A stretch of DNA of 64,000 bases, taken from assembly GCF_024713945.1 (NCBI RefSeq), contig NC_134679.1, positions 4,035,001 to 4,099,000 of the forward strand, given 5' to 3'. This document shows positions 1 through 64,000 of this stretch, one piece after another (within the stretch, counting starts at the first letter, position 1; each line of letters begins with the position of its first letter). Both the position numbers and the translations under genes were made by a program. This DNA comes from Dermatophagoides farinae. Its lineage: Eukaryota; Arthropoda; Arachnida; Sarcoptiformes; Pyroglyphidae. The notes beneath the pieces were generated by a model, which was given only the letters and a program-made list of their open reading frames with translations, did not search any database and was not told where the DNA came from.

Positions 1-1424
1 CCATTATTATCAAAATGAAAACAGAATAAAAACACAAGTATAGCAAAAAAAAAAAATATACAAGTGAGAACCATACACCATACTTGTTTTTCTATTTTCC
101 GAATCATTCGTCATCTGGATTTTTTTCTTTCTCTCTCTTGAGCTTGGAATCTTTGTTTCTATCATTTTTCTTACTCGAAAACGATCCATGTTATGTAATA
201 TATGTAATATGACCACGTGTATAATGTATGCCATTGATGATGATGATGATGATTATCAGCCATAAAAATTTTCTTAACAATTGTTATTGATTATTATCAT
301 GATAATGGTCATCATCATTATTATTAGGTTCACATTTCAATCTTTAGTGATCTTGATTGACCATCATAAGTCCATTTACATAAATTGGGTTTTTTTCTTG
401 TTTGCAATATGACATCATAACAAAACATTCCATGAATTCCATCATTGATTTATATGCATAGAATTGCCTAGTTGACAGGCACTTGACATTTTTTTTTTCT
501 CTCTAGTTTACTTGAAATCACTGTATTTTTTTTCTAATGGACTGTTGAATAGAAATTCAAATCAAGCCCGATGAGATCTGATGACCAGAGATTCCAAAAA
601 GAGATATGCTAAAGTATTGTATGTATGTGTCAGGGTTATAATTGAAATAATTTCTCGCCTACTATACTCAATTTCTTTTCAACATTATCATCTTGTTTGC
701 ATCTTTGAGCTTAATATTGGTAGGCCATAGATAATAGTTTTATTTCTAATTATATGTATACACAAAGTATTTACACCAGAAAAAATAACGTCTTTATCAA
801 ATTCCAATGAGAATTTTGAAGCCCATCATGGCTCGTTGATTTGCTTTTTTGAATGAATAGACTTGTCCTTGCTGATCCTTTTTATTCGTTTATTTAATTT
901 TTTTCTCTCTCCCCATATTAGGTTCCTTCAAAGAATCATACAGATACTGTAAAAGACCATTTTTTTTAACTTTTTGACTTGCCATTTCAGCATGAATGAA
1001 TTGAATAATTCGACACAAGCATCAGTGTTATGGGCAGCACAAACAAACCTGACATTCAATTTTATTCCTTCCTTAAAGCTGTACATGAACTGATTGATTG
1101 AATAGAAAAAATTCAATGAAGAATAAGATCAAAACGACAATACACAAACACACACTCATATACATAGATCATGAAGTAAAGATTCCTTTTTTTGAAGAGG
1201 TCTTATTATGTCCCTACGAAGTTCCATGTTTGATCCATTTCACTTACTTTTGGTTGTCTTTTTCTTCTTTGTCATTTATATCTCCTGGGAAAACGGACAA
1301 TTTTTGTTGTTGTTGTTTTTGTTGTTGTCATTGTTGTTATACTAGCCATTGTTAATGTTGAATTCATGTTTCGTTAGGAAAAACCGATCCATCGTTTTTT
1401 TCAGAAATGATCTGATAGATAAAT

Positions 1425-1452
1425 ATGTGTGTGTGTGTGTGTGTGTGTGTTG
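1425..1452. repeat. (TG)n microsatellite
   Basis: Uninterrupted TG dinucleotide run of about 14 units. A second, similar run lies about 90 bases further on. Confidence 0.9.
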
Positions 1453-1540
1453 AATGAAATCAATGGTCAATTGTCAAATGAGTAATCTAGGTCCTCAATT
1501 GTATGTTTATGGCTAAAAAGAAAATATTCACAATGTCTAG

Positions 1541-1564
1541 TGTGTGTGTGTGTGTGTGTGTGTG
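1541..1564. repeat. (TG)n microsatellite
   Basis: Uninterrupted TG dinucleotide run of about 12 units, the second of two close TG tracts in this intergenic stretch. Confidence 0.9.
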
Positions 1565-4319
1565 CCGATGAAAAAATCATGGAATTGGAATTTTTATGAC
1601 AAAAAAAATGAATGTACATTTCAATCTTATTTACTTTCATGATCTTTCATCTATTTTTATATGAATATTCAATATTCTCTATATTTATAAATTATGTAAT
1701 GCCTAATGGTGATTCAAATATTTGCAAATCTGTATCACCGGAAATGTTCTTTTCACTTTACACTCTTTCAAAATTTTTAAAGCTCATTGGATGACAGACA
1801 GACACAAAATTTATTGAAATTGTTCCCCAATGGTGTGATCTATGTTTAGTCATATATTCTCACTACAACATATATGAACTGCAATTATTATTATTATTGT
1901 TTTGTTTCCGTCATTGTTAATAAATTTATTTTTTCAGAAAGAATTAAGATTAGTTCAATATAAATAAAGATAAAGAATTTTATAATGGTTCCTATAGGAA
2001 ATTATTCCACCATTTAATGCATCTGTATTTTTAGTAATTTTTTTGGATTTAAAAACCACAATATTTATGTACTCATTTAATTGTATTAGGATAGATAATT
2101 TCTGTTTTGTGAATCTTCCTGCAAAAAAAAGGACCAAGTTTATTTCAAAGTTTTTTTTAGTCTTTTCAAAGTCGATTCATATATGATCAGATGCTGTTGT
2201 TGATATCCTTTTTTTTCTCAATACCATCAATCTGCCAATTTTTTTTTCTAATTCGTTATAATTTCATGGCCACATATGGATCGAAAACAGATTCTATTCT
2301 AATAGTTTGTCACATTTTTTAACCATTTTTCCTTTCCCATTGATCACGACCAAAGTAAATAGCATCGTAAATTAAAATTTATAAGAAAAAACCGTTATAT
2401 AATGAAAAAAAAAATCAAATTGAGAGTTAAATTGAATTTTTTTGGAAGAAATAAAAAGACATTTTGGAATGTATGACGTATGTGTGTGTGTGTGTGTGGG
2501 TGGCACATGCCCGCGATCCAAAAATAAAACAGTATTGTAAAGTGAAAAATGAATTCATAACATTATTTATTCTATATATACAAAGCGAGAATGCGAATAT
2601 TCATATAGAAAAAAAATTCATGAAAATAAAACACATTTTATTCACATATGCATACTAATCATATTTTCAAAATAAATTTTTGTTTCGATCATGGTATACC
2701 GTATTTCTTCACCTTCTTCTTTTTCTTTTACCAAAAAAAACATACATTAGGTTTATCGATTTTTTTCTTCTATTGTTGAATGAAAAATTCTTTATTTCAG
2801 CCTAAAAAAAACTGTAAACGATTATGAAAAAAAAAAAATTTTTTCATGGAGAAAAAATTAAATAATGATACTGGAAAAAATTGGCGATACACACATATTA
2901 AACAAAAAATGGCAAATCAACTTGGAATGAAAAGAAAGGAAAAAATATTGAAACAAATGGATTTAGAACAGAATAAACACACCATCAACCACCTACAAAA
3001 AAAAGTGAATGTTGAAAAAAATTTTTTCAAAAATATTCCTGATTGATGAACACTAATTTTAAATGGGAAAACTATTCCAGAAAAAAAAGAAATCGTCGAT
3101 CGAAAAATCCAAGATCAAGCTGATGATGATGATGATGATGATGGCTTTTTTCTGAAGAAAAACCATGACCCATTATTTGGATGGTAACACATTAGTGTCT
3201 GAAACATGTTTTCATCAAATTTTAACCATTCATGATTTTCAATCATATATTTAATTTTATTATGATAAAATTAAATGTAAAAGAATTTTTTCATTGAGTA
3301 ACACTTTTTAGGGCGTATGTGTGTGTGTGTAGAATTGACAAAAAAAAGAAGAAAATCTAGGAATAATGAAACTTTGGTCTTTTTTCAAGAAATTTTTTCC
3401 CTTTTTGAAACTTTTTCACTATCAAATATGTGCAAATAATATATTCTCTGACGAAACGATTACAATTTTTTTCTGAAACGAAAATTTCGATGATCCATTA
3501 ATATTCATTTCTTATGGTTGACGTTGATGATGATGATCATCATTTTGAGCCAAAAAAAAAAAACACAAGAAAATTTCTGAATTGCGAGAATTGCTAGCTT
3601 CTCTATATCTATTTTTCACTTGCAAAGCAAAAACTTTGTTCTTCGATTTTATTCTCATTATTTTTAGTTTCCAAATAGTTCTAGGAATTGTAAACGAAAT
3701 TCTGCCCATATGTTATGCACAAACTTCGATGATCATCTTTGATCTAAACATGATGATTATGGTGATGATTTGGCTCACGCTCATACATACATACACATTA
3801 GTCAAACAGGTTTTCATTGTATGGATACTACAACGTTGCCTAATGATGATAGAATCAGATTTTCGTATTTTATATGATCTCTTCATTTTTTTTTCTCAAT
3901 ATTATTGCACAAGGTTTTCACTGATTTGAAATGGATACCAAATTTTGTTCTTATATCAAATGACAATAGTGAAAAGAGAATCAGTTTTGCAAGAAAAATG
4001 AAATAAAAAATCAATAATTGAAAATTCAATCAAAAATGTCAATTCTGATTGTTTCAAAGATTTTATGAACCATGATTTTAGTACCATATTTCATACAGTA
4101 AACGCATGGATAAACGAGATGGAGTCGTTGTTGACTCTCTTAAAACTTTTTTTCCGTCCATAGTCATCGGAAAAAAAAGAAGTCTTAGTCCGAAAAAGAT
4201 CATCTTAAAATGATCTAACACAAAATCAAATCATAATGAACAAAATGGTATCCGAAAGGTTTGCTATTATTCAATGGTTCAAGACGGTTCAGAGTCGATT
4301 AAAAAAATCTCGATTACGT

Positions 4320-4425
4320 GCGTCGTTGGTTCAGTGGTAGAATGCTCGCCTGCCAACAGTTGTGGATCATTTCCTCCGGATCCGGAAGTTCGCGGGCGGC
4401 CCGGGTTCGATTCCCGGACGACGCA
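4320..4425 (+). tRNA. tRNA-Gly(GCC): tRNA-Gly(GCC) with a 35-nt intron, outer copy of left arm
   Basis: The 7-bp acceptor stem GCGTCGT pairs with ACGACGC, followed by discriminator A. The A box (TGGTTCAGTGG) and B box (GGTTCGATTCC) of a Pol III promoter are intact. Anticodon GCC is at 4352-4354 in loop C-T-GCC-A-C. After A37 comes a 35-nt insert, 4356-4390, before C38 and the 3' half of the anticodon stem. This is the canonical tRNA intron position. Removing it gives a normal tRNA-Gly. A T5 run near 4438 fits as a Pol III terminator. The intron holds a GGATCC-centred palindrome shared by all four copies. Introns in tRNA-Gly are not usual in animals. Confidence 0.9.
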
Positions 4426-4849
4426 ATTGGCCATTAAATTTTTGTCCAAAACAAGCTTTTATTATACTTTAAACTTTTCAAAGGAATCGATCATGCCACT
4501 CGATCGATCAAAAGGTAATATATATTTTTTTTATTGTTCAGAATATACGCAGAACATTCATATTCAAAATGTGTTGAGAAAAACCGGAAAACTAACAGTC
4601 TGCTTGGTTTGGCTGCATTGATGGTTATTATTTCTATGATGATTTACTCTTTTCTTAAAAAACCTGTTTTCATTATCATCTTCATCATCGTGTTTGAGAT
4701 TGCTTGAGATTTTTTCAATGCAATATTCAGAGAGTTGAGTCAAAGAAAATGTTATCTAAAGCGGTTGTTATTATCTAATGACCAAAAATGGCTCAGATTG
4801 TTTCAGATTGTTCGTCCGAAATTTGAATTTATAAATTCTGAATAAAACA

Positions 4850-4956
4850 GCGTCGTTGGTTCAGTGGTAGAATGCTCGCCTGCCAACAATTCAAGGATCA
4901 TTTCCGCCGGATCCGGAAGTTCGCGGGCGGCCCGGGTTCGATTCCCGGACGACGCA
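4850..4956 (+). tRNA. tRNA-Gly(GCC): tRNA-Gly(GCC) with a 36-nt intron, inner copy of left arm
   Basis: The mature body is identical to the outer copy: acceptor GCGTCGT/ACGACGC, both internal promoter boxes and GCC anticodon. The intron, 4886-4921, is one base longer and starts ACAATTCAAGG instead of ACAGTTGTGG, then shares the CCGGATCCGGAAGTT end. A T5 run near 4973 follows as likely Pol III terminator. The inner copy of the right arm (28751-28857) has the same 36-nt intron type, so the two-gene cluster existed before the inverted duplication. Confidence 0.9.
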
Positions 4957-5190
4957 ATTGGTCAATTAATCTTTTTGACCAATTTCCAAACGAATTTTGA
5001 AAATCTGGTTCAAATGTTAATTCAAAATATACTAATTGCGTGAACTAATTCTAGATGGCGCTAATAGACTGTTTTGTGAAATTATTATCAAACCGCAATA
5101 TTGATAGCGCTATTCTTCAAATTATTAATAGGTACATTCATTTGCGATCAATAATCATTGAACAATAAATTTATTGCGATATTATATACT

Positions 5191-5213
5191 GCGTTCGATT
5201 CCCGAGCGACGCA
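5191..5213 (+). pseudogene. 3' fragment of tRNA-Gly at the repeat edge
   Basis: A 23-base piece that reads as T-loop plus 3' acceptor strand of the tRNA-Gly above (TTCGATTCCC then GCGACGCA), without any 5' half. It sits exactly where homology between the two inverted arms ends. This suggests that the rearrangement broke or joined in a third tRNA-Gly copy. It is too short to be a gene. Confidence 0.6.
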
Positions 5214-6698
5214 ATGATAATGGTCATGGTAAACTTTTTTTGCCATATTATCGACCAATACAGAACAAGTAAAAAGAATAATTTATTTCATTCATTTTAT
5301 TCAGGACAAATAACAATTCCTATATACCAATAAATAGGAATTTTATACAAAAATAGAAAAAAAATTCAAACAAAAAACACAAATAAAAACAATAAAAATT
5401 TATGAAAATGTATCATTTTCAATTTGTTTGAAAAATACACGTATTGGGAATAATAAATTCTACTATACTTGGTAGCCACGCCATTATTAGCTCATTTTTC
5501 GTCCATTTTGTTGTCCATCAAAACGTTATGTGATCATCATCATTTTTATTATTCGTCATCCATTAAGAGTTTCATGTTTGATGTGAAAATAAAAGAAAAA
5601 AGTTTTATTGCAATTGAAGGCAATGATGATGATGATGATGATGATGACAAACACACACACACAAAGAGTAAATTTTCAGTTCTACTTCTTTAGCTGTTTT
5701 GGAACTTTCACTTGAACAATAATTATTCCAAATGTATCATCATCATAAATGTGGACAAGTGAGGACAAAACTTCATAATTTTTTCTATCAAATCATTTGT
5801 CGGCAAATTCATGCCCGGTATTATTTATTTGTAAGTTTTCTGAGTTTTGTCAAGAGTTTATCTTCTGATTGTTAAATGTATTTTCTGTAGTTATTTTAGG
5901 TTATTTTACCAAAAAAAACTTGGTTGAAGAAATTAGTTCTGTACGGTGTGACAGTAAACTATTAGAAAGAAAAAAGAAAGAGAGAGTTTTGATGTTCCAG
6001 AACTACTCACACATGCATCTTAATGGGCAGATGATGGACCATTGGATATATATAGACAATACAGTCCAGTTATTTTTTTTACATCACCCGAAAAAATTGG
6101 CGAATTTAATGGTCCATATTATGATGATGATGATGAGAGATTGTCGGATCATTGCCGTTGCATCATTTTTTCTATTGCTTTTTTTTTGATCATTTGATTT
6201 CAAATTGCCCTGTTTTTTGAAAAAAAAAAATTCTCAACTCAGAATATTGTCATTTTTTTGTAAATTGAAAAAAATTAGGTTGATTATTTTCAATGGGCCC
6301 AATTTTTTCTTTTTGCCTCTTTAACCAAAATAATATTCAAATAAATGATGATGATGATTTTGTATACTTCCCCCTATTTCTACCCACTACTTCTCTCTCC
6401 TCTACTTTCCCGGAAAAAGAAACATTCAAATTGCATAAAAATTCACCTAGCCTGATTCTATATGAAAAAAAAATAAAAACTTTCGGCCGTCAATGTTGTT
6501 TTTGTGGTTACAATTTTTTATTTTATTCTTTTCCTAAATAATCATGACATTACCTACACATATTTGTTTGTATTGAAAAGAATTGACGATCATGTGTATA
6601 AGCGTATATGATCCGCCATCGTTCGGTCATGATAACAAATGTTTTTTTTCCTATTCAATTCGATTGTTTATATTGATGGATACATTGTGATTTATACA
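5214..6698. other. Intergenic stretch, no gene recognised
   Basis: AT-rich spacer between the left repeat arm and the minus-strand membrane protein gene. It holds GAT/ATC trinucleotide runs (near 5625-5646 and 6121-6136) and only short open frames of random composition. I see no RNA gene or coding exon. Confidence 0.6.
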
Positions 6699-6858
6699 TT
6701 ATACATTGTTTCCGTTTTTTGGTGTGATTATTGTCATAGTTTTCGATAAAGACGACGTTGCTGTCGATGTTGTTTTTGTTGCTGATTTTTCTATTTTAAA
6801 TGACACTTTTGATGTGATTGTTGTTAAAGGTTTCATTGAAAATTTGTTTGTAATTGGC

Positions 6859-6891
<33 letters not shown>

Positions 6892-7553
6892 TATCGACGT
6901 TTTGTCATGTGTTTCGTTAGAAATCCTATTATCCATGATATCCATAACTTGAATTTTGATTTTTTATTTTTAGATTTTGTTGTTGATTTTGATGATTCTA
7001 ACAATGGTATATGGTGTTTAATTTTTTTCACTTTTTTCGTAATTTTAGCTGTTTTTTCAGTTTTTGTTTTTGCTTTAACTATTTTAGGTGTAGTGGATAA
7101 AGTAGTTAATGAAGTTGGTGTTGGTGTTTGTGTTGTTGTTGTTGTTGTTGTCGTCGTCGTTGTTGATTTTATCGTAGGATGTGGTATCAATGTTTCAGAT
7201 GAATATTGATAAAAATCCTCTGTTTGAGCTTCTGATTGATCGGAAAATAATAAACGTCCATTACCATCATAATAAAGAATATAGTATAGAAAGATGATTA
7301 AACCAATGAAAAAGCCAACCATAAAACTTATGATCAATACAATGGTTACATTTAAACTTTCTGGATTATTTGTCGTTACCACCACCAATGTATTTGATGT
7401 TTCAACTACTGGAATAATAAAATTATTACTACTAGTTGTCGTAGTACTGGTAATAGTGCTGGTTGACAATTTCAATGCTACTAGTGTTTCCAATTTCATC
7501 ATTACTATCATCATTATGAACCATAATTGATTCATCATAATCGATTGATTCAA
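6699..7553 (-). CDS. Thr/Ser-rich single-pass membrane protein, unknown function
   Basis: Single-exon frame of 284 residues, not recognised as a family. The N-terminus (about residues 8-30) is hydrophobic and could be a signal peptide or anchor. A short Thr/Ser-rich, presumably extracellular part follows, then a clear membrane span near residues 67-92 (VLIISFMVGFFIGLIIFLYY). The remaining ~190 residues contain a Thr-run, a Lys-rich stretch and a poly-Ser run encoded by an (ATC)n tract at about 6860-6892. Lys-rich flanking after the span suggests that the long tail is cytoplasmic. Support for a real gene is frame length and ordered topology; the low-complexity parts lower certainty. It could be one exon of a larger gene. 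Confidence 0.5.
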
Positions 7554-8009
7554 TCATTCCAAATGTTGATTATATTTTCTGTTTACTTTTTATAATCATA
7601 AACAAAACAAAAACTTTTCGAATTTTGTTTTTCTTGATGAAATTTGATTTAATTCATTCATTCGAAATAATCAACAATGTGTGTATGATATTGACAAAAA
7701 TTTAAAAAAAAAATTTGATTTTTAATTTTTATACAAGGAACAATATATTATTATTATATATGCAAATGTATCAAATCTTTGAATGATGAAACAATTTAAA
7801 ATCTTCATACACACACACACACACATTGGTATTAAATTAAAGCAAAAAAAAAAAAAAATGAATTGATTCCATATGGACGCTTGTTTGTTTATCTGTTTGG
7901 TACGAATGAATCCTAATTTCCCAAAATTGCTAGCCCCATTACTACCACCACCACCACCACAAACCACTTAATTTGATTTGAAGAAAAATTTGTAAATGAA
8001 TTAAATTTA

Positions 8010-8046
<37 letters not shown>

Positions 8047-8131
8047 TTTTCGTTATTTGTTTTTATTTATTATTACTGGATGACTATGTTTTTTTTTCTT
8101 TGATGTGTTATCGTATTTATTATCGTTTTGA
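7554..8131. other. Spacer with a (TG)n tract
   Basis: Between the membrane protein start and the stop of the cuticle gene, both on the minus strand, so it should hold the 5' flank of the former and the 3' flank of the latter. A TG run of about 16 units lies at 8013-8044. No coding exon is visible. Confidence 0.6.
8013..8044. repeat. (TG)n microsatellite
   Basis: Uninterrupted TG dinucleotide run of about 16 units just downstream of the cuticular protein stop codon. Confidence 0.9.
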
Positions 8132-10188
8132 TCATGAACGATATTCTTGTGGTAAGAAAAAATTTAATGGTAATGCCCATCGTTTTGATTTAGTCGATTG
8201 CATTCGTTGTTGATCTTCTTCATAATCTTGTTGAATAAATGGTTGTGTTAGTTCAAATTGTTGTGGCTGTAATCGGCTAGCTGGCCGGCTTATTGGTGTT
8301 ATTCGTGATGGAAATGATGATGAATGTGATGATGATGATGCATGATGATTATTTATGATTGGTTGAATGGCAGCTGTTTCTGGATTTTTTATTTTTTTTT
8401 TGTTTGCATTCATAGCAACGAAAAAATTTTAATTTGGCACTCAAATACAAGAATTATAATATTAAAAAATGATGATTTTTGGTGGGTGATGGTGTAAATG
8501 GATGGATTAGATGAGAGCTAATATTTTTATGTTGGATTTCAAATGAAAGCTTTACGGAATAATAGAGGTAACCAGGAGAAATAAAAGGTTGGAAGCAAGG
8601 AATAAAATTAATCTTAAGGGATTATGGGTTCAGAAATTAAATAATAATTACCCTCTTCACTTTGTTGCTGTTGTTGTTGATGTTCAAAATCTTGTGAAGA
8701 AGCAGCTAAAGTGGCGGAAGATGATCTTGATGGAAAATAAGAATCGGATTGAGCTGGTTGCTGTTGAACAATTGGAGCCGGTTGAAATGTTTGTTTAATT
8801 AATGGTGCAACAGGTCTTTGTTGTTGTGCAGGTGAAACAAATGAACTTGGCGTTTTTGGTGATCCTTTAATTGTTTGTGGTTGTATACGTTGACGTTCAT
8901 TACCGGCTAATGCATAGCTTGATTGTTGTTGTTGTGGTTGTTGTGGCGTAACAGCACCACTCGTATACGATGAACCACTCAATGAACCGGATGGTCCTGT
9001 TTGTTGTTGTTGTTGTCCGTAACCGGCAGCTTGTGAACGTGATTGTGCTGCAAGTGCAGCAGCATTTTGTCGATCGGCTGGGACTTCATCCACCTCATAT
9101 TTTGCATCAGCAGAATCTTTATTTGCTAGACCTTCTTCATTAGAACGGATTATGGCCTATTTCCCCACACCCAAAAAAACCATTTCGAAATCCAAATATA
9201 GAAATTCAAAAGAAAATTTTGTAACATTTCCAAAAATGGATTACACAAGTCAACTTACCCGAAAACCTTCAGGGCCGGCGGTATAATCCACACGTCTCAT
9301 ACGATTTTCAGAATCACGAATAAGATAGAATCCTAAAAGTGAAAATGATTCGTGAGTAAATATTTTTTTCTCATTTTATTTTGATATGACCTATTATGTA
9401 CTGTATTAAATAAGGCGTTACCTCCCCTATTTTGTTTATTTGAAATTTTGATTCAATCCTACTTGTCTATTAATTGCTTTATATGGCGAATCTGATTTCT
9501 GAATCATCATAAATTTGTATTTGTTTTTCTACGTTTGTATGACACATTCAGTTTTTGTTTTGTTTTCTTTTAATTTTATAAACATACCGACAATATTTCC
9601 GTTAGCATCTTGTGATTCTTCACGAGACATTTCGGAACCACTTTGTTCATCATTCACTGCATAGGAAAATGTATATGGTTCAGGTGCTGGATGTTGATTA
9701 TCATCATCACCATCAGGTATTGGTGCAGCTATAGCTGCTTGATCACTTGGTCGTTGACGAATTGGACCTGCAATGGCTGCTTGATCATCTTCGTACTAAG
9801 AAAAATTTTTTTAATTAAAATTAAATATTTTTATTGCTAATCAATAATCAAACTTACCTGTTGAACTGGAGCTGGTTGAAAAGTTTGTTGTACAATTGGC
9901 TGAACATTCGGTGCAATAGCGGCTTGTTGAAGAATTTGTTGTTGTTGTTGTTGTTGAATCTGACGGGCTGGACTACGATTTTCATTCAATAAAGTTTTAC
10001 CATATGAGCCACCTTTTTGTGCCAAACAAGTGGTAAAAAATGTGGCAAATATGAATGAAATTTTTACGATAGACTGTATGCAGATAAAAGAGTCATGAAG
10101 ATGATTATTTTTTATCGGGTATGAAATTCGGAAAAAAATAATGAGATTTTTCAATATTTTTATCAAAAAAATTCACCTTGATCTGCAT
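8132..10188 (-). CDS. Cuticular protein with Rebers-Riddiford chitin-binding domain
   Basis: Six exons in phase: 10188-10177, 10073-9858, 9795-9588, 9332-9259, 9156-8652, 8379-8132, giving about 420 residues. Exons 1-2 encode a signal peptide starting MQIKSIVKISF and ending near CLAQ. Exons 3-5 encode the chitin-binding domain (family Chitin_bind_4): YTFSYAVNDE, then GNIVGFYLIRDSENRMRRVDY and TAGPEGFRA, the usual core of RR proteins that bind chitin fibres in exoskeleton. Gln/Pro/Ala-rich flanks carry a repeated motif, QTFQPAP, before and after the domain, and an AAIA.PI motif occurs more than once upstream. The product should be secreted into cuticle. The last intron has a weak, A-rich acceptor, so the C-terminal 83 codons are the least certain part. 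The tiny 12-nt first exon fits the signal-peptide intron typical of cuticle genes. Confidence 0.85.
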
Positions 10189-11496
10189 GATAATAGAATT
10201 ATTCTGGATTTTTTATATTGTTGAAAAATTATTCTGGAAAAAATAGAGAAAAAACTTATTGAAACAATTAATGATTGTAGTAAGAAAAATAATTCAAAGT
10301 ATATTAAACGGATGAAAAAAAAACTTCAGATTCGGTATTGTCCACTGTTGATGATGTTTAAAATATTATGAAAAAATTGGATGTTTTACAATCAACAAAA
10401 AAAAATATTCAAATGATGACCATTTTGCCACATACACACCATACAAATACCGTGTTGTGGACAATACGTTTTTGAATAAAAATAAAATAAACACCTATCA
10501 CGGAATATTTTTTTTTTTGGGATTTTCCCAACCGATTTCTCAAGTGTTACGATAATGAAAAAAAAATTTAACACTCCACTTACACAATTGTTTTTTGGGC
10601 GATTTAAAAAACCGTTGTTGTTGTTGTTGTTGATCAAAGATTAATTTTTTTTCGGTCCATGATTTTAATGGTGCCTTTTTATACTTTAGCACATTCATAA
10701 CTTGACATTTAGAATTTTCTTTTTTTTCTTGTTCTTTATTTTGTAGCATCATCTCTTCAAAAAAAAAAAATTTCTTCAAATCAAATCCTCTAACATAATG
10801 TTCTTTTCACGTGCAAAAGTTTGGATTTTTTTTCTTGTCTGTAGGCACTGTACGTACGTCGTACATAATGTGTTGTCCCAACAACAACAACAAGAGAAAG
10901 GGGCGAGATTCATTAATAGCGAATATTGTTGAAGAGTCTTCATCATCATTTGTTGGGCCGTGTTTGCATCTGTTAGTATGTAATATATGATTGCTTCATA
11001 ATGATTTTTTTTTATTATGGAACTAAACAGGTCCCTTTACAACATATATACAGGTTCGAAATCGAAATGTTTTTTTTTCTCCAAAATCCAAATCTAAATC
11101 CAATCTTTCATTATTACCTCTTCAATATTAAGGTCCTCCATGCCGTGTTGGATATATCATGATGTTAACGAAACAAAAAAATTTGATCCATACGGTCATA
11201 GAAAAAGCAAAAAAAAAAGAAAAATTTTTTAATCAAATAATTTTACAACATCAACATACATTTATAAGAATAATTGAAGAACATGATCAAGGATGCCGAT
11301 ACACACAAACACACACACACATTGATCAAGAAAACATTTCGAGATTATCATCATCATCATCATCAACAACATCATACTTTTGATGATCATCAAAGAGAAA
11401 AAAAAAATAAAAACAACAACAACAACAAATACATTGAGATTATGACATTTATGAAACGGAACAAATGAAAAAAAAATTTTTTTTTGATTAAAAACT
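10189..11496. other. Intergenic stretch between cuticle gene and BEL element
   Basis: Should contain the promoter of the minus-strand cuticle gene. It is AT-rich with TTG/CAA runs and short frames only; no gene or RNA recognised. Its right end supplies the target site of the BEL insertion. Confidence 0.6.
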
Positions 11497-11740
11497 TGTT
11501 ACAATAAAAAGTTATAATCTTTATTTCTGAAAAAATGAACAATAAATTTAGTTTATAATAGTTAAAAGAAAATTTGGTAACATACAAAGTGTTGGGTTAA
11601 CATTAATAATTTTCACTTGGATCAAAAATCACAAAATTACAAGAAAAGCATAAACACACACAAAATGATTTTCACATCAAAAAGTTCGATAAATGTGCTT
11701 TCGACTATTCAGCCATATTCACAAACAATGTACCGCAACA
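11497..11740 (-). repeat. LTR of the BEL element (3' LTR in element sense)
   Basis: 244 bp, matching the copy at 16451-16694 base for base as far as I can compare by eye. The element's reading frame ends a few codons inside this LTR. Confidence 0.95.
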
Positions 11741-14700
11741 ATTCTCCCGCCGAGAATGTGATATCCAAACCAAACGATTCGTTGGTCTCCACAATTCTGT
11801 TCCATTAATTCGAATTTTTACAGTACGACATATGCCATCAGAACCATTCTTGACTTCCATTACTTGTCCAATAGGCCAATTAGAACGTTTAGTCAGATAT
11901 TCAGGCAACATTAACCAATCACCAATTTGCACATCAGTCGATTTGTTGGTTGACATTCGAGCCAATTTCTTCAGGTATTGGGACATCCATAATTTGGCAA
12001 CTTCTTTGACAAATTTTGATCTCTCATTTTTCATTTCCCATACGTTGTCCATATTATTTTCTTGATTTAGATTCATGGTACGACCCATCCATAGTTCAAA
12101 GGCAGAGAAAAAACGGCCATCATTTTGTATTATCGGTCGTTGGTTAATAACAAATTCCACGTAATTAAAATTTCGTTGCAAAGAAAAAAGTGAACGGGCC
12201 TTTTTTGGCAACATTTTCAAGCATTCCTTCACCAATCTAATCATTCGTTCGGCTGCACCATTCATCCAAGGCGCCAATGGTGTTGACGTTTTCCAATTAA
12301 CAGTATTTGTTTGACCAGATAGGGCCAATTTATTCAATTTTTCACGAACAGCCATAAAATTGGTTGCGTTATCCGACCACACTTCCGTCGGATATCCAAC
12401 TTGATTCCACACGGTTCTCAAAGTATCATATAACGAATTTTCGGACAAATTTTCGAGAACACTAACTTTAACCGCTTTTGTTGTTCGACACATAATAACG
12501 ATTCCATAGCATTTTTTACCATTTGCAATAGTTAACGGTCCAAACGCATCCATCATTATACATTCAAATGGCTTCATGAACCGTTTCTGAATTTCATGTA
12601 ATGGTCCCAGTGGTTGTTTAATTGCATTACCTCGGATCATTCGGCATAAGACACAATCATTAATTATTTTTCTCATATGACGATTAGCATTTGCAATTCG
12701 AACTTCATTCAAAACCATTGCTAATGACATTTCACATCCACGATGAAGCGATTTTTTATGTGCCAATTTCAACATTTCGTTAGCCAGAATTGTATTTTTT
12801 GGAATCCATATAGGGCGATTTTCCAAATCTCTTGACCAATAATGCAACAGTCCATTCTTATCGACCAAATTATCTGCGCGTTTCAATTCACTACGTTGGT
12901 AAATCAGGTATAAGGTATGTAGAGCGCTAAAATGAGGTTTTCGGTCGGTAGCACTTTCCATCCAATTCAAACATCGTTGTATCCATTTTGTCATTTTTGA
13001 AATCACACCGCATTTGTCCATCCAATTCCGCACCGTTTGATCAGGAATCCATGTTTCTCGAATGGTACAAATCAATTTCGTTACAACAGGTTCACTGCTA
13101 TCAGCGATCATTTTATCAATATCGATTTCATATGGTTTGACGGTAATATAACGTTCAGCGTTACATCCTCTCGAAAACAAATCAGCAGGATTAAGTTTAC
13201 CACTTATGTGCCGAAACTTAGCATGAATTTCAAACCCAGTCATTAGAATCGAGAGCAATCGACGTGCAATCGAAATCTGAAATTCATTCGGTGACGATTT
13301 TAATCGATCAATGTTTATTTGCGAATCGGTAAAAATTTCAACTTCGCCAACATATTTCAAATAATCAACAATACGCGAGGTGGCTTTAACGCCTTCATAT
13401 AATGCCAATAATTCCAAATCGACGATTGTTCGACCACGTGGAGATATTTTAGACTTTCCAAAAATCAGATCTTTTCCCAAATATATGGCGTAACCATAAC
13501 CATCAAAACTTGCATCCACGAAACATGACACTTGCCTTAGATCTTCAACATAACGGACAAATTTAATTTCATTCAATTCATTTAATCCAATCGTAAGATC
13601 GTTGATCTTGGATACAATTTCTTCGTCTAAATCATCATCCCAATCCTTATCCTGGATTGTAGCAAATTCTTTACGAAATAATAATTTCACAGGTTCACAA
13701 AATCCTAAAGGATCAAATAGTTGACCAATAAATCGTAATAATTTTCGTTTCGTATCAATTTTATCAGGGATTTTCCAATTAATATTCAAATAATCATCGA
13801 TACAATTCCAAACCAAACCAAGCAATTTACAGCTTGACGATTCGATTCCAAAACAATCACGAATAAATGTAGAATTCGAGACCATTTTATGTAGAACAAA
13901 ACCAGACGATTCAAACGATGATTTTGCTTCATTCATTACATTCAACAACAAAGATTCTGAATGAGATACGGCGAGCAAATCGTCCATATACATAGAATTT
14001 TCCAAAATACTTCGTGAATTCAACGACATGTTATTAATAATGGTTGACACAACTTGCGTCAATATTGCTGGCGCACTAATAACACCAAATGGCAATACAA
14101 TCATTTGCATTATCATCAATTGATTACTTTGATTCTTCCATAAAAATCGTAAATATTGGCGATCAGATTCATCGATAACGATTTGTAAAAACGCCTTTTG
14201 TAAATCACCAATACAAAGAAACGGAGCCATTCTAATTCTCACAAGATGAGGCAATGTATTCAAATTCAATGATTCACCTTTCCAAAGCAAATCGTTCAAT
14301 GAATTCCAACCGAATGACGCATTCAATACAATTCGAAACTTGGTAGTCGCGGCATCAGGTCGTTCAACTTCATGATGTGGGATAAAATACCCATCTGTTT
14401 CATTAATAATCTCGGCATGATTATTTTCAACAAATTTCATTAATTCAGATTCATATTGTTCCAAAAGACCTTTTTTGCTCAAACGAGATTGCAGACGATC
14501 AAGATGTTCAACCGCTTTATTAAAATTATTCGGTGGTCTTTTGCTTGAGAAAAACGGTAGCTTAACTTTAAATCTACCATTATCCAATTTTTCTATTTGT
14601 AAATTCATTTTTCCATCATCAACTTCTTCAGGACAATCATTTTCATTCCAATTTACAACACGTTTTTCATTTCGTTGTTCAATAACGTTGATCACTTTCA

Positions 14701-16303
14701 TTGATTCAAGATCTATATCGCCAAACACGGTATGCCAAACACGGTGACCATCACGAAATAATTTGGCCATGTAATCTCGACCAACAATAACATTGTTTAA
14801 TGGGACACCATCAGAAACATAGGCCTCTATGTTTGATTTGCCATCAGGATGCGTTATAACTATATCAGCAACCTGTTCGACGATTCGGGACATGGATTTT
14901 TCGAATCCACAAATCTTTATCGGTGTGACTTTACGCCGGCATTCTAAAGGAGCCAAATTGCTGGCAACAACTGATACGTCAGCGCCGGAATCTATTAGTA
15001 TGTCACATTCATTTCTGCCGATACGGCCACGGAATTTACCAATATTAAATCCAGTTGAACCACGCACGACGTTCATGTCCGCGGTAGCCACAGTTTTTAC
15101 TTCAGTTTCAGCAAAATTTATACCATGCAATGATGTCGGATGATTGCTATTACATGATGTACACTTTATTACGTCCTTTCGACGGCAATCCATTGATTTG
15201 TGTCCAGGCCATAGACATATATGACACAAACCTTTATCAAATACAATTTTCTTTTTATCGGAGCTGGACAATTCACTTTTACAAACGGTAGCCATATGTC
15301 CAGGCTTATCACACAAAAAACATTTCTTCATTGGGTTAGCCATCACAGATCGAACAGATGATACTCTGGGCTTTGGTTCAACATTTTTCACAGATTTTGC
15401 CGACAACTTAAGCTCAGCATTATGTTGTGCCCACGTTAGGGCATGGCGATGAGCCTTTTTAACCCGTTCCACAAGATCGTCCAACGATTGACATTCAGCA
15501 ATGATTTTTTCTGATTCTTTTTTCCAAAATTTATTGGCAATTTTCCAAACTATTTGGGACGTGTTATCGACATAACGAGGACCCAAGTTAAACATGGCAT
15601 TCGCAAATTCTTCAATTTGCGTTTCAATCTTTCCAAGACCATCGGTATCGTATTTGTCCTTCACATTGGTCATTTTCAGTATCATCGACTGGATGTACAT
15701 ATTTATGAGCTCAGGATCTTCGAATTCTTTCGACAAGGCTTTCCAGCTCTTTTTTATATCCATTTTTTGGGTTTCGCATCGATCCCATATCGAAGATGCT
15801 TTACCTCTTACAATACCGGAAATGATGATTCTTTTTGAACTTTCAGAAATATTTTTCCGTTCAATAATCAGCGATTCAACACGACTTTTGAACGCTGGCC
15901 ATTCAGCAACATTATCCTTAAACGATTTGATTGAATTTACAATTTTGTAAATCGGTATATCATTTTTCGCATCAGGATTGGATCCACTAGACGAAACACG
16001 ATCATCATCATCGAGATGACTACCATGAGTACTTCTATCATCATTATCAGCATCAGATTCATTTAGATCCACGTCATCATCACCATCATCATTATTCAAT
16101 AATTCATTCAGATTAACATTATTGATCATTGCCTTCAATATATCGTCATATTTTTTCCATAATTCCAATTCATCTTCATCAAGTCCAGCCGTACGATTTT
16201 CGAATTCTTCGTTCAGTTCGGACACCAGTTTTCGATCAAACTTTTTCGATTTGAAAGATTTCGTGATTTTTGCTTTAAAAACTCGATCGGACAATTTATC
16301 CAT
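11705..16303 (-). CDS. BEL/Pao gag-pol polyprotein
   Basis: One frame of 1532 codons. The Gag-like region is at about residues 1-320. Zinc knuckles of CX2CX4HX4C type lie near 329-341 and 360-373, followed by a further Cys/His cluster. The retroviral-type aspartic protease motif DSGADVSVV is near 438-446. Reverse transcriptase follows, with PDAATTKFRIV leading in and the YMDD catalytic box in the middle of the protein. Next come the Pao-type connection region, an RNase H region with FVDASFDGYG, a zinc-binding integrase N-part and an integrase core with MMDAFGPL. The C-terminal WLMLPE and WRPTNRLV words match the BEL/Pao integrase tail. All are families known from this superfamily. Confidence 0.95.
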   Translation of the reverse strand: MDKLSDRVFKAKITKSFKSKKFDRKLVSELNEEFENRTAGLDEDELELWKKYDDILKAMINNVNLNELLNNDDGDDDVDLNESDADNDDRSTHGSHLDDDDRVSSSGSNPDAKNDIPIYKIVNSIKSFKDNVAEWPAFKSRVESLIIERKNISESSKRIIISGIVRGKASSIWDRCETQKMDIKKSWKALSKEFEDPELINMYIQSMILKMTNVKDKYDTDGLGKIETQIEEFANAMFNLGPRYVDNTSQIVWKIANKFWKKESEKIIAECQSLDDLVERVKKAHRHALTWAQHNAELKLSAKSVKNVEPKPRVSSVRSVMANPMKKCFLCDKPGHMATVCKSELSSSDKKKIVFDKGLCHICLWPGHKSMDCRRKDVIKCTSCNSNHPTSLHGINFAETEVKTVATADMNVVRGSTGFNIGKFRGRIGRNECDILIDSGADVSVVASNLAPLECRRKVTPIKICGFEKSMSRIVEQVADIVITHPDGKSNIEAYVSDGVPLNNVIVGRDYMAKLFRDGHRVWHTVFGDIDLESMKVINVIEQRNEKRVVNWNENDCPEEVDDGKMNLQIEKLDNGRFKVKLPFFSSKRPPNNFNKAVEHLDRLQSRLSKKGLLEQYESELMKFVENNHAEIINETDGYFIPHHEVERPDAATTKFRIVLNASFGWNSLNDLLWKGESLNLNTLPHLVRIRMAPFLCIGDLQKAFLQIVIDESDRQYLRFLWKNQSNQLMIMQMIVLPFGVISAPAILTQVVSTIINNMSLNSRSILENSMYMDDLLAVSHSESLLLNVMNEAKSSFESSGFVLHKMVSNSTFIRDCFGIESSSCKLLGLVWNCIDDYLNINWKIPDKIDTKRKLLRFIGQLFDPLGFCEPVKLLFRKEFATIQDKDWDDDLDEEIVSKINDLTIGLNELNEIKFVRYVEDLRQVSCFVDASFDGYGYAIYLGKDLIFGKSKISPRGRTIVDLELLALYEGVKATSRIVDYLKYVGEVEIFTDSQINIDRLKSSPNEFQISIARRLLSILMTGFEIHAKFRHISGKLNPADLFSRGCNAERYITVKPYEIDIDKMIADSSEPVVTKLICTIRETWIPDQTVRNWMDKCGVISKMTKWIQRCLNWMESATDRKPHFSALHTLYLIYQRSELKRADNLVDKNGLLHYWSRDLENRPIWIPKNTILANEMLKLAHKKSLHRGCEMSLAMVLNEVRIANANRHMRKIINDCVLCRMIRGNAIKQPLGPLHEIQKRFMKPFECIMMDAFGPLTIANGKKCYGIVIMCRTTKAVKVSVLENLSENSLYDTLRTVWNQVGYPTEVWSDNATNFMAVREKLNKLALSGQTNTVNWKTSTPLAPWMNGAAERMIRLVKECLKMLPKKARSLFSLQRNFNYVEFVINQRPIIQNDGRFFSAFELWMGRTMNLNQENNMDNVWEMKNERSKFVKEVAKLWMSQYLKKLARMSTNKSTDVQIGDWLMLPEYLTKRSNWPIGQVMEVKNGSDGICRTVKIRINGTELWRPTNRLVWISHSRRENCCGTLFVNMAE

Positions 16304-16450
16304 GATTCAATAATCCAAGATTCAAATTCAAACGATCAATTCAATAAATTCAAAATTCAATCCAAAAATCAATTCGATTCAATAAGATATTCAATAAATT
16401 CAATTCAATTCATACAAATCCAGGCCAAATCACTTTAAATAAAAGAAACT

Positions 16451-16694
16451 TGTTACAATAAAAAGTTATAATCTTTATTTCTGAAAAAATGAACAATAAA
16501 TTTAGTTTATAATAGTTAAAAGAAAATTTGGTAACATACAAAGTGTTGGGTTAACATTAATAATTTTCACTTGGATCAAAAATCACAAAATTACAAGAAA
16601 AGCATAAACACACACAAAATGATTTTCACATCAAAAAGTTCGATAAATGTGCTTTCGACTATTCAGCCATATTCACAAACAATGTACCGCAACA
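16451..16694 (-). repeat. LTR of the BEL element (5' LTR in element sense)
   Basis: 244-bp partner of the LTR at 11497-11740. It should carry the element's promoter. About 150 bases of short-repeat leader (ATTCAA-like words) separate it from the gag start. Confidence 0.95.
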
Positions 16695-17905
16695 AAAACT
16701 GTTTTTCATTTCATATACAAATCAAATTTTTTATACTAAATAAATCAACACTTGTACGTGCACGTTCAAAAGACTTTTGATGGTAATAATGTTCTAAAAT
16801 GATAATTAGCTTGATTGATTTTATGTTAGATGTCTATGTAGCTTGTAAGCTTAATTCACGAATTGATTTTTTTTTTGTTGCAAATTTGAATGTAGAATCA
16901 ATTTCTATGGTTTATTATACCTTTCGGTTATGTTTTAATTTTCATTTCAAAATTTTTTTTTTATCAATTTATAAAAATTTTTTGCACGTCCTCGCTCACT
17001 CGTTCATGAGTGAGTGTATTTATCTAGATAGATTGGTTTTGTTGTTGTTGTTTTATTTTTTTAAATTAATTTTACATTTTGGACAATCATTATCGTTATA
17101 TATTATAAAAACATGTGTGTGTGTTTGTTCAAAATTCAACAACAACAACAACAACAACAAATCGATCGATAAATGAATTGACACAAATCCAAAGAAAAAA
17201 GTGTTTCATTGTGTACAAACAAAACAAAACAAAAAATTCATTTAGTTACAGCTGACCGATTATTTGGGATTTTTCTTTTGACCAAACTTGAGTTTTGTCT
17301 TGGAGAATAAGTCGGTGACATTTTTTTTTCTCTCAAGGTTCCAACTGTTTATAAACAATTGTATTTTTTTTTGTTCGTAATTTTGACAACTCAATTATTA
17401 TTATCATTATTATTATGAACACAGGATGAATCGTCAATCGATCATCATTAGTATTTTCATTTTTTTTTCTAGTACTTAAATTGATTATATACAATGTGGA
17501 ATAAATGGAAATTTTTTTCTTTTTGTTTTAAAGATTTGTCTGATTTGAACGATGAAAAAAATCAACTATTTGTTTTATTTGTTCAAACAAACATTAAAAA
17601 AATTAACAACAACAAAAAAAAGATTATTCAACATGATAATGATAATGATGATTTAAACAGCGGAAATTTCCATTCAAAAAGGATTTATCTTTGGATTTGT
17701 CAGTTAATATATTATTATTTTGATTGGATAAATAAATAAAAATCCGAAAAAAAGAAACATAGAAAATCTGTCTCAAATAATTTATACATTAACATATTTA
17801 ATCGTATCAAATCGGTACGGTTTAAGTTCAACTTGATGATGTTCATCAACAACATGATGATTTAGAGGAAATGTTGTTGGAGAAAAAAAAATATAAATTG
17901 ACGAC

Positions 17906-17974
<69 letters not shown>

Positions 17975-20900
17975 AAAATCTTTTTCAAAAAAGTCAATTT
18001 CGTATTTGCTACATTTATCTTTTCATTGGAAAATATGTGATATGAATCCGTAAATTAGTTGGATAACCGAATCAATAGAATGGCCAATTTATCCATTAAA
18101 TGATGATGAAGATAATCATCATCATCATCATTTAGTGGAAATGATTAATATGGAAATTGGCTTTTTTTCATACAATTCTCTTACTACTGTTTTTTTTCAT
18201 TTTAAAACATCAAAAATTAATCTACGTTGAATATAAAATTCAGATTTTTTTCATTGCTTACTTCCTTTTTTGTATAGTGTCTTATTAAAAAAAAACAACA
18301 AACAAACAATTAGACAACACAATTATCGACGCCCATGATGAACAAGTGATTCAAATCATCATTCAGTATTATGGCAGGAAAAAATAATAAAATCAAAAAA
18401 AAGTAACCACGGTATCTTTTTATACAGCAATTTTTTTTCCATCTTCAACAATCATAAATCACAAATTGTTTTTTATCATCAAACATCATAATCATATATA
18501 ATAAAATTAATAATCTCGATAGCTTGTTGCACCATAATGATATTTTACTTGTGTATTGATTATATAATTATGAATTTAATAATAATAATAATTATCAGAA
18601 TTTCAAATCATGTTCCGTCATTATTTTGTCGACAATCATAATGATGATGATGAAAATCAAATAATAAATTTAATGATCATAATTTCATGGTAATAGTCAA
18701 GTATTTGTGTATGTCTCCGGTAATTTAATAATCCCCGATGTTGCCAGTTTTGATGTTTTGTTTTTTCATCATCATCATCATAAATATGCCGTTAATTGTA
18801 ATCGGATATACCATCATTATGATGATTGGAAAAATGAATATAGAAAAAAAATTTTTTGGTGCGGCCATTTCGGAATTTCAAGATTGAATATATTTTCATA
18901 CAATTTTCGATAAAGTTATGAATGGAAATTAAATTATCCCTCCACCTGAACAAACTGAATTCATTTTGTATTCACTCTTTTTTTTCGAAACCATCAACAT
19001 ATTTAAGCAAAGAAAAGCCGGCCAAACAACAAAACAGACCCGGTAATCAACACTCGGGATTCACAATTTTTTTTCTTTGAACTAATACGGAAATCGTGAT
19101 AACATATGTTTTCAATATTAAAAAGAGGCTCAGTTTATGGCTTTCATGATATTATAAAAACTCGGGCGGCACTGTACCGCCTCTTTCTTTTCAATTGGTT
19201 TTATTTACCGGTCGCATTTCCGATTCAGAAAACTGACTAAAATAGTGATGTATTTAGATATCAATTAGTTATAAATAAATCTTATTATCAAACAATTGAT
19301 ACTGGATTTTTCTCACCAATTCCATTTTTTGTTTCTCTGTCATTTACAAATGAATCCATAATATTCGGAAATACTTGTTGCATATTGCGAAAAAAAATGA
19401 CAGAGAAAAGGAATCGATTCGGAAATATGATACGCGTGATCGTATTTTTCATGTGAATTATTTGCAAATGGTGTATAATGAAATGGATGATGAGTGAGGA
19501 AGAAAACATCATCATGTCAATCTGTACAATGATTGCTCTATTGATTAACATAAATCAAATAGACCAAAATCGACATGTACATAGACAAATAAATCGAGAC
19601 AGCTGTAAGAAAGATGATCCATTGAATTATATTTCCTGTTTCATTCATCAATAATGGCTGAAACAAGATTCGATTGATTGAATTGATTAATTTCAAAAAC
19701 AAAAGTATAGAAAAAAAAACAATACAAAACATTTCTATTTTATTGAATCCATTTTCGGTTGCTAATCATTTGGGGAAAAAAATTTGGCCATCAATTTTCA
19801 TTGAAAATAACATTATTTTCGTTTCTCTATTTATTCGCACCCATTTTATTGAATTATGGACAAGTACATACAATATGAAAAAAAAATTTCATATCTCTCG
19901 TTAGAATAACACGTGTTGACAAGTACACGTGCTCATTTATGTTGACGTATAGTTATGATGATGATGGTCATTGACTATGACCATCATTATAATCATCTTG
20001 TCTTTAAGACAGGCAAGCAGGCCATCATTGTCATCATCATCATTTTAATTATGTGTTTATTATCATTTTGTTCCAATAACCAATGTACAACATTTGTTTT
20101 TATTCATTCATTCAATCTAAATAAGATAAGTGTCATGGTCTCAACAATCATAATCATCATCATCATCGATGAATGGTCATTCATCGAAGACGTCAAAATT
20201 GTCTATTCATATGCAATTTGATTACATTTCAATAATGATGATGATGTCTACTGTAACTATTTTTTCTATGTAAAACCAATTATAATTTCAATAAACAATT
20301 ATTAGGCCAATTTTTTTTTGTATTTTGTCCATCTGAATATAGGAAATTATTGTCTTGTTTCTATCCATTTATTTAAATTGATATAAAAAAAATTTTTTAA
20401 TTTATAAAATCGACATTTTTGCACATCCATCCATTTATCAAAAAAAATGGATTGTCGTTTATATATTTTTTTTTCTTTGAGAATTCTCATTCTAAATTCA
20501 TCTTCATTGACACCTGTTAATTGTTATTGTTTTTGTTGTTTGAAAAAATATATATATTGGAGGTCGTTCAATCGGTTAGTCAATCCTATATATACGTAAT
20601 ACGATGGTGAAATCAACTCAACATTCATACAGAGTGAATACAGAAATTACATTGTCATATATACAATATAACGTGTTTAATCGTTGTCATAAAGAACAAA
20701 ATAAAACCACGGTAAAACGTGGTAAAAAGATATTTTTTTTGTTTATAATCACCAAAAAAAATTCTATTATGATAAATGTCCATTTGTTTAGTGGATAAAA
20801 ACAGACATACACGCATATGTATGTTTATTAGTAAATGTATCGTAATCACAAAAAAAAATATAAAAATGGACACGTAAATAGTTTGGCTCTAATGGCCATA

Positions 20901-23900
20901 CATCACATATACATTTTTAAATTTCCTCAATCTTCATTAAATTTCAAGAAGCGACAAAACATCTGTAGTGTTGTTGAAATTTACATATGATACTGATAAT
21001 CATTTCTAGATTACAATATAATGATAATAAAAATCATCATCAAGTATCTAAGTATTTATAATCGATGGTCAAACATGATATAGATTCGACATTTGTTCAA
21101 ATAGAACGACAAATCACGTTATACATGATGATCATCGTATGAATATATTTTGGACATATTACATATGGTATGTGGCAATAGTCAAGGCCAAAGTCACCAT
21201 TTGTTTTTTTGTTTTTTTTTTTGATTTAATTCTAATTCGATTTTAATTTGATCCATTCAATAATAATACAAAAAAGCATCTTTCAATGAAGATGAAATAT
21301 GATGATTTTTCTGTTGTCTATGCGTGAGATGATGCTTATAAATCCCCCCTAGAGGGAATGATATTTTTTTTTGTGTATGAAATATTTCGTTGCTGTTTAT
21401 TTTTGCGGACAAGGGCTTAAGAATCCATGATAAGGATTGAATATCTGTTTTTCGTGAGTGGGCTATATAAATACGACGAATCACGAGCAGAATCCTAATC
21501 ATCTTTACTATCATCTATACTCTGCTAAATCTAAAATTAAAAAAATTTTCCATTTGAAAATTTCTTCATGTTTTTTTCCTATTGATTAATTAATTTAATG
21601 ATGATGATTAATTTGTGCCATTTGACAATTTTAATCAAATAACATCGATGTCCATATTGATTTACATTAATCCTATTTGATGAGTTTATTTTAGTATTTC
21701 ATTTCATTCATTAACTTCATCCGTAAATTGAAGAAATAATTGAAAGATTGTTTCATTGATGATTTTTTTTTGTGCACGTTCCACTGATGATGATACATAT
21801 TTCATATTGATTTTAAATGTATCCAATGTCCGAGATCCTCATTGAATTTTTTTCTTCTTCCATGGACATTCGAATTATATCATAATTCAAATATTTTTCA
21901 TCATTATATTAAGATTCACCAATATTGAAATGATCAATTTTATTGAATAAATCGGGTCTTATGATGACCTTTAATAATGATTTACTATGTAAATGATCTG
22001 ATGATTTGATTTGATATCTTATTATTAGAAATAGCAGATTTTCTTGATTATTATGATAGACATTTGAGATTTATCGATAAAGTTCAACATGTAAATGTCT
22101 TAGAATTTTTTTTTTTTGTTTTCATTCCAATATTATATAATGAATCAATTTTGAATGACACAAACACACACACACGTATTGCATATAAAACACATATCGA
22201 TATTATGAATTAAAATTCAAATCATCACCATTAGTGACGATTCATTTTAATATAACAATTTATTATTATGAAGCTTTATAATTTTGTTTCACTTTTATGA
22301 GGATCCTATGAAAACAAATATAAATGACAATAATTTTTTTTTTTAATCTAAATGTCAAATTTATAATTTTTTTTAACATTGTATCGAAATCTATGGCCTG
22401 GTTTAAATTTTCAGCTGCATTTTCATTCTATCATCCGTGCACATAAAAAATGAATGATTTTCTTTTTAGCACCTGTTGCATGTTGGAACAATTTTCAACC
22501 ACGCAAATTGGTTCAAAAAAAAATAAAAAAAATTTTTTAAATCATTTTTTTTCAGATGATTAGATTAGATCATCCATACATCATCATTATCACCACCTCT
22601 GCTTATACAATCCATGATGATTGTGAAGGAATTTTCAAATTAATAGCAGATGGTGTTTAGTGTTAACTTGTTGTTAAAAAGATATAACGATCATAATGAC
22701 TAGATTTTTCATTTTTCCATTCGCAAATAAAGTTTATTCGATTTTGGATCATCATCATCATTATGATGACAATGATGATGATGGTCACTGTGTCGTTTAT
22801 TGTTAACTAGATCATTTCGTTGATGATGATTGTAATTTGATTTGATTTTTTTTTTTTTTAGTTAATTATTATTTATTTCAATTTTTTTCTGTAAAATTAA
22901 ATTTCCCCATAAGTGATAATCCAATTATTTTTGTGCCTGGATCAATCTATTGATCTGGATCATCTGTTTGATCATGATCATTGTCATTTTGATTGACCGA
23001 AAATGAAATTAATATATAACATAATTATATTATTTGATGATTGATTAACACGTTTTTGTTGGCGCTTCTGTGCTGTTTTTTTTCTTGTCTGAATTAAAAT
23101 GGGGAGAATGTGATAAAAATGACGATAAAATTATTCATTTTCATAGATACGTGAATGTAATTTGTTTGATTGCAATTATATTTAAGGTGAAGAAGGAGAA
23201 GGATGGGGATCAACGCTTACGTAAATCTTATGGACTGATATTTTCAAACATTTTTTTTCGTTTTGTTTTTTATTGGGAAAAAATATTGAAATTTTCTTAT
23301 GAAGATATTTTTCTTTATTTAATAATTTTAAATCTTTGATGATATACATTTTTTTTACCGATGAAAATACGGAAAAATTCCGTTGCATTAAGTAGAAAAA
23401 ACAACAAACGAAAAGGAAATCGACCTCGTATTTTTTTTTGTTTGAATATTTTTTTTTTTTTTTTGGATATTTTTTTTTCTCTCTCTCTCAATTTAGCATA
23501 GCTGTGCACTATGGACAATGTCCACACAGGTAGAATGAGAATGAAAAAAAAAAAATGTTTTCATCCGTTTTGAATACGATGTTGATGACGATGATTTGAT
23601 CTCGACATATTTTGATGATGTGTTGAGAAATTTTTGTCTTTGTTTTTTTTTTTTTTTTTGCTTTCACTCTATCATTGAATTTTACAAATATTCATATAGT
23701 GTTAATATAACAATATAGTAAAAATGTTTCAAGGATAAATATTCTATCCTTTAATAATAATGAAGATGAGAATGAATAATAATAATAATAATCCAGTATA
23801 ATAGTTGATTGGGTCGTGATCCGAAAAGAAAAAAATTTCCAAAAATAAATTAGAACTGACTGTCTTTGTCAGTGTCTGTGTTGATAATGATCATTATGGT

Positions 23901-25010
23901 TGAAATTGTTGAAAGCAATGTTGATGTTGGGTTTTCATGTTTCTTTTTCATTGTCATTCCTTTTGCAATATAATATATATATGGCCTTTTGTTATTGAAA
24001 TTCGTGTGTTACCGAAGATGATTATGATGATGATGATCCAAATTGGCTAAATAATCATTTTATTCAATTTAATTTTTTTTCTGAATAATTTGAAAAAAGG
24101 TAATGATTATTATTATTATCACTATATTCATTCAGAATTTATATTTACATTGTCAATTAAAAATCGATTAACATTTACTAGACAAAGCGTAAAAAATTCA
24201 TTTCAATGACGATTGACGAAATGTTGCCAATTGTTTCTGAATCTTCTTTGATGATGATAATCCAATCAATCATTGATGATGAAAAATTTTTGTTTTTTTC
24301 GATTGCTTAATTGATTCGATCGATGAATTAGCGTTTTTTCTCATTTTTTTCTGTATACAGATATGAAATGCCATCTAATGGCAAAAAAAATCAAAAAAAA
24401 AATTTATTGATGAAATTTAAAACAAAAAAAAGCACGACAACAACAAAACCTTGATCCACAAATGTTTTTTCTTTTGATCAGCTTTTTTGTCTAATTTCCA
24501 AAAAGAAAAATTTCCAATTGACAAAGTTCAGTATTTTGTCAATGTTTGGCTTTGTTATTTATCAGCAGAAAAGAAATGAATTTGTTGAGAATTGTGAAAA
24601 GTTTGAAAAACAACATCTGTGATTGTTTTATGTTGTTGTTGATTTTTTGATTATGATGATCGTTGTGGTGATGATTGATTGATATCCTTAATGACGCATT
24701 TAGTTTAAGATTGTGAATCTTTGTCATATCAATGAAGAAAATAGCAAATCAAAACATGGCAAAAATGATGGAACTTTTTTTTTATTATGAAAGTTACAAT
24801 GTGATCACGTGAGAAACGACGTCTGGACTAATTTGTTTGGCAAACTTTTTTTCCTTCAATTCGATATAATTTTTAATTTAATCCATCAATCATAATAGTA
24901 AACTTCATGATTCATTAATTTTCTTCAAATTATTATTATATTTTTTTTTATTAAGATCTAGTTTTGAGTCGTCTTTCTTCATTCACAATTGAACAATTAA
25001 TTTTAAAAAA
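16695..25010. other. Gene-poor 8.3-kb stretch
   Basis: From the BEL target site to the DPYD start I see no convincing gene. Open frames are short (under about 125 codons), rich in homopolymer-derived residues, and lack splice partners or domain motifs. The stretch has many ATG/ATC trinucleotide runs, poly-T tracts, a long GA tract (17909-17970) and a small CG-containing inverted repeat (GGCGG..CCGCC, near 19165-19183). Whether it holds regulatory DNA or unannotated non-coding RNA cannot be told from sequence alone. Confidence 0.55.
17909..17970. repeat. (GA)n microsatellite, about 31 units
   Basis: A pure 62-bp GA/TC tract followed by a poly-A run. It is the longest simple repeat in the window. 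GA tracts of this size are GAGA-factor-like sites in some arthropods and are also length-unstable; the sequence does not say which matters here. Confidence 0.95.
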
Positions 25011-28000
25011 ATGGACCATTACACAACAGCAAAAATTCACAAATTGACCGAAGATTCACAAGACATTGAAGTATGCATGATGAACATATAATTAATATTT
25101 GATTTTTGATTTGCACTTTTATCTATAGATTCTATTAATCAAATTTTTTCCATGTTGCAATCCAACTATTTGAAATGAATTTTTTAATTTTTTATCTAGG
25201 ACATACTTTCTCTAAATCCTCGCGTACAAGAATGTGCAACCGTTATTCCTAGTCATCGTACTAAACGAGAAAAATTGCATTGGAAACGTAATTGTAGTCG
25301 TAGTAATTGTGATTGGTCAAAATTGGTCAAAAATTTTGATGATATCAAACCAACTACATTAAGTGAACGTGGTGCACTTCGTGAAGCTGCTCGTTGTCTT
25401 AAATGTGCCGATAGTCCGTGTCAAAAGAGTTGTCCAACTCAATTAGATATCAAGGCATTTATCGGCATGATTGCCACTAGGGTAATGAACATTTTGATAT
25501 ATTTTGATCAATCATTACATAGATCAATCATTTATTTTTTTCAGAATTATTACGGAGCAGCTCAATGTATTTTATCGGACAATCCGCTTGGCCTTACATG
25601 TGGCATGGTATTTACTGTTATTATTAAGCTAGTTTTCCAATTAAAAAAAATTTTTTGTCCTCCTCGACCCTAGGTATGTCCAACATCAAATCTTTGCGTT
25701 GGTGGTTGTAATTTGTATGCCACTGAAGAAGGTCCAATTAATATTTCTGGTCTTCAACATTTCGCTGTGGATGTATTCCGAAAGATGAATGTTCCACAAA
25801 TTCGTGATCCAAGTTTAAAGACTATCAATCAGATGCCTGATGTATTTCGATCTAAAATTGCCTTAATTGGATGTGGTCCATCTAGCATAAGTTGTGCAAC
25901 ATTTTTAGCTCGTCTTGGATATTCAAATCTGACAATTCTAGAGAAAGAAAAAATTCTTGGTGGTTTAAGTGCCACTGAAATACCACAGTATCGTCTTCCA
26001 TATCATGCTGTTCAATTTGAAATTGATTTAATGTGTGACTTAGGCGTGAAAATTTTACCAAATCAATCTTTAGGACGCAACTATACATTGGAATCTCTTC
26101 GTAAACAGGACAAATATGATTGCATATTTTTGGGTCTTGGTTTGCCTCAACCAAAATTAAGTTCTATATTCAATGGTCTCAGTTCTCGTAATGGATTTTA
26201 TACATCGAAAGATTTTCTACCAGCCGTTTCACGAGAATCAAAATCATTAGATTCAATGGAAAATCTTCCCAAACTTTATGGACATGTAATTGTATTGGGA
26301 GCTGGTGATACGGCATTCGATTGTGCAACGGCAGCTATTCGTTGTGGAGCCAAACGAGTATCGCTCGTATTTCGTCGAGGATTTAATAATATTCGTGCTG
26401 TACCCGAAGAAGTTAATCTGGCTATTGAAGAAAAATGTGAACTAATGCCATTCATGTCTCCATATCATATCAAAATGGAATCAGGTCGCATTGTATCAAT
26501 GGAATTTTATCGAACAGAAATCGATGAGGATGGCAATTTTATTGAGGATCGGGAACAATCAATAAAAATCAAATGTCAATTTGTAATATCAGCTTTTGGT
26601 TCAGCATTAACCGATCCGGATGTGATCGAAGCATTATATCCATTAAAAATAAATGAAAAAACTGGATTACCGTTAGTCGATGTTGATGCAATGTCCACAA
26701 GCATTGAATGGGTATTTTGTGGTGGAGATTTGGCCGGAGTTTCCGAAACAACCGTAGAAGCCGTTAATGATGGTAAAACGGCTGCATGGTCTATTCATCG
26801 TTATCTTCAAAGTAAGCATAACAATGATGTTGGCCCTATAGCAAGATTACCACGAATGTATACACCGATCGATTTGGTTGACATTAGCATCGATATTTGT
26901 GGGGTACATTTCCCGAATCCATTTGGTTTGGCAAGTGCCCCACCGACCACCTCTGGTGCAATGATTCGTCGTGCATTTCAAGCAGGCTGGGGATTCGCTT
27001 TAACAAAAACATTTGGTCTGGATAAAGATTTGGTTACAAATGTATCCCCCCGAATTATTCGTGGTTCAACATCTAATCATCTTTATGGGCCACATTTAAG
27101 CTCATTTTTAAACATTGAATTAATAAGCGAAAAAACGGCCGCTTACTGGTGTAAATGTATTTCTGAATTGAAAAAAGATTTTCCAGAAAAAATTATAATC
27201 GCTAGTATAATGGCTAAATATAATCAAGATGATTGGGTTGAATTGACGCGAATGGCAACAGAATCGGGTGCTGATGCATTAGAATTAAATCTAAGCTGTC
27301 CACATGGTATGGGTGAAAGAGGAATGGGATTAGCTTGTGGACAAAATCCTCAAATGGTCGAAGATATTTGCAAATGGGTCAAGTCGATATCAACCGTACC
27401 CGTGTTTGCTAAATTAACTCCGAATGTTACCGAAATTGTTGATATCGCCCGTGCAGCTCAACGTGGAAGAGCTGATGGTGTTACCGTAATAAATACGGTA
27501 TCAAGTTTAATGTGGCTACAAAGCGATGGAAATCCATGGCCCAAAGTAGGAAACGAAGCTCGTACCACATATGGTGGAATGTCCGGAAATGCTGTTAGAC
27601 CAATGGCATTGCGTGCCGTGTCGGCTATCGCCCGTGCTGTGCCTGACTTGACAATTCTAGCCACTGGTGGTATCGATTCGGCAGAATCGGGATTACAATT
27701 TATTTATGCTGGTGCAAGTGCACTTCAAATTTGCAGTGCTGTTCAAAATCAAGATTTCACCGTCATACAGGATTTTATAACTGGATTGAAAACCTTACTT
27801 TATTTAAAAAGTTTAAATAATGAAGAATATGATAAAAAATGGAATTTCCAATCACCACCGACACCGATTCATCAAAAAGGGAAACCGATTCCTGGTAAGC
27901 CTTTTATTGAATCAACATTGAATGCAAATAAAGAAAATACAATCTGTTTAATCAAATTAAAAGTATGTCACAGTTGAGAATGAGAAATTCAACAAAGTTT

Positions 28001-28413
28001 ATTCACGAATCCATTTTATTCATTCGACAGGATTTGATCGGTTATTCACTGCCAAAAATGGGAACTTTTAATCAATTGAATAATAACGAACAAAAAGTGG
28101 CATTAATCAATCAGGTTGGTTTTTTTGCCTAAAATTTCATTATACTAAAAATATTTTTTTTTTCTTTCTATCGTTACAATTTTTTTAGGACATGTGCATC
28201 AATTGTGGGAAATGTTATATGACATGTAATGATTCTGGCTATCAGGCTATCAAATTCGATGCAAATACACATTTGCCAGAAGTAACGGATGATTGTACTG
28301 GTTGCAGTTTATGTTATTCTGTTTGTCCAATTATTGATTGCATTGAAATGGTACCAAAATTAGGACCGCATAAAGTGAAACGTGGTATACCGCCAATAAT
28401 CAATTCGTTTTAA
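25011..28413 (+). CDS. DPYD: Dihydropyrimidine dehydrogenase (NADP+)
   Basis: Six exons, all phase 0: 25011-25070, 25200-25481, 25545-25607, 25674-27962, 28031-28114, 28189-28413; 1000 residues against about 1025 in human. The enzyme reduces uracil and thymine with NADPH, the first step of pyrimidine breakdown, in the cytosol. The N-terminal 4Fe-4S region has [13 protein letters not shown] (Cys 86-98). An FAD/NADPH module with [17 protein letters not shown] and [12 protein letters not shown] follows. The FMN barrel has [19 protein letters not shown] with catalytic Cys near 677. The C-terminal ferredoxin-like domain has [11 protein letters not shown] and [12 protein letters not shown]. The long fourth exon encodes most of the protein; the segment between barrel and last cluster is shorter than in human. 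The start was chosen because [12 protein letters not shown] leads straight into the conserved [11 protein letters not shown] region. Confidence 0.97.
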
Positions 28414-28532
28414 ACATATGGAATGTCAGACATTTTTCTCAGTAAAAAATCATTAAGAAATATAATGTTTTGAATTGATATTTTGAAACTTTGTTTTTCG
28501 TCAAATTTTATGAATGACTAATATAATATCGC

Positions 28533-28538
28533 AATAAA
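28533..28538 (+). promoter_or_regulatory. Possible DPYD poly(A) signal
   Basis: The first AATAAA downstream of the DPYD stop codon, about 120 bases after it. It lies just inside the inverted-repeat arm, so the DPYD 3' end may have been set or replaced by the duplication. Only the hexamer and its position support this. Confidence 0.35.
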
Positions 28539-28750
28539 TTTATTGTTCAATGATTATTGATCGCAAATGAATGTACCTATTAATAATTTGAAGAATGGCG
28601 CTATCAAAATTGCGGTTTGATAATAATTTCACAAAACAGTCTATTGCGCCATCTAGAATTAGTTCACGCAATTAGTAAATTTTGAATTAACATTTGAACC
28701 AGATTTTCAAAATTCGTTTGGAAATTGGTCAAAAAGATTAATTGACCAAT

Positions 28751-28857
28751 TGCGTCGTCCGGGAATCGAACCCGGGCCGCCCGCGAACTTCCGTATCCGC
28801 CGGAAATGATCCTTGAATTGTTGGCAGGCGAGCATTCTACCACTGAACCAACGACGC
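28751..28857 (-). tRNA. tRNA-Gly(GCC): tRNA-Gly(GCC) with a 36-nt intron, inner copy of right arm
   Basis: Mature sequence as in the left-arm genes, with paired acceptor stem, A and B boxes and GCC anticodon. The intron, 28786-28821 on the minus strand, is the 36-nt type starting ACAATTCAAGG; it carries GGATACGG where the others have GGATCCGG. A T5 run downstream (near 28730-28734) serves as likely terminator. Confidence 0.9.
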
Positions 28858-29009
28858 TGTATTATTCAGAATTTATAAATTCAAATTTCGGAAGAACAAT
28901 CTGAAACAATCTGAAACAATCTGAGCCATTTTTGGTCATTAGATAATAACAACCGCTTTAGATGACATTTTCTTTGAATCAACTCTCTGAATATTGCATT
29001 GAAAAAATC

Positions 29010-29198
29010 TCAAGCAATCTCAAAAATCTCAAACATGATGATGAAAATGAAAACAGGTTTTTTTAGAAAAGAGTAAATCATCATAGACATAATAACCATC
29101 AATGCAGCCAAACCACGCAGACTGTCAATGTTCATTGAAAATATCCGGTTTTTCTCAACACATTTTGAATATGAATGTTCTGCGTATATTCTGAACAA
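29010..29198 (-). pseudogene. Possible acyltransferase-3-like N-terminal relic
   Basis: A 62-codon frame between the two right-arm tRNA genes contains IDSLRGLAALMVIMSMMIYSF and a following hydrophobic stretch. This resembles the first membrane helix of acyltransferase-3 / NRF-6-like proteins, where a D.LRGLAAL-type motif opens the domain. In the left arm (near 4595-4680) the same stretch is present, but its frame differs. There is no continuation of the family on either side. I regard it as a captured, decayed exon piece or chance similarity, with low certainty. Confidence 0.25.
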
Positions 29199-29304
29199 TA
29201 AAAAAAAGATAATACCTTTTTATCGATCGAGTGGCATGATCGATTCGTTTGAAAAGTTTAAAGTATAATAAAAGCTTGTTTTGGACAAAAATTTAATGGC
29301 CAAT

Positions 29305-29410
29305 TGCGTCGTCCGGGAATCGAACCCGGGCCGCCCGCGTACTTCCGGATCCGGCGGAAATGAACCACAACTGTTGGCAGGCGAGCATTCTACCACTGAA
29401 CCAACGACGC
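29305..29410 (-). tRNA. tRNA-Gly(GCC): tRNA-Gly(GCC) with a 35-nt intron, outer copy of right arm
   Basis: Same mature tRNA-Gly body as the three other copies. The intron is 29340-29374 on the minus strand, the 35-nt type starting ACAGTTGTGG, ending AAGTA where the others end AAGTT. Acceptor stem, T arm and GCC anticodon are intact. Confidence 0.9.
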
Positions 29411-30026
29411 ACGTAATCGAACATTTTTAATCGACTCTAAACCGTCTTGAACCATTGAATAATAGTATTTGTTTCGGGTACCATTTTGTTCATTATGATT
29501 TTGTGTTAGATCATTTTAAGATGATCTTTGTCTGACTAAGACTTCTTTTTTCCCGATGACTATGGACAGAAAAAACAAGTTTTAAGAGAGTCAACAACGA
29601 CTCCATCTCGTTTATCCATGCGTTTACTGTATGAAATATGGTACTAAAATCATGGTTCATAAAATCTTTGAAGCAATCAGAATTGACATTTTTTAATGAA
29701 TTTTCAATTATTGATTCTTTTTTTTTATTTTTCTTGCAAAACTGATTGTCTTTTCACTATCATTGATGTGGGAAATCCCAACAGATGGTCTAAATATAGT
29801 TATTTAGTAGTAGTTATTGTTAGAACTAAAATAAACTCTCAAAGTACATGATAATGATTTTTCCAATGAATTGAAATCATGTGCATTCATTTTGTTGATC
29901 ATTGAAATTCTAGCTAAATTGTAAACGAAAACAACATATTTTTTCATCATAGAAAATTGATTCGAATGTATGACAGGAACAATTTTCATGTTTATGTTCA
30001 ACTGAATAATTATTGAAAATTTAAAA

Positions 30027-31444
30027 ATGGAAACATCAAAATTTTCTCAATTATTCCATTATTGGTCTCGATTTTCAGTATGGTCAAATTTTTCCAAACA
30101 AATCAAACATCAAAATCTCAAAAATTTTGAAAATCTTCAATCACAAACTATAAGACGAAAATGTTGGCATTTATGGATTTCATTCATTCCATCCATACTA
30201 GTGACTGGATGTTTTGTAATTTTTCTTCTACATAATGATTATTTAAATTATTATCCATTCTGTTTGATGGTGGATTTTTTACCCACCGATGTTCACAAGA
30301 ATTTCAGTCAGGCATTAATAATTTTGGGTACCATTCATATGATGATCATCATTTTAACATTTAATTATCATCAAAAAGATTATGAATTTTTAACAATATT
30401 TTTGATTCAAGATCAAAACAAACAATTTGAGAATGGTGTTGACCATGCTGATAATCGTAATTTCATGCATTTCGAAAAATTCGGTCTAAATCATTGGCAA
30501 TATCAAAAATTCAAAAGATTTCGATCATTATGTTATCAAGCAGTCAGTACGATGATACAATCATTAACTTTTTTTGTTGTCATTATGATTATCTATGACA
30601 TTTTTGATAAAAATTTATTTGAACGTAGTATATTTTGGGTAATTTTCTGGTTTTTCACTGTTATTCTCTGGTTGGCATACGTTTATCCATGTAAGTTGAT
30701 TACAATTGTTTGATTTTATTTTGATTATTACAATATTTATCATTGTTTTAGCTGTTTTTGCAACACCAATTCTTGTCATCATTATTGTTCATTATATTCT
30801 TCTAAAATATTATCAAATAGTTCAAGATTTAGAGCAAACAATCAACACATTAAGGAATAATATTCGAGGATTATTTAAACTTCAATACTATGTCAGATTA
30901 TTAAGAATTAATAGACAATATTCATTATTAAATGCTGAAATTCGTCGTTATAATCAACAGATGCGATCCGTTATCAGTGTATTAATTTCTGGTTATTGTA
31001 TATTCATTTCATATAGTATCTATGTTTTACTTTTTACACAATTACCATTAGTATTTATTATTCCGTTTATTTTATGCACGATGTTCATTACACTTTATTT
31101 AACTACATTAATCTGGTGGTGTTCAAAACTATCAAATATGAATAAACAGATTGGTCGTATGAACAATCGTTTTCTTTCAACAAATTTTATGACTGGAAAA
31201 TATTCCGCTAAATTGATCAAGGTTTGTTTCGTTTTCACAATATACTTTCGAATAATTCTTTTTTTTTTATTAGTTGGAAATGATAAGCCAGAATTTAATT
31301 GGTAAAAATTCAGGATTTAATTTATTGAATGATTCTTCGATAACTTGGAGCACATATGGTTGGGTAAGAATCGTGGATAAATAATATGATTTTATTTTTT
31401 TTTTTTTTTTGATTAATCAGTTTTTTTTGTTGATGATCGAATAA
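30027..31444 (+). CDS. Polytopic membrane protein, possibly chemoreceptor-like
   Basis: Four exons in phase: 30027-30690, 30752-31221, 31274-31363, 31421-31444, giving 415 residues. Hydrophobic spans are near residues 52-70, 92-114, 170-192, 198-222, 224-243 and two in the 310-370 range, about seven in all, with long polar cytoplasmic-type stretches between spans 2-3 and 5-6. Length, number of spans, small C-terminal exons and absence of a signal peptide resemble arthropod gustatory-receptor-type proteins. I see no diagnostic TYhhhhhQF motif at the C-terminus, which here ends GWFFLLMIE. Family assignment is therefore inference. The last exon is only 24 bases and rests on a good acceptor (poly-T then AATCAG). 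The stop lies 77 bases from the converging lipase gene. Confidence 0.6.
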
Positions 31445-31521
31445 TCAGGTTATCTATAGCATAACTACATATTTTTTTTCTCATTTTTTCTCATTGATGA
31501 ATCAACTGATTATTGGTCGTC

Positions 31522-33236
31522 CTATGTTTTATAATGATGATCATGTGCTACTTCACCAAAAAATTCATAAAGCCATTGCAATATGACTGAATTTTGTTCA
31601 GAACCACGATTCGTTCCGACCAGAAAATCTGCATGATTCCATAGCTGATAAGGGATAACATAATCTTTCAACGGTCGAACTATATATAGTATATAGAATT
31701 GTTTTTGTTAATGAAAATTAATAAATAGTATATTATAATATTAAACTGACCACTCAATTGACTTCTTAAAATATCAACATCATCCGGATCGGCTAGCCAA
31801 TCATTTATACCGGAAATAAGCATAATATTTTCCGAATCAATTTTAGATAAATTATAGATTGGTGGAATATCTGTTCCGTATCGTGAGAGATTCTCTTCGA
31901 CACCATAATCATAGTAACTGAAAGTATTGTAAACAACTCGTTGTGCCCAATGTGCAAATGCAGCCATCGATGTTTCATCGGGAAAATGTCCTGCTGAGAA
32001 TGGTATAATATGCTAAAAAAAAAATATATTCAATTAGAATTTCAATATCAAGAAAGTGTTGAAAATTACCGGTGCTAGATTAGGATAATCAAATCCATTG
32101 ATGATGAACACAATTAATGCACATAATGGTTTGAACAATGAATTTCCACAGATAAATGTTGCAAATAATTGATCGACTAGAGCCCAAATTTGGCTTGGTA
32201 GACCAAAAAATGGTAAACTAGCTTTCCTAATATAAAAAGATTTCAAACCAATTAATTAAAAAGAATTCGATATAAAGAAATAATGGAAACCCACTCAAAA
32301 AATTTGATAAGTGCCGGTGTATAAGCTCCCAACAATAAAACTGGTGATCGTATATGATAAACATGAGTAACCGGTGCCATCAGAATAATAGGTTTTAAAT
32401 ATTTAGAATATTCAGGTTTTTCCGTTAATAGTTGCAAAATTGATGTTGTACCCATTGAATGTCCTATATAAGTCAAATGTGCTAATAATACAAGCATTTT
32501 GGTTGATTATGAAATATTTTCCGTTCATTTACTTACATTTTCCAGTGTAATTGAGTACATAATTTATTTGTGTTGGTGTATCATAATGAGAAAAATGATC
32601 AATATTAAATGACCAATATTCACGATCTAATAATTGAAATCAAATAAAAACATATTGATTGGCATTTTTCAGGTTTTTTTTTCTTACCAATTTTTTGATT
32701 CAATACAATATGACCATCTGAATATCGATTGCCACGAAAATTGCCTAACATTCAATTAAAACATAAAACATAAAATTAACACTAACATAAAATCACCAAC
32801 CTAGCCAAACATCATATCCACAGGATGCTAAAATATAAGCTATGCTTGTTCCGGCAGAATTTCTATCCAATCCGGTACAATTCAATGAACGTAATGTTTT
32901 TAGATCCAAAAATTGTCCACCTTCGATCAATGCTTCATGATCAGAGAAAATAAAATAATCACCATTACCACAGAGACCGTGTTGTATCAATATCGGTTGT
33001 AATGGACGTTTATGTTTCATGTATGGATTGATCAGACGAAACATTGTCAATATATAACCATCTTCGGTAATCATTCGATGAGTTTCCGATTGAAATCCAC
33101 GAGATTCAATTAATTCACTTGTATTACGAAAAATATCCGGATTATCACTATAAAGTTCAAATGTTGAACCACCATTGATTAATGTTGGAAGGCCAAAAAT
33201 GACCAATACCACTAAAATGACAACGTTGTTCGTCAT
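31522..33236 (-). CDS. Acid lipase (lysosomal/gastric lipase family)
   Basis: Seven coding exons in phase: 33236-32801, 32744-32688, 32626-32537, 32481-32295, 32226-32070, 32012-31751, 31679-31522; 448 residues. The family hydrolyses triglycerides and cholesteryl esters at acid pH, secreted or lysosomal. MTNNVVILVVLVIFG is a signal peptide. The lid/N-terminal cap region follows, then ILIQHGLCGNGD (oxyanion side), NFRGNRYS and the nucleophile elbow GHSMG with Ser203. Asp384 (DWLADP) and His412 (NHADF) complete the triad, so the enzyme should be active. A good acceptor lies just upstream of the start codon (near 33252), implying a 5' UTR exon; an earlier in-frame Met would use intron sequence. 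The gene is followed head-to-tail by the esterase-like gene, 160 bases away. Confidence 0.92.
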
Positions 33237-33396
33237 AGTATAGATGCAACTAAAATAACAAAAAATTTGATTGAATAAAATTTTTATCATTTATTTCAAA
33301 CTTTTTCGATAAAATGAAATTTTTTTTTTTTGAATTTTAAAGCGGTTCTGATTAATTCATGACCAGCATTCATACAGTTTATTTATTTATAATATA

Positions 33397-35172
33397 CTAT
33401 TGAAATGATTCTCGCCTGCATGTCAAATTCCGATTATCGTCATTGTTGGTCATTAAATATTTTGCCCATACTTTATGACATTGATCTTGTTTCCAATTTG
33501 TTTCGAATTTCCAAACACCGTCTATGAATTGTGAATAAGGCATGTGCAATGAATTGGTTTCATTCCATGTCCATGGTAACCATTTTTTAATATTTGGACG
33601 ACCATGATGAACAAAATGGCCAATAGTTTTCATGAATTTTTTCGAGATTTTTTGATCATTTTCATCAAATTCATTGGATGCCATGAACGGAATGCCAAAC
33701 ATCATAAGAACATCAGTTCCATGACAGGCACCCATCCATTCCAAACATGGTGCAAAACGATTTGGACGAGATTTTTGTGACCAGACATATTGATATAATT
33801 GAGCAGGATTTTGTCGTTTTTCGATTAGTTTTTCGGCAAACAATGTCATCGGACAGGAAACATAGAAATCTCCAATAGATTGGCCGATTGTTTTGAAATT
33901 CCTTAGCACATTGGAATCAGATAGATAACATTTGGCAATATCATCTCCGTTCACTTTGTTATGATTACAACCACGAGGTGGCACTAGCTTTGTAGTTAAT
34001 TGTACCATTTGTTCAATAGCTTCATTCCATGATAATTGTTGATCAGAAATAAATTGCTGAAATAGTTTATCATTCATCATCGGTAAAACTTGACTTCCTT
34101 CATCATCAGTCGAGCCAATCATGATTACCATTTTTGATGTATCAATCTGATCGATTGCTTCGGATAGTGTATCGAATGGAAAAAGGTCATCTGTTTGGTC
34201 CATGACAATTTCTGGTCCAGTGGATACTGGACCAAATGGATTGATTAGTTGTAAAATTTTATCAATTGAAGCTTGCTTCAAGCATTTCAAAGTTTTCTCT
34301 GTCCATTCATGACCACAAGAAATCGTCGAAGCCATTTGAGCCCACATTTGAGCTACATTCATATTACAAGCAGAACGAGCCGATATCAATTGTGTATATA
34401 CTGATCCTGACATCATGATAGCTTGTTGAAACAATCTTCGACTTTTAGGCGACATAAGATGAAGTCCAACTGAAGTAGCACCTGAATCGAATCCTGCAAT
34501 GGTAACGTGTTTTGAATCACCTTGAAAATATTCAATATGTTCTTGTATCCATTCCAGGGCTAATAATTGATCCCAAATACCAGCATTGGTTTGTGTCTTT
34601 AATGTTTGATTCTGATGACCAATATACATGAAACCGAATGCATCTAATCGATAATTAACAGTAACAACAACAATATCTTCACGTGCTGCAAGTTGCTGCC
34701 CTTGATACAATAAACGAGCTGTTGTATCAGATATGAATGATCCACCATGGAACCAAACAAGCACTGGTTTTAATGTAAATGATGATTCGTTCGTGACATT
34801 ACGAACCCAAACATTTAATTGAAGACAATTTTCGCTCATACGTGCCATTTGTTTTTGTTCTGCTGTCATTTCCGATTTAAACATTTCAATAAAACCCGAT
34901 TGCTGTGGACAAAATCTTGCTGGTCTTGTTGCATCGATTTTCACTTTTGTTGTATCCAATTTCCATGCTGGTGTTGGTCGTTGAAATCGTTTTGCATGTC
35001 CATATGTGATACCAGTGAATTGATCAACCAAAACAGTGTTTGAACCAATTTGAACAGGATTTTGTTTGCCTACAATAATGTTCGTTGGTGTTCGAATCTC
35101 CGGATATACGTTTGATTCCGCCAAACATGATGAACAGGTAACTAGAATGATTAAAAAAATCCTCGAAAACAT
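33397..35172 (-). CDS. Carboxylesterase-like protein with Asp in place of the nucleophile Ser
   Basis: Single-exon frame of 591 residues, normal length for the type-B carboxylesterase/cholinesterase family. The signal peptide is MFSRIFLIILVTCSSCLAES. Family landmarks are SENCLQLNVWV (112-123), VWFHGGSF (oxyanion hole, 139-146), NYRLDAFGF and HIEYFQGDSKHVTIAG. At the elbow, where GESAG is expected, the protein reads GFDSG, so residue 229 (codon 34486-34488) is Asp. The acidic member (DDEGS, Glu358) and His484 (ACHGTD) are kept. No membrane anchor is visible at the C-terminus, so it should be secreted. Non-catalytic cholinesterase-like proteins act as adhesion or binding molecules in other animals; that role here is inference. 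A neighbouring Ser230 is out of register for the family. Confidence 0.92.
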   Translation of the reverse strand: MFSRIFLIILVTCSSCLAESNVYPEIRTPTNIIVGKQNPVQIGSNTVLVDQFTGITYGHAKRFQRPTPAWKLDTTKVKIDATRPARFCPQQSGFIEMFKSEMTAEQKQMARMSENCLQLNVWVRNVTNESSFTLKPVLVWFHGGSFISDTTARLLYQGQQLAAREDIVVVTVNYRLDAFGFMYIGHQNQTLKTQTNAGIWDQLLALEWIQEHIEYFQGDSKHVTIAGFDSGATSVGLHLMSPKSRRLFQQAIMMSGSVYTQLISARSACNMNVAQMWAQMASTISCGHEWTEKTLKCLKQASIDKILQLINPFGPVSTGPEIVMDQTDDLFPFDTLSEAIDQIDTSKMVIMIGSTDDEGSQVLPMMNDKLFQQFISDQQLSWNEAIEQMVQLTTKLVPPRGCNHNKVNGDDIAKCYLSDSNVLRNFKTIGQSIGDFYVSCPMTLFAEKLIEKRQNPAQLYQYVWSQKSRPNRFAPCLEWMGACHGTDVLMMFGIPFMASNEFDENDQKISKKFMKTIGHFVHHGRPNIKKWLPWTWNETNSLHMPYSQFIDGVWKFETNWKQDQCHKVWAKYLMTNNDDNRNLTCRRESFQ

Positions 35173-35351
35173 AATGATGATGATGGTGATGAAACTGAAA
35201 ATTTAGAAATGAAAATAAAAAATCAATTTGTAAACAAATTCACATCATCCAGAAATTCACCTTTTACGTATGAGGGTAAAAATGGAATTGATTATAATTG
35301 CAAAATTTTTATTATTTTTCATTTCAAAGTATATAGAGACGAAGAAACAAA

Positions 35352-37389
35352 TCAAGCATTCAATAAAGCAAAAAAATATTCCAATTCTGGTGACAAAAAC
35401 AGCATTAATTGTGTGAGGCCGCCATTACTGCTGCTGCTGCTGCTGTTGCTGTTGCTGGTACCAGCATAAACAGCAGTTGATAATCCAGCCATATTATTAG
35501 AATCATTCACATTGGTTAATTGTTGATGATCATCGACAAACAATTCCAACATGGCCATAAATAATTGTTGTAAACGAAACATTGGTCGATGACATACATG
35601 ACATGCAACATTATCATTGTTCATCATTTTTACTGATTGATTATTCGAATGTTTCAATAGAAGAATTGTTGATACTAATGCCAATTCAATATCGTTCACA
35701 TGAAAACGATCAGCAATGGCGCCAATATTATCCAATGCTTCAGTCAATAAGACTGACTTTTTGTTCGATATTTGATTTGGATCATTATCCATATTGGTAA
35801 CAACTTGTTTGATAGATATCCACCAAGGATGTGAATTAGTTTTAAGATCTTGATGGTTAAATGGGCCAAATTTAAGCCAACAAATATGCAATAACAAAAT
35901 CTGATTGATATGTATTATCGATTCATCGTTTATGGATTTGATTAATGAAATCACGGCATGATCATTAATTTGATCACTACGATATAAGCATAGAAAATCA
36001 TTTAAAAATGACCAGAATTTCTTGATGAATAATTCAATTCTTAATTCATTCGGTCCAAAACAAGACCAATAAATCATACTAATATGATCGATGAAAAATG
36101 TCCAATTATGAAATAATTCTTCCAAAGGGCAACGGTATTTTGAAATACGATTTGAATCAAGACTGGCTAATGCTTCGGACAATTTTCGATCCATATCAAT
36201 AGGGTTTTGAACCAGTGAAAAATTTGTGTATCGATTTGATTGAAATTTATCATTATCCATAGAAGCGTCAACAACAGCCTGACCATTTAATTGTTTGTTT
36301 TCTTCTGTCTGAAATGTCTGGAAATTATTTCTCAGCATTCAATATAAAAATTTGTGAAACTTACCTTGTTAGCTAACAATCGATATTTGACAGCATTTTT
36401 TTGCTGTCCAAAATTCTTTTTATTCAAACGAATGGATGATTTTGAAATTTTGTTCGGACCATTTTTGTTGTTCACCGTTGTTGATTGAAATTTTTTCTGT
36501 GATAAATTCACATTTTTACAACTTTGTGGTGCTTGTATCAACAATCTTTTAGCAGATGATTGTTGAAGCTGTTGATTTTCATTTCGATTAGATTGTGGAA
36601 CAATAATCATCGGATTGTGAGAGTCATATGCATTTGATTGCTGAGAACCAGATTTTTGGGAAATAAATGGAAACATCGATAAGGAATTTGGTGAAAGAAA
36701 AATTAATTTTTTAATTGTTTTAATATTGTTATTATTGATTCTATGCTTCATTGTTTGTTGTTGCTCTTCGGATGGTTGTTGTTTTACATTATCTGTATCG
36801 ACATTATCATCATTCATTGCATGATAAATTCTATATGATTGCTGGCCATTCATCAATTGTTTTCCTGCATATCCACCGGTTATGGTTTCAATTCGTTTAC
36901 ATCGTGATTCGGATATTCCTTTTGTTTCTAATGAATTATTTTTGAGTTTTCGATTAAATGCTAATTGATTTAATCTATTAAATCGACAATAATCACAATG
37001 CAATGGTGATTGATCAAAAGGTTTTGAATCATTACAAACACATTTGAATTTAGAATGAATTGATAATTCAATAGATTCATTATAAAATTTCTGTCATATT
37101 GAATTGAAGAAAATAAATTGATTTCATGTTTAAAACAAAAGACAACTGGAATAAAAAAAAAAAATTTTTCTTTTCCTCATACCTGACATTGAAGACAAAC
37201 GATTCTTTTGTCACCATCAACATCAACATTATCATCGATTACAACTTGTTGGTGATTCTCATTATGAAGAATTTTTATGGACTGTTTGCATATTACACAC
37301 AATGACAAACGTGTTTGTGATTCTTTTTTTACTACTATACTATGTTGTTGTTGATTATCATTTACATGAGAAACTTTAATATGATCCAT
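35352..37389 (-). CDS. Highly divergent nuclear-receptor-like protein
   Basis: Three exons, phase 0: 37389-37183, 37090-36365, 36317-35352; about 632 residues. Joined exons 1-2 give a pattern resembling a nuclear-receptor DNA-binding domain: CVICKQ ... CLQCQKFYNESI, then FKCVCNDS ... CDYCRFNR. Compare the family's CX2C ... CEGCKGFFRRSI and C ... CQYCRLQK. Finger 1 has an insert rich in Asp/Val/Asn, and the spacing is irregular. A Gln/Asn-rich hinge follows. The C-terminal ~300 residues are helical-looking and could be a ligand-binding domain (LLLHICWLKFG, ALVSTILLLK, ending LSPELEYFFALLNA). The similarity is in pattern only, so loss of DNA binding is possible. The exon 3 acceptor is a pair 9 bases apart (36317 or 36308), which would add or drop Thr-Phe-Gln. 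The 3' end has a (CAG/CTG)-rich tract encoding Ser/Asn. Confidence 0.6.
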
Positions 37390-39035
37390 GGTTTTTAATG
37401 TTGTTGATAAATCATACAGAAGAAAAGAAAAAAAAGAAAAAGAAAAAATTATCTGACATTGTCATTTATAAATGTGTGAAATGATGATGCATTGAATTTT
37501 TTTCTTTTCAACGATGATAAATAGATAAATAATAATAATGAATCAACATTGAAAAATTTTACAACAACAACAACAACAACAGTTTAAACAAACAAAATAT
37601 ATTCATAAAAAAAATGTTTGACGGTGAGTATTTATTTTATTTTTTTTTCTAGCCATTTTGGTTTTCCCATCAACATTATCATCATCATCATCATCATCAT
37701 CATTTATCGTATCTGACATCGTCATTTTAATTGATGCCATACAAAAAAAAACAAACAAACAAACACACAAAACATTTATAGTTTTGCCCATTCATTGCAA
37801 CCACCTAATCATCATAAGGATTTGTATTTCCTTAAATTTCTATAAGTAGAACATTTGTGGATTGTGATAAATGTGTTTTGGTTTGGTGGTAAAAACACAC
37901 TTTCAATTTTTTTTTCTTGAAGATAATCTTCTTTTTTTTCTTCCTTACTTGATTTTGATTCTATAAATAGTTTATTCATTGATTAATCTATATAACTAAA
38001 CCATGCAGTGGTCAGTAGTCAGTAGTAGTACGTGAAAAATCAATGTGATTCCAATTTTTATCTTTAGTAAATAAACAAAAATATTTAGATGAAAAATACG
38101 GAAAACTAGCAGATTTAATTTTGGTCTTCAATGATGATGCTGATGATGATCAATGATGTGACTGATATCAATGATCACAAAAAAAACTAGAAATTGTGAA
38201 TGAATTATGTATGAACCGAACATGTTGGATATGTTTCAGACAAAAATACGATGGTATGGGATGATTTGAATTGAAATGAACGAAAAAACGTTTTCGATCA
38301 ATATTGTGATAGCAAAAAAAAATATGGTGTGGTTAATAACTGAAATGGTTTTCACAGCAATTTTTAACCTTAACCTAGTTTATGGCCATAATAATGTTCA
38401 TATTTGATTAACTCGATGGTACGTGTTTCTTTGAATTGGAAATATGAACAAAAAAAAATTATCAAGATTTGGAAATTTTATTCATCCAAGTGTTGAATTG
38501 AAATTTAAAATCGTTCACGTTTGTGACAAATGAAATCATCATTGATGGTTATGATTATGAAGATGATAAGTGAATACCGATATGTCATGTTAATAAACAA
38601 CTACCGAATAATGATTTTTCTTTCCGCATTCGGATAAAATTCACCAAGAAAATCGAGGATAAATTTAGCGACGAAAAAAGTTACCTTTATACAAAACACT
38701 AGAAAATAATTATAGTTAAATCGTAAAAGAGTCGAAAATTGAATCGAAAAGAGTAAAGAAAACACTGTTTATGTTCAACAGGTGGAACAGAAAAACAAAA
38801 TATTCCAGAAAAATGAGTAGCAAATGATGTTTATGAATATCCGGTTTTTTTCGGAAAGTATAAAAGTGTTTCAAAAATCATGGATTTTGATTATATTAAC
38901 AATTTATCATTTAGTCCATACGTTGTGTGTTTTGTTAATAATTTTTTGTCTTTTTTATTTGTTTTTTTGTTTGTTTGTTTGTTCATCCGTGTTTTTAAAC
39001 GCAGACAAAAACCCGAAAAACACTAACAAAAAAAA
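37390..39035. other. Intergenic stretch between divergent genes
   Basis: 1.6 kb between the start of the minus-strand nuclear-receptor-like gene and the plus-strand small peptide gene, so it should contain both promoters. It has ATC and CAA trinucleotide runs and poly-T tracts. A TATA-like word cannot be singled out in such AT-rich DNA. No RNA gene seen. Confidence 0.55.
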
Positions 39036-39463
39036 ATGCGTTTCGTATACATTCTATTCATGGCTATATTGATAGTCACATTATTATTATCATTACAAGA
39101 AGTTGAAGCTGGTAAACAAAAGAAACGTATGCTTCTATTATTCTTATTATCATTATTGAATCGAAAAAGGATAATTGCACCATTACCTTTGCCATTACCA
39201 CTACCAATACCGTAAGTTTTTTTTTTGTTTTTTTTTCATTATCGATCTAATTTTAAAAAACTCATAATTGATTTTCATTTTCCTTGCCAACAAAAAAAAA
39301 AAAATAAATAAATAAAAATAATAATGTATTGAACCCACACAACAGAATTACGATCAAAAAAGAACATTCCGTACATAAAGAACCATTACCGTTGACTGTG
39401 GTCAAAGAAGAATCCTATGATGATCATGATAAAAGCCAAAGCTATACACATGATGTTTATTAG
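39036..39463 (+). CDS. Small secreted peptide, unknown function
   Basis: Two short exons, 39036-39211 and 39346-39463 (phase 2 junction, GTAAGT donor, ACAG acceptor), give 97 residues. MRFVYILFMAILIVTLLLSL followed by QEVEAG is a strong signal peptide. The mature part starts GKQKKR, a basic site that might be processed. Then come a Leu-rich stretch, NRKR, an alternating Pro-Leu run (APLPLPLPLPIP) and an acidic/His-rich tail ending SYTHDVY. I recognise no family. Evidence for a gene is signal peptide plus clean splicing into an open second exon; expression is not shown. The dibasic sites would fit a precursor peptide or a small cuticle/salivary protein. Confidence 0.55.
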
Positions 39464-39819
39464 ATTGATTTCGTTAATTTTTTCCAATTTTTGTTTGTTT
39501 GTTTATTATCATTCAGTCATCATCATCATCATCACATAAACAACTTACCTTTCAGTCATCGAGTTTGTCTTATTAAAATTTTTTGGCGTTTCATCATCAT
39601 CATCATTTTTAAATCAAATTCACATACAATCACTAAATTGGCTATTTTCAATTGATTATAAAAACCTATCTAGTTTATTTCGCATAAAAATGAAAGAAAT
39701 TTCTTCCAAATTAGCAAAAACACTTTTTGTTTTTATTAACACAAATAATTGGTTCAAATTATACATATAAAAAAATTATATATAAATTATGCAAATAAAA
39801 ATTTTACAAAAATAAATCA
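39464..39819. other. Spacer between converging genes
   Basis: 356 bases holding the 3' ends of the small peptide gene and, on the other strand, the CD36-like gene. AT-rich, with AATAAA-like words for both strands; nothing else seen. Confidence 0.5.
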
Positions 39820-41697
39820 TCATAAATGTTTAAAAAATCGATAAAACCAAATCAATGTAATAAATGTTCCAATAAAAAGAATAAAATGTTTTCCGCAATC
39901 AAAACATATTGATATAATCATTAGCCAATAAATCATTGGTGTTTGAATTGTATTGGATTGTTCGGCCCAAAACATTGGCAACATTGTACTACGTATGGAT
40001 TTTAGTCCAATGATTGGTATGGATGAAACATGCATGTTGAATTGTATGGCAATACGACCATTGATTGGCATGCCGATATTTGGCTCTACATCTAAATATC
40101 CAATATGTTTAGAATAATCGGGCTGTAAACCTTTTACGGTTTCTTGTCGTCTTAAACTATTATAAAAATGTGGAAAAGAAGAACCAACTTTTAATTGTCC
40201 AAGACATGGTGATGTATCTATCCATCCTTGACATTTGGATAATTTGGATTGTAAACAATAACATCGATTCAATTTATTTGTAGAATTAAACAATTGAATA
40301 TCGACAGAATAACGTACAACTTTGATTAACGATTGATGATAATGTGTGCTATAGAGAAATGAAAAAATCTCATTAATCGAATAATGGTCTGAATTTGTTT
40401 CTATGCTTACTGGTTTTTTATCAGACGAATTTTTCGACATACATTATGATTGAAAAATGAAATTTCTGGAGCTGTCAAATGCATTCCAAAATATAAACCA
40501 GAACTACCATTCATCTCATTACATGGCGGACGGAAATCTTTCAGTTTTCTTTTACCAGCCACTTTGTAAATGCCATCAAATAAATGACCACTTTTTGTAT
40601 GACGAAAATGTTCATATAATTCTGATTTTTGACCAGAATTTTGTGGCCCGAATCCGTACGAATAATGTTCAAGGTCCATATTTTCCAATTCTGAATTGAA
40701 TGTAATTCCCAAAGCTTTCAATGGTTTCAAAATACGTTGAACATTTTTTAAGAACTTTACTCGATGACCATCGAGTAGATCAAGTGCTTTTCGCTGTACA
40801 ATAATCTTCTCGCCACTAGATCGGATTACATTCGCTACAACATTTTGAACAACTGGACTTAAGAATCCTAAAATAGAATTCTCTTTCATCATTGATTTCA
40901 CCATATATAAAGCTGTCAAAAGAGGATAATTGAGTACAGTTAACTCGGTTTCCAATGGTAATGAATGATCTGGATCAAAATGAAAAAATGCTTGTTCCGT
41001 GAATTCAACGGTTTGGGATTTCCATTTATTAATTGTACGTTTTGTATTCACCCTTGTATCAAAGATCAAAATCGAATATTATGAATACATTCAGATAGTA
41101 AAATTAAGAAAACTTACCTGTAAACAAATGGTCCATATTCAACTAAAACTGGCCGTTGGCCACGAAGAAAATCATGAGCATTTTTTAATCCAAACAGATA
41201 GTATTTAATTGTATAAGGTAATGATGGATTTTGCAACATGATGGCCATTCGAGAATTTTGATCAAAGTTCAACTCTGACTCGATAGCTATAAGTATATAT
41301 AGAATAAAAATCTATATGGTTATTTACAAATTATTATAAGGAAAAAAAATAAAAACAAACCATTATTGAACATTGGATCGAAAAACAAATAAGAATATAA
41401 AGTTAACAGTACAATAGTAGAAATGATTGTGATTTCTATGATTAATTTCAAAAATCGCCAAAATCGATTTTGTTTTCGTTTCTGTAACATTTTCATTCGA
41501 AGTATCGAATCAAAATCTTCGAGATTTGAAACGCCGGACATTTTTCGAATTATCCCATCTAGAAATGGTTCATGATGGCCAATAGGTTCTGGTAATGGTA
41601 TCACTTTGATTTTTGGCAATGATATGATGGAAGATTTTTCATCAAACAAATGTATCGATTGATTGACTGATTTTGATAATTTAGAACTACGACTCAT
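39820..41697 (-). CDS. CD36-family scavenger receptor (SR-B/SNMP-like)
   Basis: Four exons in phase: 41697-41361, 41286-41118, 41052-40411, 40348-39820; 558 residues. The family has two membrane spans and a large Cys-bridged ectodomain that binds lipids, lipoproteins or lipidic odorants at the cell surface. The N-terminal cytoplasmic tail is about 80 residues, longer than the few residues usual in CD36. Span 1 lies near 83-110 (IIEITIISTIVLLTLYSYLF). The ectodomain contains VLVEYGPFVYR, NEMNGSSG, VCRKIR, RCYCLQS, GWIDTSPC, SFPHFYNS and YLDVEPNIGMPINGRI, all at family positions. Span 2 is near 525-550. The intron between exons 3 and 4 is 62 bases; it is supported by the TTTCTCTATAG acceptor and by the improved family match after removal. 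Which branch (scavenger receptor or SNMP) cannot be told. Confidence 0.88.
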
Positions 41698-42479
41698 TAT
41701 TTCGTTTTCATTCTAACCAACTATAATGTGAATATAATAATAAGTTCTAAAATTGTTATGAAAAAAATTTCAATGTCAAAATCGATCGAATCTCGGTCGT
41801 CAATGCCATAGACTCTATAGTGATTATCATGCGGTTAAACACATAGAAAAAAACCGTTACCATGACAAGATCTATTCTCGTTTCAAATCTTATGAATGGT
41901 GCTTTGTTTTTCATCTTGCTCATCTTTTTCTTTTTTTTTCATTTTAAGGTTTCAAAATATATCGATTGATATTCAGGTTGATTGAAGTCTTTATTTTTGT
42001 TATAAAATAAAAAATTCTATATATCAATATAGCTGTATAATTGATCCAGATAAACATTTACAAAAATCGACTCAAAGATCATAACGATTGATTTAATGAA
42101 ACAAATAAATCAATACATCATCGTTGAAAGCAATGATCCATTTAATTGACTAAATAGTAAAAATACAAAAGGTTAACCTACCTTAATTTTGATTCCAATT
42201 CAATCATACCGAGCTTCGAATAATTTTTTATTTTTATTGCTTTTGAAACAAAAAAAAATGTTTACTGCCATTAGAAATTTTCCATGGAATTTTTGCACGT
42301 TATTCATGTACGGGACAAAATTTAATGAGTCGTAATAAAAAAAAATTTGTTTTTGCGAATCATCATCATCATCATCATTAATGTTTCATTAATTAATTGA
42401 CTCACATCATCTTTCTTTCATCTTTATTAAAATTTAGATTGACTCTGCTCTACATTCAAGATAAATTTTATTTTACAAA
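41698..42479. other. Shared promoter region of two divergent genes
   Basis: 782 bases between the CD36-like start (minus strand) and the Tudor gene start (plus strand). It should hold both 5' UTRs and promoters. There is an (ATC)n run near 42361-42378. No other feature recognised. Confidence 0.5.
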
Positions 42480-44015
42480 ATGTTATCAGAATTAAATTTA
42501 TCTTGTTTATTTCAAGAAACTATTCCAGAATCTCCGAATCCTGATGATCAAAAAATCCCTTGTGTCATCACTAAATATTTAAACTATAATGAAATATTTG
42601 TTCAATTCAAAAAATATCGAGTATGTTTAACCATTATAAATATGAATATGAATAATTCCTGATTACAGATTAATATAATCTTTTTAATTCAAGGATTCCT
42701 TTGCTCAATTATCGAGTGATATGCATGCATATTACTGTGTTAAATCTTGGAATGAAATGGTTTTTATTGAAAAAGCAAGCAATGAACAATTGATAAAAAA
42801 TCTTTTTATATATCATGATCATCATTATGATTTGTATTTACGTGCGAAAATACTTGACTTATTTGCAGGTCGAAAGGTTTGTAATATGATATTTATGCTA
42901 ATTATCGTTAGCATTTGTATATTTCAGTATCGCGTATTATTTCTGGACCTTGGATATGAATACATTGCCGATAAAAATGATTTAATTTTGAATGATAATC
43001 CTGAATTTCTGAAATTACCAATTCAAGGATTTCAATTTGGTCTTCGATTAGATGATGCAGATTATCAGATGATTGAACATCATCCGGAAAAATCAGAATT
43101 CAATCTTGCTGTACAGAAAATTGTTCTATCAAGTAGTGATTTTTGGATTTCATTTTCAAAAAATATGGACCAATGTAAAGTTAATGTCTTTTGTAAACAT
43201 CATGATCAAATTATTGATTTGGCAAAATTTATCAAATCAAAGATAAATTCTAAGACTGAAATGGTCGTTACTAAAAACGGCGCCACAAATTCAAATGTTA
43301 AATCATCTGAAAAAGGCATTGATGGCCATCTTTCAGAATCAATTATATCATCATCATCCATAATGATTGTTCATCCTTTACTTTGGGAATCATATGCTCA
43401 ATTCGTTATGAAAGTTAAACAGGTGACATCACCAAATGATTTCTATTTAAAATTCATTGCCGATCCGGATTATCAAAAATTCAAAGCAAAATTACAATCT
43501 TATATGACCAGTAATTCAATTCAAAGAATTAGCGCTCCTAAAATTGGACATGTATACGGTGCTATCGCTGATCATCATCGTAATAAATATATTCGCGTAT
43601 TCATACTATCATTTGATGATAAGACAAATGAATACAATTGTTTTGAAATGGATAAAGGAATGGATGCTTTCTACAAGTCAACACATTTGTATAAAATCCC
43701 AGAAGATCTTGCTACATTTCCAGCACGATCTGTTCGTGCCTCCCTTTACGGTATAAATTATTAATGTCAATAATAGATTTTTTTATTTAATTAAAAATTC
43801 TTTTTTTTACTATAGGTGTTGTGCCAAAAAATAATGAAGAATGGAATATGGAAACCACTATGGAATTGCAACAAAAAATTTGTGAACAGAAAGCAGAAGT
43901 TATAACCATGGAATTTAATCATGAGAAACATTTCTTAAAATGTTCACTAATCGTTGACGATATTAATGTTGGCGATTATTTAATTGAAAATGGTTATGCC
44001 GATATCGATGGATGA
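42480..44015 (+). CDS. Tudor-domain protein
   Basis: Four exons in phase: 42480-42620, 42694-42876, 42928-43750, 43816-44015; 448 residues. The first Tudor unit includes YYCVKSWNEMVF, LYLRAKILDLFAGRKYRVLFLDLGYEYI, matching the A.I......YRV.FIDYG core that binds methyl-arginine. A second, extended Tudor unit lies in the C-terminal half: HVYGAIADHHRNKYIRVFILSFD, then FPARSVRASLYGVVP, and KHFLKCSLIVDD.NVGDYLIENGYAD, the SNase-like part. Such proteins usually scaffold Argonaute/Piwi complexes in germ-cell granules. The 51-base intron 42877-42927 has no stop and keeps frame, so retention would add 17 mostly hydrophobic residues inside the first Tudor core. Removing it restores the family match. 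No membrane span or helicase/KH module is seen. Confidence 0.82.
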
Positions 44016-46096
44016 GCAAACATCATTGGCCAGCCAATTTATATATGTGTATAAGTTCGTTTATCATAACCCTTAAATTAATGTAGAATAGTTGTCAATT
44101 AACAAAATGAAAAAAACCAGATTTTCTTAGTATGGAGATAATAATTAAAGTTTAAATTTTTACTCCAGAATAAGACTAAAAAAAATTCCATACGAGAATT
44201 TTATCATTATTTTTTTTTTACTTTTGTTTTTAAACTGGTTTATTCGCCTTCTTTGTAAATTCACACTATAAATTTAGACTCAATGCGTTAAATGATGGCA
44301 TTGAACTGTAAGAGTTAATAAATCGAATCTCATTATTTTAATATTGTTCGATTGTGGATAAATGATATTCAAGAAAGAAAGTAAAAAACAAAAAAAAATG
44401 TTCAAATTTATCTTTGTGACATCTATCCATATCATATTTGTTTTTATACCAGCTTAAAAATATCTATATTGGTTATCATGTTTTTTCATTAAACTTGAAT
44501 GATGAACGAATATTGCAAATTTCTTCCACATCGATGTTTGAAAACGTTCACATGGAAAAAATCAGCATAGATTCTTTCATCAATCATTCAGTTAGGGTTC
44601 TTTTTTATTGTTTGTCTTGAACACACAAGTGTGAACTTTTTCTCTGAATCTTTATCAAAAAATAAACAAATATATTAATTTCATTCAGATTCCAACAACC
44701 ATGAAAGATTATGATTATGAACATGCATCAACTACAAACTCCATTATCATCATCTTATATGTGAATCCAACTTTTGAAAATTTCATCATTTTTTTTATCA
44801 TTCATCGATATTTAGCAGGATTGATTTGATTGAGGAATTTCTTGAATGGTCCATGATTTGTTAAGAAGATTGTATTATACTTGTTGGTTGATAAAATAGA
44901 TGGTAAACCATTAGGGTAAAATAACATGAAAGTTTCCTTAACGTCATTCAGGTAAGAAAATAAACTATTAAAAATAATTGTTATTGTTAAATTGTTTCAT
45001 TACAATGTTGTTATTAAAAAAAAGAAAGTTTGTGTTTGATAATGATGTTTTGGATGTAATTAGTCAAAATGGGAAAAGTATAATTTTAATGATGATGATG
45101 ATGATGAAAACAAAAAAACACTGAAAAAATAAATTCGAATGAATGCAGTCTTCAGGCAAGATTTCATCATCAAATGCAAACTCACAGATGGACACAAAAT
45201 GAAAATCACGTGTATTACACGTATTACAATAATCAATTCGAAAAATATCGAATTTTTTCTATCGAAACCATTATTTCTTTATACAGATGAAATTCGGCGG
45301 ATTTTTTTTCCAACATCAAAATAGCGTGAAATCTGACTTTATCATATCTTTATCATAAAATTTTTAATGCTTCACACGGTGTTTGATAATTCAGAATATA
45401 TTCAATAGTTTCTTCTCCAGAAGTAGATATGATCAATTTTAAAATTCATGATTTTACTACTATCATTCCAATCAATTGGAATCGTCTTATCTAAACATTC
45501 ATCAGGTCATAATAACATTCATGAAATCATTATTGAATACAAATGAATGGTAAAACATTCAATTTATGATATTCAAAACATCAGAACTATGATTATAAAA
45601 ACAAAATAAAACTAAAAAACTTTTATTCAAATACATATTACATATACATAAATCAATTATGAAAATAATCGACATAAACATTTAGATAGATTGCTTATAT
45701 ATTGATGTGTTTTTGTTATTTTTTTTCTAACAAGAAAGTAAAAAAAAAAAACATTATAAAAAATGTCAAAAAAATTTTTTTTTGTGACATCTATCCATAA
45801 TATTATGTGTTTGTGTATATAACCAGCTTAATATAATATATCTATATGGTTATTATGTTTTTTCCTTAAACTTGAATGCTGAACAAATGTTGGACACATT
45901 TATTCACATCGATGTTTATAAACGATTACATGAAAAATCAGCATACACTAACTATCATAGATTCTTGCATCAATCATTCAGTGAGGGTTCTTTTTTATTG
46001 CTTGTTCTTAAACACGCAAGTGTGAAGTTTTTTTCTGAACCTTTACCACAAAATAATAAATAAACAGATATTAATTTCATTCAGATTCAAACAACC
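44016..46096. other. Intergenic stretch with a decayed gene fragment
   Basis: 2.1 kb between the Tudor gene and the ABCG gene. It includes the 5'-end duplicate described separately and the ABCG upstream region. A good acceptor-like TTTCATTCAG lies 12 bases before the ABCG start codon, so a 5' UTR exon may be further upstream. No other gene seen. Confidence 0.55.
44375..44785 (+). pseudogene. Decayed duplicate of the ABCG gene 5' end
   Basis: About 410 bases matching 45733-46160, the upstream region and first codons of the ABCG gene. Shared words include GTGACATCTATCCATA, TCACATCGATGTTTG/TA and CATCAATCATTCAGT, then ATTTCATTCAGATTC.AACAACCATGAA at the start codon and AATCC.ACTTT.GAA further in. 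The copy continues for about 25 codons with several changes and then loses similarity before any ATP-binding motif. It is the stub of an old local duplication, not a gene. Confidence 0.8.
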
Positions 46097-49000
46097 ATGA
46101 AGGAAAAACATCAACGACAAACTCCAATATCATCATCTTATACGAATCCGACTTTCGAATCAATATCGATCAATAATAACGAAAAACCGAAATTACCGGC
46201 AATAAATGATGTTTCGATTGTATGGAAAAATCTTCGCTATGAAATTGCAAATAATGTGTTGGGTTTCGATTGTTGTGGTGATCGACAAATTATTATTAAT
46301 CGTTTGAATGGCCATTTACATTTTAATAGCTTGAATGGGTTTCTTGGCCCAAGTGGTGCTGGCAAAACTACATTATTGAATTGTCTGAATGGTGCATTAT
46401 ATTCAGGTTTAAGTGAAGATTCAGAAATTTATTTTGGAGAATCATCAAGTCGCTCAATTCGTTTCATTCAACAACACGTACATGAAACAATTATTGGTCG
46501 TATGACAGTTCGCCAAGTATTGTACTATGCATTTTGTTTCAAAAATCCTGGACAAAAAAATCGATTCTGTCAACATACACAAGCTGTCTTGAAAGAATTA
46601 CTTCTAGATGAAACTATATTGGATAATACATTTGAAAATTGTTCCGGTGGTGAACAACGTCGTATCGCCATTGCACAAGAATTAATGTCACTTAATAAAC
46701 CAACATTTTTATTTATTGATGAACCGACTACTGGTTTGGATAGTCATGCAGCATTGTTGGTTATGCAATGTCTTCGACGATTAATAATCAAAAGTCGAAT
46801 GACAATTTTATGTTCGATTCATGCACCTAGTTCGGAAATAATGGCCTTATTTGACAAAATATATATTCTGGCTAAAGGTGGTGTATGCATTTATTCCGAT
46901 TCACCAGAAAATCTTCGCCCAAAGCTCAAACAAACAATCGTTGATCCTGAGATTGTACAAATGCTGGAAGATTTGGAACAGCCACCTGTTGAAGTTTACC
47001 TAAAAATTGCTTGTCAAGGTATGTTCACTGATCATTTATACATTTTTTTTACCAAAATAAAATCTAAATCTAGGTATTAATGATAAGAATGTACGACTGT
47101 TGGCAAATAAAACTTTGCTTGAAGAACAAGAGCAAATGGGTAATGAGAAATTTTCATTTACAACGTTACAATTTATGCAGAAAGGTGTCAAAAATGATCA
47201 TCAAATATTTTCCCTCACTGATTTTTATCTGCAATTATGTCGAATGTTTAATATTGTATTCATTGCCGAATATCGAACGTTAATTTTTCAGGCAGCATTC
47301 TATGCGTTTATTTTTCTAATTACGGCTTCATTGTTTGATCAACGAATGGTTCAGGCAGAAACTTGTTATACATTGAATATGGATGAAGAATCAATGCATA
47401 ATTTTACTTGTCGTGATCGTTTAAATGCCCAGTTTTTTAGTGATCAATATAAGATTTATCAAGCGTATATGATTGCAATTATTGGCATGGGCATTATATG
47501 CATATCGAGCATTTCATTCATACCAATTTTAAAAGTTTTCAATAATGAACATCGTAATCGTAAGTTTTCTTATGAATCCTAAACATGATTCTGATAAAAA
47601 TTTGTCCACAGAATGGTATAGTATGGGCGTTTTCTATTGGTCATTCGTCATTGTTCGTCTTGTTGAAATAACCATAATGGCTGTTTATATGACTGCATCA
47701 ATCTATTTCTTTGTCGATCATAGCTATGTGGATGAAAATCGTATCAATTGGTTTCGATTTGGACATTTTGTATATTTTATCTGGATATATGCCATATATC
47801 TACAAAGTAGTGGACATATTCTCAGCTTATTATCATTGGGATATTTAGAAGTGGCTATTCTTGGTGGTCTTACGGTTATTAACGCTATGACATTCTGTAC
47901 CGGTTATATGTTCTTTTTTGAACACGGTAACTCGGTGCTAGAAATTATGTCAGAAATTATACCAATCAAACCGATAACAAATGGATTGATCTATGCCTTT
48001 TATGGAATAGATCGATGCGATCAAGAAACAGAAACATCATTTGTTTTAGAAGATTTCGGTACCAATCCATTGACCGTATATAATGAATTACAAAGAACGC
48101 TCATCATTATTGCCTATATTCGTATTGTAACATTTTTGGTAATGATTATTCGTTTCAGCTTGCGAATTCATCGAAAAACATTCATCCAATCTAATCATGA
48201 TGCCGATTTGTTGCCTATATATTATTCGGAGATTTTTGATTCACCTAAAAAACTTGAAATTGATATGGATAGAATATCTCGTACTAAAAATGATGATGAA
48301 ATTGAATTTGAAAATTTTTCACGTGAAAAACTTATGATTGCATGGCGATCGGTTACATTATTTGCATCGAAATCCATTCATGAAATTCGATCAGTTCAGG
48401 ATATTCACGAATCGAAACTAATTCTTCGTGATTTAAACGGACAATTCCGATTTGGTACATTGAATGCGTTAATGGGACCATCTGGTGCTGGGAAAACGTC
48501 ACTGTTAAAAGTGTTGAATGGTCGATCAAAGACTCGATTGAATGTTGAAAGTGAATTTTATCTAAGCAAATTCACACCAACAAAAACCTGTTATATCACA
48601 CAAGATGTTTCTGGTCATCTGATGCCCGGAATGACAGCCAAACAATTATTGATTTTTGCTTCACGACTGAAAAATGTTTCCGAAGGAAAACACGTGGATC
48701 ATGAAAGTATTTCATTGAATATCCTAAATGAATTAGATCTTTATGAAGCAAGAGATACGATGGTCGATAGATGTTCCGGTGGTCAACGAAAACGTCTAGC
48801 TTTAGGCATAGAATTAACATCTTTACGAATGCCAAATCTGATCTGTATTGATGAACCTACTAGTGGATTGGATTCCAATTCATCTGTAGTCGTCACGGCT
48901 TGTTTACGTAAATTGGCACGTTTACATAATCTTTGCATTATTACCTCCATTCATCAACCGAATACTGATGTCTTAATGATGTTTGATGATGTTTATGTTC

Positions 49001-50330
49001 TAGCCAAAGGTGGTGTTTGTGTCTATTCCGGACATCCGAATGAAATACGGCAACATTTATCACAACATTCAGCCAGTAATGATGTTCATAAAGATTTGTT
49101 TCCCATTGAAGAATTAATAAAATATTCTTGTCTCGACCACAATAATTTTCAGGTAAAAAATCTAGTACAAGCAACTAAGACAAAAATTCTTGACAAAAAT
49201 TCTTACAACCTGAATGAAGAAACACAATTGGTATTGGATGGCATACCAAATAATCGTGTACGATTCTCAATACATTCGATTTGGATATTAATCATTCGTT
49301 ATTGTTATTTTATTCGTGGATTCCAATGGATACATCTATTAATCTTTCCATTATGTTTATTGATTGATGGTTTAATTATGGGCCTCATATTTGATCCTAA
49401 GATTGCTTTGCCTTCAGGTTGTATCAATCTTGAAGATGATTTTAATAATACTTGTGCTCGTACTGAACAACAACTAACAGATGAATCGGATTTACGAACA
49501 AATTTCGCCTATACTGTTACTCATTTGAACATGTTTCTCAATTTGATTATGCTTCAGAGTGCTTTAATGTTCTCCAAAGATTTCGTTTATTTTCTTAATG
49601 AACATCGTAATGGTAAGACAATATCACGATATTTCATGACTATTTTTTGATTTTATTTCATTTTCGATATCTAGGATGGTATAGCACTGGTGCATTTTAT
49701 GTGATGAAAATTTCCATAGAAATATTGCCCTTGTTTTTGATAGCTTTTCTATTTGCTTATGAAATTAATATCTATGAAGTCGTTCGTCCACGTATCTACT
49801 TTTGGATTGTCGCCTTATTCATATTGGGTGCAATGGCTTTACAAGGTGCTGGATATTTATTATCAATTTTAGCTACCGGTGATTTCACTACACTTATAAC
49901 TTATTTTGTTGGTTTAAGTACTTTTGCCGTAATGCTTAGCAATTCAACATCACCTGTACATCGTTTGCATTATATTTACCAGTTCCTATCTTGTTTATCA
50001 CCATTTCGTTTCGTATTTGAAGCTTTAATTTTGTTAGAATATGGATTTGGTCGATGTGGTCGAAAACAAATACAAGTCATATTGTATAAATTACATCTAG
50101 CCCATGAAGAAGATGATTTATTTTTTTCTATACTAATGCTGGTTGTCAATATCATCGTCTATCGTTTACTAGCATTTTTAGTATTATGGATCAAATCTAA
50201 TCCTTATCAAAATCGACGAACTCGTGCTGATCGTATATTATATCATCATGGGACATTAGCACCATCAAATGCTACAATACCAGGATTGTCTTGTCATAAT
50301 GAATTTACTATACATCAAATATCCATATGA
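46097..50330 (+). CDS. Full-size ABCG transporter (two NBDs, two TMDs)
   Basis: Four exons: 46097-47018, 47074-47559, 47612-49612, 49675-50330; every junction is phase 1, giving 1354 residues. NBD1: Walker A GPSGAGKTT (84-92), signature CSGGEQRR (182-189), Walker B FLFIDEPTTGLD. TMD1 spans about 380-655. NBD2: GPSGAGKTS (758-766), CSGGQRKR (857-864), Walker B LICIDEPTSGLD (about 879-890). TMD2 is in the last ~330 residues. The order NBD-TMD is the reverse layout of the ABCG/white family. TMD1 end and NBD2 lie in one uninterrupted exon, so the halves are fused rather than neighbouring genes. Both halves share an intron after EHRN in the first membrane domain loop. Likely role is export of lipids, pigments or xenobiotics across a membrane; substrate unknown. 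Both ATP sites look complete. Confidence 0.93.
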
Positions 50331-50738
50331 GCCATACATTTGTATTCAATCATAAATCTGCTAAATTTTTATTTTTATTCACTGACAAAATTTCATTTTT
50401 ATAACCGGAAAAAAAATCTTCTGTCTCTCTATTCTTTGGTGCAATGGTTTGATTTAACAGCAACGATTTTAAAAAAATTTTTTAACAATTCTATAGTTTG
50501 GATATTCTTGTATTTTGTTGAATAAAAATCTTTTGTTAAAAAATTCTTAGGTATAATACCTAGAAGGCGCCACTGCTCAAAAACTTTGAATTATCAACAT
50601 GTGTTTGTTATTACCATCATCCACTGATGTTTGCGATAATTAATTCAACTTTTTAAACTTTATCTGATTTGATAAGAATATTCTGTTTTTGTGAATGAAT
50701 TATTATGTTCAAAGATAAAAATAGGATTTAATTTAATA
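50331..50738. other. Spacer between converging genes
   Basis: 408 bases holding the 3' ends of the ABCG gene (AATAAA at 50521-50526, a likely poly(A) signal) and of the minus-strand Rab gene. No other feature seen. Confidence 0.55.
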
Positions 50739-53700
50739 TCAACAACATTTTTTGGTATAATTTGATTTCGGTGTTACATTTATGCCACCATTAACTTTAC
50801 AATTATTCTTTTGATTTTGTTTCGCAATAATCATTTTGATTGCAATAATTATTGTATTATCGACATCGAAACCAGTTTTGCAACTAGTCTCTATAAATAT
50901 ACAATTCGGTCCAATTTCATTAGCCAAACGTATACCTGATTGTCGAGATATGAAACTTAATTTATCATCTTTATTGTTAATGTAACGAAGATCACATTTG
51001 TTTCCAATCAAAAGCAATGGAATCGGTTCGAAAACAGTATCTTCGATTGATGTAAGCCAGTTTCGTACGTTAAGGAATGTTTGCTCTTTTGTAATGTCAA
51101 ATACCATACAAATAGCATCAACACGACGGTAATAATTTCTGGTAATTGAATGATAACGTTCTTGACCAGCAGTATCCCATAGCTGAAGATCATAAAATTC
51201 ATTATCCACTTTAACTTGTACGGTCTTTGGAATAAATCAATATCATAATGATAATGTCAACATTGAAACAATTAATTATTATTATTTTCACCTGAAAATC
51301 AATACCAATAGTCGGAAATGGATCAGATTTGAATGTCCCGGTACGAATTCGATTTATAAGCGATGTTTTACCCACAGTCGAATCACCAATCATTATTAAT
51401 TTAAGTGTTTGTTTTGATGGCGGTTGCCTTTGGGGCCTTGTTTGAATACGAACTATTTTTAAGTATTTAATTTAGATGGCAAGCAATGGTAAGTAAATAA
51501 AAGAAAAAAACATAAAAATAATTTTCATTATCTTACCAATGCAGTCATTTTCACCGATCGTAATTTTTCTATGACAAAAAATAAAATGCTCATCGACATC
51601 ACAATAACGATCAAGAATCGAATGTTTCACTTTTATCACTATAGAAAAATGTAAGAATCAATATTTGTTGATTGTTATTAATAATAATAATCGTAAATAA
51701 TATTTTTTTTTATTTCTAGATAAACTTGCCATCACTTTTTTCATCATTTGGCTTTCTATTGTTATCCACATCATCATCATTAATATTACGAGCAATGACA
51801 TCATTCCGAATATTTTTATCACAAAGTGAATGACGATCACGACAATGATTACAATTATTTTCACGCTTAAGGCTATTTTTCTTGTCATTATTAAATGATT
51901 TATTGAAACTATAGCTATCATCAACAGTTTTATCGTCATTGAAACAATTGATACAATTGCTATTATAATCAACGTAATGGCTATCATCAAATGGATTATT
52001 ACGTTTTTGTTGTTGTTGTTTATGATGATGATGTTGATGTTGACATAATGAATAACAATGATGATAAACTTGAGTATTCGGCATATTATGAATTAATGAT
52101 TCGTTTATCGATGTCTTCATGGAATGTTTGAAATGAGAATTTTGATGATGGAAGCATTTTTTAATTTTATCCTGATCTTTGTCTTCATCATCAACATCGA
52201 ATGACATTTGTCTTTGGAACGGAATCATTGTGCAACCGTGCTTATGTGGTCTAAGTTTTTCGCTGTTATTTGTTGGTGTAGATTGCAGATTCATATGGGA
52301 ATTGTTTGTCTTCAATTTATCCTGATTTTTACACATATCATGATGATGCCAATTTTGATGACTAAAATTTCGAGAAATCATAAGTCGTTTTTCTTGATTA
52401 TTGATGTTGTTGAAATGTAAAATTTTGGCAATCCTCGAATCTTGATTTGGAATCATATTTCTGGATTCATTAAGTTTAGTTGGCAATGATTGCATTAAAT
52501 CCGAACGAAATGCATCTCGTTGATGGAAACTAAATAATCGGCGACGAATTTTTGCAATATTGATTGGTTCAACGCCAGTAAATAGTCTACCAATGATCGA
52601 TGCATTCGTTTGTCGCCCTAAACTATTGGATCTATTGGTACAATGATTATTAGTTTTATCAACAACACAATCAGCTGATGATGATTTCATCGAAAATATC
52701 ATTTGATTCGAAATAAAATTGTCAACATTATTAAATGATGGCTTCGATAATGATGATTTAGTAGATTGTTGTTGTTCGTTAGCAATCAAATTTAATATGG
52801 ATTCCTCTTTCAATATATCAAATATCTGTTCCTGTAATGAACCATTTGTCTGTTGAAGTTTAGCATTGATATTTCTATTGAATGGGTTTATAGCAAATAT
52901 CAGTGATTAGAATTGCTTAATACATTCATAATAAGTATTTAATTTAACAAACCTCAAACGCACAATCTCTTTATTCAATTTTTGTACATCGTTTCCATAT
53001 CCAATATTAGATTTTATTTGTTTAATTTCATCTTCATTCAATTCATCATCAGACAAACAAGATTTGTCGATACTTTGTCGTATGCTAGCAAGATTAAAGT
53101 TATCTCTATTTGCTTTCTTATTATCATTCATCTCTATTGAATTGTTTGAATTTGAATTCAACATTATTATTTGATTTGGCAATGATTTTATAGTTGATTT
53201 TAATTCAAGAATCTTCAACATAGAATCATTATTGTCATTTTCATCAATTATTGCTTTTTTGTCTTTATCATCATCATCATCATTATTTCTATTATTATTA
53301 TTCGTTGTATCAATGACGAATTTAGTTGAATTTTTGTTTTGATTTATACAATCACCATAATGTATGCGTCGATGATTCTCTGTTCCAGCCTCAGGTTGTA
53401 TAGTTATTTTTTCTAACTCGACTAATGACGATAAGTTTTTTGAATTTAAATTCGTGATTTTGAATTTTTCTTCATTGCATTCATAAATATTACCATCACC
53501 ATGAGCTTCATTAAGATTGATCATCATCATTGTCTGGTATTCATGTCATGGTATGAGTTTCATATATTCATTAATGAATATTGTTTCGATGGAATGGAAC
53601 GATCCAGAAAGTAAATGGAACAAAAAATGATTGAAAAAATGAAAAAGAACGCATCGGAGATTGATGATTGAAAACCAGAAATTGACATTTCAATTTGAGT

Positions 53701-54925
53701 GAAAAAGAAAATTTAAAATTTAAATTTTGTCAGTTTTTTCCGCATTTCATGCAAACAAACCTTTTCTGCATCTTCATTATCTATTACATTGTCATTGGCA
53801 AATTTTTCTCGGCTAATTAGATTTTCTTGTGAATCATCAGCTTTTTTTTCTCCCTTCTCATTATCAGTATCATCATCATGTGATGATGATAATGAAATGG
53901 TGAACATTTTCAATTCTGATGATGATAAATCTGCTTGTGTAAATTTATCTGGTCCACAATTAATTGATCTAATTAAAAAAAATCAAGACGAGAAAAAAGA
54001 ATAATCAGATTGGTTCGAGCAGTTCGAATGATGAGAATTCTTAAATTCGAATAGATAACATCAAAATCATTATGAAAAAGTAGATTAAAAAACCAGAATT
54101 CGGTCAAGTGGCTTTTTGGGGGCAATGGGGCAACCGAATTGTAAATAAAAACCTGAAGAATTTTTTCTATTGTCCATAAAATAATCGAATATTACGAAAA
54201 TGTTCCAATGTCAAAATCAAATAGTAACTGAAAATGAGAAATTACAAAAAAAAGTAGCCGAAAAGATTCATTGAACTGAAAAATAAAGAAAAAATTTCGG
54301 AAAATTGAAAAGAATCAAATCATCATTTGTGACGATGTTAAAGTAGACTAGAATAAATAACCTGAAATCAGATTCATTCATTCATTCATCCATGAATATG
54401 ATTTTAGGCCTAACAATATTTTTTTTTCTTCATACACAATTCTTACCTTTGGGCAAAATAAATTGCATTCCGTTTGTTTGTTTTATGATTATTATTTTTA
54501 TCATCAAATTGATCTAGTTTATTGGCTAAAACGTTTTGAGTAAAATGATCGTTATTTTCATCATTTGATAAGTTGTTTGAAAATCGTTTATGATGAGGTC
54601 GATGTATTCCATCATCATCATGATTATTTGGATCGAATTGATTCATTAGTTGTTGTTGTTGATGGTGGTGGTGGTCGCCTATCGTCAAAGATGTTGGCAT
54701 CATCATTTCTTCTTTTTGTTTTTGATAATGATTTTTGGTTATTTTTGATGACATAGTTTCATCATTATCAATATTATTATTATCATTATTATTGCAATTT
54801 ATTGGTTCTTCAATTTTTTGACAATCGTTATAATTATGGAATGATGTTGAGAATATTATGGCAATAATAATAATAATAATAACGATGATGAATAGAAGTA
54901 GAAATAATGAAAATAAAATGATCAT
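50739..54925 (-). CDS. Large Rab GTPase, RASEF/CRACR2A-like
   Basis: Seven exons proposed: 54925-54447, 53968-53761, 53533-52953, 52874-51736, 51638-51537, 51452-51292, 51224-50739; phases agree and give about 1051 residues. The C-terminal Rab domain is complete: GDSTVGKTS, TIGIDF (switch I), WDTAGQE, GNKCD, ETSCK and a terminal CC for prenylation. FLNVRNWLTSIEDTVFEPIPLLLIGNK resembles the RASEF switch/alpha-3 region. Upstream is a coiled coil (KLNKEIVRLRNINAKLQQTNGSLQEQ, spanning the exon 3/4 join) and long Asn/Asp/His-rich low-complexity parts. A very hydrophobic segment starts the first exon (FSLFLLLFIIVIIIIIIAIIF). EF-hands, usual in this group, are not visible. The exon 4 donor (GTGATG, 51735) is weak. 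An acceptor just before the first Met (near 54936) means that an upstream exon could exist. Confidence 0.75.
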
Positions 54926-56177
54926 TGATAGACCTGTAATTAATTAATCAATTTATAATGGAAAAATATTCACAACGTTTTTTGTCTCTATACGAATCTT
55001 TTTATGTTGCTGAAAAAAATATGTAGAAACGATGATGATGATGAAGATGAAAACGAAATCTGATTAACGATAATTTTTCATATAATTAAATAAATTTTTT
55101 TTTCTTTTCATTCATTAAACTCTATAGTACTCTATATGATATATTTCATATTCAATATGTTCATGTTTACAGATGATAAAAAAAAGTTTCATTTTATTAT
55201 TAATAAAATTTTTTTCATTAAAACGGAAATGTTTTCAACGGAAACATGTATGTATGAACGTAATATGTAATTCTCACCCAAATATTCGTTTGTCGATTTC
55301 GATTTCCGATTTAATGACGAAACATTTTCATTCTTTCTTTCGGAGGTGCAATGATACTATCAATGACAAATGTCTTTTTTTTATATTGTGTGGTATTTTG
55401 ATTTTTTTGGACAAAAAAAAAAAAAAAAAAATACAAACGAATCAATGGTGATGAAGATGATTTCAATGGAAACTAGAGAACAAAAAAAAAATTTGTTCGT
55501 CTAATTGACTGTATGGTTTATTGCCTGAAAATTCAATTTATATCAACATTATATTGGCTTTGGATATTTTTATCATTCATTCATATATGTATTGGTTGGT
55601 TTTGTAAATGGTTGGTTGGCTAATGGTTTTTTGTGTGTTGTGTCGATAACATTTATTTTTTCATAATATTCAGGCATTTATATTTAATCGAAAAAAAATA
55701 AAATTATTAAATCCTGTTTAACCATGGCTGTAATCAGTGTGAAAATAATGATGATGATGATGATGATGATGAATAGAAAAAACAACCATCTTATCATAAC
55801 TGTTTTCTTTTCTTCTTAGAAATTCCATTAGTCTATTAGTTTTTTTTCTAGAAATTCATGCATTTGTATGTATGTGTGTGTGTGTGTGTGTGTGTCTGTG
55901 AATGGACGTGGGTGTTGATGTTTATGAGATAAACAAATTCAGTTAAAAATCTAATAATAAATATAATTTGAATCCAAGAATGAAAATGTGTGAGAAAAAA
56001 AATTTGAATATATCCATGGATGAATCAATGTGATTATTCACGTGATTTGATGCTATTTTCTATATAGTTAAATGAAGTTGAAACTTGTAAACTTTAATTT
56101 GGAATTGAGAGTGGGAGATAAACAGAATGAAGGAATCATTGCTATTATTGCATTCATCACAAATATATTGTGTGAAA
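54926..56177. other. Intergenic stretch, no gene recognised
   Basis: 1.25 kb between the Rab gene 5' end and the amylase duplication. It holds GAT/ATG runs, an A18-like homopolymer near 55414-55431 and a TG tract. Short frames only. An upstream exon of the Rab gene could lie here, but I cannot point to one. Confidence 0.5.
55873..55895. repeat. (TG)n microsatellite
   Basis: TG dinucleotide run of about 11 units in the spacer left of the amylase cluster. Confidence 0.85.
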
Positions 56178-56774
56178 AAAAATCCGTTTGAACATCAAAC
56201 ATCATCAAATACTCGTTAAGAATAAATGTGAAATCGATTCAGTAATGGCCTGCTATATAGATTGAACATCATTATCATCATCATCGTTTTTTTCCAATGA
56301 ATCGGTCTTTTCATGTTCTTAGCTAAAAAAAACTTTGCTATTTAATTTTCTTGTCTATCTCAATATTCTGATTGATGTGGTTTCAATCATTACTACACAA
56401 TGTTTCTGTTTTTATCATGTTTTTTATATCAAGTTTCGATGGAAAAAGTTCTTGATTATTCTACATACAACTCTTCATACGATTCTATGAAAAAAAAGAC
56501 AAAGAACGACATATAAAATCAACAAAATAAAAATATAAATAAAAAAACCACGAATTCCATTGATGAATTTGATAACGGAATTTTTTTATATTCATTTCAT
56601 TTTGTATCAAGAGTAAAAGAATAAAAAAAAATTTCAATTCTCATGTGTATTTTGTCATACCATAAAATACCATAAGTCATTCCATTCATTTAACTTGCCA
56701 AAAAAAGACGATGATGAGTGAGACGAATATGACAAAATTCTTGAATAAGTGGGGAAAAAAATCATCTTGGGAAA

Positions 56775-58600
<1,826 letters not shown>

Positions 58601-59364
58601 TCAAATTGAACCAATTATAAAAAACATTGAACAGATAATCTCATGTATAACGAAACTCGATATGTACATCATATTATATTATTATAAATTAATATCAAAA
58701 ACCTAAAGTTGATTATAATCGAAAAAAAAATTTTTATTTTGATTGGATTTGATTTAACACAAAAAAGTATATACTACAGATAATGATCTGAGAAAAAACT
58801 ATGATTATGTTGTCGTTTTTATGTTCAAGTGTTTTTTAGAAAAAAAAATTTAACCAAAAAATGAGTCGAATTTGGCAATGTGTCAAGGATGCAAACCAAA
58901 TTCAAGTATATAATTAATGAATCGATTTAAAAAAAAACATCAATATTGTTTAGATAAGAATCATAAATAACCAGTTAATAATTTCAATTCAATTCAGTTT
59001 CATTGTAATAATGGACATTATTTTTATTAACATCATCAACAACAACAAAATAACAAATAAACATATAATGTTACAAAGAATTTCGTTTCCAGTTACAATT
59101 TTAATTCTAACTAGTAGATTGTCGTGTTATTTCGATTAAGAAAAATGTTCAAATGGTTATGTACAATGAATACAAAGTTTTAATCAAAAATATCTGTATC
59201 GGTATTTATTATTTTTCTTTTCATTCCGACATCGCTTTGATTTCCCTGAGGAAATCTACATACAATAAGATTCTGTATTTATTTGTTATGAAATTCTATA
59301 TTATTTTAACTGTATACAGTCATAGAAAATGATAAAAAAAATGTTTGTCTATGTTTAATGAAAA

Positions 59365-60405
59365 TCATTCGGTTAATTTAGCTTCCAAATGAGTAGCGAA
59401 AAAAACATCCAATTCATTATGACCAATGTAAATGTTGGCCCATCCATTTTGATCAACAATAATCGATTTACCTGTACATTTGTTACCATCACGATCACCA
59501 CTGATTATATCGCAATATGTTCCAGCCGGTAGACCTGTTTGTAGTCTTTTTCGAAGATCTAGTTGATTTTTGTCATAGTCGGCATTGCCATTATCGTCGT
59601 TATTTAATCTTGTTTTTTGTAGATTGAATGCAATGAATCCCCGGTTGCCACGACTGAATGCAATCTGATTATCACCATTATCCCACCAGTTTATAATTGG
59701 TTCATCATCGACGATCGATTTGAATCGTACCATATTGTAGATTTGTTTCCATCGATGTTCGCACATCCAATACTGATTATTCCATGATTCATCTGGGTTA
59801 ATTTTTATTGAAATAATATTGCCAAACAAATCGGTAGGCGGTCCAACCCATTCATTTAGATCTTTGCCATCCTGTGAAATGGAAAAATGATTGATTGATT
59901 AATAGAAATCGATAAATGAACAACTTTCTCTTTGTGTTGAGAAAATTCATATCTGTATATTTCATTACTTTGACAATCTGTTTCCATCGATAACTGCTTA
60001 GTATGCGTGGTATTCCATAATTCCATGCCAACATAAATGCTGTAGCCGCTTTCAGTAATTGAGGCTCAAAACAATTGATATTGAATCCAAGTTCACCATT
60101 ATGACCTACACGTAGATCATGACTATCAATCATGATGAATGCATCCGAACTGTCTATCAATCCCCATTCAGTACCAAAATTTCGTAACCATTTCAATTGG
60201 TTATGACCTCGAAATACATTAGTAATCTCTTTCCAAAAACGAAATTCAATGATACGTCCCAATGAAATATATTCATTAGGATTAATACCACCGCCACCAT
60301 AATAGATTATTTCATGATAAATGAAAGGCCGTGAATTCGATGGGAAAAATTCCTCATTCAAATTATTCAAGCGCGAAAAAATATTCTGCAGATCTTCAGG
60401 CCACA
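59365..60405 (-). pseudogene. Alpha-amylase B1, 5'-truncated by the duplication junction
   Basis: Two pieces of a second amylase. The last exon, 59871-59365, has a stop, [18 protein letters not shown] and a longer Asn/Asp insert than in A. The preceding exon fragment, about 60405-59969, covers WPEDLQNIFSRLNNL, FIYHEIIYYGG (acid/base Glu) and MIDSHD. Upstream of WPEDL the homology stops at once and DNA matching 56178 onward begins. The signal peptide, region I and the nucleophile Asp motif are therefore missing. A Met exists in the joined sequence just upstream (60439), but that part is not amylase. It is unlikely to give an active enzyme. Before truncation this would have been a paralogue clearly diverged from A. 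Confidence 0.9.
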
Positions 60406-61004
60406 TAAAAAAATCCGTTTGAACATCAAACATCATCAAATGCTCGTTAAGAATAGATGTGAAATCGATTCAGTAATGGCCTGCTATATAGATTGATCAT
60501 CATCATCATCATCGTTTTTTTCCAATGAATCGGTCTTTTCATGTTCTTAGCTAAAAAAAACTTTGCTATTTAATTTTCTTGTCTATCTCAATATTCTGAT
60601 TGATGTGGTTTCAATCATTACTACACAATGTATCTGTTTTTATCACGTTTTTTATATCAAGTTTCGATGGAAAAAGTTCTTGATTATTCTACATTCAACT
60701 CTTCATACGATTCTATGAAAAAAAGACAAAGAACGACATATAAAATCAACAAAATAAAAATATAAATAAAAAAACCACGAATTCCATTGATGAATTTGAT
60801 AACGGAATTTTTTTTATATTCATTTCATTTTGTATCAAGAGTAAAAGAATAAAAAAAAAATTTTCAATTCTCATGTGTATTTTGTCATACCATAAAATAC
60901 CATAAGTCATTCCATTCATTTAACTTGCCAAAAAAAGACGATGATGAGTGAGACGAATATGACAAAATTCTTGAATAAGTGGGGAAAAAAATCATCTTGG
61001 GAAA

Positions 61005-62785
<1,781 letters not shown>

Positions 62786-63593
62786 TTAAATATAGATTGA
62801 CAGCAAATAATAAAACGACGTGTTTGAAATCAAATTGAACCAATTATAAAAAACATTGAACAGATAATCTCATGTATAACGAAACTCGATATGTACATCA
62901 TATTATATTATTATAAATTAATATCAAAAACCTAAAGTTGATTATAATCGAAAAAAAAATTTTTATTTTGATTGGATTTGATTTAACACAAAAAAGTATA
63001 TACTACAGATAATGATCTGAGAAAAAACTATGATTATGTTGTCGTTTTTATGTTCAAGTGTTTTTTAGAAAAAAAAATTTAACCAAAAAATGAGTCGAAT
63101 TTGGCAATGTGTCAAGGATGCAAACCAAATTCAAGTATATAATTAATGAATCGATTTAAAAAAAAACATCAATATTGTTTAGATAAGAATCATAAATAAC
63201 CAGTTAATAATTTCAATTCAATTCAGTTTCATTGTAATAATGGACATTATTTTTATTAACATCATCAACAACAACAAAATAACAAATAAACATATAATGT
63301 TACAAAGAATTTCGTTTCCAGTTACAATTTTAATTCTAACTAGTAGATTGTCGTGTTATTTCGATTAAGAAAAATGTTCAAATGGTTATGTACAATGAAT
63401 ACAAAGTTTTAATCAAAAATATCTGTATCGGTATTTATTATTTTTCTTTTCATTCCGACATCGCTTTGATTTCCCTGAGGAAATCTACATACAATAAGAT
63501 TCTGTATTTATTTGTTATGAAATTCTATATTATTTTAACTGTATACAGTCATAGAAAATGATAAAAAAAATGTTTGTCTATGTTTAATGAAAA

Positions 63594-64000
<407 letters not shown>

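Follow-up and report, generated by a model that had tools for sequence, protein, structure and literature searches.

Full-size ABCG transporters are described in surveys from plants, fungi and some protists, with animals not included. Plants and fungi carry many PDR genes per genome. In ABCG5/ABCG8, two different ABCG halves act as an obligate pair. The first ATP site of PDR pumps and NBS1 of ABCG5/ABCG8 are described as degenerate (PMC7756269). Arthropod ABCG expansions comprise 23 genes in Tetranychus urticae and 23-24 in Daphnia pulex, described as half transporters (PMC3724490, PMC2680897), and the arachnid ABC-G family is reported to be small, with a median of 3.5 genes and T. urticae as an outlier with 23 (PMC8290562). 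The main text of the latter study does not mention Dermatophagoides and is neutral on a full-size family in this mite. None of the open-licence PubMed Central matches listed describes an animal full-size ABCG. Here, we analysed a window of 64,000 nucleotides (the whole stretch of DNA under study) from Dermatophagoides farinae. A locus in it is best explained as a genuine full-size ABCG transporter gene of an astigmatid mite, one of at least about 30 predicted in the genome. We hold with good confidence that this gene belongs to a family that arose by half-gene duplication and in-frame fusion, expanded, underwent homogenisation of the NBDs in some groups of recent copies, and encodes predicted pumps.

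The gene model at 46097-50330 consists of four exons encoding a 1354-residue NBD1-TMD1-NBD2-TMD2 protein (Table 1). Its coding sequence of 4065 bases lacks internal stops, and the introns of 55, 52 and 62 bp are all GT-AG and in phase 1. Pfam detected ABC_tran (PF00005) followed by ABC2_membrane (PF01061) in each half, and the reverse domain order of the ABCG subfamily, NBD before TMD, was thus found twice. Hence, the earlier note was right in reading two complete NBD-TMD halves in one phase-consistent four-exon gene, and in placing TMD1 and NBD2 within one open exon of 2 kb: exon 3 runs from the latter part of TMD1 through NBD2 into the beginning of TMD2. Both NBDs carry Walker A, Q-loop, signature, Walker B, D-loop and H-loop. 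Hydropathy analysis at the threshold used indicated five membrane segments in half 1 and four in half 2, six per half being expected.

Table 1. Features of the full-size ABCG locus and its 5' surroundings (positions in the window)
Feature	Position	Strand	Basis or remark
Relic 5' copy of this gene, comprising upstream DNA and the initial codons	44370..44778	+	77% identity to 45731-46159
Exon 1: start ATG and NBD1	46097..47018	+	gene model
NBD1 core, residues 64-275 (GPSGAGKTT, CSGGEQRR, FLFIDEP, TGLDS, CSIHAPS)	46286..46921	+	motifs, Pfam
Intron 1, 55 bp, GT-AG, phase 1	47019..47073	+	gene model; residue 308
Exon 2: connector between NBD1 and TMD1, initial part of TMD1	47074..47559	+	gene model
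TMD1, about residues 360-655, split by intron 2	47229..48168	+	PF01061 match in half 1; hydropathy
Intron 2, 52 bp, GT-AG, phase 1; follows EHRN in half 1	47560..47611	+	gene model; residue 470
Exon 3, 2001 bp, open: remainder of TMD1, linker, NBD2, beginning of TMD2	47612..49612	+	gene model
Linker TMD1-NBD2, residues 656-705, without stop	48169..48318	+	open in all 30 models
NBD2 core, residues 735-950 (GPSGAGKTS, CSGGQRKR, LICIDEP, SGLDS, TSIHQPN)	48406..49053	+	motifs, Pfam
TMD2, about residues 1030-1330, split by intron 3	49291..50255	+	PF01061 match in half 2; hydropathy
Intron 3, 62 bp, GT-AG, phase 1; follows EHRN in half 2	49613..49674	+	gene model; residue 1137
Exon 4: remainder of TMD2 and stop codon	49675..50330	+	gene model

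At least 28 further loci of the same genome align over both halves without in-frame stops, and a degenerate thirtieth was found in addition. The 28 loci lie on C3, the contig of the window, as well as on C4, C6, C7, C8 and C9; they share 40-53% identity with the window gene, and several of them stand in tandem. The genome also contains the Blo t 5 family of mite allergens. As 67 of 145 candidates were scored in the genome search, the number of about 30 full-size loci is a lower bound. One locus, L017, possesses an intronless ATG frame of 1186 codons, which covers NBD1, TMD1 and NBD2 and reaches into TMD2, its final few codons extending into intron 3; both NBDs therefore lie within a single frame. 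The earlier note had named a join error at 47.6-48.5 kb as a way in which its reading might fail. This concern did not survive the genome search: recurrence of the junction at 28 other loci at this level of divergence, together with the single frame of L017, makes an assembly join or chimera very unlikely, to the point that we regard its probability as close to nil. At the level of gene models, the full-size ABCG architecture of the locus and its recurrence in the genome are confirmed as real and beyond chance.

A metazoan ABCG half transporter carries a single NBD and a single TMD on its chain, whereas the gene model here has two of each. The same domain content might nevertheless stem from two adjacent half-transporter genes, transcribed or translated separately, whose products dimerise in trans. 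In the linker of the window gene, ATG codons lie in frame at residues 688 and 711, which would suit a separate start of the second half, as would the presence of at least one methionine at residues 650-735 in 20 of the 30 models. However, the remaining 10 models have no methionine between TMD1 and NBD2, and NBD2-TMD2 of these loci cannot begin there from an ATG. Moreover, half 1 is not ended by a stop codon in any of the 30 models, so that a stand-alone half 1 would be stopless in every copy, and L017 is continuous from its ATG through both NBDs. For comparison, the chance that a random 45-codon stretch is open at the local base composition is about 0.035, and the linker spans 80-106 residues over query positions 655-735 (29 models). 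Given this evidence, separate half genes appear improbable, and a single chain is the reading that we adopt.

The arrangement of introns points to the way in which this chain may have been assembled. Introns 2 and 3 occupy the homologous site of each half, after EHRN and before WYS, which makes the two halves look like duplicates of a single intron-bearing gene. The intron 2 position is common to the window gene and 24 of the 28 loci L009-L036, intron 3 was found in 28 of 29 models, and residues 471-1136 are free of introns in 27 of 29 models (window gene counted in both). The intron 1 position is common to 10 of the 28 loci.

Profile scores place the predicted protein among the ABCGs. TIGR00955 (white-type) was the best NCBIfam profile for both halves and scored higher than TIGR00956 (PDR), with 152 versus 117 bits for half 1 and 191 versus 117 bits for half 2. 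Since both halves remain far under the TIGR00955 curated cut-off of 736 bits, the protein is predicted to be an ABCG, yet outside the eye-pigment-precursor subfamily proper. The TIGR00956 curated cut-off (1959 bits) was not reached by the halves, which scored 117 bits each when searched apart, and no match above it was found among 7 of 145 genome candidates, scored exon by exon. At E <= 0.001, Pfam reported none of the PDR-associated domains PDR_CDR, PDR_assoc and ABC_trans_N in either window half. In the PDB search, ABCG1 was the top match for the N half (110.6 bits; CDR1, 106.3) and the top single-stretch match for the C half (113.6 bits), CDR1 reaching 116.6 bits over two stretches.

In trees with human ABCG1 and ABCG2, AtABCG16, Pdr5 and a CDR1 as references (no other arthropod ABCG was used, and two half-ABCG loci of this mite genome were left out), the N halves form one clade and the C halves another. 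These clades are sister in the NBD tree (100/99) and in the TMD tree (98/94) alike. The full-size NBDs group with the mite's own half ABCGs in a second NBD tree (98/93), in agreement with the outcome that the earlier note had associated with fusion of such halves.

The identical domain order would also be explained if the gene descended from PDR-type full-size transporters, whether acquired horizontally from a fungus or plant or retained as an ancient eukaryotic full-size gene, and PDR chains score about equally to ABCG1 against the mite halves in the PDB search. A tree constrained to unite every mite full-size half with the PDR halves was not rejected either (AU p 0.19), so that any deeper placement of the mite halves relative to PDR is tentative. 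On the other hand, the sister relationship of N and C halves implies that their split is separate from that of PDR. Grouping of N with fungal PDR-N (AU p 0.018) and of C with PDR-C (AU p 0.0026) was rejected, and the mite halves are therefore not orthologous to PDR halves. The lack of PDR-specific Pfam domains among the families reported and the intact motifs of both NBDs argue in the same direction. We thus consider PDR descent unlikely. The proposal in the earlier note that a lineage-specific fusion of animal half-ABCGs, rather than a PDR protein, gave rise to the gene is supported by these trees, with the unrejected mite-plus-PDR group as a qualification; the fusion itself is older than this locus, because the window gene is one of at least about 30.

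Neither did the contig searches give a sign of transfer from bacteria. A prokaryotic or viral origin was discarded: in genome_contigs, family alignment A3 matched only generic bacterial and archaeal ABC ATPase domains at 27-36% identity among the matches listed (80 of 542). In viral contigs, A3 gave 10 weak matches, and the query P0001 alone gave none. Alignments A1, A2, and A4 were left out because exon fragments were misplaced between or within halves, a fault checked directly in A1 and, in A2 and A4, judged from their identities and invariant columns. Structure prediction from A3 was poor (mean pLDDT 52.9), probably because half 1 lacked alignment depth.

In our best reading, an ABCG half gene underwent one duplication and fusion, apart from PDR, followed by expansion. 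Several independent fusions, one per locus, might be envisaged, considering that the tandem arrays and the relic 5' copy beside the window gene show frequent local duplication; but all N halves fall into one clade and all C halves into another, and the intron pair and the linker are common to the loci, so that we see hardly any room for this scenario. In the half gene L043, a relative of the half that preceded fusion may have survived. L043 has the same intron as the full-size family and a decayed motor; the second NBD tree, which supports N and C halves plus L043 at 100/99, joins it to the N halves on a very long branch (98/82), whereas the TMD tree places it outside both N and C halves.

The sequences support a history in which an ABCG half gene, with its intron behind EHRN, was duplicated, the two copies were joined in frame inside an exon to yield NBD1-TMD1-linker-NBD2-TMD2 in one chain, and the fused gene expanded to at least about 30 loci, several in tandem. 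This chain is predicted to fold into an intramolecular pseudo-heterodimer, which would bind and hydrolyse ATP at two intact predicted sites and might export lipid-like or foreign compounds via a TMD1/TMD2 path, substrate and location being guesses. That fusion fixes the pairing of the halves, as previously proposed, follows from the predicted architecture: it would guarantee a 1:1 pairing of N-type and C-type halves and stop mispairing among many paralogues.

Compared with the animal half ABCGs (white/ABCG1; TIGR00955, PF00005 plus PF01061), the mite protein likewise has the NBD preceding the TMD in each half and the same best profile, but two halves per chain, distinct N and C types, and at least about 30 loci. 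It shares with PDR proteins (Pdr5, CDR1; TIGR00956) the NBD-TMD-NBD-TMD chain, as judged by the gene model, at 1354 residues versus 1501-1511 in PDB PDR chains, and the large gene number per genome. In contrast to the degenerate first site of PDR (PMC7756269), 25 of 28 complete mite models retain intact motifs in NBD1 and NBD2 alike. ABCG5/ABCG8 likewise pairs two different ABCG halves, but as two separate genes and chains with one degenerate site. The arthropod expansions resemble the mite family in lineage-specific ABCG growth and differ in being described as half transporters.

If its separate origin is true, this large animal family with PDR layout would repeat the PDR experiment in nature. 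One could then ask whether one of the two ATP sites dies after fusion, which, judging from the motifs, has mostly not happened here, why chains fuse, and how motor and substrate domains differ in evolutionary tempo. At least about 30 candidate efflux pumps in a house-dust-mite genome could matter for acaricide tolerance; full-size mite genes may be split or misread by analyses that presume a single NBD in every ABCG gene. We lean slightly towards the composite view that astigmatid mites possess an independent, non-PDR full-size ABCG family, the first described in animals, derived by half-gene fusion with fixed pairing and two intact ATP sites and grown into a diversifying repertoire of about 30 pumps with converted motors and free TMDs, and with L043 perhaps as a pre-fusion relative.

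In two paralogue groups, NBDs are homogenised at silent sites and TMDs are not. The NBD-versus-TMD contrast at fourfold sites was significant (p<0.01) in 11 of 15 C3 pairs and two of three pairs of the C7 trio, as opposed to none of 78 distant control pairs, whose median fourfold differences were 0.59 in NBDs and 0.57 in TMDs. Synonymous constraint as the cause of low NBD dS is disfavoured, because the distant pairs show no NBD deficit. This pattern suggests gene conversion, which would maintain a common motor sequence among the recent copies of some groups and let the substrate-facing TMDs diverge. The C9/C7 clade, with a significant contrast in seven of 28 pairs, was not counted as support for conversion, since six of the seven include the uncertain model L032 (one of 21 without it). 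Three C3 pairs go the opposite way, their TMDs being the less diverged part. Across the 16 pairs examined, dN/dS was below 1 in NBD1, TMD1, NBD2 and TMD2 throughout, and above 1 in the linker in two.

The earlier note had read the ABCG gene at window 46097-50330 (plus strand) as two NBD-TMD halves in one phase-consistent four-exon gene, with TMD1 and NBD2 inside a single open exon of about 2 kb. Our gene model agrees with both statements. It encodes a 1354-residue protein with, by Pfam, an ABC ATPase domain and then an ABC2 membrane domain in each half; its introns (55, 52, and 62 bp) are all GT-AG and all in phase 1, and exon 3 holds NBD2 together with the remainder of TMD1. Introns 2 and 3 occupy equivalent sites in their halves, between EHRN and WYS, and thus both halves look derived from a single gene in which this intron was already present. 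Upstream, at window 44370-44778, a relic repeats the gene's first codons and the DNA before them, with 77% identity to 45731-46159; it is what remains of a lost tandem copy. By eye, a Rab-like small GTPase gene (window 50739-51471, minus strand) and the ABCG gene are convergent, the former about 400 bp past the stop of the latter.

Exons of the full-size ABCG gene (window coordinates)
Feature	Position	Strand	Remarks
Exon 1	46097-47018	+	gene model
Exon 2	47074-47559	+	gene model
Exon 3	47612-49612	+	2001 bp, entirely open; rest of TMD1, linker, NBD2, start of TMD2
Exon 4	49675-50330	+	gene model

A search of the mite genome (G000; 62.4 Mb in 22 contigs, with the window at C3:4035001-4099000) with exon 3 as the query (P0001) matched many loci end to end in one open frame, 67 of 145 candidates being scored. 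Of 36 fetched loci to which the window protein was aligned with splicing, 28 (L009-L036) cover both halves at 40-53% identity and without a stop. L018 (G000:C6:4505100-4512000) lacks most of residues 215-566, the end of NBD1 and much of TMD1, for which a pseudogene, a deletion, or an assembly problem are possible readings. L033 and L036 lack 27 and 33 residues, respectively, and their models, like that of L032, are less certain, as unusual extra introns were needed. L044 is a thirtieth member, with catalytic motifs broken in both NBDs; this locus (G000:C3:812500-821500) adjoins L025, has no in-frame stop, and keeps both family introns. Among 29 models, window gene included, 25 carry intron 2 (residue 470) and 28 carry intron 3 (residue 1137), and residues 471-1136 are intron-free in 27. 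L017 lacks introns 1 and 2 and has a single ATG frame of 1186 codons that spans NBD1, TMD1, and NBD2 and enters TMD2; the final few codons of this frame fall in intron 3. The earlier note had named an assembly join as a possible refutation. With 28 further loci aligning across both halves without a stop, among them L017 with its single frame, a join error at the window locus is very unlikely.

The joint between the halves (query residues 655-735) measures 80-106 residues in 29 fetched models and is stop-free in 30/30 models, window included; a random 45-codon stretch would be open with a probability of about 0.035 at this base composition. At residues 650-735, at least one methionine occurs in 20/30 models, the window gene among them, and none in the other 10 (L010, L011, L012, L014, L019, L020, L022, L026, L028, and L044), in which a separate NBD2-TMD2 chain therefore cannot start there from ATG.

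According to passages in the literature, only ABCG half transporters had been reported in metazoan species (PMC3724490), most metazoan species have ABCGs of the half-transporter type and fungi and plants have full transporters in addition (PMC4247197), and full-size ABCGs are confined to plants and fungi, as stated in a plant paper (PMC4923091). No report of an animal full-size ABCG was found among the matches listed in the open-access literature. Judged from its predicted proteins, the mite family is ABCG by sequence and PDR-like by layout, and it is not a PDR member, either by descent of its halves or by its ATP-site features.

In a tree of 74 NBDs, whose long branches were flagged by the program and whose bootstrap had not settled, the 30 N halves (99/98) and the 30 C halves (100/99) each make up a clade of their own. 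Together with the half-size gene L043 they constitute a single clade (100/99), which groups with other half ABCGs of the mite (98/93) and is separate from the fungal PDR halves. N and C halves also unite (100/99) in an NBD tree of 37 selected rows that leaves out L043 and L044. A TMD tree of 34 rows, none of them a PDR sequence, makes them sisters as well (98/94), with L043 just outside (90/92). The reference set in these trees is small and holds no other arthropod ABCG. Of the two origins weighed in the earlier note, grouping of both halves with mite half ABCGs is the one recovered in the tree of 74 NBDs. Descent from PDR proteins half by half is disfavored, as constraints joining N halves with PDR-N (p 0.018) and C halves with PDR-C (p 0.0026) were both rejected; a constraint placing all mite full-size and PDR halves in one group was not (p 0.19). 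The white-type profile TIGR00955 (NCBIfam) gave 152 and 191 bits for the N and C halves versus 117 and 117 with the PDR profile TIGR00956, all below curated cut-offs. Among PDB chains, ABCG1 narrowly led for the N half (110.6 versus 106.3 bits for CDR1), whereas CDR1 and Pdr5 were slightly ahead in whole-chain scores for the C half (116.6, 114.8, and 114.0 versus 113.6 for ABCG1), with two matching stretches per CDR1/Pdr5 chain versus one for ABCG1. The simplest history is that an intron-bearing half gene was duplicated and fused in frame once, after which the fused gene expanded. L043 (G000:C5:5255500-5263500) shares the EHRN intron, but its NBD is decayed, with changes in signature, Walker B, and H-loop; in the NBD tree it is placed beside the N halves (98/82) on a very long branch. 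It may be related to the pre-fusion half; a fission product is a possible alternative.

ATP sites were compared in 28 complete full-size models, the window gene and 27 others, excluding L018 and L044. Walker A, Q-loop, signature, Walker B, D-loop, and H-loop are intact in both NBDs of 25. The exceptions are L024 and L025, with signature 2 reading CSNG and CSDG (L025 also lacks the glutamine of Q-loop 1), and L032, at the first glycine of Walker A 2. The NBDs differ consistently, for example in that NBD1 of the complete models has IH followed by a non-Q residue where NBD2 has IHQ or VHQ. The pump is thus asymmetric, yet both ATP sites look usable. This differs from PDR pumps, whose first ATP site is described in a passage of PMC7756269 as degenerate, whereas both sites are mostly motif-intact in the mite family. 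From family knowledge, we infer that the NBD pair of one chain would close around two molecules of ATP, with the TMD pair forming the export path. A single chain would guarantee one N-type and one C-type half per pump, which would matter in a genome where the products of about thirty related genes might otherwise pair with one another. The ABCG family usually carries lipids and foreign compounds. In sheep scab mites, a table comparing macrocyclic-lactone-resistant with susceptible mites lists two genes annotated as ABC transporter G family member 20 with positive fold changes (PMC12364353).

Many pairs of close paralogues show less synonymous divergence in NBD than in TMD parts; L009 and L010, for instance, have a dS of 0.00-0.04 across residues 76-225 and mostly >1 in the TMDs. 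The NBD/TMD contrast at fourfold sites reached p<0.01 in 11/15 pairs of the C3 tandem array (L009-L014) and in 2/3 pairs of the C7 trio (L019, L021, and L022), whose loci lie 0.2-1.5 Mb apart by coordinates. General constraint on NBD synonymous sites is disfavored by the control, in which 0/78 pairs of distant family members reached this level. In these C3 and C7 groups, gene conversion centered on the NBDs is probably responsible, apparently also between distant loci. A reverse tendency was seen in three C3 pairs among L010, L011, and L014. In the C9/C7 clade the homogenization signal is only weak: 7/28 pairs with p<0.01 at fourfold sites, six of them with the uncertain L032 (1/21 without it); by dS, the NBD is lower in 26/28 pairs (half 1) and 28/28 (half 2). 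In the 16 pairs examined, dN/dS was <1 in all four domains of every pair and usually, not always, higher in TMDs than in NBDs, up to 0.83 in TMD1; in the linker it exceeded 1 in 2/16.

Elsewhere in the window, alpha-amylase-like copies at 56600-58800 and 60828-63029 are 99.86% identical over 2.2 kb, for which very recent duplication, conversion, or an assembly duplicate are possible readings; a more divergent copy lies between the two, and 63635-63998 holds a partial match. These genes resemble dust-mite group 4 allergens. The Blo t 5 family of mite allergens (Pfam PF11642), typical of astigmatid mites, gave three genome matches over the curated cut-off, two of them neighboring genes (184.5 and 114.9 bits) and one a third gene (27 bits); at G000:C4:4170433-4171937, two genes of this family lie divergently about 0.8 kb apart. 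A 1533-codon open reading frame at window 11705-16306 (minus strand) looks like a retrotransposon polyprotein, which we take to be of the Bel/Pao type. A carboxylesterase/cholinesterase-like gene occupies window 33400-35160 (minus strand), its best PDB matches being acetylcholinesterases (3e-49), and two overlapping frames at window 30006-31305 with many hydrophobic segments resemble, by eye, an arthropod gustatory-type receptor.
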